This document shows positions 1-64,000 of a DNA stretch of 64,000 nt, in pieces. Within the stretch, counting starts at the first letter, position 1. The number at the start of each line of letters is the position of its first letter. The DNA comes from Methanotorris igneus Kol 5 (GTDB taxonomy: Archaea > AGJL01 > Methanococci > Methanococcales > Methanococcaceae). The position numbers and the translations under genes are program-made. Location: the NCBI RefSeq assembly GCF_000214415.1, contig NC_015562.1, positions 1,240,001 to 1,304,000 on the forward strand. The letters are read 5' to 3'. Below the pieces are notes generated by a model that was given only the letters and a program-made list of their open reading frames with translations, made no database searches and was not told where the DNA came from.

Positions 1-380
1 ACGGATGGTACTTAAGCCAAATCTTACACAAAGAATACCACAGCAGATTAGGATTCTACGGATACGACTTGCAAGACCAATGTGGTGCCGCTAACTCATT
101 ATCAATTAGAAACGACGAGTCCTCACCATTAGAATTGAGAGGTCCAAACTATCCAAACTACGCAATGAACGTCGGTCACCAAGGAGAATACGCAGGTATT
201 ACACAAGCAGCACACTCAGCAAGAGGAGATGCATTTGCTCTCAACCCATTAATTAAAGTAGCATTCGCAGATCCATCATTGATCTTCGACTTTGCACACC
301 CAAGAAAAGAGTTTGCAAGAGGTGCTTTAAGAGAATTCGAACCAGCAGGAGAAAGAGATCCAATTATTCCAGCACACTAA
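1..380 (+). CDS. mcrA: Methyl-coenzyme M reductase alpha subunit, C-terminal part
   Basis: This is the 3' end of a gene that starts before the window; the frame is open from base 3. It encodes the last ~125 residues of McrA, the nickel-F430 subunit that releases methane from methyl-CoM and CoB-SH. The stretch around [16 protein letters not shown] and the following [18 protein letters not shown] are hallmarks of the McrA C-terminal alpha-helical domain. The adjoining mtr operon matches the mcrBDCGA-mtr order of Methanococcales and argues for the mcr rather than the mrt isoenzyme. The gene ends in a strong terminator. Confidence 0.97.
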
Positions 381-410
381 GGGCTTTTGCCCTTAATAAA
401 TTTTTTTTTT
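379..410 (+). terminator. Hairpin and T-tract after mcrA
   Basis: AAGGGC and GCCCTT form a perfect 6-bp stem around a TTTT loop (379-394), followed by a run of ten T residues at 401-410. It starts on the mcrA stop codon, so it should end the mcr transcript before the separate mtr promoter. Confidence 0.8.
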
Positions 411-515
411 AATTATGTTTATATTGTTTTAGATTTAGTAACAATATGTAAAAGATACAAAAATCTTAAGTAAAAATAAAAAATTCTTTAATCTGACTTT
501 TGCGAAATCAAATGG

Positions 516-606
516 AAAAGAATATATATTATATAAGGAAAGATAAAAAATATCTTATTTTATTTGGGGTTGTGTTGTGTTAATGTTAATATTATTTTGT
601 GAGGTG
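516..606 (+). promoter_or_regulatory. Promoter and ribosome binding site of the mtr operon
   Basis: A purine-rich BRE-like stretch and an AT run (AAAAGAATATATATTATA, about 516-533) look like an archaeal BRE/TATA box. Transcription would start near 555-560 and leave a leader of ~50 nt. GAGGTG at 601-606 is the ribosome binding site of mtrE. No other strong TATA-like site is seen before mtrH. Confidence 0.6.
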
Positions 607-611
607 AAAAA

Positions 612-1511
612 ATGGATACTACATTAATAGCCCTTGGAGCGTTGGCTTTGGCAGGAGCAGCAGCAACAATTGCTGGATGTGCAGAAGACTTAGAGTCTGA
701 CGTAGGTTCTCAGTCCAACCCTAACTCACAGGTTCAGTTAGCTCCACAAATGGGTAACATCCACAGATACTTCAACAAGGCAATTTCAGGGGAGCCAGTT
801 TCATACGGTTTGTATGTTGCTGTTGCTGGTGCAATAGCATGGGCATTATTAAACTATGGGTTGAATCCTGTTCTTGCATTGGTAGCTGGTTCTGGTGTGG
901 CAGCATTTGTTCATGGAGCTTATGCAGTTAGCTCATACTTAGGTAGAATTGTTGGTCAATCAAAGAACTTCGGTCAACCAGTTTACATGGATGTTGTTTT
1001 AAGCCACTTAGGGCCTATAGTAGGGCATGGATTTATAGCGGTATTCTGTATGGTTTTTGCAGCATATTTAGCAAATAATGTATTAGGAAACCCATTCCCA
1101 TTGCCATTGGTAGCATTGATATTTGGTATTACAGTTGGGGCAATTGGTTCCTCCACAGGAGACGTTCACTATGGTGCTGAAAGAGAATATCAAAAGTATC
1201 CATTTGGAGGAGGGGTTCCTGTCGCTAACCATGGAGATATTGATATTAAAGCAGAATATGGTTTAAGAAATGGTTTGGACTCATCGTACTTCTGTTCAAG
1301 ATTAGGTGGACCATTAACAGGGCTTTGCTTTGGTTTGATTATATTCTTAGATGGTTGGAGAGGCGTTTTAGGTGAAATTCTTGGAAATGATTTAATGACA
1401 AAATCAGTTATTGCGATCATTATAGGGCTTTTAATTGTTGTTGTCGCTGCAATATTAAATAGAAAAGTTGAGGTATTTGCAAGAGAGAAATACGGACCAT
1501 ACACAAAATAA
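612..1511 (+). CDS. mtrE: Tetrahydromethanopterin S-methyltransferase subunit E
   Basis: MtrE is an integral membrane subunit of the Na+-translocating methyl-H4MPT:coenzyme M methyltransferase, which couples methyl transfer to sodium export. The 299-residue protein has about six hydrophobic segments (around residues 5-21, 64-85, 87-108, 137-155, 163-178, 235-250 and 267-285) separated by short loops, and its length fits the family. It is the first gene of mtrEDCBA-A/F-GH, with its own promoter and a GAGGTG ribosome binding site. Together with MtrC and MtrD it is thought to form the membrane sector. Confidence 0.96.
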
Positions 1512-1567
1512 GTTTGTATGACACAACAAATTCAAAATTGACTATAAACATGGAATGTGGTGATATC

Positions 1568-2275
1568 ATGGATGCTGTGAGTTTATTGATACCTCTTGCA
1601 GAAATTACAATTGCAGGGGCTATAATTAATGCAAGTGTTCATTTTGTTCCTGTCGGTGGAGCTCCAGCAGCAATGGCTACATCAACTGGGGTAGGTACAG
1701 GTACAACACAGTTAGCGGCAGGTGCAGGGTTTACTGGATTAATGGCTGCTGCAGCAATGGCTGCTCAGGCAGGAGTTGACGTATTCAATCCAGCACACTT
1801 GGCTTTAATTGCTCTTTCTGGAGCAGTAGGTTCAATGATTATGCTTGGTATTACAATGTTGATTGGGCAGTTGATTTATGTATTTGGAGTAGGGGTTGTT
1901 CCAGCAGCAGATAAGTGTGAAAAAGACCCTATAACAGGAGATGAACAAAGACCTTACATCACACCAGGTACAACTGGTCACGCAGTTCCTACAGTTTGTT
2001 TTGTTAGTGGTTTAATTGGAGCAGGACTTGGAGGTATTGGTGGGGCTCTTGCGTACATTGCATTAAAACAATTAGGATTTGACACAGCAATTGCTGGAAT
2101 TTTAGCAGTTGGGTTTTTCTTCATAAATGCGGTTCTTGCGTCCTATAACATTGGAGGAACAATCGAAGGATTCCACGATCCAAAATTCAAGAAAATGCCA
2201 AATGGGGTTATAGCATCATTCGTAGCATCATTATTGTGTGGACTTGTATTATTAGGAATGGCAGGTTTGGCATAA
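1568..2275 (+). CDS. mtrD: Tetrahydromethanopterin S-methyltransferase subunit D
   Basis: MtrD is a polytopic membrane subunit of the sodium-pumping methyltransferase. The protein is 235 residues from the chosen ATG, very rich in Gly and Ala, with about six membrane segments. The frame is open upstream to a weak ATG at 1514, but GGTGAT at 1559-1564 lies just ahead of the ATG at 1568 and the predicted N-terminus [20 protein letters not shown] then matches the usual family start. It follows mtrE by 56 bp. Confidence 0.94.
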
Positions 2276-2362
2276 ATTAGGCTATGGCTTTGCCTATTAT
2301 ATAAGCATAAACAAGGATTCTACACAAAAACAATAAAAATTAAAAATTGAGTTGGTGGTAAT

Positions 2363-3157
2363 ATGGCTCATGGTGGAGGAGGTCATGCAGCAGAAGTATA
2401 TCCAGAAAACCAAGTTTTGGCTGTAGGGGCAATCTTGGCTATAGTAGGAATGTATGTTGCTCACTTTGTTCCAAGTTTGTCAATGTTGATAGGTGGGTTA
2501 TTAGCAGCAGGAGCATGTGTTGCTGGAGCAAACACTGTTAGGAAAGTTGCTGCTTATGGTTTAGGTACTGGGGTTCCATCCATTGGTATGATTAGTTTAG
2601 GTATGGGAACAATGGCTGCATTGGCAGGAGTTTTAATTCCTAAGGTATTTGGTATTCCTGAAATTGTAACACCAATACTTGCAGCAGTTATTGCAATAGT
2701 TGTTGGATTTATAATTGGTAGGTTAACAGTAAATCCAGTAGGTATGAAAATCCCAATTATGGTTCAAAGTATGACAAAACTTTCCCTTGCAGGAGCTTTG
2801 GCAATCCTTGGATTCTGTGTCGCTTATGCAGGAGGATTTTCAGCAGATGTGTTCATTGATAATGCAGTTAAAAATGGAATTATTGCATTAGCATTTATTG
2901 GAGCAGGTATGTCAATATTGCATCCTTTCAACGCATGTTTAGGTCCAAATGAGAGCCACGAAAGAACATTAACTCTTGCAGTGGCATGTGGTTTAATAAC
3001 ATGGTTAGTCTTTGCCATTGCTAAATTAGATCTAATCTCAACAATCGTTGCTGCAATACTTTGGGCTATTGCATATGGAACATATGTGAAGATGTCATTA
3101 AGAGATGCATGCTGTGTCCTCTACACCCCAGAATTGCCTAAGAAGGAAGAAGAGTAA
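2363..3157 (+). CDS. mtrC: Tetrahydromethanopterin S-methyltransferase subunit C
   Basis: MtrC is the third large membrane subunit of the Mtr complex. The 264-residue protein opens with a His/Gly-rich tip ([11 protein letters not shown]) and then runs through about seven hydrophobic helices, ending in a charged cytosolic tail (LPKKEEE). TTGGTGGT just upstream is its ribosome binding site. The 87-bp gap after mtrD is the longest in the operon and holds a short GC-containing inverted segment but no clear terminator. Confidence 0.95.
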
Positions 3158-3166
3158 GGTGGTATA

Positions 3167-3493
3167 ATGGAAGTTGTCAAGATATGTCCAGAGATCGATG
3201 TAGTTATGGAAGTTAATAGTGGTCTTGTGGCAGAAATGAGAAAGGATGTCCTCGTTGTAGATTTAACTCATGTTGAAGAAGAAGTTAAAAAATTAGAGAG
3301 ATTGGCAACAGCACTCAAGAACTCATTAGACCCAAGAAACCCGCCATTGAATACATTCGACAACAGAGATGGAGTATATAAAATTTCAGGGCTTTTTAAA
3401 GGTATGTTCTTTGGGTTCTGGATAACACTTGCGATTCTTGTGTTAGTAGTGATATTAGTGATTAAAACGAATTTAAGCTTAATAGGTCTATAA
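3167..3493 (+). CDS. mtrB: Tetrahydromethanopterin S-methyltransferase subunit B
   Basis: MtrB is a small subunit with a soluble N-terminal part and one C-terminal membrane anchor. Here it has 108 residues, with the anchor at about residues 84-105. The charged segment near residues 38-50 could pair with MtrA. The gene starts 9 bp after mtrC with an AAGGTGGT ribosome binding site. Length and position are typical. Confidence 0.94.
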
Positions 3494-3497
3494 TTTG

Positions 3498-4800
3498 AAT
3501 TTGGAGGTGCTGAAACATGGCAAATAAGAAAGCCCCTGCGGCAGGATGGCCTATTGTGTCTGGAGAGTATGTCGTTGGGAACCCTGAGAGTTGTGTTGGG
3601 GTTGTAACTTTGGGTTCCCACGGTTTAGAGCAAGCATGTATTGATGCTGGTGCTGCGATAGCAGGACCTTGCCACACAGAAAACTTAGGAATCGAAAAAG
3701 TCGTAGCAAATTACATATCAAACCCAAACATTAGGTTTATGGTGTTGTGTGGTTCAGAGGTTCAGGGACACATTACTGGACAGTGTTTTAAAGCGTTATG
3801 GGAAAATGGTATTGGTGACGATGGGGGTATTATTGGAGCGAAAGGAGCAATTCCATTCTTAGAAAACGTTGGTAAAGACGCAGTCGAAAGATTCCAAAGG
3901 CAAATTGTCGAAGTCGTTGACTTAATCGACTGTGAAGATGTTAGCAAGATAACTGCAGCTATAAAAGAGTGCATCTCAAAAGACCCTGGAGCTATAGACG
4001 AAGAACCAATGGTCTTAGACCTTGAAGGCGGAGGAGCAGGAGGAGAAGAAGAAGGGGCAACAGTAAAACCAACATCCCCAGAAATTGCATTAATAGAAGC
4101 AAGAATGAGATTAATATCTGAAAAAATAAATGATGCAGCAATACTTGCAAAATATAATGCTGGATACTACAACGGAAAAGTTCAAGGAATTGCAATAGGA
4201 TTGTTCTTGTCCTTGTTGTTATTCTCATTAATACACCCATTGTTATAATTTGGAGGTGCTGAAACATGGCAAATAAGAAAGCCCCTGCGGCAGGATGGCC
4301 TATTGTGTCTGGAGAGTATGTCGTTGGGAACCCTGAGAGTTGTGTTGGGGTTGTAACTTTGGGTTCCCACGGTTTAGAGCAAGCATGTATTGATGCTGGT
4401 GCTGCGATAGCAGGACCTTGCCACACAGAAAACTTAGGAATCGAAAAAGTCGTAGCAAATTACATATCAAACCCAAACATTAGGTTTATGGTGTTGTGTG
4501 GTTCAGAGGTTCAGGGACACATTACTGGACAGTGTTTTAAAGCGTTATGGGAAAATGGTATTGGTGACGATGGGGGTATTATTGGAGCGAAAGGAGCAAT
4601 TCCATTCTTAGAAAACGTTGGTAAAGACGCAGTCGAAAGATTCCAAAGGCAAATTGTCGAAGTCGTTGATTTAATCGACTGTGAAGATGTTAGCAAGATA
4701 ACTGCAGCTATAAAAGAGTGCATTTCAAAAGACCCTGGAGCTATAGACGAAGAACCAATGGTCTTAGACCTTGAAGGCGGAGGAGCAGGAGGAGAAGAAG
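3498..4800 (+). repeat. 554-bp tandem direct repeat covering the MtrA corrinoid domain
   Basis: Bases 3498-4051 and 4247-4800 are the same sequence offset by 749 bp, with only two differences that I can find, both silent (GAC/GAT in the Val-Asp-Leu codons and ATC/ATT a little further on). The repeat runs from 19 bp before the start codon, through the ribosome binding site, to the Gly/Glu linker, and then stops abruptly where the two proteins diverge. Such identity points to recent duplication or ongoing gene conversion. Confidence 0.95.
3517..4248 (+). CDS. mtrA: Tetrahydromethanopterin S-methyltransferase subunit A (corrinoid subunit), copy 1
   Basis: MtrA carries the corrinoid that takes the methyl group from methyl-H4MPT (through MtrH) and passes it to coenzyme M. 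The 243-residue protein has the cytosolic corrinoid domain (about residues 1-175; [11 protein letters not shown] with His85 is the expected cobalt ligand), a Gly/Glu-rich linker, and one C-terminal membrane helix (about 222-241). This is the canonical MtrA layout. Its first 178 codons are nearly identical in DNA to those of the next gene, including the ribosome binding site GGAGGTG. Confidence 0.95.
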
Positions 4801-5027
4801 CAGAAGGTGGATTTGAGATAGAAGGTATTCCAACAGTTGTTGAGCCAGATCTTGAAGCATGCCAAAAACTTCTTGAAAAGTTAGAATACAAAGTTGGTTT
4901 AATGACAAGGGACATTGGTTTAGCATCAGGGGTAAGCTCAGAATCTGTTAAAGGGTTTGCAATTGGTTCATTACTTGCTGTTGTCTTGGTTGGAATTCCA
5001 ATAATATTAAAATTCTTAATAGGTTAA
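4266..5027 (+). CDS. mtrF: MtrA corrinoid domain fused to MtrF
   Basis: Residues 1-178 repeat the corrinoid domain of mtrA, including His85, and the last ~72 residues are an MtrF: IPTVVEPD, a coiled segment, [12 protein letters not shown] and one membrane helix (about 232-250) with [16 protein letters not shown]. MtrF is normally a separate protein of about 70 residues that follows mtrA, and no other mtrF lies in this operon. The product is therefore a 253-residue MtrA-MtrF chimera with an intact corrinoid site. How many MtrA domains each complex carries cannot be read from sequence. The start uses GGAGGTG, as in mtrA. Confidence 0.93.
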
Positions 5028-5048
5028 AATTCATAGTAGGGTGATTGA

Positions 5049-5276
5049 ATGGCTGAAATACCTTCAGTAGTTACACCAACAAAAGATTTTAAAAGGATTC
5101 AAGAAGAACTTGATAAAATTGAAGAAATGATTGAAAATACAAATGCTGAGTTATACCAAAGAGCCGGTAAAAAAGTTGGAAGAGATGTTGGTATTGTTTA
5201 CGGTTTGGTTTTAGGGATTATATTCTTAACAGTATTCTACAACATAGTATTGCCAATATTCCTTCAAATAAAATAA
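5049..5276 (+). CDS. mtrG: Tetrahydromethanopterin S-methyltransferase subunit G
   Basis: MtrG is a 75-residue subunit with a soluble N-terminal half that is probably a short coiled coil (FKRIQEELDKIEEMIENTNA) and one C-terminal membrane helix (about residues 49-71). It sits in its usual place between mtrF and mtrH with GGGTGATTGA as ribosome binding region. Size and layout are normal. Confidence 0.93.
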   Translation: MAEIPSVVTPTKDFKRIQEELDKIEEMIENTNAELYQRAGKKVGRDVGIVYGLVLGIIFLTVFYNIVLPIFLQIK

Positions 5277-5297
5277 AGTGGATTGGGGTGGTATGTA

Positions 5298-6257
5298 ATG
5301 TTCAAATTTGAGAAAGAACAAATGGTAGTTGAGATTGCTGGAAGAAAAATTGGAGGACAGCCAGGAGAATACCCAACAGCATTGGCAGGGACAATCTTCT
5401 ATGCAAGACACAAAATCGTAGAAGATCCTAAAAAAGGTATCTTTGACAAACAAGCAGCAGAGGATTTAATAAACAAACAAGCAGAAATGGAAGACATTAC
5501 TGGAAACCCAGCATTAGTACAAGTGTTTGGTGGTACACCAGAAGCTCTTGTTAATTATATTGACTTTGTTGCTGAAGTTTGGGATGGTCCAATGTTACTT
5601 GACTCCACATCAGGAGAAGCAAGAATGGCTGCTGCAAGAAGAGCAACAGAAGCAGGATATGCAAACCAGTGTATTTATAACTCTATCAACGTCTCCATTG
5701 AAGATGAAGAATTCCAAACCTTGGTTGAGAGTGACCTTGAAGCATCAATTGTCCTCTGTTTCGACCCAATGGATCCATCAGTTGAAGGAAAGATTAATGT
5801 TTTAACAAATGGGGGTAAAACAAAAGATGTTGGTATGCTTGAATTAGCTGAAAAAGCAGGAATTAAATACCCATTAATTGACGTTGCAGTTACTCCATTA
5901 GGAAACGGTGCAGGTAATGCAGTAAGAGCATCATTTGCAGTTAAGGCAAAATTCGGATTGCCTGTTGGAAGTGGTATTCACAACATCCCATCAGCGTGGG
6001 ATTGGTTGAGAGAATTCAGAAAGAAATTGAGAGAAGAAGGATTAACACAACTTGCAAAAGACGTCCACCATGTATGTGATATTGGAGCAAACCTCGTCCA
6101 AGTTATGGCATCAGGAGACTTCGTCCTCTATGGGCCTATTGACAACGCTCAATTAGCATTCCCAGCAGTAGCAATGACAGATGCAGTTATTGCAGAAGCT
6201 GCAAAAGATATGGGTATCAACCCAATCGACACACACCCATTCAACAAATTGCTCTAA
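5298..6257 (+). CDS. mtrH: Tetrahydromethanopterin S-methyltransferase subunit H
   Basis: MtrH is the soluble methyltransferase of the Mtr complex and moves the methyl group from methyl-H4MPT to the corrinoid of MtrA. The protein has 319 residues and no membrane segment; the family folds as a TIM barrel. The frame also opens at an upstream GTG (5283), but GGGGTGGT precedes the ATG at 5298 and gives the family N-terminus MFKFEKEQMVVEIAGRKIGG. It is the last gene of the operon; the 119-bp gap after it is very AT-rich. Confidence 0.96.
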   Translation: MFKFEKEQMVVEIAGRKIGGQPGEYPTALAGTIFYARHKIVEDPKKGIFDKQAAEDLINKQAEMEDITGNPALVQVFGGTPEALVNYIDFVAEVWDGPMLLDSTSGEARMAAARRATEAGYANQCIYNSINVSIEDEEFQTLVESDLEASIVLCFDPMDPSVEGKINVLTNGGKTKDVGMLELAEKAGIKYPLIDVAVTPLGNGAGNAVRASFAVKAKFGLPVGSGIHNIPSAWDWLREFRKKLREEGLTQLAKDVHHVCDIGANLVQVMASGDFVLYGPIDNAQLAFPAVAMTDAVIAEAAKDMGINPIDTHPFNKLL

Positions 6258-6376
6258 ATTGCCAATCTTTTCAATTTTTTATTTTATCATTCATTATATT
6301 GTTAAATTTAAATTTATAGTTATTTTTTGAAAATCTTTAAATTTGGATTTTTGTAATTTTTTGTAGAGGTGTTAGT

Positions 6377-9300
6377 GTGGGTGGAATGTTGGCACATGGT
6401 AGCAATACTGGAACAATTAAAAGATTGAAAAAAGAATATTCTGATGAAGAAATTTATGCTATTTTAGAAGAGCCGGTCAAAGAATGGTTTAAAAGAAAGT
6501 ATGGAGCTTTTACTCCACCTCAAAGATATGCAGTTATGGAAATTCACAAAAAGCGAAATGTATTAATTTCTTCACCAACAGGGAGTGGAAAGACATTATC
6601 TGCTTTTTTAGCAGCGATTAATGAATTAATATCCCTCTCCATAAATAAAAAGTTGGAGGATAAAATTTACGTTCTATATGTGTCTCCATTGAGGGCATTG
6701 AATAATGACATTGAAAAGAACCTAAAAGAACCTTTAAAGGAAATATATGAAGTTGCAAAGGAGTTGGGTGTTGAGTTGGATGAAATTAGGGTTGCTGTTA
6801 GAACAAGTGACACAACAAGTTATCAAAAATCAAAGATGGTTAAAAAACCTCCACATATACTAATAACAACCCCAGAAAGTTTGGCTATTGCTTTAAATTC
6901 TCCAAAATTTTCTGAGCATTTAAAATCTATAAGGTATGTGATTGTTGATGAGATTCATGCATTAACAAACAAGAGGGGGGTTCATTTAGCTCTATCTTTG
7001 GAGAGGTTGAATAGAATAGCGGATTTTGTAAGGATTGGGTTGAGTGCAACTGTTCATCCATTAGAAGAAGTTGCAAAGTTTTTGGTTGGTGTTGGGAGGG
7101 AGTGCCTAATAGTTGATGTAAATTACCTAAAGGACACTGAAATAAAGGTCATCTCTCCAGTGGATGATTTAATTTACACTCCAAGTGATGAGATATCAAA
7201 AAAACTCTACAAAACATTAAAAGAGCTTATTGAAAAGCATAGAACAACGCTTATCTTTACAAATACAAGGAGTGCAACAGAGAGGGTTGTTTATAATTTG
7301 AGGAATTTGAGCATTAAAAACATTGAGGCTCATCATTCATCATTAAGCAGGGAACATAGGTTAGAAGTTGAGGAGAAATTGAAAAAGGGAGAGCTTAGAG
7401 CTGTTGTATGTGTTGCAGGGGATTCTAAGATACTAACTGACAATGGAATTAAAATGATAAAGGAGTTGTATGGAAAAGAAGCAATCACTGGAATTGAGAA
7501 TGGAAAAGTAAAGTTTGTTAAGTTTAGGAAGCCCCATAAAATTAAATACTCAGCTGAAGGCTTGCTCATTCGAACATCTCTTGGCTTTGAAGTTAAGGCT
7601 ACAAAAGAGCACAAATTCCTAACTGTTGATGAGAATGGAAAACTTAAGTGGATTGAAGCAGAGAATTTGAAGGCTGGAAATTACATAGCTGTCCTTAGAA
7701 AGCTTCCATCTATTGAGAGAGAAGTCTCTATTTTTAAGTTTCTACCAGATTCAGCATACCTTCATCTGAAAATAGAGTTCCTGAGCAAACTAAAAAGAGA
7801 GATGCAGGATAAATTTGGCTCAATTAGTGCTTTTGCAAAGAAAATGGGGTTGAGTCGTAGTCACCTAATAAAACAGCTTAATGGGATCTATCCTTTCAGA
7901 TGGGATCTGCTAAAAGAAATATTGAGGCAACTTTCTCTTGAGCTGTCAACTGAAAATGTTTCAAAAATCACGACAGATAAAGGAAAATACCACATGCCTC
8001 TCAACTTTACTCCTTTTATGGCCCGTCTCCTCGGCTTCTGGATGGCTGATGGCTCATGGAAAAGTGGAACCTTAACTTTATTCTCCAGTGACTTAGATCT
8101 GCTGGAAAAGTATGGAGAGCAAGCGAAAAGGGAATTCGGAGTTAAGCCCGTAGTTAGAAAGCAGAACGTCAGTACTTATGCGTTAGAGCTGTCCTTTAAA
8201 ACTCTCATGGGGATGTTTAAGGCATTAGTTGGGAACAGTGGCAGAAAGTCCAAGCATGGAACATTTCCAAAAATTCTGTATAGTCTCCCATTGGAGCATA
8301 AGAAGCAATTTTTATCTGGCTACTTTGATGGAGACGGGTATCTGGAGATTAAAAATGGGAGAATATTCTCAGCAGGATTCACAACTTTCAACAGAGAGTT
8401 TGCAGATGGCATTAGAGATCTGTTGCTATATTTTGGAATTGTTGCCTCGATAAGAAAGAGGAATTACAATGAAGTCCAGCATTTTAGAGGTAGGATAATT
8501 TCAAAAAGAGGCACGGCCTATACTGTCTCAGTGCTGGGTGGAGAATATCTTAGACGATTCTTTGAAATCATAGAGCCTTGGAGAGATGAACTAAAGAAGA
8601 TTAAGGAGTTTAAATTTTCAGGTTATTCAAATAGAGATGTAATCCCAAACATGGGGAAGAGACTTAGATACCTCAGGTTAAAGCTCGGAATAAGTACCTA
8701 CAAACTACAAAAAGAGCTGTATAATCCAGAGAAAGTGGAAATTGGAGAGAGGCAGATAAGCAGGAGAAATATGATTAAGCTGCTGAGAGTCTACTTGAGG
8801 AAAGCTGAGAAGAAGGGTGATAAAAATCTCGCTCACGAAATAAAAGAGTTACTCAATCTTGCAGAGGGGGATATATTCTTTGATAAAATTAAGGAAATTA
8901 AACCCACGTTTATCGATGAAGCCTATGGAATAATAGACTCAGAAACTGAAAACTACGTTGTCAACGGTTTTATCTCGAAAAACAGCTCTACCTCGCTTGA
9001 GTTAGGTATAGATATTGGAAGCATTGACTTGGTTATTCTTCTTGGCTCACCAAAGAGTGTTTCAAGGGCATTGCAGAGGATTGGAAGGAGTGGACATAGG
9101 TTGCATGAAAAGAGTAAAGGAATTATCATTGCGTTTGATAGGGATGATTTAGTTGAATGCACTGTTTTAGCTCACAATGCAAGGAATAGGAAAATAGATA
9201 AAGTTCACATTCCAAAAAACTGCTTAGATGTCCTCTGCCAGCATATTGTTGGGATGAGTTTGGAGAAAGTTTGGGAGATTGATGAGGCATATAACTTAGT

Positions 9301-10513
9301 GAGGAAAGCATACCCCTACAAGGACTTGAGCAAGGAGGACTTTTTGGATGTTCTCAACTATTTGGCTAAGGGGATGGAAGAAAAATCCATATATGGAAAA
9401 ATTTGGTTAAAAGATAATAGGTTTGGAAAGAGAGGAAAATCAACAAGAGCAATCTACTATATGAACGTGGGAACTATTCCAGATGAGACATCAGTAGCAG
9501 TTTATTGCAATTCAAAATACATTGGAGAGGTTGAGGAGGAATTTGCGGAGAAGTTGATGAGGGGAGATATATTTGTTTTGGGGGGAAAGACATACAAATA
9601 CATTGGAGGTAGAGGGAATAGGATTAATGTAAAGGAGGCATTTGATGAAAAACCAACGATTCCCGCATGGTTTTCTGAGCAGTTGCCACTTGCTTATGAT
9701 TTGGCATTGGATATCCAGAAGTTTAGAGGAGAAGTTTTGTGGATGAGTGTTGAGGATATAATGGAAAAGTATCAGGTGGATGAAAAAACCGCAAGAGCAA
9801 TAAAAAACTACATCACCGAACAGGATAGATACGCGGTAGTCCCAAACCATAAGCAAATTTTAATTGAGCACTTTGTAGATGAGAAGAGGAGGTATTATGT
9901 GTTCCACTTCTTAATTGGTAGGAGGGCAAATGATGCCATATCAAGGGCTTTTGCCTATTATGTATCAAATCTAAAAAAATGCAATGTTAGAGTTTCAATA
10001 AGTGATAATGGCTTTGCTTTGATACTTCCAAAAAATAGAAAACTGACAAAAGCCAACATAGTTGAACTTTTTAACATAGATTTAGAGGAGACGCTTAAAA
10101 AATCCTTAGAAAGGGCGGAGATATTAAAGAGGAGATTTAGACACGTTGCAACAAGGGGTTTTATGATTTTGAGGAAGTATATGGGTAGGAAGATGAGTGT
10201 TAATAGACAACAGTTTAATGCTGAGATGTTAATAAAATACTGCAGAGAAATCAATCATCCGCTCTACAGGGAGACAATAAGGGAGATATTGGAGGATGTT
10301 ATGGATATTGAAAATGCAAAGGATTTCATGAAAAAAGTTAAAAATATGAGGATATATTATAGAGAACTTCCTTATCCATCCCCATTTGCATTTAACTTAA
10401 TTGCTATGGCGTCGTCTGATGTTATTGTTATGGAGGATAAGAAAAAACTCATCATGGAGATGCACAAAAAGGTTATGGAATTCTTAAAGAATAAGGTAGG
10501 GAAAAATATCTGA
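6377..10513 (+). CDS. lhr: Lhr-type superfamily 2 DNA helicase with an intein
   Basis: This is a large helicase-related (Lhr) ATPase, a 3'-5' DNA helicase class tied to archaeal DNA repair. The precursor has 1378 residues; without the intein (residues 345-869) the host protein is 853, the usual length. Seen in order are motif I SSPTGSGKT (about 65), the DEIH box VDEIHA (about 190), the SAT motif GLSATVH (about 220), motif V split by the intein and rejoined as VVSSTSLELGIDIG, and motif VI QRIGRSGHR. The long C-terminal part matches the WH and Lhr core domains. Translation starts at GTG behind GAGGTG; an ATG lies three codons in. Confidence 0.93.
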   Translation: MGGMLAHGSNTGTIKRLKKEYSDEEIYAILEEPVKEWFKRKYGAFTPPQRYAVMEIHKKRNVLISSPTGSGKTLSAFLAAINELISLSINKKLEDKIYVLYVSPLRALNNDIEKNLKEPLKEIYEVAKELGVELDEIRVAVRTSDTTSYQKSKMVKKPPHILITTPESLAIALNSPKFSEHLKSIRYVIVDEIHALTNKRGVHLALSLERLNRIADFVRIGLSATVHPLEEVAKFLVGVGRECLIVDVNYLKDTEIKVISPVDDLIYTPSDEISKKLYKTLKELIEKHRTTLIFTNTRSATERVVYNLRNLSIKNIEAHHSSLSREHRLEVEEKLKKGELRAVVCVAGDSKILTDNGIKMIKELYGKEAITGIENGKVKFVKFRKPHKIKYSAEGLLIRTSLGFEVKATKEHKFLTVDENGKLKWIEAENLKAGNYIAVLRKLPSIEREVSIFKFLPDSAYLHLKIEFLSKLKREMQDKFGSISAFAKKMGLSRSHLIKQLNGIYPFRWDLLKEILRQLSLELSTENVSKITTDKGKYHMPLNFTPFMARLLGFWMADGSWKSGTLTLFSSDLDLLEKYGEQAKREFGVKPVVRKQNVSTYALELSFKTLMGMFKALVGNSGRKSKHGTFPKILYSLPLEHKKQFLSGYFDGDGYLEIKNGRIFSAGFTTFNREFADGIRDLLLYFGIVASIRKRNYNEVQHFRGRIISKRGTAYTVSVLGGEYLRRFFEIIEPWRDELKKIKEFKFSGYSNRDVIPNMGKRLRYLRLKLGISTYKLQKELYNPEKVEIGERQISRRNMIKLLRVYLRKAEKKGDKNLAHEIKELLNLAEGDIFFDKIKEIKPTFIDEAYGIIDSETENYVVNGFISKNSSTSLELGIDIGSIDLVILLGSPKSVSRALQRIGRSGHRLHEKSKGIIIAFDRDDLVECTVLAHNARNRKIDKVHIPKNCLDVLCQHIVGMSLEKVWEIDEAYNLVRKAYPYKDLSKEDFLDVLNYLAKGMEEKSIYGKIWLKDNRFGKRGKSTRAIYYMNVGTIPDETSVAVYCNSKYIGEVEEEFAEKLMRGDIFVLGGKTYKYIGGRGNRINVKEAFDEKPTIPAWFSEQLPLAYDLALDIQKFRGEVLWMSVEDIMEKYQVDEKTARAIKNYITEQDRYAVVPNHKQILIEHFVDEKRRYYVFHFLIGRRANDAISRAFAYYVSNLKKCNVRVSISDNGFALILPKNRKLTKANIVELFNIDLEETLKKSLERAEILKRRFRHVATRGFMILRKYMGRKMSVNRQQFNAEMLIKYCREINHPLYRETIREILEDVMDIENAKDFMKKVKNMRIYYRELPYPSPFAFNLIAMASSDVIVMEDKKKLIMEMHKKVMEFLKNKVGKNI
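7409..8983 (+). other. Intein with LAGLIDADG homing endonuclease, inserted in helicase motif V
   Basis: The intein is 525 residues. It begins at Cys345 with CVAGDSKILT (splicing block A), has a block-B-like TKEHKFLT, and ends FISKN before the C-extein Ser. Removing it restores VVSSTSLELGID, so the boundaries are well supported. Two LAGLIDADG motifs are visible, LLGFWMADGS (about residue 551) and FLSGYFDGDG (about 643), so the endonuclease looks complete. A helix-turn-helix-like stretch (SISAFAKKMGLSRSHLIKQL) precedes them. The residue before the terminal Asn is Lys rather than the common His. Codons such as CGT, CTC and GGC are more frequent here than in the exteins, which suggests transfer. 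Confidence 0.93.
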
Positions 10514-10563
10514 TTAAGTTTTTTAATAGTCATTACTTCTTTATTATAAAATAAAATAAAAAG

Positions 10564-10613
10564 GTTTATATAATGGTTGTACATTAAAAATTTATACAAC
10601 AAAAAATGTACAA
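10564..10613 (+). promoter_or_regulatory. Promoter with inverted repeat ahead of the csm operon
   Basis: TTTATATA at 10564-10571 is a good TATA box. Directly downstream, TTGTACATT (10577-10585) and AATGTACAA (10605-10613) form a perfect 9-bp inverted repeat with a 19-nt spacer that would straddle the transcription start. This could be an operator for a dimeric repressor or a leader hairpin. About 105 nt separate it from the cas10 start. Confidence 0.5.
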
Positions 10614-10718
10614 ATGTTCAAATAAGGAAACTATACAAGTTTAGTAAAATTTTAATTGTAGTTAGGTAAAATAATTTAATCATGTATAACAAAGGATATG
10701 ATATTACTTGGTGATTGT

Positions 10719-13322
10719 ATGGATTCTGAATATAGGGCAGTTGTTATAGGGGCTTTGTTGCATGATATTGGTAAGTTTGTTCAAAGAAAAATTATGGATG
10801 AAGGCAAAAAACAACAAAAACATGAAATTGAAGGTTATAATTATTTAAAAAAATTGTTTGATGAGGGATTTTTAAGTTTTTTAAGTGATAAAGAAGAAAG
10901 GATAATCTTAGATATTGTTAAAGAACATCACAACAACAAAATAAAAGATGGGTATGTTGGTATAGTAAGATTGGCTGATTGGTTAAGTAGTGGGGAGAGA
11001 AAGTCTGTTGAAGAGAGTGATATTTTAAAGGGTTATGGAGAAGATATAAAGTTGTTATCAATTTTTGAAACTGCAAATCTTTTAAAACATGTTGAAAGTG
11101 AGAGTAAATTAGAAACTCTCTATGGGATGGGATATAAGTATCCACTTAAGGAATTAAAAATAAATAAAAAAGTTATTTTTACAAATAAACCATACCCAAA
11201 TGACAATTATGTTGATTTATTTAATGACTTTGAAACAGCTTTAGGAGATTTTAAAAATAAAAATGATATCAGTTTTGAAGAACTTCTGCAACTCCTATAT
11301 AAATATACTTGGTGCATACCTTCCGCTACATTTTGGGAGAGTTGTGGAGCAATAAGGGGTAGTTATCCAGACATTTCTTTATATGACCACTTAAAAACAA
11401 CCTGTGCAATTGCAGCATGCCTCTATAGGCTTTATGAGAGTAAAAAAATAAATGAAAAAATAAATGATAAAAAATTAAAGGAATACTTAGAAAGAAAAAA
11501 CTGGGATGATAAAATATTCTGCCTTATTCATGGAGACATTTCAGGAATTCAGGACTTTATTTTTACAGTTAAAAATAAATATGCAGCAAAAACTTTGAGA
11601 GGAAGGAGCTTTTACTTAGATTTTTTAATGGAGTATTTGGCAAGATATATTTGTAAAGAGTTAGATTTACCAATAGCTAACATACTATTCTGTGGAGGGG
11701 GGCATTTCTATATTTTAAGTTATAAAGTTGATGATGGGAAAATTGAGGAATTTGAGAAGAAAATAAATGATATTCTTTTTGATATGTTTAAAACTAAAGT
11801 TTATGTTTATTTAGTCAAAGAAGATGTTAGTTTAAGTGATTTTTTAGACTTTTCAAAAGTTTGGAAGAGAGTTTCAGACAGAACAGTAGAGAGAAAGTTA
11901 AGAAGGTTTGACTATAAATTAGAGAAAATATTCAAGAAGCCAATTGATGATGGTAAAGATGAGAGATGTAAAATATGCAATAATGAATTAAAAGATGAAA
12001 AAATACCTTTAGAAGAAGAGGAAGGATATAGGTGCCCATATTGTGAGTCATTTATAAATATAACTGAAAAATTAAAAAAATATTCTAAAGAAAATAAGTT
12101 TAAATTAAAAGAAATTTTTAATGATGAAAATGAAATAAAAATAAAGATATTTAAAGAGTTAGAAAATAGTTTCAACCTTTTAGAAGATAAAGGGTTCTTC
12201 AGATATTATTTAGATGAGTATAATTTGCCTGATAACAATGGAGAGTTAATAATCCCATTTAAAATCTTCCCAATATCATTCCCATTAGATGAGAATGGGG
12301 ATATTATAGATTTAAATGAACTGGCTAAAAAAGCTGAAAAAAGAACAGGAACAAATAAAATAGCTGTATTAAAGATGGATGTTGATAACTTAGGAGAGTT
12401 ATTTACTAAAGGATTAAAAATAATAAAGAATAACAAAAATAAAGAACGAAAGAATTTGGCTTCAATATCAAGAATGAGTACATTAAGTAACTTCTTAAGT
12501 TTATTCTTTACTGGATATATCCCTTACTTAATAAAAACTGGAAAATTCAAAGATAAGGAAGGAAAAGAACATGAGTTTAAGGATAATATTTACTTAATCT
12601 ATGCTGGAGGTGATGATACTTTAATAACTGGATCATGGGATGCTGTATGGGAATTAGCCAAAAAAATTAGAGAAGATTTCAAAGAATTTGTTTGCTACAA
12701 TCCATTTATTACCTTAAGTGCTGGAATCTACTTAACTAATCCAAAATTTAAATTTAAGAGAGCTGTTGAATTTGCTGAAGAAGAGCTTGAAAGGGCTAAA
12801 GATAATGAAATTAAGGACATTATAAAGAAAAATTCCTTATCTATCTTCTCAACTCCATTAAATTGGGACTTGGAAGTTAAATACATTCCTGGATTTTGGG
12901 AGAAGTTGAAAGATATTAAGAGTGAGTTAGAACTTGGAAATGAGTTAATAAATGAAATGCTGAGCATGGAAAAATATTGTGAGAAGTTCAATGAAGATGA
13001 GTTAGAGGGTAAATTTAATGAACTAATTAAGGACACCAATAAAAAAAGAATCTTGCATATCTCCCAAGTTGCTGCAGAGATGCTAAATAAAATTGTGAAG
13101 AAAGGTAAAAATGGTGAGATTATTCTCTACCTTCCTTACTATTGGAGGTTGCTTTACTACATTAAAAGAAATTATAAGAAGAAAGAAGAGTATGAAAAAG
13201 TTAAATTCTTAGAAGATTATGTCAAAAGGAAGGTGCACCAAGCTGTACTCCAAAATGTTGGCTTGTCCCTAAATGATCTCAAAGTTGCTGCTAAGATAAC
13301 TGAACTTAAGTGGAGGGGATAG
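10719..13322 (+). CDS. cas10: Type III-A CRISPR protein Cas10 (Csm1)
   Basis: Cas10 is the large subunit of the Csm complex; on target RNA binding it can cut DNA with its HD domain and make cyclic oligoadenylates with its Palm domain. The 867-residue protein has an N-terminal HD motif (LLHDIGKF, His15-Asp16), a zinc-ribbon-like pair (CKIC and CPYC) before the second Palm domain, and an intact GGDD cyclase motif at residues 630-633. Both activities therefore look present. The ATG at 10719 is preceded by GGTGAT; a longer frame from 10698 is less likely. It heads a seven-gene operon. Confidence 0.95.
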   Translation: MDSEYRAVVIGALLHDIGKFVQRKIMDEGKKQQKHEIEGYNYLKKLFDEGFLSFLSDKEERIILDIVKEHHNNKIKDGYVGIVRLADWLSSGERKSVEESDILKGYGEDIKLLSIFETANLLKHVESESKLETLYGMGYKYPLKELKINKKVIFTNKPYPNDNYVDLFNDFETALGDFKNKNDISFEELLQLLYKYTWCIPSATFWESCGAIRGSYPDISLYDHLKTTCAIAACLYRLYESKKINEKINDKKLKEYLERKNWDDKIFCLIHGDISGIQDFIFTVKNKYAAKTLRGRSFYLDFLMEYLARYICKELDLPIANILFCGGGHFYILSYKVDDGKIEEFEKKINDILFDMFKTKVYVYLVKEDVSLSDFLDFSKVWKRVSDRTVERKLRRFDYKLEKIFKKPIDDGKDERCKICNNELKDEKIPLEEEEGYRCPYCESFINITEKLKKYSKENKFKLKEIFNDENEIKIKIFKELENSFNLLEDKGFFRYYLDEYNLPDNNGELIIPFKIFPISFPLDENGDIIDLNELAKKAEKRTGTNKIAVLKMDVDNLGELFTKGLKIIKNNKNKERKNLASISRMSTLSNFLSLFFTGYIPYLIKTGKFKDKEGKEHEFKDNIYLIYAGGDDTLITGSWDAVWELAKKIREDFKEFVCYNPFITLSAGIYLTNPKFKFKRAVEFAEEELERAKDNEIKDIIKKNSLSIFSTPLNWDLEVKYIPGFWEKLKDIKSELELGNELINEMLSMEKYCEKFNEDELEGKFNELIKDTNKKRILHISQVAAEMLNKIVKKGKNGEIILYLPYYWRLLYYIKRNYKKKEEYEKVKFLEDYVKRKVHQAVLQNVGLSLNDLKVAAKITELKWRG

Positions 13323-13324
13323 AT

Positions 13325-13774
13325 ATGGGTTACAGTAAATATCAAAATCCTAATCCTAAAAATGAAAATAAAGCAGGTAAGAATTCTGATAAATTAAAAT
13401 TATTAGATGAAATACTAAATGTAAATGACAAAAATATAAAAAAATTCTTAAATTATGCTGAAGAATTTGCTAATAAAAATTTGAAATATATCTCTTTCAC
13501 AAAAATTAGAAAATTTTATGATTACCTAAATGAAATTTCTCCAGAAGATGAAGATTGGATAATAAAATTTGCTCATTTAAAACCAATGGTAGCTTATCAT
13601 TATGGTAAAGAAAAAAGAAATCAGGGATTATTTGAATTAAAAAAATTAATAGATGCTGTATTTGATAAGATTTATAATGAAAATGATGAAAATAAGAGAA
13701 AAGAAATGTTTAAACACTTTAAAAAATTCTTTGAAGCTATTATAGCATATAAAAGATTTTATGAAGGAAAATAA
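13325..13774 (+). CDS. csm2: Type III-A CRISPR protein Csm2
   Basis: Csm2 is the small alpha-helical subunit that lines the Csm filament. This protein has 149 residues from the ATG at 13325, placed just after the cas10 stop with TGGAGGGGA as ribosome binding site. The N-terminal 25 residues are Asn/Lys-rich and probably disordered; the rest is helical, with a short FTKIRKFYDYL segment typical of the family. Identification rests on that pattern plus position between csm1 and csm3. Confidence 0.88.
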   Translation: MGYSKYQNPNPKNENKAGKNSDKLKLLDEILNVNDKNIKKFLNYAEEFANKNLKYISFTKIRKFYDYLNEISPEDEDWIIKFAHLKPMVAYHYGKEKRNQGLFELKKLIDAVFDKIYNENDENKRKEMFKHFKKFFEAIIAYKRFYEGK

Positions 13775-13787
13775 AAAGGTGATGAAA

Positions 13788-14789
13788 ATGGAAAATATAA
13801 CTTTAAAAGGAAAAGTTATAATTTCAGGAGTTATTGAGTTATTGACAGGATTGCATATTGGAGGGCTTAAAGAAACTTTAAAAATTGGAGGTACTGACGA
13901 TCCAGTAATTAAAGATGCTTTTGGAAGAATATATATTCCAGGCAGCTCTTTAAAAGGAAAAATAAGATGCCTATTAGAAAAATCTATGGGTAAAGGAAAA
14001 GTAAAAGTAGTAATAAAGGTTAAAAAAGAAATTAAAGAAGGAGATAAAAGTAGATATGAAGTTAAAGAAGATAAAGAGGAAACTTATGAGTTAAAGGACT
14101 TTAATACAGACATTGTAGATAAATTAATTGAAGAGTATAAAAGTAAAGGATATACTGAAGATAAAGGCTATAGTATCGAATCTCATATAACAGCATTACC
14201 ATGTAGTTGTGGAGATTGTGTAATATGTAAAATTTTTGGTCCTCATGATTCAAAAAAGATTGAAGAGCCAAGAAGAGTTGTATTTAGAGATGCTTATTTA
14301 GTTAAGGAAATTAATGATAATGAAAAAAATAGAAATAACAGCAATAATGAAGTAATAGAAATAGGTGAGAAAAAATATAAAATTCTAGATGAAAATGATG
14401 AAGAATTAAATGAATATTTGGAAATAAAACCTGAAAATATTATTGATAGAGTTAAGGGAGTTGCTCAGCATCCAAGATTCATTGAAAGAGTTTCAGCAGG
14501 AGCTAAATTTTACTTTGAAATAGTCTTCAATGTTTATAAAAAAGAAGATAAAGAGCTTTTAAAAGAGCTAATAACTGGGATGAAGCTGTTAGAGGATGAC
14601 TACTTAGGAGGCTCTGGAAGTAGAGGATATGGTAAAATAAAGTTTGAAAATTTAAAAATTGTAAACAGACCTAAAGAATACTATGAAGGGAATGAAAAAG
14701 CTGAAAAAGTAACAGATGTTAAAGATTTAGATGAATTAAAAAATTTAAACAAGTTAGAAGAAAAAATAAAAGAAATTTGGAATTATTAA
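13788..14789 (+). CDS. csm3: Type III-A CRISPR protein Csm3 (backbone RNase)
   Basis: Csm3 is the repeated backbone subunit that cuts target RNA every six nucleotides. It has 333 residues, with the RAMP-type LLTGLHIGG near the N-terminus, GGTDDPVIKDAFGRIYIPGS (its Asp is the expected catalytic residue of the GGTDDPV loop) and the Gly-rich SSLKGKIRC. A CSCGDCVICKIFG segment supplies four cysteines that could bind zinc, and GGSGSRGYGKI forms the second Gly-rich loop. The start is the ATG at 13788 after AAGGTGATG. Confidence 0.93.
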   Translation: MENITLKGKVIISGVIELLTGLHIGGLKETLKIGGTDDPVIKDAFGRIYIPGSSLKGKIRCLLEKSMGKGKVKVVIKVKKEIKEGDKSRYEVKEDKEETYELKDFNTDIVDKLIEEYKSKGYTEDKGYSIESHITALPCSCGDCVICKIFGPHDSKKIEEPRRVVFRDAYLVKEINDNEKNRNNSNNEVIEIGEKKYKILDENDEELNEYLEIKPENIIDRVKGVAQHPRFIERVSAGAKFYFEIVFNVYKKEDKELLKELITGMKLLEDDYLGGSGSRGYGKIKFENLKIVNRPKEYYEGNEKAEKVTDVKDLDELKNLNKLEEKIKEIWNY

Positions 14790-14815
14790 GTTTTATTCTT
14801 TTTTTGGTGATAAAA

Positions 14816-15892
14816 ATGAAAAAGTTGGTTATTTTAAAACCAAGTGTTAATAGTAAATATCATTTTGGTAGTGGTGATTTAGAAAAGAGTGATGTAATAT
14901 TTCATTCATCAAATTTATTTTCTGCCATAGTTAATAACTTTGTCTTATTGTATGGGGAAGATTATAAGGAAGAAATAAATAAAAAAGTCGAAGAATTAGC
15001 TGAAAATTTAAGATTATCATCCTTATTTATTAAAATAAAGAATACTTTCCTTTTACCTAAACCAGAGTATCCTATATTTTACTTATTAAAAAATGAAAAT
15101 TACATGAAAATCAAACCAAAAGATGTGAAAAAGATTAAATTTGTTACTTTAAAGGCTTACAAAGAAATAGTTATGGAAAAACTCAAAGAAATTGGCTATG
15201 GTAGTAAAAACTACTATATTAATTGCCTATTTGACAATAATTTAGATGAATATTTTAATAAAAGAGTGACTAAAAGTATTTTTGCTACAGAAGAAGAGAT
15301 TGAGGAAATAAAAAATATAGAAATATTTAAGAGGTATGATGAGGAGAAGAACACAATAGATAGGATTTGTGAAAGGCCTGCTGAAGGGCAGCTCTATAAG
15401 GTAGAGTTTATCAAATTTGACAAAAATGTGGAGCTTTACTTTATTATTGATTATCCAGAATATTTAAATAAAGAGATTCAAGCAAGTATAAGATTGTTGG
15501 CTGATGAGGGTTTAGGGGGAAAGAGAAGTATAGGATCTGGGCATTTTGAAAAGGTTGAGATAAAAGATATAAAAGAATTTAAAGATTTTAATGAATTGTT
15601 TAATACTCAAGGAGAACTAAATATTCTTTTAGGTGTAGGAATTCCTAAAGAAGATGAGATTAGTAATATTAAGTATTATAAACTTTTAGAACTTGGAGGA
15701 TACATTTATTCAACAACTAAGCCAGAATTAGTAACTAAGCATAGAAGGTCATTAATGGCTTTATCTGAAGGTTCTGTAGTTAAGGCATTTGAAGGGTGTA
15801 TAAAAAATGTCAAACCTAAAAATAGCTCTGAAAATATCCATCCAGTATATACTCATGGGAAACCAATAACTCTACCACTGGTGGAAAAATGA
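14816..15892 (+). CDS. csm4: Type III-A CRISPR protein Csm4 (crRNA 5'-tag binder)
   Basis: Csm4 caps the complex and holds the 5' repeat tag of the crRNA next to Cas10. The protein has 358 residues from the ATG at 14816 (TTTGGTGAT ahead). It shows the family N-terminus (LKPSVNSKYHFG), the Gly-rich GLGGKRSIGSGHF loop of RAMP proteins near residue 240 and a second one in the C-terminal half. Its stop overlaps the start of csm5 (ATGA), so the two are translationally coupled. Confidence 0.9.
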   Translation: MKKLVILKPSVNSKYHFGSGDLEKSDVIFHSSNLFSAIVNNFVLLYGEDYKEEINKKVEELAENLRLSSLFIKIKNTFLLPKPEYPIFYLLKNENYMKIKPKDVKKIKFVTLKAYKEIVMEKLKEIGYGSKNYYINCLFDNNLDEYFNKRVTKSIFATEEEIEEIKNIEIFKRYDEEKNTIDRICERPAEGQLYKVEFIKFDKNVELYFIIDYPEYLNKEIQASIRLLADEGLGGKRSIGSGHFEKVEIKDIKEFKDFNELFNTQGELNILLGVGIPKEDEISNIKYYKLLELGGYIYSTTKPELVTKHRRSLMALSEGSVVKAFEGCIKNVKPKNSSENIHPVYTHGKPITLPLVEK

Positions 15893-17031
15893 TGCTAAAA
15901 TGCTCTCTAATAACACCAATATTTATTGGCTGTGGGGAGGAATATACACCATTAGATTACTATATTGAAAATAATATTGCTCATATAGTAGATATTGAAA
16001 AGGCTTTAGAGGATTTGGGAGATTTAAGTAATATAGATAAGATATCAAATTATATTGTAAATAAGTCTATAGGGAATAGAGTAGAGACCAATGCTAAAGA
16101 TATCTTAGAGAGAGTTGGCCTTTGTGCTGAAGATTATGTTGTTTATAAAATAAAATCTGAAATAAAAGAAGATAGTAGAACAAGGGTAAAAAAATTTATT
16201 CATCAAAATAATAGAAAATATGTCCCTGGTAGTTCAATAAAAGGGGCTATAAGAACAGCTTATCTATTTAATTACTATGATGGCAAAATTTCTGAAATAT
16301 TTAAAATATTAGATAACAAAAAAATAGATGATAAAGGAAAAGAAATAGAGAGAAGGGCTATAGGAGATATTAGAGATGATTTCTTTAAATACTTTAAAAT
16401 CTCTGATAGTATTAAATTAGAAAGAGAGGAATTTAAATTTATTTTAACAAAAAGATGGCATATAAAAAAGAAAAAACTAACAATTCCTAATTATTTAGAA
16501 GGAATGACCAAAGGAGAGTTTACAATTAACTTAAAAGTTGAAGAGGAATTCTTTAAAGAACTTAACAATAGATTAAATAAGAATTTTAACCCAAAAAATA
16601 ACCATGAGAAGTTTGAAATAATTAAAGAGTTGTGCAACAACTTCTCCAAAACTGTTGTAGATTTTGAAATTAAAAGAGATCTCCCCATTCTACTAAAGGA
16701 ATTTTATGAAAAATTAAAAAAGGATATTGAAAAGAATGATGCTCTATATATAAACCTTGGTTTTGAAGGAGGATTTTTAAATAAAACTATCTATCCATTG
16801 TTATGGAAAAATGACCAAAATAATGTTCTATTCCATAAAATTAGGCAATTTTTCTTAGATTTATATAAACCTAAAGGAAAAATTAATCCAAGAAATCCAC
16901 AATATAAGTTATATCAAACTTGGCAAAATGCTAAAAGTTATTTGGACTTTCCAACTACAGTTGGAGTTTATGTTAGGGACAATAGGATCATCTCCCCATT
17001 AGGGTGGATAAAATTGGAAAAGGTTAATTAA
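15889..17031 (+). CDS. csm5: Type III-A CRISPR protein Csm5
   Basis: Csm5 caps the 3' side of the Csm backbone and helps crRNA maturation. The protein has 380 residues, with the N-terminal RAMP strand CSLITPIFIGCGEEYTPLDY and the Gly-rich loop YVPGSSIKGAIRTAYL (about residues 107-122) that mark the family. It overlaps csm4 by four bases. Two ATG codons in tandem (15889 and 15892) are both possible starts. Confidence 0.91.
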   Translation: MMLKCSLITPIFIGCGEEYTPLDYYIENNIAHIVDIEKALEDLGDLSNIDKISNYIVNKSIGNRVETNAKDILERVGLCAEDYVVYKIKSEIKEDSRTRVKKFIHQNNRKYVPGSSIKGAIRTAYLFNYYDGKISEIFKILDNKKIDDKGKEIERRAIGDIRDDFFKYFKISDSIKLEREEFKFILTKRWHIKKKKLTIPNYLEGMTKGEFTINLKVEEEFFKELNNRLNKNFNPKNNHEKFEIIKELCNNFSKTVVDFEIKRDLPILLKEFYEKLKKDIEKNDALYINLGFEGGFLNKTIYPLLWKNDQNNVLFHKIRQFFLDLYKPKGKINPRNPQYKLYQTWQNAKSYLDFPTTVGVYVRDNRIISPLGWIKLEKVN

Positions 17032-17047
17032 AATTAGGGGGGATACC

Positions 17048-18310
17048 TTGCCTAAGAAATTAATATCTTTTTTAGGAGCTGGAAAGTATGAGCCTTGTAT
17101 TTATAAATATGAAAATAAGTCAAGCACTGAGAGTAGATTCATACAAAAGGCTTTAATTGAACTAATATGTAAAGATTGGGAAGAGAAAGATGAAATAATC
17201 ATATTATTAACTGAAAAATCAGAGAAGATGAATTGGGAAGGGGAAACCTATAAAGGATTAAAATATGAACTTGAAGAAATGGATATAAAACCAGAAATAA
17301 AGACAATTAAAATTCCTGATGGAAATACAGAAGAGGAAGTATGGGAAATATTTAATAAAATATTTGAAATTATTAATGAAAGGGATGAAATCTATATTGA
17401 TATAACCCATTCTTTCAGATACTTACCAATGCTTGCTACCATAATCTTAGATTATGCCAAAACCCTTAAAGGCATAAAAGTTAAGAAAATCTTTTATGGG
17501 AATGTATTTGGAGAACCAAGAATTATGGAACTGCAAGAATTAGATAGATTGTTAGATTGGAATAAGGCAATAGACAAATTTTTAACTACTGGTTATGTTG
17601 AAGATTTATATAACTTATCTAAAAGAGAATATGGAAAATTGCATAAAGAAAACAGAGAATTGCATGAGTTATTAAAAAATAACACTGGGAAGTTAAAAAA
17701 ATATATGGAATATTTAGCAACTGTTAGAGGGGATGAGATAAATAACTTCGATTATGATGAATTTAAAAATGAAATAGATGAAATTATAAAAATTATTAAA
17801 AAAGATAGCTCCTTAGCTCCATTAATTCCGTTAATTGAAAAGATAAAAGATAAATTTAAAGATTTCAAAAATAATGATAAATACAATTGCTTAAGGGCTG
17901 TTTCACTATGTATTGAATTTAATTTGATTCAGCAGGCTTACACATTATTACAAGAGAGTGTAATAACCTTAATATGTAAAGACCTTGACTTGGATTATTT
18001 AGATAAAGAGTATAGAGGTTTGGTTAGTTCTGCCTTAAATATTGTTGCAAGGGATCTCCCTAAAAATGAATGGAAAATTCCAGGAAAAGATGAAGATGAG
18101 AAAAAGAAGAATTTGGAATTGTTGAAGAAAATAGTTGATCACTTGAAAACAAATAACTTAACAAAATTATCTAAACTGTATGATAAATTAACACAATATA
18201 GAAACAATATAAATCATGCTGGATTTAATAAAGATAAAATGGAACCTAAAAAGTTCAAAAATATGATTAATGAAATATATAGAAATATTTTAAACTTTTA
18301 TTCTATTTAA
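17048..18310 (+). CDS. Csx1/Csm6-like CARF-HEPN ribonuclease (TM1812-type)
   Basis: This is an ancillary effector of type III systems. The N-terminal ~170 residues form a CARF-type domain with SFLGAGKYEP and the DxTHG-like DITHSFR (118-124), which is where cyclic oligoadenylate should bind. The C-terminal ~150 residues are helical and end with a HEPN motif, R385-NNIN-H390 (RX4H), expected to be the RNA-cleaving site. The start is TTG at 17048 behind GGGGGGA. It is 16 bp after csm5. Family membership is clear, but I cannot tell which ring size (cA4 or cA6) it senses. Confidence 0.85.
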   Translation: MPKKLISFLGAGKYEPCIYKYENKSSTESRFIQKALIELICKDWEEKDEIIILLTEKSEKMNWEGETYKGLKYELEEMDIKPEIKTIKIPDGNTEEEVWEIFNKIFEIINERDEIYIDITHSFRYLPMLATIILDYAKTLKGIKVKKIFYGNVFGEPRIMELQELDRLLDWNKAIDKFLTTGYVEDLYNLSKREYGKLHKENRELHELLKNNTGKLKKYMEYLATVRGDEINNFDYDEFKNEIDEIIKIIKKDSSLAPLIPLIEKIKDKFKDFKNNDKYNCLRAVSLCIEFNLIQQAYTLLQESVITLICKDLDLDYLDKEYRGLVSSALNIVARDLPKNEWKIPGKDEDEKKKNLELLKKIVDHLKTNNLTKLSKLYDKLTQYRNNINHAGFNKDKMEPKKFKNMINEIYRNILNFYSI

Positions 18311-18341
18311 TAAAACTTTATTATCACTTTTTGGTGAAATA

Positions 18342-19835
18342 ATGAGAGTTTGGATAAGTACTGTAGGGAGTTCTCCTTTAGCAGTTTTTAATACACTATG
18401 GATGGCTATAGTTAAAGAGGGTTATGTCCCAGATAAGGTGTATTTGTTATGGAATTATAAAGTGGAAAAAAATAAAGAAATTATTAAAAATTATATAAAA
18501 TCTTTAAATGAATCATATAATTTTAATATTGATGTAGATGAAAGTTATAAAGTAAGTGAAGATGACTTTAAGGATTTTTCTAATGCACTAAAAGAGATAA
18601 TTGTTAAAGAGAAGGAAAAAGGAAATGAAATTGCTATTGACATGACTCCTGGAAGGAAGTTTATGAGCGCTCTCTCAATGTTTGCTGGTATTGAGGGGGT
18701 TAGTGATGGAAAAAATAAGTATAAGTGCGATAGAGTCTATTATCTACATTTAAAAGATATGGGTTATATAAACTACCCTCTCTTTTTAATTCCTTTCTCA
18801 ATCCAGGAGTTACATGAGTTTATAAGTGAGTTATCAGGTAGTAAAAAAGATGATAGAAAAGTCTTAAAAAAAGAGGAGTTAGAGGATTTGATTATTAATA
18901 GAAGGGAAATTTTGGCTATTCTTAACCAATATTTTTTATTTGGAAAATCCAATTTTGAAATTAAGGTAGAAAACCAAAAGTTTGCAACGATCTCTTTATA
19001 TGAGAATGATAACAAAGCCAAGGTTGAGATAAATAAAGATTTAAAGTTAAGTTATTATGTTGGTGATTATGAAAGTATTAGTACTATTTTAAATGCTTCT
19101 GGATTAAAGGAGGTTAAATTTATTGTTTATGGTGATGAAAAAGAGGAGTTTAGTGAGAGAGAATTTTATGAATGGTTATTTAAAAAACTAAAAGAAAAAG
19201 AGACTTATTATATAACTTTTGACACAAATGCACTAATAAATCAAATACCAAGGAAAATAATTGACTATTTAGATAAGCAGAGAGAAAAGATATCTCCAAA
19301 TTTTGCTATATCTCAATGTGTTATAAATGAACTAACCAATGAACGAGGGAAGATTAAAGATTGTGAAGATAGAGATTTTATAAACCAGCCTTCTTCAGTT
19401 GATAGGATATTCAAATTAGGATTATCTCAGATAAAATTATTAATAGGGAGGAATGCCGTTATTATCCCTGGTAAAGGTGTGTGGGATAATAATATAAAAG
19501 AATCGTTTGTTAAATTTTCAGATGAACATAAAGGAAAATTGCTAATTTTAACTTCTGACAAGAATTTTACCCATAATCTACAATATTTGCCAGATATAAT
19601 TCCAATTTATGTAGATTTTGGAGAACTTAAAAAATTAGTTAAATGGGAAGAAATTAGGGATTTAATTTATATTTCTTCTATAGTTTTTGGTAAGATATAT
19701 ATTAAACCCATCTCTCAAGTTTTGGGTATTTGGAGGGGAAAGAATCCAATAGATTGGGATGAAGAAAAGGTTTTATTTAGGAAAATAAATGTAATGTGTA
19801 GGCAGGCTGCAAATGTCTTAAGAAATATACATTAA
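18342..19835 (+). CDS. CARF-PIN fusion protein, putative cyclic-oligoadenylate-activated nuclease
   Basis: This 497-residue protein ends the csm operon. Residues 1-~165 look like a CARF domain: a beta strand and loop WISTVGSSPLAVFNTLW (4-20) and a second ligand-loop-like IAIDMTPGRKFMSAL (98-111). Residues ~285-420 look like a PIN nuclease, with FDTNALI (Asp294), VINEL (Glu330) and LTSDKNFTHNL (Asp406) as the acidic metal-binding set. Between them is a ~110-residue linker domain I do not recognise, and a helical tail follows. By position it should act on signal made by Cas10. CARF-PIN fusions are known from comparative genomics; I know of no detailed biochemistry for this type. Confidence 0.82.
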   Translation: MRVWISTVGSSPLAVFNTLWMAIVKEGYVPDKVYLLWNYKVEKNKEIIKNYIKSLNESYNFNIDVDESYKVSEDDFKDFSNALKEIIVKEKEKGNEIAIDMTPGRKFMSALSMFAGIEGVSDGKNKYKCDRVYYLHLKDMGYINYPLFLIPFSIQELHEFISELSGSKKDDRKVLKKEELEDLIINRREILAILNQYFLFGKSNFEIKVENQKFATISLYENDNKAKVEINKDLKLSYYVGDYESISTILNASGLKEVKFIVYGDEKEEFSEREFYEWLFKKLKEKETYYITFDTNALINQIPRKIIDYLDKQREKISPNFAISQCVINELTNERGKIKDCEDRDFINQPSSVDRIFKLGLSQIKLLIGRNAVIIPGKGVWDNNIKESFVKFSDEHKGKLLILTSDKNFTHNLQYLPDIIPIYVDFGELKKLVKWEEIRDLIYISSIVFGKIYIKPISQVLGIWRGKNPIDWDEEKVLFRKINVMCRQAANVLRNIH

Positions 19836-19964
19836 AATAATAAAAGAAACCTCTAAATGAAACTTTAGAAAAGTTTCATCAAAATGGGGATGCACCGCCT
19901 CGCTTCGCTCGGCAGTGCCTCTTAGGGAATTTAATATCCGATATTAAAATACCTAATTAACTTT
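19836..19964. repeat. Hairpin-rich flank shared with the third CRISPR locus
   Basis: The segment holds GAAACTTT-AGA-AAAGTTTC (19859-19877) and a GC-rich hairpin GCACCGCC...GGCAGTGC (19892-19918, one mismatch) around a CGCTTCGCTC loop. The reverse complement of the same arrangement occurs at 41223-41395 beside array 3. It could end the csm transcript, since it lies right after the last gene. Confidence 0.6.
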
Positions 19965-20295
19965 TCTTGCTTTTATATACCCCCTGTTGAATTTTGGTAC
20001 TAGAAAATTGGGAAAAAGTATTACTAATTTTTTCAAATTAAAATTGAGATTTTTTAATTATTTTAGTTTTTTGGTTTTATTTTGTATGTTTTAAGTTTGG
20101 ATTGGTTTTGGATTGTGTAATATCTCTGCTAATTATTGAGATTTATTGGCGTGGTTGTGCAATAAATTTAAAAAGAACCTGCACAATCTTTCTTACTTTT
20201 ATAAAGGGTTTGATAATCATGCAGTAAGAAAATTCGGGTTGAAAAAGAAAGATTTATATAGGAGTTTGGGCATAAAATAAGGACAAAGTTATAGG
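19965..20295 (+). promoter_or_regulatory. Leader of CRISPR array 1
   Basis: This 331-bp AT-rich leader begins TCTTGCTTTTATATACCCC and ends directly at the first repeat. It carries TTTATATA (20253-20260) exactly 35 nt before the repeat, the likely promoter of the pre-crRNA. An inverted pair CTTTCTTAC/GTAAGAAA lies ~60-90 nt from the repeat. The same leader occurs at array 2 (22212-22542) and, inverted, at array 3. Confidence 0.85.
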
Positions 20296-20641
20296 GTTTG
20301 AATTGCTTATCCATTAAAACAAGGATGGAAACAAATCTTGGCTTCCGAACCAGCTACTATCCAATATATTGTTTGAATTGCTTATCCATTAAAACAAGGA
20401 TGGAAACTTCTATTGACATACCTTCTGTCAAGAATCCAATACCTCTTAATTCTCTAGTTTGAATTGCTTATCCATTAAAACAAGGATGGAAACTGAGTAG
20501 ATATATAGTGGATTTAATAGGCGATGGTTGTTTGAATACCTCATCCATTAAAACAAGGATGGAAACAAACAAGGATAGAAAATACTGCACTCGAAAACTC
20601 GAAAGTTCGAACACCTAATCTATTAAAACAAGGATGGAAAA
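20296..20641 (+). CRISPR. CRISPR array 1: five repeats of the 37-bp type
   Basis: Repeats of 37 bp start at 20296, 20371, 20457, 20530 and 20605. The first three begin GTTTGAATTGCTTATCC and all share ATTAAAACAAGGATGGAAA. The fourth (GTTTGAATACCTCATCC) equals the leader-distal repeat of array 3, and the fifth is degenerate, marking the trailer end. Spacers are 36-49 bp. Just after repeat 4 there is a partial echo of the repeat (ACAAGGATAGAAA). Orientation is leader at left, read on the plus strand. Confidence 0.95.
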
Positions 20642-20709
20642 GAAATATATAAAAAAAGCACAAAGATATTTTATTTTTAAATAAAGATTTGGAAAAATGT
20701 ATAGTTTTA

Positions 20710-21375
20710 CTATTTAACTTTAACTACACTTCCAAATCCTTTGGAAACTTTTCTCCCAATTCCTAAGTAATTTGGGATATCGAAGTTAATTTCAAATTCT
20801 CCTTTAAAACCAATGAACTTGTTTCCCTTATACCTAACAATTAAACTTTCAACATCCAAAATTTCCACAATTAACTTCTCTTCAACAGTATAATCTAAAT
20901 ACTTACTCATAGATAATACATTTCCAATTAAGATTTTTTCAAGTAAATTTTTTCTCCCGTCTTCATCCAACTCTTTATATTTCAGATAATTCTTTTCATT
21001 TAATGCCACCCATGGGGAGATAAACTTGTATCTTTTCATCTCATCAGAAACCCCAAATTCCTCAAATACAACCTTTACATATCCACCAGTAACAGTGTAA
21101 ACCTTATGGTTTAACTCTAATTTTTTAATATCCAATACAATCTCTCCCAAAATATTAATCCCTTCCTTTATGCCAATTAAAACTGCATCTCCACCAATAA
21201 TTTTATATTGAATTTTTGGATAGGTGTAGATAAATCCATTATTACTATGATTATGCAACTCTTTATAATCCTCTTTATTAAATTCATTCAAAATATATCC
21301 CCTTAAATATGGAGTTTGGGATTTTTTTAGAGGCTCATTTGTTTTTAACCTACACATTAAAATAGGAAGTTCCAT
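20710..21375 (-). CDS. cas6b: CRISPR endoribonuclease Cas6b
   Basis: Cas6b cuts pre-crRNA inside the repeats and is the type I-B processing enzyme of methanogens. The 221-residue protein has HNH-type histidines His41 and His43 plus Tyr50/Tyr52 in LHNHSNNGFIYTYP, the same spacing as catalytic residues known for the Methanococcus maripaludis enzyme, and ends with the Gly-rich loop GIGRKVSKGFGSV. It lies 13 bp downstream of a truncated cas3 and between two arrays of the 37-bp repeat, which is its likely substrate. It may also serve the Csm complex. Confidence 0.85.
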   Translation of the reverse strand: MELPILMCRLKTNEPLKKSQTPYLRGYILNEFNKEDYKELHNHSNNGFIYTYPKIQYKIIGGDAVLIGIKEGINILGEIVLDIKKLELNHKVYTVTGGYVKVVFEEFGVSDEMKRYKFISPWVALNEKNYLKYKELDEDGRKNLLEKILIGNVLSMSKYLDYTVEEKLIVEILDVESLIVRYKGNKFIGFKGEFEINFDIPNYLGIGRKVSKGFGSVVKVK

Positions 21376-21388
21376 AGTCCCACCAAAT

Positions 21389-22213
21389 TTAAAGTATTAT
21401 TGTTTTATCCTCAACAATTTCAAAACCAGTTTCTTTATCATAATATTTCTTATCTATTTTACTCAAATGCTCGAATAAAATATCCTTTCCTTTTATAGCA
21501 TATTCGGGAACACTTATAACATAACTATAAAATTTTCTCTTTATTTTTAGGAATTCTCTCCTCCTCTCAAATACATCCTTTATTTCATTAATTCTTTCAA
21601 ATTCCTCCCAAACCTTCTCAGCCTCATCTTCAATACAGACAAATAAGTCAATAGATGGAATATTTTCAATTAATTTGAATTTCCCTTCAACTACGTTATA
21701 TTCAAATTTTTCTATGGTTTTTAAAATGTCTTCTGATTTATCTTTGTAATTGCTTAATTTTTTGAAATATTTGTTATTCAATTTTAGGAACATCTTTTCA
21801 TCAATAACATCAAACTCATTTAATAACTCTTCAGTTTTGGTTATTAGATGTTTTTCATAAATATAATCTGCAAACCTTCTACCATTTTCATCTACCAATT
21901 TAACAACATTAACTATTCCCTTTTTTCCTTCATTATGCCTGTTGCACCTCCCAGCAGTTTGATTTATACAATCCAAGGGAGCAATATCTCTATAAATAAC
22001 ATCTACACTAATATCAACCCCTGCCTCAATTAATTGGGTTGAAACAATAATTTTTCTATTTTTATTTTTATTGATGCTTTCAATTCTTTTCAATCTTTCT
22101 TTTGGATATATACTTGTTGATAAATAATAAAAATCTTCCTCTAAACCCATCTCTTTTAAAGCCTTATAAATCTTTTTTGATGATTTTATGGTATTTAGGA
22201 CAATAAGATAATC
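21389..22213 (-). pseudogene. cas3: cas3 remnant, C-terminal part only
   Basis: The frame encodes helicase motif IV (DYLIVLNTIKSSKKIYK), motif V/VI (STQLIEAGVDISVD and NQTAGRCNRHNEG) and the C-terminal domain of the type I Cas3 nuclease-helicase. It is open without an in-frame stop up to 22213, where it runs straight into the outer end of the leader of array 2. The HD domain and motifs I-III are absent and are not found beyond the array. An internal ATG at 22150 gives a 253-residue product, but without Walker motifs it cannot be an active helicase. No cas5, cas7 or cas8 is nearby. Confidence 0.88.
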
Positions 22214-22542
22214 TTGCTTTTATATACCCCCTGTTGAATTTTGGTACTAGAAAATTGGAAAAAAGTATTACTGATTTTTTCAAATTAAAATTGAGATTTT
22301 TTAATTATTTTAGTTTTTTGGTTTTATTTTGTATGTTTTAAGTTTGAGTTGGTTTTGGATTGTGTAAAATCTCTGCTAATTATTGAGATTTATTGGAGTG
22401 GTTGTGCATTGGATTTATAAATAATTTGCACAATCTTTCTTACTCTTATAAAGGTTTCAATAATTATGCAGTAAGAAAATTCAGTTACAAAAAGAAAGAT
22501 TTATATAGGAGTTTGGGTATAAAATAAGGATGAAGTTATAGG
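22212..22542 (+). promoter_or_regulatory. Leader of CRISPR array 2
   Basis: A near-identical 331-bp copy of the array 1 leader, from TCTTGCTTTTATATACCCC to the first repeat, with TTTATATA at 22500-22507, again 35 nt from the repeat. Its left edge is the break point of cas3. Confidence 0.88.
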
Positions 22543-22790
22543 GTTTGAATTACTTATCCATTAAAACAAGGATGGAAACAAATAATTTGTTTCTGAAACA
22601 ACAATCACATTACGTTTGAATTACTCATCCATTAAAACAAGGATGGAAACGCCAAAGCTCAGGTGGTTGGGATATTGAGTTGTATTGTTTGAATTACTCA
22701 TCCATTAAAACAAGGATGGAAACTAATTATTGCAGAAGTTGTGGGGTTTGCTACGAGTTTGAATTCCCTGTCCATTAAAACAAGGATGAT
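22543..22790 (+). CRISPR. CRISPR array 2: four repeats of the 37-bp type
   Basis: Repeats start at 22543, 22614, 22687 and 22757. The second and third (GTTTGAATTACTCATCC...) are identical to the main repeat of array 3, the first differs by one base, and the last is degenerate (GAATTCCCTGTCC, broken after GGATGA). The three spacers are 33-36 bp. The array is read on the plus strand from the leader at left. Confidence 0.94.
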
Positions 22791-22877
22791 AAATTAAAAA
22801 TAACAAGATTTTTAGAATTTAATTTATAAAATCCATATATTTAAATAAATAAATTAATAAAACCAAAAAATAAAAAT

Positions 22878-23591
22878 CTACAAATTAACTTTTACAAACT
22901 CTCTCAAATCCCTCAACGTTCCAAAATTTAATAAACCAAGTTCAGTTATTGCATAAACTTCACTGTCTAAATAATCCTTCTTTATGCATGGGGAAGAGGC
23001 ATAGTTGTTAACCAAATCATTGCCGGGAGATAGGGGATTGAATGCAGGAAGGACAATATACCTTTTGTTGTATAAATAGCAAGGGAGTTTTAAAATAGCC
23101 CCGACCTCATCCCTCAACTTTATGGAAGGGTGTTCATGTCCTAAGATTAAAAAGCTCTCATCTTCTTTAAAATTGGCGTGTCCGTGTGTTATTGTATAGT
23201 TCTTTATTTTATAATGCTCATATATCTCTATGCCCAATTCCTCAGCAACCTTTGAGATAAAAGTGTCATGATTCCCTTTAATTAAAATTAAATCAATTCT
23301 ATCCTTTAAATGCCCCAAAAACTCCTTTACAAATTCTATTTCATTATAACTTAACTCAAAATTATGCTTAATATCCCCATTAATAACCAAAGTTTTTAGT
23401 TTGTATTTGTCTATAATGTTGTCTATTCTCTCTGTTATGCTATCTTTTTGGATTTGGGGAAAATTTCCCCCTTTCTCATTTATGTAAATATCAAACCCCA
23501 AATGCGTATCTGCTATAACCCCAACTTTACCAATAATTAGGCAGAAATCGCTTGTTATATAAAAATCCCTCAACTTTATTTTCTCCTCCAT
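22878..23591 (-). CDS. Calcineurin-like metallophosphoesterase
   Basis: A 237-residue predicted phosphoesterase with the standard metal motifs in order: VIADTHLG (about 26), VINGDIKHN (about 70), IKGNHDTF (about 101), THGHAN (about 136) and LGHEHPSI (about 150). The family includes the MJ0037-type archaeal enzymes, whose substrates are not settled. It follows two conserved hypothetical genes on the same strand, 13 bp away, and may form an operon with them. Confidence 0.85.
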
Positions 23592-23604
23592 AACCCTGAC
23601 CCAT

Positions 23605-24150
23605 CTACTGCTCTTCTAAGGATTCAAACTTCCAAATTATGGAAAAGTCCTTTAATGCCCTTTTTACCCTATTTATATTCCCCTCAATCAATATCTTGTT
23701 TTCATCTTCTTCACTATATTCAAAAATTACTCCATACCATTCTCCTAAATCACTAAGCCTCTCAATTTGTATTTCATTTTTGATTTTTACTCTAACGCTC
23801 TCAAAATCTCCTCTTTTTTTAACTTCTTTATTAAACATGGATTTGCTTAATGGAAATTTAACATCAAGTTCATTTCTTAATGCCTTTGCCATCTTGTCCA
23901 AATACTCATTCATAAGTTCTGCATCACAAACACTAAACAATAAGGACTGAACTCTCATCAATTCCTTCTCTGCATCTGACAAAGCTGTATTAGATACGTG
24001 TGGGTCTAAAAGGTAGTAGGAGATGATAGCATTTGCAATTCTCAATCTTTCAAATGCCTCTTCTGGAACAGCAATGTTTTTTTCAACAAGTTTTGATGCT
24101 AATTCAGACAAAACAACCCATTGCTTGTCTAATCCCTTAGCATCTTTCAT
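23605..24150 (-). CDS. Conserved methanogen protein, DUF2096-like
   Basis: A 181-residue soluble protein of unknown function. The N-terminal half is helical ([18 protein letters not shown]) and the C-terminal half is beta-rich and acidic ([18 protein letters not shown]). It resembles the DUF2096 family of methanogens by recollection only. GAAGGGGT precedes the ATG at 24150; an earlier ATG at 24168 is less likely. It overlaps the gene upstream by 14 bp, which suggests coupled translation. Confidence 0.7.
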
Positions 24151-24442
24151 TTTTACCCCTTCTGGCATTTATGTATCTTTTTAATACTTCCTCACTATCA
24201 TAATTTAATCTAACACTAATTTTTTTAAGTTTTTCTTTTATTTCCTCAACTGTAGTATCATCATCCAAAAAGAACACTTGATAGCTTGTAGTTCCTTGTA
24301 TATTGAAAACTGCCACAACGTCATCATTTTTTAATTCTCTGTTTTCTATTGCTGCTCTAACTCTTATAAAATCACTCAACTCACTATTTAATCCATCTTC
24401 GACTTTTAATATTGTTAATAGCGTAGCAACGAACTCGCCCAT
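24137..24442 (-). CDS. Conserved small archaeal protein, possibly DUF749
   Basis: A 101-residue protein with no membrane segment. The stretch NDDVVAVFNIQGTTSYQVFFL followed by a charged helix recalls the DUF749 family, but I hold that weakly. GGTGAAATT lies before the ATG. It is the first gene of a three-gene minus-strand run ending in the metallophosphoesterase. Confidence 0.65.
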   Translation of the reverse strand: MGEFVATLLTILKVEDGLNSELSDFIRVRAAIENRELKNDDVVAVFNIQGTTSYQVFFLDDDTTVEEIKEKLKKISVRLNYDSEEVLKRYINARRGKNERC

Positions 24443-24504
24443 AATTTCACCAAAATAAACTTTGTTGTTGTGATATATTATTTTTTTGATTTAATTTGGA
24501 AACT

Positions 24505-24652
24505 TATAGTTGTTTGCCTTACAAATGAACGAAAACTTCATTTAAATTATAAAGGAATAATAACCTTTATTTGGAATTTTATGGTTGATTTATTGTTCTT
24601 TTAAAAATTTGGTTGCATCTAAATCCGTGCAAAAAATTGGCAAACAACTATA
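24505..24652. mobile_element. MITE family A, copy 1
   Basis: A 148-bp non-coding element with perfect 14-bp terminal inverted repeats, TATAGTTGTTTGCC and its complement. The inside is AT-rich without a reading frame. Copy 2 (57277-57423, opposite orientation) matches over the whole length, and a partial copy lies at 62460. Size, ends and copy number fit a miniature inverted-repeat transposable element. Confidence 0.85.
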
Positions 24653-24684
24653 ATGAAAATAAAAAAATAAAAAATAGTTAGGAT

Positions 24685-25146
24685 TTATTCTTCTGGAAGA
24701 ATGTAGAATACGTAGTTAGCTCTTTTTGCAGGCACTTCCTTCATAAATACAACTGTTCCAGTTACTGGGGTGTTTACAAACCTAATTTCTCCTTTTTTAG
24801 TAACCAATGCAGCTAACCTATGTCCCTCTAAAACCCTACAACCAAAATCTACAATAGGATGCACTTCATACCCTTCTGCAGGAATTTCCAAAAGTTCAGT
24901 TCCTTTTTTCAAATATGTTATTGTCCTCTTGTCTGGATATTGGATTAGAACGTCCCTTGTTAATTTTGAAAGGAGTATGTATTTGTCAAAGTCATCATAA
25001 ATTACTTGATACAGGACTTTTCCTTCTCCTTCGTATTCTTCATCTTCATCTAAAAATCTAATAACTTTTCCATCATTTTCAATAACTACTTTTCTACCTT
25101 CATTTTTTTCTGTTTCTCCTTCAACATACAATCTTGGAATTTTCAT
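24685..25146 (-). CDS. DUF2118 protein with lipoyl-like C-terminal domain
   Basis: A 153-residue conserved protein of methanogens. The N-terminal half is beta-rich and acidic. The C-terminal half ([20 protein letters not shown], then [10 protein letters not shown]) has the pattern of a biotinyl/lipoyl hammerhead domain but lacks a clear modified Lys. GGTGAT precedes the ATG at 25146. It follows idsA by 17 bp in the order known from other Methanococcales (fni, RNase J, idsA, DUF2118). Function unknown. Confidence 0.75.
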
Positions 25147-25163
25147 AAATATCACCAAAAATT

Positions 25164-26126
25164 TTAATAAATCCTATTAATTATGAAATCTGCAATATCT
25201 TCCAATTTTTTTCTTTTCTCTTTGTCAAATATTTTTAAGTATTCTTTTGCCTCTTCTGTAGCTTTTTTCATTAATTCTTTTGCATACTCTATGGAATCGC
25301 TGAGGATTTCTATCGCTTCTTTAACTTCCTCATCAGTTGCGTTTTCATTACCTAAAATTTCTAACAACCTCTTCTTTTTATCCTCATCTAATGTTTCCAT
25401 TGCATGAATGACCATCAATGTTTTTTTACCTTCCCTTATATCACTTCCTACTGGTTTTCCAATGGTCTTTTTATCTCCAATCAAATCCAAAACATCATCT
25501 TGGATTTGGAATGTCATTCCAATTCTCTTTGCATACTCTATGAGTGCTTTCCTCTCTTCTTCATTGCAATCTGCCATAATAGCCCCGATCTCAACTGAAG
25601 CAACAATTAAAGCCCCAGTTTTTTTGGAAATCATCTCAAAGTATTCATCCATTGATGGGAAGTAGTTTTCAAATTCCATGTCCATTGCTTGCCCCTCACA
25701 AACCTCAACACAAGCCCTTGCCAAAACTTTTAAAACTTCATACGCCTTTTTGCTATCTTTTATTTTAGTTATTGCCTCAAATGCTTTAGCATAGAGTAAG
25801 TCCCCAGCAAGTATTGCCATTGGTACCCCATAAACCACGTGGACTGTTGGTTTTCCTCTTCTCTCATCATCATTGTCCATAATATCGTCGTGGATTAATG
25901 TGTAGTTGTGGATTAACTCAACTGCAACTGCAGGGGAAAGGACTTCTTCAATATTGTCTTTTTTTAACATGTATGTTAAGACTGCTAAATATGGTCTAAT
26001 TCTTTTCCCTCCTGCAAAAAGAAGGTGTTTTGAAGCATCGTAAAGCTTTCCCTCATTACCAACGTAGGCCTTTAACTCCTCCTCTATTTTCCCCAATATC
26101 CCCTTATCAAACAATTCATTTGACAT
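25164..26126 (-). CDS. idsA: Bifunctional short-chain isoprenyl diphosphate synthase (GGPP synthase)
   Basis: IdsA makes farnesyl and geranylgeranyl diphosphate for archaeal ether lipids. The 320-residue protein has both Asp-rich motifs: [12 protein letters not shown] (first, about residue 83) and FQIQDDVLD (second, about residue 211). Several ATG codons crowd the start; GAGGTGGATGAGG places the ribosome binding site before the ATG at 26126. It lies in a minus-strand group with RNase J upstream and DUF2118 downstream. Confidence 0.93.
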
Positions 26127-26210
26127 CCTCATCCACCTCAAAAATTTTAAGAAATTTATGGAAATTTAGATAAGAAATTTAAAAATTGTAAAATGTAAAT
26201 TAATTATATT

Positions 26211-27557
26211 TTAGATTATCCTCTCGAAACTTAGGCATTGACCATTTCTCAATAGGTGGACGTCCTCACCTAATCTATATCCCTCTTCCTCTGCAAGTTT
26301 TGTATATGCTGCTGTTAAGTTAAAGTCTCCATGTGAAGGAATTATGTGCTCTGCATTAATCCATCTTATCATATCTCTGTGGTCTTCTTTTGCAGCGTGT
26401 CCAGATACGTGGGCTCCCTTAAACACTCTTACCCCAAGTAACTTTAACCTTGATTCAAGCATATACCTTTGAGCTGCGTTTATTGGGTTTGGAATTGGGT
26501 CAGCTGAGAATACAACTTGGTCATGTTTTTCAAATTGGTATGGAGTTTTGTTTGTTGCCATTCTTGATAAAACAGCACCTTCTTCCCCTTGATGTCCAGT
26601 GACAATTAATAAATAGTTCTCTTTACCTTCTTTTGCAATGGTTCTTAATGCACTGTCAATTGCTGATGGATCTCCATACATCCTTGTCCCTTCTGGGAAC
26701 TCTACAATACCAATATCTTGTGCAATACCACAATATTTCATCATACTCCTTCCTAGCAAAACTGGAATTCTATCCATTTTTACAGCGATTTCAGTTATTG
26801 ACTTTATTCTTGCTATATGAGACGAGAATGTTGTTACAACAACACCCTTCCCATCATTATCTGCTCCAAGTAAGTCATTTTTTAGTAAATTTGCAGCGAT
26901 GATTTCTGATGGGGTTTTTCCTTCGTGGTCTACTCTTGTGCTTTCTGAAATCATGCAGATAACTCCATTTTTCCCTAATCTTTTTAATGCTCTATAATCT
27001 GGCCTCTCCCCAACAACTGGGAAATTGTCAAACTTAAAATCGTTAGCATATAATATTGTTCCATAAGGAGTATGCAAAGCGGCAAAAACAGAATCTGGGA
27101 TACTGTGGGTTGCTCTTATAAATTCTAATGATAAGTTAGGGGTTAAGTCTTTTGTTTCTCCTGGATTTAAAACCACCAGTGGATTTCTAACATCAAATTT
27201 TTTCTCACTTAATATCTCCCTTTTAACGAGTTCAAGTGTATATGGGGTTCCAATTATTGGTGCGTTGTATCTGTGTGCCAATTTTGTTACTGCACCAATG
27301 TGGTCTAAATGCCCATGTGTTAAAACAATTGCCTTAACTTCACCTTCAACATGTTTCATTACTGTATCATTTGGAATAACTCCCATCTCAATTAGATTTA
27401 AGCTGTGCATTTTTGAGATATCAGTATCTTCATGAATCATTACTCTATCTAACCTTATTCCCATGTCAAAAATTACAATTTCTCCATCTACATTAACAGC
27501 AGTCATATTTCTACCAACTTCCTCATAACCACCAATGGCAATAACCTCTAATTGCAA
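26211..27557 (-). CDS. rnj: Beta-CASP ribonuclease J (aRNase J)
   Basis: Archaeal RNase J is a 5'-3' exoribonuclease of the metallo-beta-lactamase/beta-CASP class. The motif HGHLDHIGAV gives the zinc site, further motifs are HSIPDS and NDFKFD, and GHVSGHA and SHGD belong to the beta-CASP and C-terminal metal sites. With a TTG start at 27557 (LQLEVIAIGG becoming the N-terminus, with ATGTGATAA ahead) the protein is 448 residues, the usual length. An ATG ten codons upstream lacks a ribosome binding site. Confidence 0.92.
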   Translation of the reverse strand: MQLEVIAIGGYEEVGRNMTAVNVDGEIVIFDMGIRLDRVMIHEDTDISKMHSLNLIEMGVIPNDTVMKHVEGEVKAIVLTHGHLDHIGAVTKLAHRYNAPIIGTPYTLELVKREILSEKKFDVRNPLVVLNPGETKDLTPNLSLEFIRATHSIPDSVFAALHTPYGTILYANDFKFDNFPVVGERPDYRALKRLGKNGVICMISESTRVDHEGKTPSEIIAANLLKNDLLGADNDGKGVVVTTFSSHIARIKSITEIAVKMDRIPVLLGRSMMKYCGIAQDIGIVEFPEGTRMYGDPSAIDSALRTIAKEGKENYLLIVTGHQGEEGAVLSRMATNKTPYQFEKHDQVVFSADPIPNPINAAQRYMLESRLKLLGVRVFKGAHVSGHAAKEDHRDMIRWINAEHIIPSHGDFNLTAAYTKLAEEEGYRLGEDVHLLRNGQCLSFERII

Positions 27558-27683
27558 ATTATCACATCCTTCATGTTTTATAGGCAATCCAATAAAAAAT
27601 TAAATAGTTCTTGCTGTTTTAGAGTCGATTAGCTAAAATCAAAGTATCAATAAATCAAAAGTGGCATTTTTCTGCCCAAAAAT

Positions 27684-27851
27684 TATAGTCGTTCTGTGAA
27701 ATGCAATAAATCACCATTATTTGTTGTTAAGGAAGCTCCGCTCTTTAGAACGGAGAGGAGATCAGTAATCTTATCTTAAATTTAATTTGAAGAATGCCTA
27801 TCTAATTTAAATTTTGAAGTGTTATTGCTTCTTATTGCAGAACAACGATAT
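27684..27851. mobile_element. MITE-like element D between RNase J and fni
   Basis: The ends are imperfect inverted repeats: TATAGTCGTTCTGTG...CAATAA at left and TTATTGCAGAACAACGATAT at right. Inside, CTCCG and CGGAG flank a CTCTTTAGAA loop. A lone copy of the left end, inverted, lies at 47008-47029. No reading frame. The call rests on these ends, so it is less sure than families A-C. Confidence 0.5.
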
Positions 27852-27934
27852 GAACAAGATTACAAATAATACTCAACAGTAAAATAATGATAAACAATGG
27901 GGAATTAACATGAATTCAACCACAATGTATTTTT

Positions 27935-29014
27935 TTATGGTTTTTTTAGCCTCTGGGAAATCCAATCTTTCAATTCCCCTTTAACTATGTATGGTGCTTT
28001 TTTTAATTTCTCAATACTATCGCATCCGGTTAAGAACATGGCAATTTTTAGTTCTTTGATTAATCTCTCTAAAACTTTCACGATTTCTTCTGGGCCTTTT
28101 AATGCAGCTTTTAATATTGGTAAGGCAATTCCACAGCAATCTGCACCGATGGCGATGGATTTTGCTATGTCTATTCCATTCCTTATTCCGCCAGTAGCAA
28201 TAAGAGTTTTATCAAAAACACTCCTAACTTCAAATATCGATGCAGCTGTTGGGATTCCCCAATTTATGAAGTTCTCTGCCAATTCCTTAAATTCCTCATC
28301 TTTTATCCTATACAACTCCACCGCAGCCCAAGAAGTTCCTCCACTACCACCAACATCAATGGCATCAAACCCAAGATCGTTTATTATCTTTGCATCTTCT
28401 TTTGAAAATCCTTCTCCTACTTGCTTTGCAATGAATGGGATGTTTTTGTAGTTATTTTTGTATGAAGAAATTATATCCCTTAAAATATCCGTGCCTTTGA
28501 AGTTTACATCCCCTTCTGGTTGAATAGCCTCTTGTAGTGGATTGAAATGTATCGCAATAGCATCAGCATTTATCATTTCAACTGCTTTATCTATTATCCT
28601 CTCATCCCATCCATCTTTTATGAAATTAACCGCTCCCAAATTTCCAATAACTAATGAGTCAGTATATTTTCTAACAATGGAATAGGTGTCGATTAATTCC
28701 TCATTTGCTATAGCAGCCCTTTGAGAACCTAAACCCATCCCTAAGTTGAGATCCTCTATTGCTATTGCTATATTTTTGTTTATTTCTTTTGCTTTACTAT
28801 GCCCTCCAGTCATTCCAGCAACAATAATTGGGGCGTCTAATGTTTTTCCAAATAGTTTGACTGAAGTATCTATATCTTCCAAATCACATTCTGGAATGCC
28901 TCTATGTATGAGCTCAACATTATCAAGGAGTGTTCCTTTTTTGTATTCAACATCACAATAATTACAAACTAATATGTGTTCTAACTTCCTCGCTTCAATG
29001 TCGTGATTAACCAT
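27935..29014 (-). CDS. fni: Type 2 isopentenyl-diphosphate delta-isomerase
   Basis: The FMN- and NADPH-dependent enzyme interconverts isopentenyl and dimethylallyl diphosphate in the archaeal mevalonate pathway. The 359-residue protein shows the N-terminal HRGIPECDLEDIDTS, GMTGGHSKAKEINK, the FMN-site Gly-rich VGGSGGTSWAAVE and ATGGIRNGIDIAKS. The GGTGGG ribosome binding site precedes the ATG. It is upstream of RNase J and idsA on the same strand, but a 377-bp gap with a MITE-like element separates them. Confidence 0.95.
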   Translation of the reverse strand: MVNHDIEARKLEHILVCNYCDVEYKKGTLLDNVELIHRGIPECDLEDIDTSVKLFGKTLDAPIIVAGMTGGHSKAKEINKNIAIAIEDLNLGMGLGSQRAAIANEELIDTYSIVRKYTDSLVIGNLGAVNFIKDGWDERIIDKAVEMINADAIAIHFNPLQEAIQPEGDVNFKGTDILRDIISSYKNNYKNIPFIAKQVGEGFSKEDAKIINDLGFDAIDVGGSGGTSWAAVELYRIKDEEFKELAENFINWGIPTAASIFEVRSVFDKTLIATGGIRNGIDIAKSIAIGADCCGIALPILKAALKGPEEIVKVLERLIKELKIAMFLTGCDSIEKLKKAPYIVKGELKDWISQRLKKP

Positions 29015-29163
29015 TGCAACCCACCATATATATTATTTTCTATATATTGCATTAAATTTTTATAGTGTTAACTGTAAATTTAAAAATAATTTAAATATGA
29101 CCATTAAAAACTTTACCTTTTAAAAAAGAGTAGGAATGTATAACCAAAATTAAAGTAAAAAAG

Positions 29164-29619
29164 TTATTCTTCTTTTTCTTCTTTTTTCTGTTTTTTAACA
29201 ACTAAAACAGGACAGTGGGCATTTCTTATAACTTTTTCAGCAACACTACCTAATAAAAATCTGTCCAATCCTGTTTTTCCAGAGGTTCCCATAACTATGA
29301 GGTCTGCTCTTTTCTTTTCTGCGAATTCAACAATTTCGTTTGCTGGAACCCCCTCTAAAATTTCAGGCTTCACATTTACCCCATGCTCTTCAGCCATTTT
29401 TTTGATCTTTTTTAGTGCTTTCTCCCCCTCCTCGTTTAGAATTTCTTTCATTGTTTCCCATAAGCCCTCAGTAGGGAGTCCAATAAATGGAGCTATGTCC
29501 ACTACATATATTACATAAATCTCTGCTTTCATCAATTTTCCAATTTCAATGGCATGTTTTGCAGCCTCTATAGAAACATCTGAGCCATCAGTAGGGACAA
29601 CGATTTTCTTATACAACAT
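29164..29619 (-). CDS. Universal stress protein, UspA family
   Basis: A 151-residue protein with the nucleotide-binding Usp fold: VVPTDGSDVS at the N-terminus and GTSGKTGLDRFLLGSVAEKV near residues 112-131, the G-X2-G-X9-G(S/T) motif of ATP-binding members. The C-terminal tail is very Lys/Glu-rich. It resembles MJ0531 and MJ0577. It stands alone, with GGTGAAAAA before the start. Confidence 0.9.
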   Translation of the reverse strand: MLYKKIVVPTDGSDVSIEAAKHAIEIGKLMKAEIYVIYVVDIAPFIGLPTEGLWETMKEILNEEGEKALKKIKKMAEEHGVNVKPEILEGVPANEIVEFAEKKRADLIVMGTSGKTGLDRFLLGSVAEKVIRNAHCPVLVVKKQKKEEKEE

Positions 29620-29691
29620 TTTTTCACCACGATGCTTTAATAAAATGTTTGCATATTAGATATATATACCTTTAATTATTTTACTATATTA

Positions 29692-29749
29692 TGGCTATGA
29701 TGAGAAGAGGGTTATCTGATGCATGATGATACTTACCCGAACTGAGCCA
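29692..29749 (+). ncRNA. C/D box sRNA guiding 2'-O-methylation
   Basis: All four boxes are present with archaeal spacing: C ATGATGA (29697-29703), D' CTGA (29716-29719), C' ATGATGA (29723-29729) and D CTGA (29742-29745). The two guides are 12 nt each (29704-29715 and 29730-29741). A terminal TGGC/GCCA stem closes the RNA. A TATA-like TATATATA at 29659-29668 lies ~24 nt before the predicted 5' end. The guides read GAAGAGGGTTAT and TACTTACCCGAA; the targets, presumably in rRNA or tRNA, were not matched here. Confidence 0.85.
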
Positions 29750-29891
29750 TTTTTTATTGGGAAATATGGTGGATTTCAATGTTGTATTTTGTAATTTTTT
29801 ATTTTGTAATTTTTTAATGTTCAAATTTTTTGAGTAAAGATATAGTCAATTTTTATTCTCTAATTATAAAAAAGTTGATTTTAAATAAAAT

Positions 29892-30004
29892 TATAGTCAG
29901 TGACAAAGGGTATTGAAATGATACAGGTAAAAACGACTACCTTCCTAATGGAAGGCAGTCTAATATTCTTAATTTAATTATAGAAAGTTTTGTCGCTGAC
30001 TATA
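29892..30004. mobile_element. MITE family B, copy 1
   Basis: A 113-bp element with TATAGTCAGTGACAAA at left and TTTGTCGCTGACTATA at right (15 of 16 paired). An internal stem-loop, GACTACCTTCC-TAAT-GGAAGGCAGTC, lies in the middle. A second copy in the opposite orientation is at 54766-54869. No coding frame. Confidence 0.8.
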
Positions 30005-30018
30005 AATTAAGAAGTGAA

Positions 30019-30120
30019 CTCGATAGGATTGGGAATTCGCTGGAAGAAACCCGAGATAATTAGAGGATTATTATCCGAATTAAAGGTTTTAACGAGGAAG
30101 GTTAAAAAACCCTCTATCTA
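30019..30120. ncRNA. Candidate structured RNA between two MITEs
   Basis: This stretch is clearly less AT-rich than its surroundings. CTCG (30019) can pair with CGAG (30052); TAGAGG (30061) pairs with CCTCTA (30111), enclosing GGTTTTAAC (30085) paired with GTTAAAAAAC (30101) around a GAGGAAG loop. A T-rich tail follows. No known family is recognised, no reading frame fits, and the strand is uncertain. Confidence 0.35.
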
Positions 30121-30124
30121 TTTT

Positions 30125-30269
30125 TATAGTAGTTTGCGGAATTCATGCAGTATTTTGACATTTATGAAATTTTTGAAAGAACGATAAATTAAGCGTAAAC
30201 TTTCAAATAGTTCATAATCAGCCTTTTAATTTATTGAAGATTGTAGTTATTATAACGCAAACGACTATA
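30125..30269. mobile_element. MITE family E, copy 1
   Basis: A 145-bp element with ends TATAGTAGTTTGCG and CGCAAACGACTATA (one mismatch). The phrase TTTGCGGAATTC next to the left end recurs at 59139, and the right end recurs at 56200 and 59250. Non-coding, ~100 bp upstream of valS. Confidence 0.65.
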
Positions 30270-30371
30270 TTTTCAATATAAATTTAAATATGCAAATTAA
30301 TGAAATAACAATAAATATTTTAATATGCCCACATTTAATTAGATTACAAAAAACAATGATGGTGAACAATT

Positions 30372-33035
30372 ATGGAAATGCCAAAGGACTATCAACCAAC
30401 TGTAATAGAGAAGGAAGTTCAAAAAAAGTGGGAGGAAAGCAAAATTTACAAATTTGATGAGAAAGATGAGAAAAGACCACCTTACATAATCGACACGCCA
30501 CCACCATACCCAACAGGAAGAATGCACTTAGGTCATGCATTGAACTGGACATATATGGACATAATAGCGAGATTTAAGAGAATGAATGGATATAACGTTT
30601 TATTCCCACAAGGTTGGGACTGCCACGGACTGCCTACAGAGGTTAAGGTTGAGGAAATACACGGTATAACAAAATCTGATGTTGATAGGCATAAATTTAG
30701 AGAACTCTGTATTGAGTTAACAGAACAAAACATCAAAAGAATGAGGGAGCAGGTAAAATCCCTCGGAATTTCAATTGATTGGGATAGGGAATATATAACA
30801 ATGAAACCAGAGTATGTGAGAAAATCCCAAGTTGCATTTGTTAGGATGTATAATGACGGTTTAATTTACAGAGGAAAACACCCGGTAAATTGGTGTCCAA
30901 GATGTCAAACTGCAATTGCATTTGCTGAGGTAGAATATAAGGAGAGGGAATCAAAATTAAACTACATAAAATTCCCTTATGCTGATGATGAAAGTAAATA
31001 CTTAACCATTGCAACAACAAGACCGGAGTTAATGGCTGCATGTGTTGGGATTGTTGTCCACCCAGAGGATGAGAGATACAAGGATGTAATTGGAAAGAAA
31101 GTTAGGGTGCCTTTATTCAACCAAGAGGTTACAGTTTATGCTGATGAGGATGTTGAGATGGAATTTGGTACTGGGGTTGTAATGGTTTGTACATTTGGGG
31201 ATAAGACAGACGTTGTTTGGGTTAATAGGCATGGATTAGAGGTTAAGAAGGCAATTGATGAGAGTGGAAGATTAACTGAAATTTGTGGAAAATATGCAGG
31301 GTTGAGAACAGAGGAGGCAAGGGAAAAGATAATTGAGGACTTGAAGAAAGAGGGCTACTTAATAAAACAAGAACCAATAAAGCAGAATGTTGGTGTATGT
31401 TGGAGATGTAAGACACCAATTGAAATTATTGTAGGGGATCAATGGTTCGTAAATATTAAAAAACTCGCATCAGAAATAGAGAAAGTGGCAAATGAGGTAA
31501 AATGGGTTCCAGAACACATGAAAATAAGGTTATTAAATTGGATTAAGGATATGGATTGGGACTGGTGTATAAGTAGGCAGAGAATCTTCGCAACACCAAT
31601 ACCAGTGTGGTATTGTAAGAAATGTGGAAAAATTATTGTTGCTAAGGAAGAAGATTTACCAATAGATCCAACAAAAGAATGCCCATACACTTGTGAATGT
31701 GGAAACGATGATTTAATCCCAGAGACGGATGTTTTAGACACATGGATGGATTCATCAATAACACCAATGGTAATTACAAAGTGGTTAGATGATGAGGAAT
31801 TCTTCAAAAAACACTACCCAGTTCATTTAAGACCACAAGGACATGATATTATAAGGACATGGGCATTCTATACAATAGTAAAGTCCATTGCATTAACTAA
31901 AAAGAAACCATGGGATGAGATTGTTATAAATGGAATGGTATTTGGTGAAGATGGGCATAAGATGAGTAAGAGTAGGGGTAATGTTGTTGAGCCAGATGAA
32001 ATAACAGAGAAGTATGGAGCAGATGCTTTAAGATTGTGGGCAAGTAATAGCGTTATTGGAGATGATGTTCCATTTGCATGGAAAGAGGTTGATTATGGAT
32101 ACAGGTTTTTGAGGAAGTTCTGGAATGCGTGTAGGTTTGCTAAGATGAATATTGATGATGAATTGATTGAAAAATTGAAGAAAGAAGAAATAAGCATAGA
32201 CAACCCAGTTGATTTGTGGATTTTGAGCAAATTACAAAAACTCATTAAGAGGGTTACTGAGGACTTAGAGGCATACAGGTTCAACACAATAGTTGAGATT
32301 CAAAAGTTCGTATGGCATGAGTTTTGCGACAATTACATTGAGATGATTAAGCATAGACTTTACAGCAAAGATGAAGATGAGGAAAGTAAAAAATCAAAAT
32401 TACAAGCACAATGGACATTATACTATGTAATAAGCACTTTGTTGAGGTTAATAGCACCATTCACACCACACTTTGCTGACTATGTTGGAGAGATTTATAA
32501 GGTGGATAACCTCCACTTCTCATGGCCAAAGGTTAGAGAAGAGTTCATTAGCGACAAAAATGAATACATTGGAGAAGTTGCTAAGAATACAGTTGCATCA
32601 ATAAGAAGATTCAAAGCAAATAAAGGAATGCCTTTAAATGCGCCATTGAATGTTGTTGAGATTTACACAAATGACAAAGATGCTTATGAAGCACTGCTAA
32701 AATCCCAAGATGACATAAAAGGGGCAATGAAAATAAAGGAGTTAAAAATAATATTCGGAAAACCAACATTAGAGCAAAAGATTGTTGAAGTTATTCCAAA
32801 CAAATCAAAAATAGGTCCAGAATTCAAGAAGAATGCAAAGAACGTCATGGACTTCATCAAAAATGCAGATGAAGAGACAATTGAGAAAATATTGAGTGAG
32901 GGGTTAGAGACAGAATGGGGAAGAATAACAAAAGAGCACATAAAAGATGTCAAGAGAGCAATTATAAGTGAAGGAGAAGTTGTTGAGGCAGTGAATATTG
33001 AGGATGTCGTGGATACAATAGCAATCATCCGCTAA
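30372..33035 (+). CDS. valS: Valyl-tRNA synthetase
   Basis: ValRS charges tRNA-Val and edits threonine. The 887-residue class I enzyme has the HIGH-type motif [12 protein letters not shown] (about residue 47), [17 protein letters not shown], the KMSKS motif HKMSKSRGN (about residue 534) and two CxxC pairs (NWCPRC; YCKKCGK) for zinc. The CP1 editing domain contains [17 protein letters not shown] lies before the ATG. The length is normal for archaeal ValRS. Confidence 0.96.
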
Positions 33036-33108
33036 ATTTTAACAATTTTTTGTATATTGTCATTAAAAATTTAAAAGCATCTAATTATTGTTTTTAGTTT
33101 TTTGGACT

Positions 33109-34659
33109 TTATAATAGGGTTTCTACCATTTTAAAGAGATTTGTGAAAGGATATGGGTTTGAATAATTTTTTTCTTTTAAATCCTCATAATGGTTTTTTA
33201 TATAAGTCCAGAAATCTACTGTAATTCCTGCTTTTAAGTATCTTTCTGCAAAGTTAGTTTCATCATCGATATTTTCATCACCTACACAAGATAAAAAAAT
33301 AGAAATTCCATTTATGAATTTATCAAAATCAGCATAGTTTGTATCATTAACTTCTTTTAAGATTGTCATTAAATCCTTAAACCTAATGACATTTTCTATG
33401 AAATCGTTCTTATCAGATATGTGTTTTTTAAGTTCTGAAAGTTTTGCAGCATTTAATAAATTATTTTTGGATATTATGCCAATATAATGATCAAAATAAG
33501 GAGTTGACCTTTTAGCATATCCTCCTGAAAACGCCGTGGTTATATATTTTAAATGCTTAATTCTATAATTATATCGTTTAACTTCCAGATATTTTTCAGG
33601 ATAAACCTCATAAAGAATTATAAAATACAAAACAAAAACCGTATCAAGTAAATATCCAACTTTTCTCTTGTTTCCATTCTCTTCAACAATTCTTATTATT
33701 TCTGGAATTAATTCATTTTTATCCAATCCTAAATTTTTAATCCTTACAAGAAGTTCATACTTATTCAAAACCTTCTTTAAATGTCTTGGATTTGTGAAAT
33801 TAATTGATTTAAAGAATTTTTCAAGTTTTTCAGCAGTATCGTCATCATTAAAAAACTCATATTGTTTAATAAATTTCTTCAATTCAAAATCTTTTGGCAT
33901 ACTAAATGATATATTAAAAATCTTTTCTAAATATTCTTCTGCTTTTATAATGTCCCCATATTTTGTTTTAATTGCTTTAGAAACTGCTTCTTTATCAACT
34001 GCAACGAAATAAATAATATTTTTCCCACAAGCAAAAAATAACTTAATTGATGCCAATAAGTCCAAAATATGCTCTGGCTCACATCTGTCAAGTTCGTCAA
34101 TAAATACAATAAGTGTTTTATCTTTAAGTATATCTGAAATATATTTAAATTCACTTATAAGTTCATCAATTTCTTTATAATGGGATTTTATTTCGTTCAT
34201 TTTTTCAAAATGTTCTATTGTATCTTTTGGATTATAACTAATTGGAAATATTGGGGAAAAATTAATAGAAAAACCTTTTAAAATTCCACCAAAAACATTG
34301 AAACCGGTTTTTAAAATCTTGTCTTTTGCTATTTTAATATTGTGCTTAAATCTACCATCTTTTTCTAATTCATCCAAAATAAATTCCAATAAAGAATAAG
34401 GCAAATTATCATCTCTTTCATAAAGCCATGCATTAAAAATTATGCATTTGAAGTTCTCTTCTTTGTTTAGTTCATCGTGGATATATTTAATAACGCTACT
34501 CTTCCCACTTCCCCAATTTCCATAAAGAACTATCATATTATTCTTTCTTAAATAGTCTCTATTACCAGAATCTTTAATAAACTCTTTTATAAATTCTGCT
34601 TTTTCTTTTGTTCCCAAAAAATCATTTTTTAATAAATCTGCTGGTGTATCTGGTAGCAT
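33109..34659 (-). CDS. KAP-family P-loop NTPase
   Basis: A 516-residue ATPase of the KAP class. Walker A is LYGNWGSGKSSVI (about residue 46) and Walker B is VFIDELDRCEP, the KAP signature with DRC. KAP proteins often have membrane helices set into the P-loop domain; I see none clear here. Members have been linked to defence or membrane-associated functions, mostly without proof. It starts 14 bp after bioD on the same strand (GGGGAT ahead of the ATG at 34659), an unusual partner for a biotin gene. Base composition is as AT-rich as its neighbours. Confidence 0.82.
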   Translation of the reverse strand: MLPDTPADLLKNDFLGTKEKAEFIKEFIKDSGNRDYLRKNNMIVLYGNWGSGKSSVIKYIHDELNKEENFKCIIFNAWLYERDDNLPYSLLEFILDELEKDGRFKHNIKIAKDKILKTGFNVFGGILKGFSINFSPIFPISYNPKDTIEHFEKMNEIKSHYKEIDELISEFKYISDILKDKTLIVFIDELDRCEPEHILDLLASIKLFFACGKNIIYFVAVDKEAVSKAIKTKYGDIIKAEEYLEKIFNISFSMPKDFELKKFIKQYEFFNDDDTAEKLEKFFKSINFTNPRHLKKVLNKYELLVRIKNLGLDKNELIPEIIRIVEENGNKRKVGYLLDTVFVLYFIILYEVYPEKYLEVKRYNYRIKHLKYITTAFSGGYAKRSTPYFDHYIGIISKNNLLNAAKLSELKKHISDKNDFIENVIRFKDLMTILKEVNDTNYADFDKFINGISIFLSCVGDENIDDETNFAERYLKAGITVDFWTYIKNHYEDLKEKNYSNPYPFTNLFKMVETLL

Positions 34660-34672
34660 AAATATCCCCAAT

Positions 34673-35317
34673 TTATTTTAAAATCTTCTTAAAATCAATT
34701 TCAAAATCTTCCCTGCTCTTAACAATTCCAATTATCTCAATATTCCCAACTTTCTCAATTGTTTCAAAGGTTTTTTCATAATATAGAACTTCACTCAAAT
34801 CAGTTATGCAGTTAATGATAACTCCCCTAACATTAATCCCCTTGTTCCTCAAATGCTCAACAGTTAATAAAGTGTGGTTTATAGTTCCTAAATTAGGTCT
34901 TGAAACAACAACCGCATCCAAATCTAAAAACTTAATCAAATCACTCATTAAAAAATTCTCTTTTATTGGAACGCAAACTCCTCCTGCTCCTTCAACAATC
35001 AAAAAATCATGTCTTTCTTTTAAAGTTTCATAGGCATTCTTTATTTTCTCTTTTATCTCATCCAAAGAGATGTCATAATTTTCAACTTCAAAAGCAATGT
35101 TTGGAGATAAAGGAAGTTTTAAATTAATAGGGTTCATCAAATCCAAATCATCATCAGTTTTTAAGATATTTTTTAAGGTTAGAGTGTCCTCTCTTCCTCC
35201 GGTCTCAATTGGTTTTAAATACCCAACATTAACACCCATTTTCTTTAAATTCTCTGCCAAAATTGATGAGATATAAGTTTTCCCTACACCAGTGTCTGTT
35301 CCTGTTACAAATATCAT
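34673..35317 (-). CDS. bioD: Dethiobiotin synthetase
   Basis: BioD closes the ureido ring of biotin using ATP and CO2. The 214-residue protein has the N-terminal P-loop GTDTGVGKTYIS (residues 6-17), the substrate segment KPIETGG, and EGAGGVCVPI (about residue 109). AAAGGTGAT precedes the ATG. In other Methanococcales bioD sits with bioA, bioB, bioF and bioW; here bioA and bioB are missing from the window, a KAP NTPase follows it and an ATPase on the other strand separates it from bioF. Confidence 0.93.
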   Translation of the reverse strand: MIFVTGTDTGVGKTYISSILAENLKKMGVNVGYLKPIETGGREDTLTLKNILKTDDDLDLMNPINLKLPLSPNIAFEVENYDISLDEIKEKIKNAYETLKERHDFLIVEGAGGVCVPIKENFLMSDLIKFLDLDAVVVSRPNLGTINHTLLTVEHLRNKGINVRGVIINCITDLSEVLYYEKTFETIEKVGNIEIIGIVKSREDFEIDFKKILK

Positions 35318-35376
35318 TTTATCACCTTTTCAAAATTCCTGCCAATGGGATAAATATTTTATCAAAACCTATAAAA

Positions 35377-35411
35377 ATGATAATTTCAATTATTATAATT
35401 ATAATTATCAT
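35377..35411. promoter_or_regulatory. Inverted repeat between divergent bioD and ATPase genes
   Basis: ATGATAATT (35377-35385) and AATTATCAT (35403-35411) form a perfect 9-bp inverted repeat with a 17-nt AT-only centre. It lies 60 bp upstream of bioD and 12 bp before the ATPase start, so a bound regulator could control either gene. No such site is seen before bioW. Confidence 0.4.
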
Positions 35412-35423
35412 TAAGTGATTATC

Positions 35424-36752
35424 ATGTTTATCAACAGAGAGGAAGAACTTAAAGCACTAAGTGAAAAACTTAATAGCAATACGTTTGAATTTGTAGTTAT
35501 TTATGGGAGAAGAAGGATAGGAAAAACAAAATTAGCATTAAAAAGTGTAGAAAACAAAGAGCATATTTACTACTTAGCAGTTGAAGGAGATAATTTAAAG
35601 CATTTTAAAAGATACGCATCAAAGGTAGTACCAACAATTGAATATGCCAGAGAGGATTGGGAGGCATATTTTAATTTTTTAAAGGATAAAATCATTATTA
35701 TTGATGAGTTTCCAAATTTAATTAAAGAAAACCCAAATATTCTATCTTTATTCCAAAGAATTGTGGATGTTCATTTGAAAGATACAAAAACAAAACTTAT
35801 TATTCTTGGTTCATCAATATCCATGATGGGAGAGAAAGTTTTAAGTTATAAATCCCCACTTTATGGGAGGAAAACGGGCGTTTTAAAAATTAAGCCGTTA
35901 AAATTTAAGCATTTAAAGGAATTTTTCCCCAATGCAACTTGGAAGGAACTTGTTGAGATTTATGGTTTTGCAGATGGAATTCCCTACTATCTTGAAAAAA
36001 TCAAACTGCCATTTTGGGATTATTTAGAGGAAGAAATTAAAAGAGTTGATAGTTTTTTGAAGTATGAGGTTGATTTTTTGATGAAGTATGAATTTGAAGA
36101 ACCAACAACTTACAAAAAGATACTTGAAGCAATTTCCTTTGGTAATCATTCACTTGGGGAGATAAAGAATTATTTAGGTATTAAGCATTCAGATATAACA
36201 CCATATTTAAAGAATCTAATTGAGACGGAGTTCATTGAGAGGGAAATTCCAATAACCGAAAGTCCAAAAACAAAAAGGGGAAGGTATTATATTAAGGATA
36301 ATTTCATTGCTTTTTATTTTAGATACATCTTCCCAAATTTGTCTGCGATTGAAGAGGGTATTTTTGAGATTGGGGAGATAAAGAATGACTATAATCAATA
36401 TTTGGGCTTTGTTTTTGAAAAAGTTGCTAAGGAATTTTTAATTGAACTCAATAAAAACAATAAATTACCATTTAAATTTTTGAATATTGGGAGATGGTGG
36501 AAAAAGGGGGAAGAGGTCGATTTAATTGCTTTAAATAAAAATGAGAAAAGGGTGTTATTTGTTGAAGTTAAATGGAAGAATTTGAAAGGTAAAGATGTTA
36601 AAAAAATACTTAATGATTTAAAAAGAAAATCAGAACTTGTTGGATTGGATGATTATGAGAAATATTATGCCATTATTGGGAGAAGAGTCGAGAATAAAGA
36701 GGATAAGGATTGTTTGTTGTTTGATTTAGGTGATTTTGATAGATGTCTTTAA
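35424..36752 (+). CDS. Archaeal ATPase with C-terminal DUF234 nuclease-like domain
   Basis: This 442-residue protein belongs to the archaeal ATPase/DUF234 group that is multicopy in Methanocaldococcus. The AAA-type part has INREEELKAL, Walker A YGRRRIGKTKLAL (about residue 28) and Walker B IIIIDEFPNL (about residue 90). A winged-helix-like section follows. The C-terminus has EEVDLIAL...VLFVEVKWK, the D and ExK pattern of PD-(D/E)XK nucleases. It starts at ATG 35424 after AAGTGATT. Its 3' end overlaps bioF convergently by 80 bp. Role unknown; toxin-, defence- or mobile-related use is possible. Confidence 0.8.
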   Translation: MFINREEELKALSEKLNSNTFEFVVIYGRRRIGKTKLALKSVENKEHIYYLAVEGDNLKHFKRYASKVVPTIEYAREDWEAYFNFLKDKIIIIDEFPNLIKENPNILSLFQRIVDVHLKDTKTKLIILGSSISMMGEKVLSYKSPLYGRKTGVLKIKPLKFKHLKEFFPNATWKELVEIYGFADGIPYYLEKIKLPFWDYLEEEIKRVDSFLKYEVDFLMKYEFEEPTTYKKILEAISFGNHSLGEIKNYLGIKHSDITPYLKNLIETEFIEREIPITESPKTKRGRYYIKDNFIAFYFRYIFPNLSAIEEGIFEIGEIKNDYNQYLGFVFEKVAKEFLIELNKNNKLPFKFLNIGRWWKKGEEVDLIALNKNEKRVLFVEVKWKNLKGKDVKKILNDLKRKSELVGLDDYEKYYAIIGRRVENKEDKDCLLFDLGDFDRCL

Positions 36753-37845
36753 TTTTCTCACACAACAATTCAAAGTCCTCCTTTTTGTGACTAACATTTA
36801 TACTTACCCTTATTCTCTCTAAACCTTTAGGAACTGTTGGATACCTAATCCCAACACAAAAGATGTTATTTTTTATTAAATGCTCAGCAATAAGCATAGT
36901 TTTTTCTTTAAAAATAAATGGGTAGATTGGGGTTAGATTATTCTCCTTAATAAATCCATTTTTCTTAAAAATCCCATTTGCTATTTTTATGTTTTTTTGA
37001 AGTTCTTTAACAACATCTCCCCTTTCAATAATCTCAAATGCCTTAATGCAACCTTCAACAACATGTGGAGGGAGAGCAGTTGAATAAATAAAACTCCTCG
37101 AAGTGTTTATTAAATACTCTACAACCTCATCAATCCCACAAACAAATCCTCCTAAACCACCAATTGCCTTTGATAAAGTCCCAATTTGGATGATATTGTC
37201 AGAAGGTTTTAAATTGAAGTGCTTTAATGTTCCTTTTCCATCTCCCAAAACCCCTGTTCCATGTGCATCATCAATAATCAAAATGGCATTAAACTCATCC
37301 GCTATTTTCTTTAAATCTCTAAGAGGGGCAACATCACCATCCATACTAAAAACGCCATCAGTTATAATAAATAAATTGTTGTATTTTTTCCAATTCTCCT
37401 CGATTAAATTGGCTAAATGCTCCACATCACAATGATTGTAAATCAAAACATCTGCCTTACTTAACCTACAACCGTCAATGATAGAGGCGTGGTTAAGTTT
37501 ATCGCTCAAAATTAAATCCCCTTTTTTGCAGAGTGCAGATATAACCCCAACATTTGTTGCATAACCAGACGAATAAACCAATGCCCTCTCTGTTTCTTTA
37601 AACTCTGCTATTTTTTCTTCCAATCTTTGATGGTTTATATTTCCAGATGTTAATCTTGAACCAGTTGAACCAACCCCATACTTCAGCCCTTCTTTTACTG
37701 CTTCAATAACTTCTGGATGCTTTGATAGGCATAGATAATCATTTGAGGAAAAATCTAAAATGTTATCTCTTTTTTCTCTCAAAAATCTATACAATCCATT
37801 GCTTTTTATAATTTCAATCTCTCTCTTTAACTTTTCCCTAAACAT
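36673..37845 (-). CDS. bioF: 8-amino-7-oxononanoate synthase
   Basis: BioF is the PLP enzyme that joins pimeloyl-CoA and alanine in biotin synthesis. The protein has 390 residues; SSNDYLCLSKHPEV, DDAHGTGVLG and the PLP-lysine motif GTLSKAIGG are clear. The C-terminal ~20 residues (HLNQTTNNPYPLYSRLFSQ) run beyond the usual end and are read from DNA that also encodes the end of the convergent ATPase gene, so they are probably an extension made by loss of the original stop. It follows bioW by 12 bp. Confidence 0.93.
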   Translation of the reverse strand: MFREKLKREIEIIKSNGLYRFLREKRDNILDFSSNDYLCLSKHPEVIEAVKEGLKYGVGSTGSRLTSGNINHQRLEEKIAEFKETERALVYSSGYATNVGVISALCKKGDLILSDKLNHASIIDGCRLSKADVLIYNHCDVEHLANLIEENWKKYNNLFIITDGVFSMDGDVAPLRDLKKIADEFNAILIIDDAHGTGVLGDGKGTLKHFNLKPSDNIIQIGTLSKAIGGLGGFVCGIDEVVEYLINTSRSFIYSTALPPHVVEGCIKAFEIIERGDVVKELQKNIKIANGIFKKNGFIKENNLTPIYPFIFKEKTMLIAEHLIKNNIFCVGIRYPTVPKGLERIRVSINVSHKKEDFELLCEKIKDIYQNHLNQTTNNPYPLYSRLFSQ

Positions 37846-37857
37846 AAAAATCCCTTT

Positions 37858-38559
37858 TTATTTTATAATGAATGGCTTGTTTTCTAATTTGTTTATTAAA
37901 TCTTCTATATCAACATCATTTTTAACAAAAAATACTCTTCCTCCATTCTCTCCTTTTTCTTTTAAATTTGTAATTCTAAAATATCCCTTTTTAGTTGCAA
38001 CATAGCCGGTTGTGTAACTTTTGTTGTCTGAGGTGCAGAGCTCCGCTATAATCCCTAAATGAATAACCTTAGATGCAATTGCAATAGCATCAACAGTCCT
38101 CTCTGTCCCCAATTTTTCCTTTAAAATCTTCTCCTTTAGTTCTTTTGTTGTATCAATGTTTTTAACCCTAACCCCTCTTTCTTTATCTGGCTCCAACCTC
38201 TCCCCTCTTAAATTTAAAATTGCCGCCCCTCTCATTCCTCCTTTATCAATAATCTTGAATGCATAATCTATTAATTCATCTGAAATACCCTCATTTTTTA
38301 ATAACTCTCTTGCCTTTTCTCTTGCTTCTCTTTTATTTTTGCATTCTATTGTTTTTATTGGCAAGTGGTCAATATATTCTATCTCCTCTTTAATCTCCTC
38401 AATCTTTAAGTTTATAAAGTCAGGTGTTCCATTTTCGTGCATTAGGGCTCTTTTTATTAATTCATTTGCTACAAGTTCAATTTCCTCTTTATTTACAATT
38501 CTCTCTGCTCCAGAAATATGCTTTCCATTCTTTGATGCTCTCATTTTTATACTATACAT
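37858..38559 (-). CDS. bioW: 6-carboxyhexanoate-CoA ligase (pimeloyl-CoA synthetase)
   Basis: BioW activates pimelate with ATP and CoA, the first dedicated step of this biotin route. The 233-residue protein starts [20 protein letters not shown], the family hallmark, and has [19 protein letters not shown] and [24 protein letters not shown] precedes the ATG. It heads the bioW-bioF pair. Confidence 0.93.
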
Positions 38560-38745
38560 CTAATTCACCATATTCAATTTTACTTTATTTTACTTTTTTA
38601 TTTAAATTAAAATTTTGTTAAATTACCTAAAATTGGAAATTTTAAGATTATGGACAGTGCCTTATTCCTTGAAAATCTATAGCGTTATAGCATGAAAATT
38701 TTAGACGATATTGAATTTTATTTTGATCTTGTTATTTTACATTTG

Positions 38746-38838
38746 TCATGATTAATCATTAAAGTAAAAACGCAGAATTTGTCATTATTTTTCATTAAAA
38801 ACATTTATCACGATTTATAATGAGCAAAAAAGTATATA
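38746..38838 (+). promoter_or_regulatory. Three copies of an operator-like palindrome and a TATA box
   Basis: Three 16-bp sites follow one pattern: TCATGATTAATCATTA (38746-38761, with a perfect ATGATTAATCAT palindrome), TCATTATTTTTCATTA (38782-38797) and TCACGATTTATAATGA (38808-38823). A TATA-like GTATATATA lies at about 38831-38838, right after the third. A fourth copy, TCACGATTAATAATGA, is at 39257-39272. This looks like a binding array for a dimeric regulator of the following small gene; the regulator is unknown. Confidence 0.55.
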
Positions 38839-38937
38839 TATTTGTTTTTTCAATGTATTATCAAGTGTAAAATTCCTGATGGCAAGCGAGTTGTTTTATA
38901 CGAAATTAAAAATCACAAAAACCACGGGGGTGGTATT

Positions 38938-39099
38938 ATGGAAACAAGATTAAACAACATTAACAACCTTAACCATGAAGTTGCTGAGGATATTGAGCAA
39001 ATCACAACTGACCTAAAGAGACCATTTAGAGGTAGCAAATTGGTAGAAATCTTAGGGTATGTTGTAGGTTTGATTGTAATTGGCTCTGTATTGGTATAA
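38938..39099 (+). CDS. Small single-span membrane protein of unknown function
   Basis: A 53-residue protein: a charged N-terminal part (NLNHEVAEDIEQITTDLKRP), then one hydrophobic helix at about residues 35-53 ending at the C-terminus. GGGGGTGGT just before the ATG is one of the best ribosome binding sites in the window. It has a promoter with repeated operator-like sites. I recognise no family. Good start signals and a dedicated promoter argue that it is real. Confidence 0.65.
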   Translation: METRLNNINNLNHEVAEDIEQITTDLKRPFRGSKLVEILGYVVGLIVIGSVLV

Positions 39100-39419
39100 A
39101 ATGGCAACAAATAAAGAGCATTGGGATACATGATAAATAAAAGAAAATAAAATAAACGAATAAGCAGATTAAAACAAAAATAAAAACTTGCTATTTTCAC
39201 AGTAAAAGGCAATATATATTGTTTATAAATTTAGGATGCTATTTTCAGGAGGATTATCACGATTAATAATGATCAAATTATCGTAATTTTAACAATTTAA
39301 AAATTTAGATGCATAGTCATTAGATTTTCTAATGTATATTTTTGCTATTAAATTTGCTTTAAGAAAATTATTTATACCATTTTTTGCATTTTTAAAATTA
39401 AAATATTGGGGTGAATGTT
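39100..39419 (+). promoter_or_regulatory. Intergenic region with a fourth operator-like site before tusA
   Basis: The gap holds TCACGATTAATAATGA (39257-39272), the same pattern as the sites at 38746-38823, and a TATA-like TTATTTATA at about 39368-39376 ahead of tusA. Otherwise it is AT-rich with no frame. The shared site suggests that the small membrane protein and the sulfur genes answer to one regulator. Confidence 0.45.
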
Positions 39420-39632
39420 ATGAAAATTGATGTTACCGGAGATATATGCCCAGTGCCAGTATTGAAAACAAAAAAGGCATTAGAGCAATTAAAAGAAGGA
39501 GAAGAGTTAGAAGTCGTTGGAGATTACAAACCAGCATTAGAAAATATAAAAAGATTTGCAGAGAGTAATGGATATACTGTTGTTACTGCAGAGGAGACCG
39601 AAAATGGTTTTAGAATTGTTATCAAAAAATAA
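39420..39632 (+). CDS. TusA/SirA-like sulfur carrier protein
   Basis: A 70-residue TusA-family protein. GDICPVPVLKTKKAL has the CPxP motif whose Cys carries persulfide sulfur. The chosen ATG at 39420 follows GGGGTGAAT; an in-frame GTG at 39411 is part of that site. It is paired with a DsrE-like gene 12 bp downstream, the usual partner in sulfur relay, although its acceptor in methanogens is not established. Confidence 0.9.
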   Translation: MKIDVTGDICPVPVLKTKKALEQLKEGEELEVVGDYKPALENIKRFAESNGYTVVTAEETENGFRIVIKK

Positions 39633-39644
39633 AGAGGTGGAAGT

Positions 39645-39989
39645 TTGAAATTTACCGTTATCATTACAACTGCCCCGTATGGAAAAGAGAGGGCATACTC
39701 AGCATTGAGATTTGCTTTAACTTCATTGTTGGAGGGAATTGAAGTAAATATCTTCTTAATTGAGGATGGAGTTTACGTTGCTAAGAAGAACCAAAATCCA
39801 GCAGAAGTTCCAAACTATTTGGAGTTTTTAAAGAACTGCATTGAAATGGGGGCAAAAGTTAAGGCATGTGGTCCATGTGGAAGGGCAAGGGGATTGAGTG
39901 ATGAAGATTTAATTGAAGGCGTTGAGTTTGGAACAATGCATGATTTAGTTGCGTTTGTTAAGGAAAGTGATAAGGTAATTACGTTCTAA
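39645..39989 (+). CDS. DsrE/DsrF-like sulfur relay protein
   Basis: A 114-residue protein of the DsrE-like fold: VIITTAPYGKERAYSALRFA at the N-terminus, an ALTSLLEGIEVNIFLIEDGV strand-helix, and the Cys-containing VKACGPCGRARG (about residues 75-87), where a persulfide-carrying Cys is expected. The start is TTG at 39645 behind AGAGGTGGA. It forms an operon with the TusA-like gene. Confidence 0.88.
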   Translation: MKFTVIITTAPYGKERAYSALRFALTSLLEGIEVNIFLIEDGVYVAKKNQNPAEVPNYLEFLKNCIEMGAKVKACGPCGRARGLSDEDLIEGVEFGTMHDLVAFVKESDKVITF

Positions 39990-40165
39990 TTAAATATAAT
40001 ACAAGTTATAACTTTAAATTCAACCTTAAATTTTTAATTTTAAGCAAGTTTGTAGTTGGGAATTTTTAAACTTATTTTTAGTTTTTATCTTTTACCCTCT
40101 CTTAAAATTGAAATATTAAATTTAACGCACAACTATAAACTTAATGTGTAAAATAGACTTTTTCT

Positions 40166-40299
40166 AAACGCTCATGTTCATTCAAGATTACCTATATAAA
40201 TAGTGTGCTGTTATCGTGGCTTTGTAGGCAGGATATATTAAAAATTATCAATGGTAGAACTTGTTATCTATAGGTAATGATACTTGAAGATGAGCGTTT
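40166..40299. mobile_element. MITE family C, copy 1
   Basis: A 134-bp element with long imperfect inverted ends (AAACGCTCATGTTCATTCAA... against ...CTTGAAGATGAGCGTTT; about 31 bp pair with a few gaps, including ACCTATA/TATAGGT). A shared core (ATTATCAATGGTA, AACTTGTTATCTATAGGTAA) recurs in copy 2 at 49631-49741. No coding frame. A weaker inverted pair, TGTAGTTG and CAACTATA, lies just upstream (40050-40137). Confidence 0.8.
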
Positions 40300-40411
40300 C
40301 TAAAATTTTAAAAGATGATGTTTTATTCTCTTAACTCCAATTCCTATCATACATTTGAATATTTATGGATGCAAATTTTTTAATGATGTAGTTTTTTAAT
40401 AATAAAATCAT

Positions 40412-40888
40412 GTTTCCATCCTTGTTTTAATGGATGAGGTATTCAAACTTGCTGGGTTTGGGATGTTAATTTATTTGGTAAAAGTTTCCATCCTTGTTTT
40501 AATGGATGAGTAATTCAAACTTGGCGGAGGACAAGGAACGCTTAAAATCATGGATTGTTTCCATCCTTGTTTTAATGGATGAGTAATTCAAACCCCTTTT
40601 TTCCTCGGTATCCAATAACACAGCCATTTTGGTTTCCATCCTTGTTTTAATGGATGAGTAATTCAAACTGTTGAAAATATTAAATCACAAATATCCGTTT
40701 TATGTTTCCATCCTTGTTTTAATGGATGAGTAATTCAAACTAACATAATCAATATATTATATTCACATTATCCCACAGTTTCCATCCTTGTTTTAATGGA
40801 TGAGTAATTCAAACAAAACATTAGTCAATCTGATATTCAATTTATATATCAGTTTCCATCCTTGTTTTAATGGATGAGTAATTCAAAC
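40412..40888 (-). CRISPR. CRISPR array 3: seven repeats of the 37-bp type, inverted
   Basis: Seven 37-bp repeats start at 40412, 40484, 40557, 40632, 40704, 40778 and 40852, written here as GTTTCCATCC...ATTCAAAC, the reverse complement of the array 1 and 2 repeat. Six are identical and the leftmost carries GAGGTATTC instead of GAGTAATTC, the trailer variant also found in array 1. The six spacers are 35-38 bp. The leader is at the right, so transcription runs on the minus strand. Confidence 0.96.
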
Positions 40889-41222
40889 CCTATAACTTCA
40901 TCCTTATTTTATACCTAAACTCCTATATAAATCTTTCTTTTTCAACCCTATTTTTCTTACTGCCCAATTATTGAAACCTTTATAAAAGTAAGAAAGATTG
41001 TGCAAATTATTTATAAATCCAACGCACAACCACACCAATAAATCTCAATAATTAGCAGAGATATTATACAATCCAAAACCAATCCAAACTTAAAACTACA
41101 AAAATAAAAACAACCAACAAAAATCTTCCAAAAATCTCAATTTTAATTTGAAAAAATGAGTAATACTTTTTCCCAATTTTCTAGTACCAAAATTCAACAA
41201 CCCCTTTATAAAAGCAAGAAAG
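40889..41222 (-). promoter_or_regulatory. Leader of CRISPR array 3
   Basis: The reverse complement of this ~334-bp stretch matches leaders 1 and 2 over most of its length. Its TATA box (TATATAAA as written, 40924-40931) is again 35 nt from the first repeat, and it ends in AAGCAAGAAAGA, the counterpart of the leader outer edge. Confidence 0.85.
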
Positions 41223-41395
41223 ATTAATTAGAAAATTTAATATATGATATTAAATTCCTTAAGAGGCATTGCTGAGCGAAGCGAAGCAATGCATCCCATT
41301 TTGATGAAACTTTTCTAAAGTTTCAGGTCAGTGCATCCGATTTGGATGAAACCTTTTTTAAAGTTTCATTTAGAGGTTTCTTTTGGAATAATAAT
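41223..41395. repeat. Inverted copy of the array 1 upstream flank
   Basis: This segment is the reverse-complement relative of 19836-19964. It has the perfect hairpin GCATTGCT...AGCAATGC (41266-41292) around a GAGCGAAGCGA loop and two related GAAAC...GTTTC hairpins in tandem. With the leader it extends the homology to array 1 to about 500 bp. Confidence 0.7.
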
Positions 41396-41418
41396 ATGCT
41401 TATATTTTTGGTGGGAAC

Positions 41419-41868
41419 TTATTCTCTTATTGTTGCCTTCAACCTTTTTTCCTTCAAAATTAAATCTAAGCCATCATCAATATTTTTAACAACAATATCA
41501 GAGTTTAGTAGTGTTTTTGTCCAAGTTCCTTCATCTCCCAAGACACATATTCCCAAATCAGCATTTTTTAATAATAGCTCATCATTTGCCCCATTTCCAA
41601 AGGCTATAATTTTTTCATTTTTGTATTTTTCCCTAATTTCCTTCAAGATTTCGTTTTTTGCTATTTTTTCACTTCCATACTTTTCTTTATCAACTTTAAT
41701 TCCCTTAATGCCAAGCTCTTCCTCTATATCTTTTAACGTTCCAAAGGTGTCTGCGGAGAGGATAAAAATTTCATGATATTTTCTCAGTTCTTTTATTCGC
41801 TTTTTTGTCGAGTCCTTTATAATCCCATCTGTTGCTATTGTTCCATTTAGGTCAAATATGATTATCAC
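41419..41868 (-). CDS. HAD-superfamily protein resembling the P-type ATPase phosphatase domain
   Basis: A ~149-residue soluble HAD protein. FDLNGTIATDG gives the nucleophile Asp but with Asn in place of the second Asp, as in P-type ATPase-like members; SADTFGTL is motif II and IAFGNGANDELLL is the Mg site. Substrate unknown. GGGTGAAA favours the GTG at 41868, although an ATG lies at 41880. It ends ~25 bp from the array 3 flank. Confidence 0.78.
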   Translation of the reverse strand: MIIIFDLNGTIATDGIIKDSTKKRIKELRKYHEIFILSADTFGTLKDIEEELGIKGIKVDKEKYGSEKIAKNEILKEIREKYKNEKIIAFGNGANDELLLKNADLGICVLGDEGTWTKTLLNSDIVVKNIDDGLDLILKEKRLKATIRE

Positions 41869-41959
41869 ACTTTCACCCATGTTATTAGATTTTCTAATGA
41901 TATGTTTATATATACTAATTGCATATATTTATGACATAATGACATATAAAGGTGGTTGT

Positions 41960-42622
41960 TTGCTTGGGGTATGTGTCAGAATTAAAAACACGAATCTCAT
42001 TGAAAAATTTAAACAATTTGAACTCATAGATTGGGGTTTGCATTTCTGCCCATACAACAAAAAAATGGAAAATATTGTAGGTTTTCACGCTCCAATTGTA
42101 GATTTAGGGAACTCAAACAGCAACGCCCTAAGCATTTTAAAACATACTGTTGATATGGTTTCAGATCATGACTACTTAACACTTCACATAACCAATGGAA
42201 AGGACCCAAATATTGATGTTTTAATTTCCAACTTATCTGAATTAGTTGATTATGCAAGAAAAAGAAATGTAAAAATTTGCATTGAAAATTTAAGGACTGG
42301 ATTTTCATCAAATCCAAATAACTTAATTGAGATAGCTGATGCCACTGGCTGCTTAATAACTTACGATATTGGACATGTTGATTATGAGAACAGGGTTAAA
42401 TATATAGATATCTTTTCAGATAAGATATATAATGTCCATGTTTATGAATTAGAGGTTCCAAAAATCGGACATATTGCCCCAAAAAATCTTGAAAACCTAA
42501 GGCCAACATTAGACAAACTTTTGGATGTTGGTTGTGATTTCTGGCTTATTGAACTGATGGATATTGAGGAAATAATAAGGACTAAAAAACTGTGTGAGGA
42601 ATACCTAAAGGAACATAGGTGA
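41960..42622 (+). CDS. Xylose-isomerase-like TIM barrel protein (AP endonuclease family 2 fold)
   Basis: A ~220-residue predicted sugar-isomerase or endonuclease-like TIM barrel. WGLHFCPYN, DYLTLHITNG, KICIENLRTG, ITYDIGHVD and YNVHVYE give the strand-end His and Glu residues that bind metal in this fold. TATA-like TTTATATATA at 41905-41914 and AAGGTGGT at 41949-41956 suggest a TTG start at 41960; an ATG at 41939 would leave almost no leader. The PP-loop gene follows after 4 bp, so the two probably work together. Confidence 0.75.
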   Translation: MLGVCVRIKNTNLIEKFKQFELIDWGLHFCPYNKKMENIVGFHAPIVDLGNSNSNALSILKHTVDMVSDHDYLTLHITNGKDPNIDVLISNLSELVDYARKRNVKICIENLRTGFSSNPNNLIEIADATGCLITYDIGHVDYENRVKYIDIFSDKIYNVHVYELEVPKIGHIAPKNLENLRPTLDKLLDVGCDFWLIELMDIEEIIRTKKLCEEYLKEHR

Positions 42623-42626
42623 TTGA

Positions 42627-43430
42627 ATGTATATAGATTTTAAGACATCGTTTAATAAGTTGGAACTTTCAGAGGAAACATTTAAAATTATAGATGAATT
42701 TGGAATAGATTTAAAAGATATTGCGATTGGGGAATTCTCTGGGAAAGATAGTGTTGCTGCAATAATAGAGGCATTTAGGGAATTTGATGCTATACTACCA
42801 GTAGTTGCATTTACTGGGACAGATTATGGAGATAAAAAGATATTTTACAAAAATTGGGAGACATTAAATAATAGAATAAAAAATCTCTACAAAGATAAAG
42901 TTCTATTGCCTTTACATTTCATATTTGAGCCCAAACTATGGAATGCACTAAATGGGAGGTTTGTCTCATTAATCATTAAAAAATTTGGCTTTTACACACC
43001 ATGCATAGGATGTCATGCATATTTAAGGATTTTAAGAATTCCATTATCAAAGCACTTAGGGGGAGTAATAATAGGGGGAGAGAGGGTTTACCACAACAGT
43101 GATTTTAAGATTGACCAGTTGGAGATGGTTTTGGAAGTGTATGAAAAAATATGTGATGCATTGGGTGTTAAATTAAAACTTCCAATAAAATATGTTAAAG
43201 AAAACAGTAAAATAAGGGAAATTATTGAGGAAAGTTGGAAACAGGGGAAGAGACAGTTTTCGTGTGTATTTAGCGGGAATTACAGAGATAAAGATGGAAA
43301 AATTATATTTGAAGAGGAAAAAGTCAAAAGATTTTTAGATGAGTTCATATACCCAGTTTCTGTTGAAATTATTAAAAGAGGGTATGAAGGAGATTTTAGA
43401 TATATTGAAATTGTTAAGGAGTTTATTTAA
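42627..43430 (+). CDS. PP-loop ATP pyrophosphatase-like protein
   Basis: A 267-residue protein of the N-type ATP pyrophosphatase class. GEFSGKDSVAAI (residues 35-46) is the PP-loop that adenylates a substrate. A CIGCHAYLRILR motif supplies a CxxC as in thiolation enzymes. Such proteins modify tRNA or activate acids; I cannot name the substrate. It is coupled to the upstream TIM barrel gene and starts after AGGTGATTGA. Confidence 0.78.
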   Translation: MYIDFKTSFNKLELSEETFKIIDEFGIDLKDIAIGEFSGKDSVAAIIEAFREFDAILPVVAFTGTDYGDKKIFYKNWETLNNRIKNLYKDKVLLPLHFIFEPKLWNALNGRFVSLIIKKFGFYTPCIGCHAYLRILRIPLSKHLGGVIIGGERVYHNSDFKIDQLEMVLEVYEKICDALGVKLKLPIKYVKENSKIREIIEESWKQGKRQFSCVFSGNYRDKDGKIIFEEEKVKRFLDEFIYPVSVEIIKRGYEGDFRYIEIVKEFI

Positions 43431-43522
43431 TTTTATTTAATTTTTTGTTTAATAAAACTTTTAATTATAATTTTTTATTTTTTATTTTTTATCATTTTTC
43501 CAAAACATTTTGAAGTGATATT

Positions 43523-44809
43523 ATGAGAGCAATAGTAGTTTTATTAGATGGTTTAGGAGACAGACCTTCAGAAATCTTAGGCAATAAAACGCCATTAGAA
43601 GCTGCAAAAACTCCAAATTTGGATGAATTTGCAAAAAGAGGGATAACAGGATTAATGGTTCCATATAAAGAGGGTGTTCCATTAGGTTCTGAAGTATCCC
43701 ACTTATTACTTTGGGGATACAGTTTAAATGATTTCCCAGGTAGGGGGTTGATTGAGGCACTTGGGGAGGGCGTAGAGGTTAAAGATAACGAAATTTATTT
43801 AAGAGCAACATTTGGTTTTGTTGAAAAACATAATGGAGAACTACTTATAAAAGATAGGCGAACAAAAGACATAACAAAGGAAGAGATTGAGGAGCTCATA
43901 GACAGTTTACCAACTTATGTTAATGGTTATGAATTTGAACTAAAATATACCCATGATGCACACTGTATTTTAATAATAAGGGAGGAAAATGGATGGATTT
44001 CAGATAAAATTTCAGATGGTGACCCATTTTATATGAACAGGCATGTTCTGCGAATCTGTCCAATAAAAAAACTCTGCAAAAGTAGGATGGAATATAACAA
44101 AGCAAAATCTACTGCTGAAGCATTAAACGAATATCTAAAAAAGTGCTTTAAAGAATTGGATAACCATGAAATAAATAGAAAAAGGGCAAAAATGGGGAAA
44201 CAAAAAGCAAACATGCTATTAACAAAATGGGCAGGAAAATACAAAAAAGTAGAACCATTCAGTGAAAGATGGGGAATGAGAGGAGTTGTCATTGGCAATA
44301 GTGCAGTGTTCTGTGGTTTGGCAAAGTTTTTAGGATTGGACTATATCAAATGTGGGGATTTTAAAAAGGCGGTTGAGATGGCAGTTGACTTAGATTATGA
44401 TTTCATCCATATCCATACAAAAGAGATAGACGAGGCAGCCCACACAAAAAATCCAGAACTTAAAAAGAAAGTTATTGAAAAGATTGATGCATGTTTGGAA
44501 CCTCTCTTAAACTTAGAGGATGATTTAATTATCATTACAGGAGATCACTCAACACCATCAGTTGGAAATTTAATCCACTCTGGAGAGAGTGTTCCTATAA
44601 CAATAGTTGGAAAGAATGTTAGGAGAGATGATGTTAAGGAATTTAATGAGAGGGCATGTGCAAAGGGAAGTTTATATATAAGGGCATGTGATTTAATGAA
44701 TATCATCTTAAACTACACAGATAGGGCTTTGTTGTATGGATTAAGACCAAACAGAATTTTAAAATACATCCCAGACGATAGTAAAACAAGGCATTTAAAA
44801 ATTGACTAA
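43523..44809 (+). CDS. apgM: Cofactor-independent phosphoglycerate mutase, archaeal type
   Basis: ApgM interconverts 3- and 2-phosphoglycerate. The 428-residue protein belongs to the alkaline phosphatase superfamily: VLLDGLGDRPSE at the N-terminus, the catalytic Ser in GSEVSHLLLWGY, HIHTKEIDEAAH and GDHSTPSVG for the two metal ions. GAAGTGATATT precedes the ATG. The length matches the archaeal family; it is followed closely by spcS. Confidence 0.94.
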   Translation: MRAIVVLLDGLGDRPSEILGNKTPLEAAKTPNLDEFAKRGITGLMVPYKEGVPLGSEVSHLLLWGYSLNDFPGRGLIEALGEGVEVKDNEIYLRATFGFVEKHNGELLIKDRRTKDITKEEIEELIDSLPTYVNGYEFELKYTHDAHCILIIREENGWISDKISDGDPFYMNRHVLRICPIKKLCKSRMEYNKAKSTAEALNEYLKKCFKELDNHEINRKRAKMGKQKANMLLTKWAGKYKKVEPFSERWGMRGVVIGNSAVFCGLAKFLGLDYIKCGDFKKAVEMAVDLDYDFIHIHTKEIDEAAHTKNPELKKKVIEKIDACLEPLLNLEDDLIIITGDHSTPSVGNLIHSGESVPITIVGKNVRRDDVKEFNERACAKGSLYIRACDLMNIILNYTDRALLYGLRPNRILKYIPDDSKTRHLKID

Positions 44810-44830
44810 TCTTTACTTGAGGATGATATT

Positions 44831-46138
44831 ATGCTTGATTTAAATTTTACTGGGCTTATTCCAAGTAATATGGAAAAAAGAGGAGAATTAACTTTAAAAG
44901 ATAACTTAGCTATAATAGAGGAGATTTTCAACCAAAGGAAAATCCCAAAGGAAGGATTGGATGATGATAAGATAAAACTTCTATTAAAAATTCTATCCCT
45001 AATGGACACTGACAAAGACCCAAAGGTCATCCAAATAGGGGAGAGGGAGGCAAGAATCGCTTCAAAAATCCAAAATGAACTCGTTGGAGGATTTTGCCAT
45101 GGCATTGGTAGGAGTGGGAATTTAATTGATGCCCAACCTAAAGCCCCAGGAGCAAGTATAATGTATGCATTGACAAACAAGATTTTAGAGAGCTTTTTAA
45201 AAAATTTGGGGTTAAAAGTTAATGCAATAGCAACTCCAGTAGCAACTGGGATGTCTTTGGCATTATGCTTAAGTGCAGCAAGGAAAAAATACCATTCAAA
45301 TGTCGTTATTTATCCCTACGCTTCACACAAAAGCCCGATAAAAGCAACTTCTTTTATAGGCATGAGAATGAGATTAGTTGAGACAAAACTTTATGGAGAT
45401 GCCGTTAGAGTTGATGTTTCTGATATAGAGGATGCGATAAAAAAGGAGATAAAAGAAAACAACAATCCTTGCGTTTTAAGCACTTTAACGTTTTTCCCAC
45501 CAAGAGAGAGCGATGATATTGTTGAGATCTCAAAAATTTGTGAAGAATTTAGTATTCCTCACATAATCAATGGAGCTTATGCTATTCAAAACAACTTCTA
45601 CATTGATAAGTTAAAGAAGGCATTTAAGCATAGAGTTGATGCTGTTGTTAGCTCATCCGATAAGAATTTATTCACACCTATTGGAGGAGGTATTATTTAC
45701 TCAAGAGATAGAGAATTTTTGAGGGAGGTCTCTCTCTGTTATCCAGGAAGAGCGTGTGCCACGCCAGTAGTTAATATATTAGTATCTCTTCTGTCTTTGG
45801 GAATGAATAAATATTTAGATTTGATGAAAAAACAAAAAGAGAGTAAAAAATTGTTGGATGATTTGTTAAATGAACTCGCAAAGAAAAAGGAAGAAAAGGT
45901 TTTAAATGTAAAAAACCCAATCTCTTCATGTATAACAACAAAAAAAGACCCAGTTGATGTTGCTGCAAAATTATATAACCTAAGGATAACGGGCCCAAGA
46001 GGAATTCGAAAAAATGATAAATTTGGAACCTGCTATTTAGGGGAATATCCTTATGATTACATTGTTGTAAATTCTGCAATTGGAGTTAAAAATGAGGATA
46101 TAATGCAGGTTGTTGAGAAATTGGAGAAGGTGCTCTAA
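44831..46138 (+). CDS. spcS: O-phosphoseryl-tRNA(Sec) selenium transferase (SepSecS)
   Basis: SepSecS turns O-phosphoseryl-tRNA-Sec into selenocysteinyl-tRNA-Sec with selenophosphate, so this organism makes selenoproteins. The 435-residue PLP enzyme shows GGFCHGIGRSGNLIDAQPKA, the PLP-lysine motif SSSDKNLFTPIGGG (about residue 277) and CYPGRACATPV. GAGGATGAT lies before the ATG. It is 21 bp after apgM. I see no in-frame UGA readthrough candidate among its neighbours. Confidence 0.94.
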   Translation: MLDLNFTGLIPSNMEKRGELTLKDNLAIIEEIFNQRKIPKEGLDDDKIKLLLKILSLMDTDKDPKVIQIGEREARIASKIQNELVGGFCHGIGRSGNLIDAQPKAPGASIMYALTNKILESFLKNLGLKVNAIATPVATGMSLALCLSAARKKYHSNVVIYPYASHKSPIKATSFIGMRMRLVETKLYGDAVRVDVSDIEDAIKKEIKENNNPCVLSTLTFFPPRESDDIVEISKICEEFSIPHIINGAYAIQNNFYIDKLKKAFKHRVDAVVSSSDKNLFTPIGGGIIYSRDREFLREVSLCYPGRACATPVVNILVSLLSLGMNKYLDLMKKQKESKKLLDDLLNELAKKKEEKVLNVKNPISSCITTKKDPVDVAAKLYNLRITGPRGIRKNDKFGTCYLGEYPYDYIVVNSAIGVKNEDIMQVVEKLEKVL

Positions 46139-46164
46139 AAAGCTTTTAAAACCATCAAAATCCT

Positions 46165-46938
46165 CTATAACTCCACTAACTTAAAAATCAAATCTGATTT
46201 TTTACAGTGTTTTTTTAAAAGTTCCCTAACTTCATGAGATTTTCCAAGAACTGGCCAAAGAATAGAATCTATGTGGAGAGGAGGCAAATTAATTTCTCTC
46301 CCAATTTTTTTCCAAAATTTTATTGGCTCTTCGTTGGTGAATTTTCTTGTATATTTTTCTATTCTACTATCTTTTGGGATTTCTATTTCCATAGGATACG
46401 GGATGAATTTATTAAATGATATTCTTGAGGCGTATCCAAACATTTTAACTGTAAATACTATCGTTTTAGATTCTTTTTTTGTTTTTAACTGGTTTGCTAA
46501 GTGATTTCTAAATACATTCATATTTTTGTAATATTTTTTAATATCTCCAATACCCAAATTTTTCAAAAAAGGTTCTATTTTATCTATCCTCTTCATTTTT
46601 GCATTTAAAAGTCGCCTATTACCTTTACAATTTACCAAAAAATCCTTATATTCTTTAAAAATATCGTCTTTAATCTCTATTTCTGACCAATAATTTGAAA
46701 ACTCCTTCCACCAAAGTTCTCCCGTTGATGAAAGTTGATAACTAACTAATGCATTGAGAATAACCAATTTAATAAATAATTCATCATCTTTAAGGTTCTT
46801 TTGAAGGTTTTTTAAATATAGATACTGCAAATCAACATTTTCCTCCAATTCTTTTGCAGTGTCTATTCCAAGTTCTTTTAAGATTGATTTTAATTCCTCT
46901 ATTTTTTCTTTACATTTATCTATTTTTCCTTTATTCAT
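46165..46938 (-). CDS. Archaeal 8-oxoguanine DNA glycosylase AGOG
   Basis: A ~257-residue helix-hairpin-helix glycosylase/lyase of the AGOG type. The signature stretches are KTIVFTVKMFGYA, whose Lys is the expected Schiff-base residue, EIPKDSRI with the assisting Asp, and PLHIDSILWPVLG near the C-terminus. It should remove 8-oxoguanine from DNA. The ATG at 46938 is preceded by GGTGGAAAGG; a longer frame to 46971 is possible. It converges on spcS with 26 bp between stops. Confidence 0.85.
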   Translation of the reverse strand: MNKGKIDKCKEKIEELKSILKELGIDTAKELEENVDLQYLYLKNLQKNLKDDELFIKLVILNALVSYQLSSTGELWWKEFSNYWSEIEIKDDIFKEYKDFLVNCKGNRRLLNAKMKRIDKIEPFLKNLGIGDIKKYYKNMNVFRNHLANQLKTKKESKTIVFTVKMFGYASRISFNKFIPYPMEIEIPKDSRIEKYTRKFTNEEPIKFWKKIGREINLPPLHIDSILWPVLGKSHEVRELLKKHCKKSDLIFKLVEL

Positions 46939-47032
46939 AATCCTTTCCACCATTTCACTACCAATTAGCACTTTCTTAGCTAAAATAAAAAATTAATGTT
47001 GTAAATAGTGCTGCATTTTGTAGAACGACTAT

Positions 47033-47410
47033 ATCACCACCATATATAAATATTACGGTGTGTTAAATATTGCAAGTAGATAACCCTCCCTCGCTGAAAA
47101 TTTTTATTTTTTAGTTTATTCAATTTTTAGGAGTTATTTTTTAATTTTAAGGATTTTTATCAAATTTCGGAGGGTGCTTTATTTTGAAAGATTTGTATAT
47201 TTAAATTTAAGGATTTATTGAGATTTTTGGATTTTAAGGAATAATAGGAATTATTTCAAATTTTCCCCGATTGATAGGGTTTATTTAACGATTTAAATAG
47301 ATTTTAAAAAATTATTTCGAATTTAAACGATTTTTAGGGAAGTGCAGAGGTATATAAATGAACACTGTTAATACCCCTTCGAAAATTAACGTCCCAAAAA
47401 GAAGCAAATA
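47033..47410 (+). promoter_or_regulatory. Distal part of the array 4 leader
   Basis: An AT-rich stretch with recurring TTTTAAGGATTT-type phrases and no frame. It ends at AAGCAAATA (47402-47410), one copy of the target duplication of the insertion sequence. Joined to 48442-48479 it would form a normal CRISPR leader of ~420 bp. The lone MITE D end at 47008-47029 marks its left side. Confidence 0.6.
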
Positions 47411-48432
47411 GAGGTTGTCGAAAAATTATTTCATCAATGAATTTAAATATTACTCTCTAATACTAATAACTCTCATTAGTGTTAAAATATTATGAACGAT
47501 TGCTACTGCTAAAGTAGCTCTACATCTACTTTCAGGTAGTTTTTCATTTAGAGTTAATCTAAATTTAGTTTTTAGCCCTCCAAATATCGCTTCTATTACC
47601 CCTCTAATTTTATACAGTTTCTTATCAAACAATTTTTTAACTTTCTTTCTGATTTTAGAAATACCGTAATCCCATTTAAACTCTTTTGTTTTAACTATTG
47701 GAATGAGGTCTATAGATAACAACTCTCTAAGTAAATCTTCATCATCGTAACCACCATCCAACAATATTATCGCACCTTTCACAAAATCTAAAGATTTTAT
47801 CATTTTTAGTAAGTTTTTACTGTCTGAACTATATCCATTATCCCATTTTACCATAACAATCGAAATTAATCCATAATCTTTATAATAGCAAGCTAATACG
47901 TGCATTTTGTCAAAAACCCGATACTTTACCTTTTTTATTTCATTATTCACAACTCTGATTCTTTCACAATACACTCTTAATAAATGGACTCCAGTGGAAT
48001 CAGCTATGTAAATTATAACCGATGATTTTAACGAATTAGCAATAATTAAGTGTAATCCAACGATTATTTTAGTTAAATCGCTTATTTTAATCCTCTGAAA
48101 AGCTTTTCCGTATGTGGAGCTATCTATATGCTTTTTATGTAAATAATCGGAAAGAGTTTCTAAATCTCTTAAACTAATTCTAAAAATGTGTTTTATTATT
48201 AGAGTAGCTATATATTCATTGTAACTTATAGCTAAAGGCCTTCCTACTTTGCGTTTTTCTTTATATGGAAGTAAAATATTTATAATAAATGAAACAAAAT
48301 CATAAGTGTACTTAATATTGAATATCTTAAACCTCTTATCGTAGGCTTTCCAGTATCCTTTTCTTTTGGTTTTTCTGCCGCTCATAATTATTATTACTAT
48401 TATTTATAGTATTCGTATTTTTCGACAACCTC
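47411..48432 (-). mobile_element. Insertion sequence with 16-bp inverted ends and 9-bp target duplication
   Basis: The element is 1022 bp. Both ends are GAGGTTGTCGAAAAAT in inverted orientation (perfect 16 bp), and AAGCAAATA is duplicated on both sides (47402-47410 and 48433-48441). One transposase gene fills it. The perfect ends and target copy indicate a recent, probably still active insertion. Family is IS5-like or a near relative. Confidence 0.93.
47450..48385 (-). CDS. DDE transposase of the insertion sequence
   Basis: A 311-residue transposase with an RNase H-like catalytic domain. The DDE residues appear in YIADSTGVHLL, ILLDGGYDDEDLL and KIRGVIEAIFGGLKTK, the pattern of IS4/IS5-type enzymes. 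The basic N-terminus (MSGRKTKRKGYWK) fits DNA binding. It is intact, with no stop or frameshift, and there is no strong ribosome binding site, as is common for IS genes. Confidence 0.88.
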   Translation of the reverse strand: MSGRKTKRKGYWKAYDKRFKIFNIKYTYDFVSFIINILLPYKEKRKVGRPLAISYNEYIATLIIKHIFRISLRDLETLSDYLHKKHIDSSTYGKAFQRIKISDLTKIIVGLHLIIANSLKSSVIIYIADSTGVHLLRVYCERIRVVNNEIKKVKYRVFDKMHVLACYYKDYGLISIVMVKWDNGYSSDSKNLLKMIKSLDFVKGAIILLDGGYDDEDLLRELLSIDLIPIVKTKEFKWDYGISKIRKKVKKLFDKKLYKIRGVIEAIFGGLKTKFRLTLNEKLPESRCRATLAVAIVHNILTLMRVISIRE

Positions 48433-48441
48433 AAGCAAATA

Positions 48442-48479
48442 GAAAACTTTATATAGGAAAAAGAGCAAAATATTGTCCT
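48442..48479 (+). promoter_or_regulatory. Proximal leader and promoter of array 4
   Basis: After the right target copy only 38 bp remain before the first repeat. They include TTTATATA (48448-48455), whose start site would lie near the leader-repeat junction. The core promoter therefore survives the insertion, while everything further upstream has moved 1 kb away. Confidence 0.7.
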
Positions 48480-49563
48480 GTTAAAATCAGACCCTTAGGG
48501 GGATGGAAATCCAGCAAAGTGGCATTGGCATAAGTTAATAGTATTAAGTTAAAATCGTTAAAATCAGACCCTTAGGGGGATGGAAATTTAATATGAAAGC
48601 ATACAACAACACTATCCTTGTTGCGTTAAAATCAGACCCTTAGGGGGATGGAAATTTGTTTCCATAGGTCCATACCAATGATGGTCTAAAAATGTTTAGG
48701 TTAAAATCAGACCCTTAGGGGGATGGAAATAAATCACACACACAACACAGTAATACTTCTGTGTGTGTTAAAATCAGACCCTTAGGGGGATGGAAATTTC
48801 GTTGAAAAAATACTTGAAAAAATTAAAGAACATGCTCCGTTAAAATCAGACCCTTAGGGGGATGGAAATACTGCCACACCATTATTAAACAAATTACTTG
48901 AACATTGTTAAAATCAGACCCTTAGGGGGATGGAAATCATATATTAAGAGCCACGCATGCAACTAATTTAATCAAGTTAAAATCAGACCCATAGGGGGAT
49001 GGAAATTAAGTTATTTAATTGGTTTATTTGAACCTGTAAAAGTTAATGTTAAAATCAGACCCATAGGGGGATGGAAATTCATAAATAATTTTTGGTGAAG
49101 TAACTATAAAATCTAGTTAAAATCAGACCCATAGGGGGATGGAAATTCTAAATCCTTTTTTGTTATAAAATATTTAAACATAGTTAAAATCAGACCCATA
49201 GGGGGATGGAAATTGCTGTGCCTTATTAACTGCCAATGCAGTGGTAATCAATGTCTTTCGTTAAAATCAGACCCATAGGGGGATGGAAATAATTAAAACC
49301 CCTCCCATCCCAGAAGACAGACAATTGAGTTAAAATCAGACCCATAGGGGGATGGAAATTTTCGTTTAGAAATTCAGTTTTTAGAAAATAAAGTAAAATT
49401 AAAATCAGACCCTTAGGGGGATGGAAAGCGGCTCTTTTAATGCTTTCCATAGGTATTTAGTTAAGTAGGTTAAAATCAGACCCTTAGGGGGATGGAAATA
49501 GAAAAAAGAAGTTTTTTATCAAAATTAAGTGATTTGTTAAAATCAACCCTTAGGGATGGAAAT
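48480..49563 (+). CRISPR. CRISPR array 4: 16 repeats of a 31-bp type
   Basis: Repeats begin GTTAAAATCAGACCC and end GGGGGATGGAAAT. They start at 48480, 48557, 48625, 48700, 48767, 48839, 48907, 48976, 49048, 49116, 49183, 49260, 49329, 49398, 49469 and 49536. Repeats 8-13 have CCCATAGG, the others CCCTTAGG. Repeat 14 has altered ends and repeat 16 is shortened to 28 bp, so the trailer is at right. Spacers are 36-46 bp. The type resembles the main CRISPR repeat of M. jannaschii and differs from arrays 1-3. Confidence 0.96.
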
Positions 49564-49630
49564 TTTATTTTTATCTAAAAAAGGCTCTAAAGGAAGTGGA
49601 AATAAAAGTATATGTATGATAAAAACAAAA

Positions 49631-49741
49631 AAACGCTCATGTTCACTCAGGATTGTCCATATAAAGGCTTTACCTTGCATATAAAAAATTATCAATGGTA
49701 AAACTTGTTATCTATAGGTAATGATGTTTGCGGATGAGCGA
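49631..49741. mobile_element. MITE family C, copy 2
   Basis: About 110 bp with AAACGCTCATGTTCACTCAG at left and GGATGAGCG at right, sharing the ATTATCAATGGTA core and the TTGTTATCTATAGGTAA segment with copy 1. It sits 15 bp beyond the stop of RuBisCO, so its fold may also act as the end of that transcript. Confidence 0.78.
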
Positions 49742-49755
49742 AAATAAAAATGTGA

Positions 49756-51033
49756 TTATTTCCAATGCTCCAATGCCACTTTTAATTCTTTAACCTCTTC
49801 TGCCTTCTCTTCTAATGATTTTCCTTCCATAACTGCATCTATCGCTGCCCTCATAGCTATTGCTCCTTTAACAGTTCCTTCTGGATGCCCGTGAATTCCA
49901 CCACCTGCCTGGATAATAACATCTTTTCCAAGAATTTCAATGATTTCTGGAACTAACTTAGGATAAACTCCCCCAGAAGCTACTGGGAAAACATTATTCA
50001 TTCCAAACCAATCTTGGTCGAAGAATTTATTTTTATCATCTTTCTCAACTTTATCCAATACAATCTCATCCCTTATAGCACAAACCTCAGCCCTTTCTCC
50101 TTCCATTTTACCAACAACGGTTCCAATGTGGAGTTGATCAACTCCTAAAAGCCTGTATATCTTAGCGAGAGTTAGCATAGTTATTCCCCAATCCTTTGAA
50201 CGGGTTATCGCAGCGTGCATTGCTCTGTGGGCATGAATTACGAATTTGAAATCCTCTTCTCTAAACTGTTGCACTGCAGAGAATCCGAGAACTACAACAT
50301 CAAGCATAACATACTCGCTTCCTGCATCCTCTGCAAGTTCAGCTCTCTTAATCATTTCTCTGTATGGAGCAGTGATATTTGGCATGTAGATTTTTTTCTC
50401 TCCAGTTTCTTCCTCTGCCTTATCTCTCAACTCTAAAACCTTAAAGATTCTATCCTCAAATTTGTTGAAACTTTGGGACACAAGGTTCTCATCATCCTTA
50501 ACTATGTCACATCCCCCAATCCATGCGTTGTATGCAACTTCTGCAAATTCATCTGTTTTTAACCCAACTTTTGGTTTTACTATGGTTCCGAGTAATGGCC
50601 TTTCCTCAACTTTTAGCAATTTTCTTATACCATCAATTCCATATCTTGGCCCTCTGTATGCCTTAACGAACTTTTCTGGGAATCTGTAATCTAAAATTCT
50701 CAATCCATCAACAATTTTCATTCCAAATATGTTCCCAGCAATCCCTGCCAATGTTCCCGGCATGTTTTCAATTTCAAAGGCATCCAGCGGATAGGCAATT
50801 TTTATTATTCCTACTTTACTCTCCCCCTCTTCCCCAATCTCTTCAATTTCATAAACCTTTGGTCTTAATTTTTCATATACATCACTTTTCATTGTTTGAA
50901 CTTTTGTCCATGTTCCTATAGAACTTTCTGCCGCAATTTCATTTGCAACTTTCATTAAATTTTTTGCCTTTACCCTTATGCAAGATAGCAAATCATTCTC
51001 ACTTGGCGTATAGTTCAAATCAACATAGTCCAT
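49756..51033 (-). CDS. rbcL: Ribulose-1,5-bisphosphate carboxylase, archaeal type III
   Basis: Type III RuBisCO fixes CO2 on ribulose bisphosphate made from nucleosides in the archaeal AMP pathway. The 425-residue protein has GTIVKPKVGL, the carbamylation-lysine motif GGCDIVKDDE (about residue 185), HAHRAMHAA and GGGIHGHPEG for the phosphate site. GGGGGTG precedes the ATG. Length and motifs are typical; it is not near Calvin-cycle genes. Confidence 0.95.
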   Translation of the reverse strand: MDYVDLNYTPSENDLLSCIRVKAKNLMKVANEIAAESSIGTWTKVQTMKSDVYEKLRPKVYEIEEIGEEGESKVGIIKIAYPLDAFEIENMPGTLAGIAGNIFGMKIVDGLRILDYRFPEKFVKAYRGPRYGIDGIRKLLKVEERPLLGTIVKPKVGLKTDEFAEVAYNAWIGGCDIVKDDENLVSQSFNKFEDRIFKVLELRDKAEEETGEKKIYMPNITAPYREMIKRAELAEDAGSEYVMLDVVVLGFSAVQQFREEDFKFVIHAHRAMHAAITRSKDWGITMLTLAKIYRLLGVDQLHIGTVVGKMEGERAEVCAIRDEIVLDKVEKDDKNKFFDQDWFGMNNVFPVASGGVYPKLVPEIIEILGKDVIIQAGGGIHGHPEGTVKGAIAMRAAIDAVMEGKSLEEKAEEVKELKVALEHWK

Positions 51034-51119
51034 TAAAACACCCCCTTAATATACAAAAATATCTTTATAACTACAGATATTTAATACTTCTGTATTGTAT
51101 CAAAATGATTGGTGATAAA

Positions 51120-51776
51120 ATGAGGTTTGATTTCCATACACATACGGTATTTAGTGATGGGGAATTAATTCCTTCTGAATTAGTTAGGAGGGCTATAGTT
51201 TTAGAGCATAAAGCAATAGCAATAACTGATCACGCAGATGCAAGTAATTATAAGGAGTTAATTGAAAAAACAATCCTTGCAAAAGAAGAACTAAAAAAAT
51301 ACTGGGATATTGAAGTTATAGTGGGAGTTGAACTGACCCACATTCCACCAAAATCAATACCAAAGATGGCAAAAAAAGCAAAAGATTTAGGGGCGGAGAT
51401 TGTTGTTGTTCATGGGGAAACTGTTGTCGAGCCAGTTGAAGAAGGAACAAACTACTACGCCTCAATATCTGAAGATGTTGATATTCTTGCTCATCCTGGA
51501 TTTATTGATGATGAGACGGCACAAAATGTTAAGGAAAATGGTATATTCTTGGAGATTACCTCAAGGAGAGGGCATTCATTAACAAATGGCTATGTTTTGA
51601 GTGTGGCGAGGAAGTTTGACATCCCAACATTAATAAATACCGACACCCATGCCCCAGAAGATTTAATTGACGTTGAATTTGCAAAAAAAGTTGGTTTAGG
51701 TTGTGGGATGAGTAAAAAGGAGTTGGAAAATACCTTATTGCATTATCCAAAGGAGTTGTTGAAGAGGATAAAATAG
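51120..51776 (+). CDS. PHP-domain phosphoesterase (histidinol-phosphatase type)
   Basis: A 218-residue PHP-domain protein. HTHTVFSDGE at the N-terminus, ITDHAD, VVHGET, LAHPG and NTDTHAP form the metal site. It could be a histidinol phosphatase or another phosphoesterase (MJ0417-like). The frame extends far upstream, but GGTGAT at 51110-51115 fixes the ATG at 51120. It is divergent from RuBisCO with an 86-bp gap. Confidence 0.88.
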   Translation: MRFDFHTHTVFSDGELIPSELVRRAIVLEHKAIAITDHADASNYKELIEKTILAKEELKKYWDIEVIVGVELTHIPPKSIPKMAKKAKDLGAEIVVVHGETVVEPVEEGTNYYASISEDVDILAHPGFIDDETAQNVKENGIFLEITSRRGHSLTNGYVLSVARKFDIPTLINTDTHAPEDLIDVEFAKKVGLGCGMSKKELENTLLHYPKELLKRIK

Positions 51777-51839
51777 CGATTTAACATAAAATTCATTATC
51801 TACTTACATTTTGGTGGGATAACGTTAACTATTTGGTAT

Positions 51840-52067
51840 ATGATTATTTGCTTAGCTCTTCAAGATGTTCCTAATTATAAGGCTGATATTTTACTAAATA
51901 ACAATGAAGAAATAAAAGATGTTTATATCATAGAAGATAATCCAGAAGGTTATATTTTAGTTTTAGATGAAAATGACAGAATTACGAAAATTATGAAAAG
52001 CAGTATAATTAAAATAGAATACAAAAAACATGATTTAGTGAAAAACGAAAATTCTGATGTTGTTTAA
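51840..52067 (+). CDS. Small hypothetical protein
   Basis: A 75-residue soluble protein, beta-rich (ADILLNNNEEIKDVYIIEDN, then GYILVLDENDRITKI), without a motif I recognise. The start has only a weak upstream TTTGGTAT. It follows the PHP gene by 63 bp on the same strand. Codon use resembles the neighbours, so it is probably real. Confidence 0.5.
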   Translation: MIICLALQDVPNYKADILLNNNEEIKDVYIIEDNPEGYILVLDENDRITKIMKSSIIKIEYKKHDLVKNENSDVV

Positions 52068-52369
52068 TTGTTAAGAGGGATTATCCACCTTATTTTTTTA
52101 ATACTATTTGCTATTTTTACAACCTTATTTAAATTCAATATTTATATGCTGCTTCATGCAAATATACAAATATAACGCTAAATATAGAGACTGTTAAGAT
52201 AAACATTTCAAGAAATATTTAAGTATTTTTTAATCCTTACTTTTAATCATGGGGTTGGCATATAGTAAGGAATTGGAGGGGTTGAATAGGAATATTTGAA
52301 GTTATTTATGAGGTTAGGGGGATATATTGACGAAATTAGAAAATCTATGTAATTAATGGAGGGTTTATA
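52068..52369. other. Intergenic region without a supported gene
   Basis: About 300 bp of AT-rich DNA. Two short open stretches (from ATG 52251 and ATG 52307, 16 and 14 codons) are broken by stops and could be the worn remains of a gene ahead of the ATPase. AATGGAGGG just before 52370 is the ribosome binding site of the next gene. Confidence 0.4.
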
Positions 52370-53425
52370 ATGAAATTTTTCAATAGAGAGAAGGAGATTA
52401 AAGAAGTTTTATCAATAATTGAGAGTGAGCCGAACTTTATTTATTTTATCTATGGCCCTATAAACTCAGGGAAAACGGCTTTAATTAATGAAGTTATTAA
52501 CAATCTTGATAAGGACAAATATGTTGTATTTTACATAAATCTGAGGAGATATTTTATTTCTAAGTATGATGATTTTATTGAGGTTTTATTTGAAGAGTAT
52601 GAGGAAGATAAGAATCCTATTGAATTGGTTAAAAGTTTAATAAAAGATTCAAGCGTTATATATGGAATTCCTATCCCAAAAAATACATTAAATACTCTAT
52701 TGGACAAAAAGAGACCTAAGAATATTTTTAAGTATATAACTGATATCTTGCTGAAGATTGAAAAAGAAGGAAAGAGACCTATAATTATAATGGACGAACT
52801 CCAAAAAATAGGGGATTTAGAAATAAACGGCTTTTTAATTTATGAGCTTTTTAATTATTTTATAAGTTTAACTAAAGAAATGCATTTAAGCCATGTCTTT
52901 TGCTTATCCTCTGATAGTTTATTTATTGAGAAGGTTTACAATGGGGCTATGCTAAAAGGTAGAACCGATTATATCTTAGTGGATGATTTTGATAAAGAAA
53001 CGGCTTTAAAGTTTATGGGTTTCTTAGCTGGGGATGTTTTAAATAGGGCTCTTTCAGAGGAAGAGAAGGAGAAAATTTATTCTTACGTTGGGGGAAAGCC
53101 AGTTCTAATAATAAAAGTAATGAATAGAATGAAAACTGATGATTTAGATGAAATCTTAAATTATCTATTGAACATGGAAATCTCTGAGCTTATGGATTTG
53201 TTGGCTAAGGTTAAGAATAATAAGTTTGAAGGAATTGAGTATAACAAAGTAGTTAACGCTTTAAAGCTCTTTAAAAATAGCTATGAAATAGATGCTTACA
53301 GTATAAAGGAAGATATAAAAGAATTCTTAATTAAAAGAAACATCTTATTTTTAGAGCCTGTTAAAAGGATTTTAAGACCTCAAAGCTTTTTAACCTGGAG
53401 GGCTATAAAAATTTTGCTAAAATAA
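52370..53425 (+). CDS. Archaeal AAA-type ATPase
   Basis: A 351-residue ATPase of the archaeal family expanded in Methanocaldococcus. [12 protein letters not shown] opens the protein, Walker A is [12 protein letters not shown] (about residue 29), Walker B is [10 protein letters not shown] (about residue 142) and a sensor-like FCLSSDSLF follows. The C-terminal third looks winged-helix-like. Unlike the ATPase at 35424 it lacks a nuclease-like C-terminus. Function unknown. TGGAGGG gives a clear start. Confidence 0.8.
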
Positions 53426-53447
53426 TTGAGAAAAGGGAAAAGGGGAT

Positions 53448-53723
53448 ATAAACATTAAACACGACATAAAAATTAAAACAAGACCATATAAAAGGAAAAT
53501 AGCATCTATTTCATATACAACAAAAACCATATATATAAACAAAAACCTGATAAATGACTTTAATGAAGATGAAATAAAATATATCATAGCCCATGAACTT
53601 TTACATCTAAAATTTGGAAAATTTCACACTTTAAAATTTAATAATGCCCTCTATGAGCCATTTCCAAATAAAGAAGAAATTGATAAAAGAATACTTAATA
53701 AAATAAAAGACATTAGAATTTAA
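53448..53723 (+). CDS. Small zinc-metallopeptidase-like frame without a normal start codon
   Basis: A frame open from 53430 to the TAA at 53721 encodes ~91 residues with IIAHELLHLKFGKFHTLKF, an HExxH zinc motif plus downstream His, as in YgjP/SprT-like or M48-like domains. No ATG, GTG or TTG occurs in frame; AAGGGGAT just before ATA 53448 and ATT 53454 suggests a rare start, or the 5' end is lost or frameshifted. It starts right after the ATPase stop. The absence of internal stops argues for recent or current function. Confidence 0.5.
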   Translation: MNIKHDIKIKTRPYKRKIASISYTTKTIYINKNLINDFNEDEIKYIIAHELLHLKFGKFHTLKFNNALYEPFPNKEEIDKRILNKIKDIRI

Positions 53724-53893
53724 TATATTTCCAATTATCTTTTTATATGCTAAAATCTTAGCCACTTTTTTGGAATAGCTTATTACATCATTCTCTACTT
53801 TTGATTTTGAGTATTATAAAAATTTCTTGCCCCAACTTTCTATGTGCTCTAATCTTTCTTTATAATCTCAATAATGACTATAATGGTGAAAGA

Positions 53894-54736
53894 ATGAGAA
53901 TCTCTGATGTTGTTGTTGAATTGTTCAGAGAAGCAGTTATTTATCTTCCAGATGATGTTAAAAAAGCAATTGAAGACGCTTATGGGATAGAAGAGGGAGC
54001 ATCAAAAAACATCTTAGAGGCAATCATAGAAAACAACAAAATTGCAGAGGAAAAGCAAATTCCGCTATGCCAAGATACCGGTGTTCCAATTGTCTTTTTA
54101 AAAATTGGAAAAAATATAAATTCATCAGAGATTATAAAGATAATTGAAGAAATTAAGAAAGGTGTAAAAAAAGCAACGGAAGAGATTCCTTTAAGGCCTA
54201 ATGTGGTTCATCCTTTAACAAGAGAGAATTTTAAAACAAATGTTGGTTTAAATGCTCCATTTATAAATATTGAGTTTGATGAAAACCTAAACCGAGAAAT
54301 AGAGATAACTGTTTTCCCAAAAGGTGCTGGTAGCGAAAATATGAGTGCTTTAAAGATGCTAACTCCAGCAGAAGGAATTGAAGGTATAAAGAAATTTGTC
54401 CTTGAAACTGTTGCAAATGCGGGAGGAAAGCCATGCCCGCCAATAGTTGTTGGTGTTGGTATTGGAGGAACTGCAGATGTAGCGTTAAAATTAGCAAAAA
54501 AGGCACTTTTAAGAAAAATTGGAGAAAGACATAAAGATGAAAATATAGCAAAATTAGAAAAAGAACTTTTAGAGGGAATAAATAATTTAGGCATTGGTGC
54601 TATGGGATTAGGAGGGAAGATTACTGCCTTAGATGTTTTTATTGAAATTTCTGGATGCCATACAGCATCTCTACCTGTTGGAATATGCATCCAATGCTGG
54701 GCACAGAGGAAAGCAACTAAAAGAATAAAAATATAA
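53894..54736 (+). CDS. fumA: Fumarate hydratase class I, alpha subunit
   Basis: The [4Fe-4S] alpha half of a two-subunit fumarate hydratase (TtdA-like) that links fumarate and malate in the incomplete reductive citrate cycle of methanogens. The 280-residue protein has the cluster cysteines in [18 protein letters not shown] and [21 protein letters not shown] places the ATG at 53894; the frame is open further upstream. The beta subunit is not in the window. Confidence 0.9.
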
Positions 54737-54765
54737 CGCTCATCCAATTTATGGGGTCTGTCCAA

Positions 54766-54869
54766 TATCAGTGACAAAACTTTCTATAATTAAATATTAC
54801 CTCACTAATGGAAAGGTAGTCATTTTTACCTTATAATATTCATTTCAATACCATTTGTCGCTGATTATA
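54766..54869. mobile_element. MITE family B, copy 2
   Basis: A 104-bp copy in the opposite orientation to copy 1, with TATCAGTGACAAAAC at left and TTTGTCGCTGATTATA at right. The internal TACCTCACTAATGGAAAGGTA hairpin-like core is kept. A tip of a family C end (AACGCTCATCC) lies just before it at about 54734. Confidence 0.75.
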
Positions 54870-54945
54870 ATAATCAATAGTGTTGAAACTAAAGCGGAAT
54901 ATCAATTAAGCATTAATCATCAATTCAAATCTAAAAAGTGAGAAA

Positions 54946-56097
54946 ATGGAAGAAAAAGGTATAAGTGAGAGAGAGGTATTAGAGGCATTAAAAAAATACA
55001 GAGAGATGGATTTAAAGTATGAAAATGGGAGGATATTAGGTTCAATGTGCACAAAGCCCCACCCCATATCAAAAAAGATAGTTGAGATGTTCCTTGAGAC
55101 AAACCTTGGAGACCCGGGACTGTTTAAAGGCACAAAGAAATTGGAGGAAGAAGTTATAGGAATGATTGGAGAACTATTGCACAACAAAAATGCCTTTGGA
55201 TATATAATAACTGGTGGAACTGAGGCAAATCTAACGGCAATGAGGGCTATTAAAAACATGAAGAACAAAAATGCAAAAATAATAATCCCAGAAACTGCCC
55301 ATTTCTCATTTGATAAGGCAAGAGATATGATGGATTTAGAGTTTATAAAAGCCCCAATAACAAAGGATTACACAATTGATGTTGATTTTGTTAGAGATTA
55401 TGTGGAAGATTACAAAGTTGATGGTATTGTTGGCATTGCAGGAAGCACAGAACTTGGAACAATAGACAATATCGAGGAACTCTCAAAAATAGCTGTGGAA
55501 AATGATATTTATTTGCATGTTGATGCTGCGTTTGGTGGTTTTGTGATTCCATTTTTAGATGAGAGATATAAGAAAAAAAATATCAACTACAAATTTGATT
55601 TCTCATTGGAGGGAGTTTGCTCTATAACAATAGATCCGCATAAAATGGGTCTCTCCCCAATACCTGCAGGAGGAATATTGTTTAGGGATAAATCATTTAA
55701 GAAATACTTAAACATAGAGGCCCCATATTTAACTGAAACCCAGCAGGCAACAATCGTTGGAACAAGGGCGGGATTTAGTGTTGCGTGCACTTGGGGCATT
55801 ATGAAACTCCTTGGAAAAGAAGGGTATAAAAAGATTGTCTCAGAGTGCATGGAAAACACAATCTACCTCACAAAAAAGGCAAAAGAATATGGGATAGAAA
55901 GCGTAATAGAACCAGTTATGAACATAGTGGCATTAAAAGATGAGAATCCAAAAGAAACATGCTCAAAATTAAAAAAACATGGATGGTATGTTTCAATTTG
56001 CAAGTGCGTAAATGCATTGAGGATTGTAGTTATGCCTCATGTTAAAAAAGAACATATAGACGAGTTCATTGAGGTCTTGGTATCATTAAAGTCATAA
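54946..56097 (+). CDS. mfnA: L-tyrosine/L-aspartate decarboxylase (MfnA)
   Basis: MfnA makes tyramine for methanofuran, and in related archaea beta-alanine for coenzyme A. The 383-residue PLP enzyme shows [36 protein letters not shown] and the PLP-lysine motif [24 protein letters not shown] precedes the ATG. Length agrees with the family. It stands between two MITE-like elements. Confidence 0.94.
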
Positions 56098-56098
56098 A

Positions 56099-56214
56099 AT
56101 AGTCGCATTCCCATTTAAAATGTACAAAATTAAAATTTAAAAAATTATCAAAATCTACAATGAAATTTGAGTAATAAAATTTCTAAATAATCATTCATAA
56201 CGCAAACGACTATA
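56099..56214. mobile_element. MITE family E-like element, copy 2
   Basis: About 116 bp, directly after the mfnA stop. The right end AACGCAAACGACTATA is the family E end; the left end (AATAGTCGCATTCCC) matches its complement only partly. No coding frame. Likely a decayed copy. Confidence 0.5.
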
Positions 56215-56292
56215 AATCAAAACATAAAATTTAAAAATACCTATCTCAATAACTTAAATGAATTTGGTGAATATATCAAAAAAGGTGATTTG

Positions 56293-57156
56293 ATGAAGGT
56301 TTATTTAAATGGAAAATTCGTTGACAAGGAAGATGCAAAAATTTCAGTTTATGACCACGGTTTGCTCTATGGTGATGGGGTCTTTGAAGGTATAAGGGCT
56401 TATGATGGAGTAGTTTTTAAGTTAAAGGAGCATATAGACAGATTGTATGATTCAGCAAAATCCATATGCTTAAAAATCCCAATGTCAAAGGAAGAGATGG
56501 AAAAGGTCGTTATTGAAACACTAAGGGTCAATAATCTAAGAGATGCATACATAAGGTTGGTTGTAACAAGAGGAGTTGGAGATTTAGGTTTAGATCCAAG
56601 AAAATGCAAAAACCCAACTATATTCTGCATTGCTGAGCCAATGAAACCATTGCTTGGAGAAGATGGAATAAGAGTAATAACTGCATCAGTTAGGAGATTG
56701 CCTGTTGATGTTTTAAATCCTGCTGTTAAGTCCCTCAACTATCTAAACAGTATCTTAGCAAAAATCCAAGCAAACTATGCTGGTGTAGATGAGGCATTTT
56801 TGCTCGATGCAGAGGGTTATGTTGCTGAGGGAACTGGAGATAACATTTTCGTTGTTAAAAATGGAGTTATAAAAACCCCACCAGTTTCTTCAAGTGTTTT
56901 GAGGGGAATAACAAGAGATACAGTTATTGATTTAGCAAAAGAGTTAGGATATGAGGTTATTGAGGAGAGATTAACCTTACATGAACTTTATGTTGCTGAT
57001 GAGGTTTTCATCACTGGAACTGCTGCTGAGATAGTCCCAGTTATTGAAATTGATGGAAGAAAAATAAACGATGGAAAAATTGGAGAAATTACAAAGAAGT
57101 TAAGAGAAAAGTTCAAAGAAGTAAGAACAAAACTTGGAACAAAGATTTACGAGTAA
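56293..57156 (+). CDS. ilvE: Branched-chain amino acid aminotransferase
   Basis: IlvE transfers the amino group in the last step of Val, Leu and Ile synthesis. The 287-residue fold-type IV PLP enzyme has [19 protein letters not shown], the PLP lysine in [10 protein letters not shown] and [25 protein letters not shown] places the ATG at 56293. Length is typical of archaeal IlvE. Confidence 0.94.
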
Positions 57157-57276
57157 GTTTTTAAATTTTTAATGTTTGATATTATTTTTTTATTTATTTT
57201 TTCTTAACTAAATATAAATAAATTTAAATTAATAAATTAATTCTAAAATAAAAAATAGAACATTCAATAGGTTTAA

Positions 57277-57423
57277 TATAGTTGTTTGCCAATTTTTTGC
57301 ACGGATTTAGATGCAACCAAATTTTTAAAAGGACGATAAATCAATTGTAAAATTCCAAATAAAGGTTAATTACTTCATATAATGTAATGAAGTTTTCGTT
57401 CATTTGTAAGGCAAACAACTATA
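57277..57423. mobile_element. MITE family A, copy 2, overlapping the end of a DNA glycosylase gene
   Basis: A 147-bp element with perfect TATAGTTGTTTGCC / GGCAAACAACTATA ends, inverted relative to copy 1 and matching it along its whole length. Its right 24 bases are read as the last codons and stop of the minus-strand glycosylase gene. Confidence 0.87.
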
Positions 57424-58062
57424 ATCACACAAATCAGATAACGGACATTTTTCACATGCTGGATTTCTTTTTTTGCAGTAGTGTTTGCCAAGTTCCACGA
57501 TCAACGCATGATATTCTTTATAAATTTTCAAATCTTTTGGTAAATTTTCCTCAAAAATATGCCTAATTTCATCATACTCTTCCCCACCTTCAATAACCCC
57601 CAACCTACTAAAAATCCTCTTCGTATATGCATCGACTACAAATATTGGCCTATCTAATGCATAGAGTAAAATACTATCTGCGGTTTCTTTTCCAATACCT
57701 TTTACATTTAACAACTCTTTCCTTAAATCTTCTAATTTTATAGGCAATTTTGCTAAATTTTCAGTGCTTCCATAATTTTTGACTATGTGGTGTGTTATGT
57801 TCTTCAACCTCTCTGCTTTTATGTTGTAGAATCCTGCTGGTTTTATTAGTTTTTTTAGTTTTTCTGTATCTATTTCTAAAATTTTCCTTTCATCAATTAA
57901 ATTCTCTTTTTTTAAATTTTCTATAGCCTTCTCAACATTCTTCCATGATGTATTCTGAGTTAAAACTGCTCCAATAACGACCTCATACCTCGTTTCCGCA
58001 GGCCACCAGTTTTGATAGCCGAAATGGGACAATAACAGATGATAAATTTTTAGCAACTCCAA
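57400..58062 (-). CDS. HhH-GPD DNA glycosylase, endonuclease III-like (MjUDG/MagIII type)
   Basis: A 220-residue base-excision repair glycosylase. TQNTSWKNVEKAI, the helix-hairpin-helix LLNVKGIGKETADSILLYA and FVVDAYTKRI with the catalytic Asp are present; the [4Fe-4S] cysteines are in HYCKKRNPACEKCPLSDLC. GIGKETADS lacks the endonuclease III lysine position, as in MagIII-like enzymes and the M. jannaschii uracil glycosylase MJ1434. The start is TTG at 58062 behind GAGGAGGGAAGG. The last seven residues (YSCLPYK) and the stop come from a MITE end. Confidence 0.88.
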   Translation of the reverse strand: MELLKIYHLLLSHFGYQNWWPAETRYEVVIGAVLTQNTSWKNVEKAIENLKKENLIDERKILEIDTEKLKKLIKPAGFYNIKAERLKNITHHIVKNYGSTENLAKLPIKLEDLRKELLNVKGIGKETADSILLYALDRPIFVVDAYTKRIFSRLGVIEGGEEYDEIRHIFEENLPKDLKIYKEYHALIVELGKHYCKKRNPACEKCPLSDLCDYSCLPYK

Positions 58063-58156
58063 TGCCTTCCCTCCTCAAAATGGCATGCGTTAGAATCTAA
58101 AATTTTAAGAGGATTTAAAAATAGAATGGGCACAGAATAGATAATAGATTAGAATT

Positions 58157-59050
58157 TTAGTCTCTCACAATCATCGTTCCAATACCCTCCTCTGTAAAAA
58201 TCTCCAACAACAAAGCATGAGGAATTTTTCCATTTATTATGTGGACGCTTTTAACCCCTTTATTTAATGCATTTATTGCTGCTTCTACTTTTGGAATCAT
58301 TCCTCCCTTTATAATTCCTTTTTTCATCAACTCTTCAACCTCAGATATGGTTAATTTTTTGTATAATGTTGAGGGGTCGTTTATGTCTTCCATAATTCCA
58401 TCAACATCGGTAATTAATATCAACTTCTCCGCACCAATTGCTCCCGCAATATCCCCTGCAACTGTATCTGCATTTAAGTTGAGGGCTTTTCCTTCATCAT
58501 CGATTCCAATTGGTGAAATAACAGGGATGTAGTTGTTTTCCAATAAAATATCAATTAATTCTGTATTAATTCTTTCCGTTTCTCCAACTCTTCCCAAATC
58601 AACCATAATCCTTTCTCCGTCCTTCTCAATGTATTTAATCTTCTTCCTTGCCTTAATTAAATGCCCTGACTTCCCAGATAACCCTACAGCTTTCCCTCCA
58701 AATTTACCAATCTTTGAGACAATTTCTCCATTTATCTTTCCAATCAACACCATCATTACAATGTCTAATGTTTCCTCATCAGTAACTCTAAGCCCGTGGA
58801 TGAACTCTGGCTTTTTTCCCATTTTTTCCATTGCTTTATTTATTTCTGGCCCTCCTCCATGGACAACAACAGGGTTTATTCCAACGAACCTCAATAAAAC
58901 AATATCTTTTGCAGTCCAATTTTTTGCATTTTCATCTATCATTGCATGTCCACCATACTTTATAACAAACCTCTTGTTTTGAAACTTTTGGATGTATGGG
59001 AGTGCTTCCATCAGGATCTCGGCTTTGCTTAGATTTGTTTTTTCTTCCAT
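58157..59050 (-). CDS. argB: Acetylglutamate kinase
   Basis: ArgB phosphorylates N-acetylglutamate in arginine synthesis. The 297-residue amino acid kinase has [34 protein letters not shown] and ITDVDGIM, the ATP- and substrate-site motifs. GGAGGGAAAAA fixes the ATG at 59050. It lies 94 bp downstream of the glycosylase gene's start on the same strand, so it is transcribed first toward it. Confidence 0.94.
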
Positions 59051-59135
59051 TTTTTCCCTCCGCAATTATTGCATTTTATAGTTTATGTGAAATTTTTATA
59101 TAACTGAAATTTCATAAGTGATATCATCAATTCTA

Positions 59136-59263
59136 ATGTTTTGCGGAATTCTTATCACTTATTTAAACATGATAAAATTTTAGATGGAGTGTGGTTATAG
59201 TTAATTTTAAAATAAGTATGAAAACATCATTCATAATGGTTATTTATAACGCAAACGGCTATA
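59136..59263. mobile_element. MITE family E-like element, copy 3
   Basis: The left part has TTTTGCGGAATTC, shared with copy 1, and the right end is AACGCAAACGGCTATA. About 128 bp and non-coding. It fills the argB-L31e gap (59051-59378), which otherwise holds only AT-rich DNA and the L31e promoter region (TTTAAATATA near 59300). Confidence 0.5.
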
Positions 59264-59378
59264 ATGACAGTAAATAATTATAAATTCTAACGACCGCAAT
59301 CTTTAAATATAATTTTTTTATACTTTAATTGATTAACGATAACAAGTATCATTTTTAATTTTTTCGGAGGTGTCAATA

Positions 59379-59627
59379 ATGGAGGAGAGAATATACACCA
59401 TCCCATTGAGAGACATAATGAACAAGTCAAAAAGAACAAAAAGAGCTCCAAGAGCAATTAGGAAAATAAGGGAGTTCTTAAAGAGACACATGAAGGCAGA
59501 GATTGTAAAATTAGACAACTCAATAAATGAAAAAGTTTGGGAAAGAAGTATTGAAAAAGTTCCACCAAGAATTAGAGTTAAGGCAGTTAAGGAAGGAGAT
59601 GTTGTTAGAGCAACACTCGCAGAATAA
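59379..59627 (+). CDS. rpl31e: Ribosomal protein L31e
   Basis: An 82-residue ribosomal protein of the large subunit. [20 protein letters not shown] and [13 protein letters not shown] are typical. The frame also opens at a GTG (59370), but that is part of the GGAGGTG ribosome binding site; the ATG at 59379 gives the family start [12 protein letters not shown]. It heads a conserved L31e-aIF6-LX cluster. Confidence 0.95.
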
Positions 59628-59647
59628 TTAAAAAAATTGTGATGACT

Positions 59648-60328
59648 ATGATAATAAGAAAATACTTTTCTGGAATATCCACCCTTGGTGTTCTTGCCCT
59701 TGCTACTGAAAAATTTGCTCTTCTTCCATATATTGTTGAGGAAAATACAGTAGAAGAAATTAAAAAAGTTCTTGATGTTCCAGTAACACAATTAAATGTT
59801 GGTGGATGTTCTTTAATTGGTTCTTTGTGTGTAGCAAACTCTTACGGCCTTTTATTGCCAAATATTGTAAAGGATGATGAAGTTGAATTAATTAAAAACT
59901 TTTTAGAAGAGAATGACATTGACATCCAAATTAAAATACTAAACTCCAAAAACACGGCTCTTGGTAATTTAATACTTACTAATGATAAGGGATGCATAAT
60001 TTCTGAGGAATTGAAAGGTTTTAAAAAGGACATTGAAGATATCCTTAATGTTGATGTTGACATTGGCAATATTGCAGAACTCCCAACCGTTGGAAGTAAT
60101 GCAGTAGCAACTAACAAAGGATGTCTCGTGCATCCACTTGCAGACGATGAGGAACTTGAGTGGATTAAGGATGTTTTAAAAATTGACTGCATTGGTAGAG
60201 GAACTGCAAATAAAGGGGTTACATCTGTAGGGGCATGTATTATCGCAAACACTAAAGGTGCCATCGTTGGTGGAGATACCACAGGACCTGAATTACTAAG
60301 AATAGAGGAGGCACTTGACTTAATTTAA
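59648..60328 (+). CDS. eif6: Translation initiation factor aIF6
   Basis: aIF6 binds the large ribosomal subunit and blocks premature joining. The ~226-residue protein has the fivefold pseudo-repeat typical of the family: [53 protein letters not shown] and [28 protein letters not shown] precedes the ATG at 59648. It follows L31e by 20 bp, the usual archaeal order. Confidence 0.95.
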
Positions 60329-60401
60329 CTTAATTTAAAATATCTTTTAAATTTAAAATAAAATAACAAAAACATAAAAACCCATATGGAAGGTGAGAAG
60401 C

Positions 60402-60632
60402 ATGGTGAAGATATTTAGGATAAAAGGGGAAGTTTTGGGCAAAGATGAACCAATGGTATTTACAAAAGAATACAGGGCTTTAAAAGAGGAGCATGCTTTG
60501 GAGTTAATGTATTCTGAAATTGGTAGTAAACATCGTGTAAGAAGAAGAATGATAAAGGTTCATGAAGTTAAAGAGATTTCTGAGGATGAAGTTACTGACC
60601 CAATATTGAAGAAAATGTTAGCAATGTACTAA
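60402..60632 (+). CDS. rplX: Ribosomal protein LX (L18Ae/L20A)
   Basis: A 76-residue large-subunit protein. VKIFRIKGEVLG and SEIGSKHRVRRRMIKV are the recognised stretches. GGAAGGTGAG lies before the ATG at 60402; a GTG at 60393 is inside that site. Third gene of the L31e-aIF6-LX cluster. Confidence 0.93.
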   Translation: MVKIFRIKGEVLGKDEPMVFTKEYRALKEEHALELMYSEIGSKHRVRRRMIKVHEVKEISEDEVTDPILKKMLAMY

Positions 60633-60716
60633 ATTCTTTTTTCTTTTGATTTTGTTGCTTTTTTCTTTTATTTTTATGTTGTTTTAAGATTAAAATTTCT
60701 TTTGTTTGGTGATAAA

Positions 60717-61136
60717 ATGGAGAATAGAATACAGTTTATTGCAAAGCACAATGATTGGTTTGTTGTAAAAAAGATGAACATTGATGATAAAACAGAGAAT
60801 ATTGAAATAGCAAGATTGCTAAGTTCTATTGACGAGACTGTTTTAAATAAACTGCCTGAATATTTGCCATTTGATATGAAAAAGTTGGAAGAGATTGCAG
60901 ATGAGATTTACCAGAAGAAAAAAGGTAGAGTTAAAGAAGAGGATGTTGTTAATGCATTGATGAAACTTAAATCTCCATCAACAACAAAAAAATTGGGGGA
61001 AATTACAGATTCAAAAGAAGGTAAAGAGATTTTAAAGGTTATTTTAAACAATATAATTTTGGAGAGATTGGGTATAAAAACAAGAGTTGACCCAAAATTA
61101 ATTGAGAAATATATTGAAAAAATGAATGAGGAATAA
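60717..61136 (+). CDS. Conserved archaeal protein, DUF2666-like
   Basis: A 139-residue soluble helical protein of unknown function. I associate it with DUF2666 (IQFIAKHNDWFVVKKMNI at the N-terminus), from memory only. TTTGGTGATAAA precedes the ATG at 60717. It takes the place after LX where prefoldin alpha often stands in other archaea. Confidence 0.65.
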   Translation: MENRIQFIAKHNDWFVVKKMNIDDKTENIEIARLLSSIDETVLNKLPEYLPFDMKKLEEIADEIYQKKKGRVKEEDVVNALMKLKSPSTTKKLGEITDSKEGKEILKVILNNIILERLGIKTRVDPKLIEKYIEKMNEE

Positions 61137-61209
61137 TTTTCTATTTTTAAAATTGTTTTTTAAATTTAAATAAAAAAGAAAAGAAAAAAGAGGTATATAT
61201 TTTATTTTT

Positions 61210-62217
<1,008 letters not shown>

Positions 62218-62459
62218 TTAACTTTTTACATTTCGAAATTTTTGATATCTATTAGTATTATTATTATCTTCTAATACCCAATAATTTAATTTTCCATTTA
62301 ACTTAAATCGAAAAGTATATAAAGTATATATATTTCTGAATTTGCCATTAGAAACATTAATATGCATATTACAAACATTATTAACTCAAAATAAAATAAA
62401 AAATAATAAAAACCAAACGATAAAAATTTAATCAAAAATTTAAGATTAATTTAGAAGTT

Positions 62460-62557
62460 TATAGTTGTTTGCCTTACAAATGAATGAAGACTTCATTAAA
62501 TTATATGAAGTAATTGACCTTTATTTGGAATATTAAATGGCAAAACAAAGTTTTGCC
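62460..62557. mobile_element. Truncated MITE family A copy followed by a hairpin
   Basis: 62460-62530 repeats the left half of family A (TATAGTTGTTTGCCTTACAA...) and then stops after TTTATTTGGAA. The other terminal repeat is missing. A strong hairpin, GGCAAAAC-AAA-GTTTTGCC (62539-62557), follows at once. The rest of the 62206-62602 gap holds the mer promoter and the cofH ribosome binding site. Confidence 0.65.
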
Positions 62558-62602
62558 GTATAAAAATTAGTTTGAGTTGTATAAGTTCTTAGTGGTGGTC
62601 GA

Positions 62603-63682
62603 ATGGATTTAGAAAAATTTAGAGAAAAAGAAATTTCAAAGAGAGAGTGTTTAGAATTGTTTGAAAATGATGAGTTATTTTTTGATGTTTTAAGATTTGC
62701 CGATGAATTGAGGAGGGAAACTGTTGGAGATATTGTTACCTATGTTGTTAATAGGAATATAAACTTTACAAATATCTGTATAGGGGATTGCAAATTTTGT
62801 GCATTTAGAGTTAACGAAAATGACAAAAACGCCTATTTCTTAGATATCGATGAAATAGCAAGGAGGGCCTTGGAAGCTAAAAAGATTGGGGCTACTGAGG
62901 TCTGTATTCAAGGGGGTTTGCATCCTAAGGTTGATACATACTTCCAAATAGAGATATTGAAAAAAGTTCATGAAATAACAAAACCTTATGGGGACATCCA
63001 TATCCATGCGTTTTCTCCAATGGAAGTTTATTTTGCCGCTGAGAATGCAGGACTTGATGTTAAAGAAGCGTTAAAAATGCTCAAAGAGAACGGGTTAAAT
63101 TCAATGCCTGGAACCGCTGCGGAGATACTTGACGATGAAGTAAGGAGGGAACTCTGTCCACACAAAATATCAACAAAGCAATGGGTAGATATAATAAAAA
63201 CCGCCCATAAGTTGGGGATTCCAACAACATCAACAATGATGTATGGCCATATTGATGAATATAAACATTGGGTTAAGCATCTGTTTTTGCTGAAAGAGAT
63301 TCAAAAAGAGACAAATGGATTTACGGAGTTTGTTCCTTTGAGCTTTATGCACAAATATGCACCAATTTACAAAGAGGGGAGGGCAAAGGCAGGTGCAACT
63401 GGAATAGAGGATTTAAAGGTCTATGCAGTTAGTAGGATTGTTTTAAATGATTATATAAAAAATATTCAGGTCTCGTGGGTTAAATTGGGGCAAAAGATGG
63501 CCCAGATTGCTTTAAAATGTGGGGGTAATGATGTTGGTGGAACATTGATGGAAGAGAACATCTCAAGAGCCGCAGGGGCGGAGTATGGGGTGAGTATGAG
63601 CGTGGAGGAAATAAGGAATATGATAGAGAGAATAGGGAGAATTCCTAAGGAGAGGACAACGTTATATAAGATTTTGGAATAG
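62603..63682 (+). CDS. cofH: FO synthase subunit 2 (CofH), radical SAM
   Basis: CofH joins tyrosine to the ribityl-diaminouracil precursor in the path to FO and coenzyme F420. The 359-residue radical SAM protein has the CX3CX2C cluster motif CIGDCKFC (about residues 56-63), EVCIQGGLHP, SPMEVYFAA and GGNDVGGTLMEENI. GTGGTGGT precedes the ATG. F420 is used by Mer and other methanogenesis enzymes. CofG is not in the window. Confidence 0.94.
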   Translation: MDLEKFREKEISKRECLELFENDELFFDVLRFADELRRETVGDIVTYVVNRNINFTNICIGDCKFCAFRVNENDKNAYFLDIDEIARRALEAKKIGATEVCIQGGLHPKVDTYFQIEILKKVHEITKPYGDIHIHAFSPMEVYFAAENAGLDVKEALKMLKENGLNSMPGTAAEILDDEVRRELCPHKISTKQWVDIIKTAHKLGIPTTSTMMYGHIDEYKHWVKHLFLLKEIQKETNGFTEFVPLSFMHKYAPIYKEGRAKAGATGIEDLKVYAVSRIVLNDYIKNIQVSWVKLGQKMAQIALKCGGNDVGGTLMEENISRAAGAEYGVSMSVEEIRNMIERIGRIPKERTTLYKILE

Positions 63683-63750
63683 AAAATTTAAAATAAAAAA
63701 TAAACAAAAAGTAAAATTATAAAATTAGAAGTAATTAATATGGTGAGATT

Positions 63751-64000
63751 TTGGAAATAAAGAGAAGATACCACTTAAAAAAGAAAGAATTGAAACAAAT
63801 TAAGGAGGAATTAAGTAAGTTTTTTACGGACATTGATGACATAATTCCAAAAAAGGCAAATGTGGAGATAGCGATAACGGACAAGTATGACATGATTTTG
63901 GTGGATAATAAGCCAGTTGCTGTGAGATTAAACAATAAACTCTATCCAACATTAAAGGTTCTTTTAGATAAAGATATAAAAGAAAAGAGAGTTGTTGTTG
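63751..64000 (+). CDS. PUA-domain RNA-binding protein, 5' part
   Basis: A gene cut by the window end; the first 83 codons are visible. The start is TTG at 63751 after TGGTGAGAT (the ATG at 63740 opens only a seven-codon frame). The N-terminus EIKRRYHLKKKELKQIKEEL and VEIAITDKYDMILVDNKP match the archaeal PUA proteins with a DUF1947-type N-terminal domain (MJ1432-like), which are thought to bind RNA. It follows cofH by 68 bp. Confidence 0.75.
   Translation, partial: MEIKRRYHLKKKELKQIKEELSKFFTDIDDIIPKKANVEIAITDKYDMILVDNKPVAVRLNNKLYPTLKVLLDKDIKEKRVVV

Follow-up and report, generated by a model that had tools for sequence, protein, structure and literature searches.

A predicted CARF-PIN effector at the end of a type III-A CRISPR operon in Methanotorris igneus Kol 5, and its two-gene relatives in archaea without detectable Cas10

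We propose that the protein encoded by the final gene of a csm operon in Methanotorris igneus Kol 5 is probably a type III-A CARF-PIN effector, a PIN ribonuclease gated by cA4. The gene is located in the window, the 64,000-nucleotide stretch analyzed here (contig NC_015562.1, positions 1,240,001 to 1,304,000), in a genome that consists of a single contig of 1.854 Mb. The present analysis establishes the gene, its operon, the folds of its domains, an invariant catalytic set and fold kinship with a cA4-bound homologue, and we infer the ligand, the dimer, the allostery and the RNA substrate. Proteins of this kind were predicted as early as 2014, when "two CARF families associated with PIN" were described (Makarova 2014; PMC4012209), and no functional study of a CARF-PIN protein, including the clade of the window protein, was found in the literature searched. 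The window protein is a member of a catalogued, little-studied kind, and its two-gene relatives in Cas10-free genomes are the part worth following. If the effector reading is true, the PIN nuclease joins the ways in which type III CRISPR systems convert an alarm into damage.

The csm operon and its setting

The CARF-PIN gene is an open frame of a length expected by chance, given the base composition, with a probability of ~3e-23. The initial annotation placed it at the end of a type III-A operon, and this is borne out by a complete csm operon, in which the genes follow one another without large gaps in the order cas10/csm1, csm2, csm3, csm4, csm5, CARF-HEPN and CARF-PIN, with two CRISPR arrays downstream. 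The features are as follows (window coordinates):

10698..13322, + strand: cas10/csm1 (TIGR02578, E 1.5e-173), with HD and GGDD motifs
13310..17031, + strand: csm2, csm3, csm4 and csm5, by profile matches
17048..18310, + strand: CARF-HEPN (Csx1/Csm6-like) effector gene (TIGR02221, E 6e-29; CARF2--CARF_HEPN, E 4e-110)
18342..19835, + strand: CARF-PIN gene, 497 residues, ATG start (PADLOC PDLC01973, residues 1-494)
20294..20644, + strand: CRISPR array 1, with five repeats of which the final one is degenerate
20710..21375, - strand: cas6b (Cas6b_C, E 8e-41; Cas6b_N, E 6e-27)
22541..22796, + strand: CRISPR array 2, with four repeats of which the final one is degenerate

The Cas10 cyclase looks intact because the HD motif (residue 22) and the GGDD motif (residue 637) are both present, and the product of the CARF-HEPN gene carries an R-x4-H motif at residue 385.

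The same operon is found in a Methanocaldococcus-like genome (G031) with 91-93% DNA identity, minus CARF-HEPN. A short sequence similar to the 3' end of that gene remains there between csm5 and CARF-PIN (L048, near 10329-10387, minus strand; compare window 17032-18341), and the absence is thus best described as a deletion. The CARF2--CARF_HEPN model has no further match in G031, and CARF-PIN is the remaining CARF effector of its operon. Between the window and G031 the CARF-PIN gene has a dN/dS of 0.16, which represents purifying selection. The loss of CARF-HEPN and retention of CARF-PIN in this operon shows that CARF-PIN can persist without an adjacent HEPN RNase.

Several other features of the region and the genome are recorded here as separate observations. 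A 300-nt leader is duplicated with 93% identity (19965-20264 and 22212-22511), one copy upstream of each CRISPR array. Beside cas6b is a Cas3-like protein (21389-22150, - strand) that comprises the C-terminal helicase part only, and the type I interference genes in the window look truncated. The region 6377-10513 (+ strand) encodes a large ATP-dependent helicase, the middle of which, from the translation read by eye, resembles an intein that contains a homing endonuclease. A further type III locus lies elsewhere in this genome, outside the window (G000:C1:1353344-1360871); it has a Cas10 of its own, and its CARF-HEPN gene is apparently broken.

Domain architecture of the window protein

Structure prediction and a fold search, which had been suggested as a check in the initial annotation, recovered both a CARF and a PIN fold (AlphaFold, Foldseek). 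The AlphaFold2 model has a pLDDT of 89.6 for the whole chain and 91.8 for the middle and PIN parts, with a pTM of 0.90 for both. The protein is divided as follows:

18342..18836, + strand: CARF domain, residues 1-165 (AlphaFold and Foldseek; profile match to Sis0455, E 3e-6)
18837..19205, + strand: middle alpha/beta domain, residues ~166-288 (model pLDDT mostly >90)
19206..19691, + strand: PIN core, residues ~289-450 (invariant acids; fold match to Utp24 and AF0591)
19221-19223, 19329-19331, 19485-19487 and 19557-19559, + strand: PIN acids D294, E330, D382 and D406, respectively
19692..19832, + strand: C-terminal extension, residues 451-497 (W-x-G-K...W-x-x-E motif, K467 invariant)

In Pfam the CARF domain of the window protein is barely visible and its PIN domain has no match. 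The PADLOC model CARF_m1--CARF_PIN (PDLC01973), however, covers residues 1-494 at E 5.5e-194 and the CARF-only models of the CARF_m1 type match as well, and from the PADLOC model together with the predicted fold the CARF and PIN assignments are secure. The CARF-like loops noted from the sequence at the outset, ISTVGSSP and DMTPGRK, are located at residues 5-12 and 100-106 of a domain that Foldseek confirms as CARF, with the ligand loops proper being TVGSSP (residues 7-12) and TPGRK (residues 102-106). Asp294, Glu330 and Asp406 had likewise been placed correctly as PIN acids, and a fourth, Asp382, was overlooked. Across the 48 relatives aligned, all four are conserved without exception (48/48), as are Arg355, Ile385 and Lys467. 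An HEPN reading of the effector half is rejected, as the sole R-x4-H motif (RVYYLH, residue 131) sits in the CARF domain and the effector half has a PIN fold.

The suggestion that the middle domain might be new did not hold. In the alignment, all split relatives carry this segment at the start of their PIN protein and none at the end of their CARF protein, and by profile alignment the SiRe_0806 group has a shorter version of it. The middle domain, unnamed in Pfam, is a shared piece of the nuclease half and is no separate novelty, and it probably serves as a relay from CARF to PIN.

Relationship to known CARF proteins

The best PDB match of the whole chain in Foldseek is SiRe_0806 from Sulfolobus islandicus (E ~1e-16, TM 0.69 on the target, 15% identity), followed by further CARF effectors and ring nucleases, with CARF matches to Sis0455, Sso2081 and Cam1. 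The PIN half alone also retrieves SiRe_0806 first and then the PIN domains of Utp24 and AF0591. Sequence profiles independently reach Sis0455, Sso2081 and SiRe_0806, with a profile-profile match to the SiRe_0806 group at E 9e-16. SiRe_0806, the structure of which is available in the apo state (PDB 9jxw) and with cA4 (PDB 9jxx), has the same CARF-middle-PIN order and matches the fold of the window protein over the whole chain, but it is only ~15% identical, has a shorter middle segment and belongs to the CARF_m3 clade. The window protein lies outside that clade, since PDLC01982, the model of the CARF_m3--CARF_PIN group that matches locus L027 at 1e-158, is absent among the 24 PADLOC models that match the window protein at E up to 10. 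The models that it matches end to end are CARF_m1--CARF_PIN (PDLC01973) and CARF_PIN (PDLC01068), while the split members are represented in PADLOC by the CARF-only models PDLC01971 and PDLC01972, and their PIN partner is without a model. No paper on SiRe_0806 was found in the literature search. That no functional paper on this effector was found either agrees with its initial description as rarely studied, although the S. islandicus homologue has been solved with cA4.

The window protein resembles the Csm6/Csx1 CARF-HEPN effectors, such as that encoded at 17048-18310 in the same operon, in combining a CARF sensor with a nuclease, and differs from them in that the effector domain is PIN rather than HEPN, two unrelated folds. 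With the ring nucleases Sis0455 and Sso2081 (Crn1) it shares the CARF fold and the TVGSSP-like and GRK loops, but in these the CARF is not joined to a nuclease effector domain. They are the nearest single-domain CARF structures, and some CARF halves in haloarchaea are named "CRISPR-associated ring nuclease" by NCBI, both of which would be expected if the CARF domain degraded cyclic oligoadenylate and so ended the alarm, with PIN in a minor or vestigial role. We regard this as highly unlikely given that every PIN acid is invariant, purifying selection acts on the PIN half, the haloarchaeal CARF practically never occurs without PIN, and haloarchaea have no type III cyclic oligoadenylate to degrade. 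The CARF domain of the window protein could nevertheless degrade its ligand in addition. A second alternative, in which the cyclic oligoadenylate gates a DNase instead of an RNase, draws on the DNA 5'-nucleases among PIN-like folds, which are present among the weak viral fold matches; the better non-CARF fold matches include PIN domains that act in rRNA processing, those of Utp24 and Utp23, and a DNase is in our view very unlikely.

Proposed mechanism

The window protein combines an N-terminal CARF_m1 domain, a C-terminal PIN fold with four acids and a type III link with an active-looking Cas10, as is characteristic of a CARF-PIN effector. The initial annotation regarded it as a signal-activated PIN nuclease, and gating by cyclic oligoadenylate is the best reading since CARF and PIN occur in one protein behind an apparently intact Cas10. 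Upon binding of target RNA to the Csm complex, Cas10 would be switched on and would produce a cyclic oligoadenylate, of which cA4 is the likeliest, and a CARF dimer would hold this ring between the TVGSSP and TPGRK loops. The signal would then be relayed via the alpha/beta middle domain, as part of the PIN half, such that a metal-dependent PIN site is opened or assembled, and this site (D294, E330, D382 and D406) would cut RNA and slow both virus and host, acting alongside the HEPN RNase of the preceding gene. The ligand may differ from cA4, because SiRe_0806 is ~15% identical and in the CARF_m3 clade. Moreover, relatives with the same loops are present in Cas10-free genomes, and conservation of the CARF loops alone is therefore no proof of a type III signal.

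Fused and split relatives

Scanning 85,000 species genomes, with one genome per species in the sample, gave no relatives when a single sequence served as the query, and an alignment scan gave 20 loci, all of them archaeal. None were found in viral contigs or in phage records. The single-gene form is found in Methanotorris- and Methanocaldococcus-like genomes, the Thermococcales and Jordarchaeum. The two-gene form is commoner in the loci that were read, and consists of a CARF gene (~160 aa) followed by a middle-PIN gene (~340 aa) that abuts or overlaps it, by 1 or 4 nt in most split pairs and by ~20-29 nt in the Thermococcus set. In two haloarchaea (G584 and G644) CARF and PIN are within one open frame, which supports the idea that the split proteins act together, and this fusion is apparently separate from the main fused clade. 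Methanoperedens (L075), G267 and G284 likewise have split modules in the vicinity of type III genes.

A tree built from the PIN half places the nine fused proteins together in a single clade (support 99/96), and all nine come from genomes with Cas10, mostly in or near type III operons. This bears on a further alternative, a CRISPR-independent, ligand-gated pair resembling a toxin-antitoxin system, in which CARF is a sensor-inhibitor and PIN the toxin, and the window fusion merely resides in the operon and might respond to another signal, such as nucleotides from viral or damaged RNA. The association of the fused clade with Cas10 and the crystallization of the homologue SiRe_0806 with cA4 both argue against this interpretation of the window protein, which we consider unlikely. 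In its favor are the split pairs in genomes that lack Cas10, considered in the next section.

Internal stops are listed in several relatives. Stop-codon readthrough was considered and rejected, the Thermococcales stops being the terminal ones. An in-frame TGA inside CARF is found only in G034 (L068, 10001-11482; the same place as L004 and L050), where the CARF-PIN gene is on a different contig from the csm genes and looks like a decayed copy.

The CARF and PIN pair in genomes without Cas10

PIN profile matches are found in 45 of 294 haloarchaeal genomes and are strong in 42, with no Cas10 in any of the 294 and no RAMP in any of the 42 (0/42), as searched with PF22335 and PF03787, which a very diverged Cas10 or haloarchaeal RAMP (HRAMP) could escape and which do not extend to mCpol. 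The strong haloarchaeal CARF_m1 matches adjoin a PIN match in 44 of 44 cases, although a contig end separates the members of one pair and one PIN is no more than a fragment. Eight Thermococcaceae genomes with a split pair (G040, G102, G142, G229, G280, G297, G363 and G379) likewise yielded neither a Cas10 nor a RAMP match. In Cas10-free genomes purifying selection acts on both halves (dN/dS 0.04-0.18), and haloarchaea retain the TPGRK loop unaltered. Their PIN partner is annotated as "hypothetical" and has no Pfam match. The sampled copies of the pair on haloarchaeal plasmids sit in defense islands, the partners of which vary between copies and include BREX, DISARM-type DrmE, AAA-VWA-HEAT-ADP-ribosylglycohydrolase, UvrD and PD-(D/E)XK genes.

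The overlapping pairs in the 42 haloarchaea, those of the eight Thermococcaceae genomes, the defense-island neighbors and the low dN/dS of both halves are all points in favor of the toxin-antitoxin-like interpretation. The independence of the pair from Cas10 in several lineages implies either another signal or another role for CARF, for example in restraining the PIN nuclease. That an intact CARF loop and an intact nuclease are under selection in the 42 haloarchaea without detectable Cas10 indicates that some CARF domains sense a non-type-III signal. We see an even balance for and against the broader proposition that CARF/PIN is a CRISPR-independent archaeal defense module, translationally coupled and responsive to a signal other than that of type III systems, with the window fusion as what would be its type III-linked form. 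The question of what ligands CARF domains bind outside CRISPR is made testable by this two-gene system in tractable archaea (Haloferax, Thermococcus).

A CBASS-type cyclase was considered as the source of the haloarchaeal signal and rejected, as strong SMODS matches are present in 5 of the 42 carriers and 24 of the 252 other genomes, and CD-NTase genes are thus not enriched among the carriers (Fisher p 0.58). As a separate observation, a set comprising an AAA ATPase, VWA, HEAT-repeat and ADP-ribosylglycohydrolase genes recurs beside the pair on haloarchaeal plasmids (L089, 1166-6988; L090, 660-6420; L091, 215-5759; L093, 1-5988), and may be a defense system of its own.
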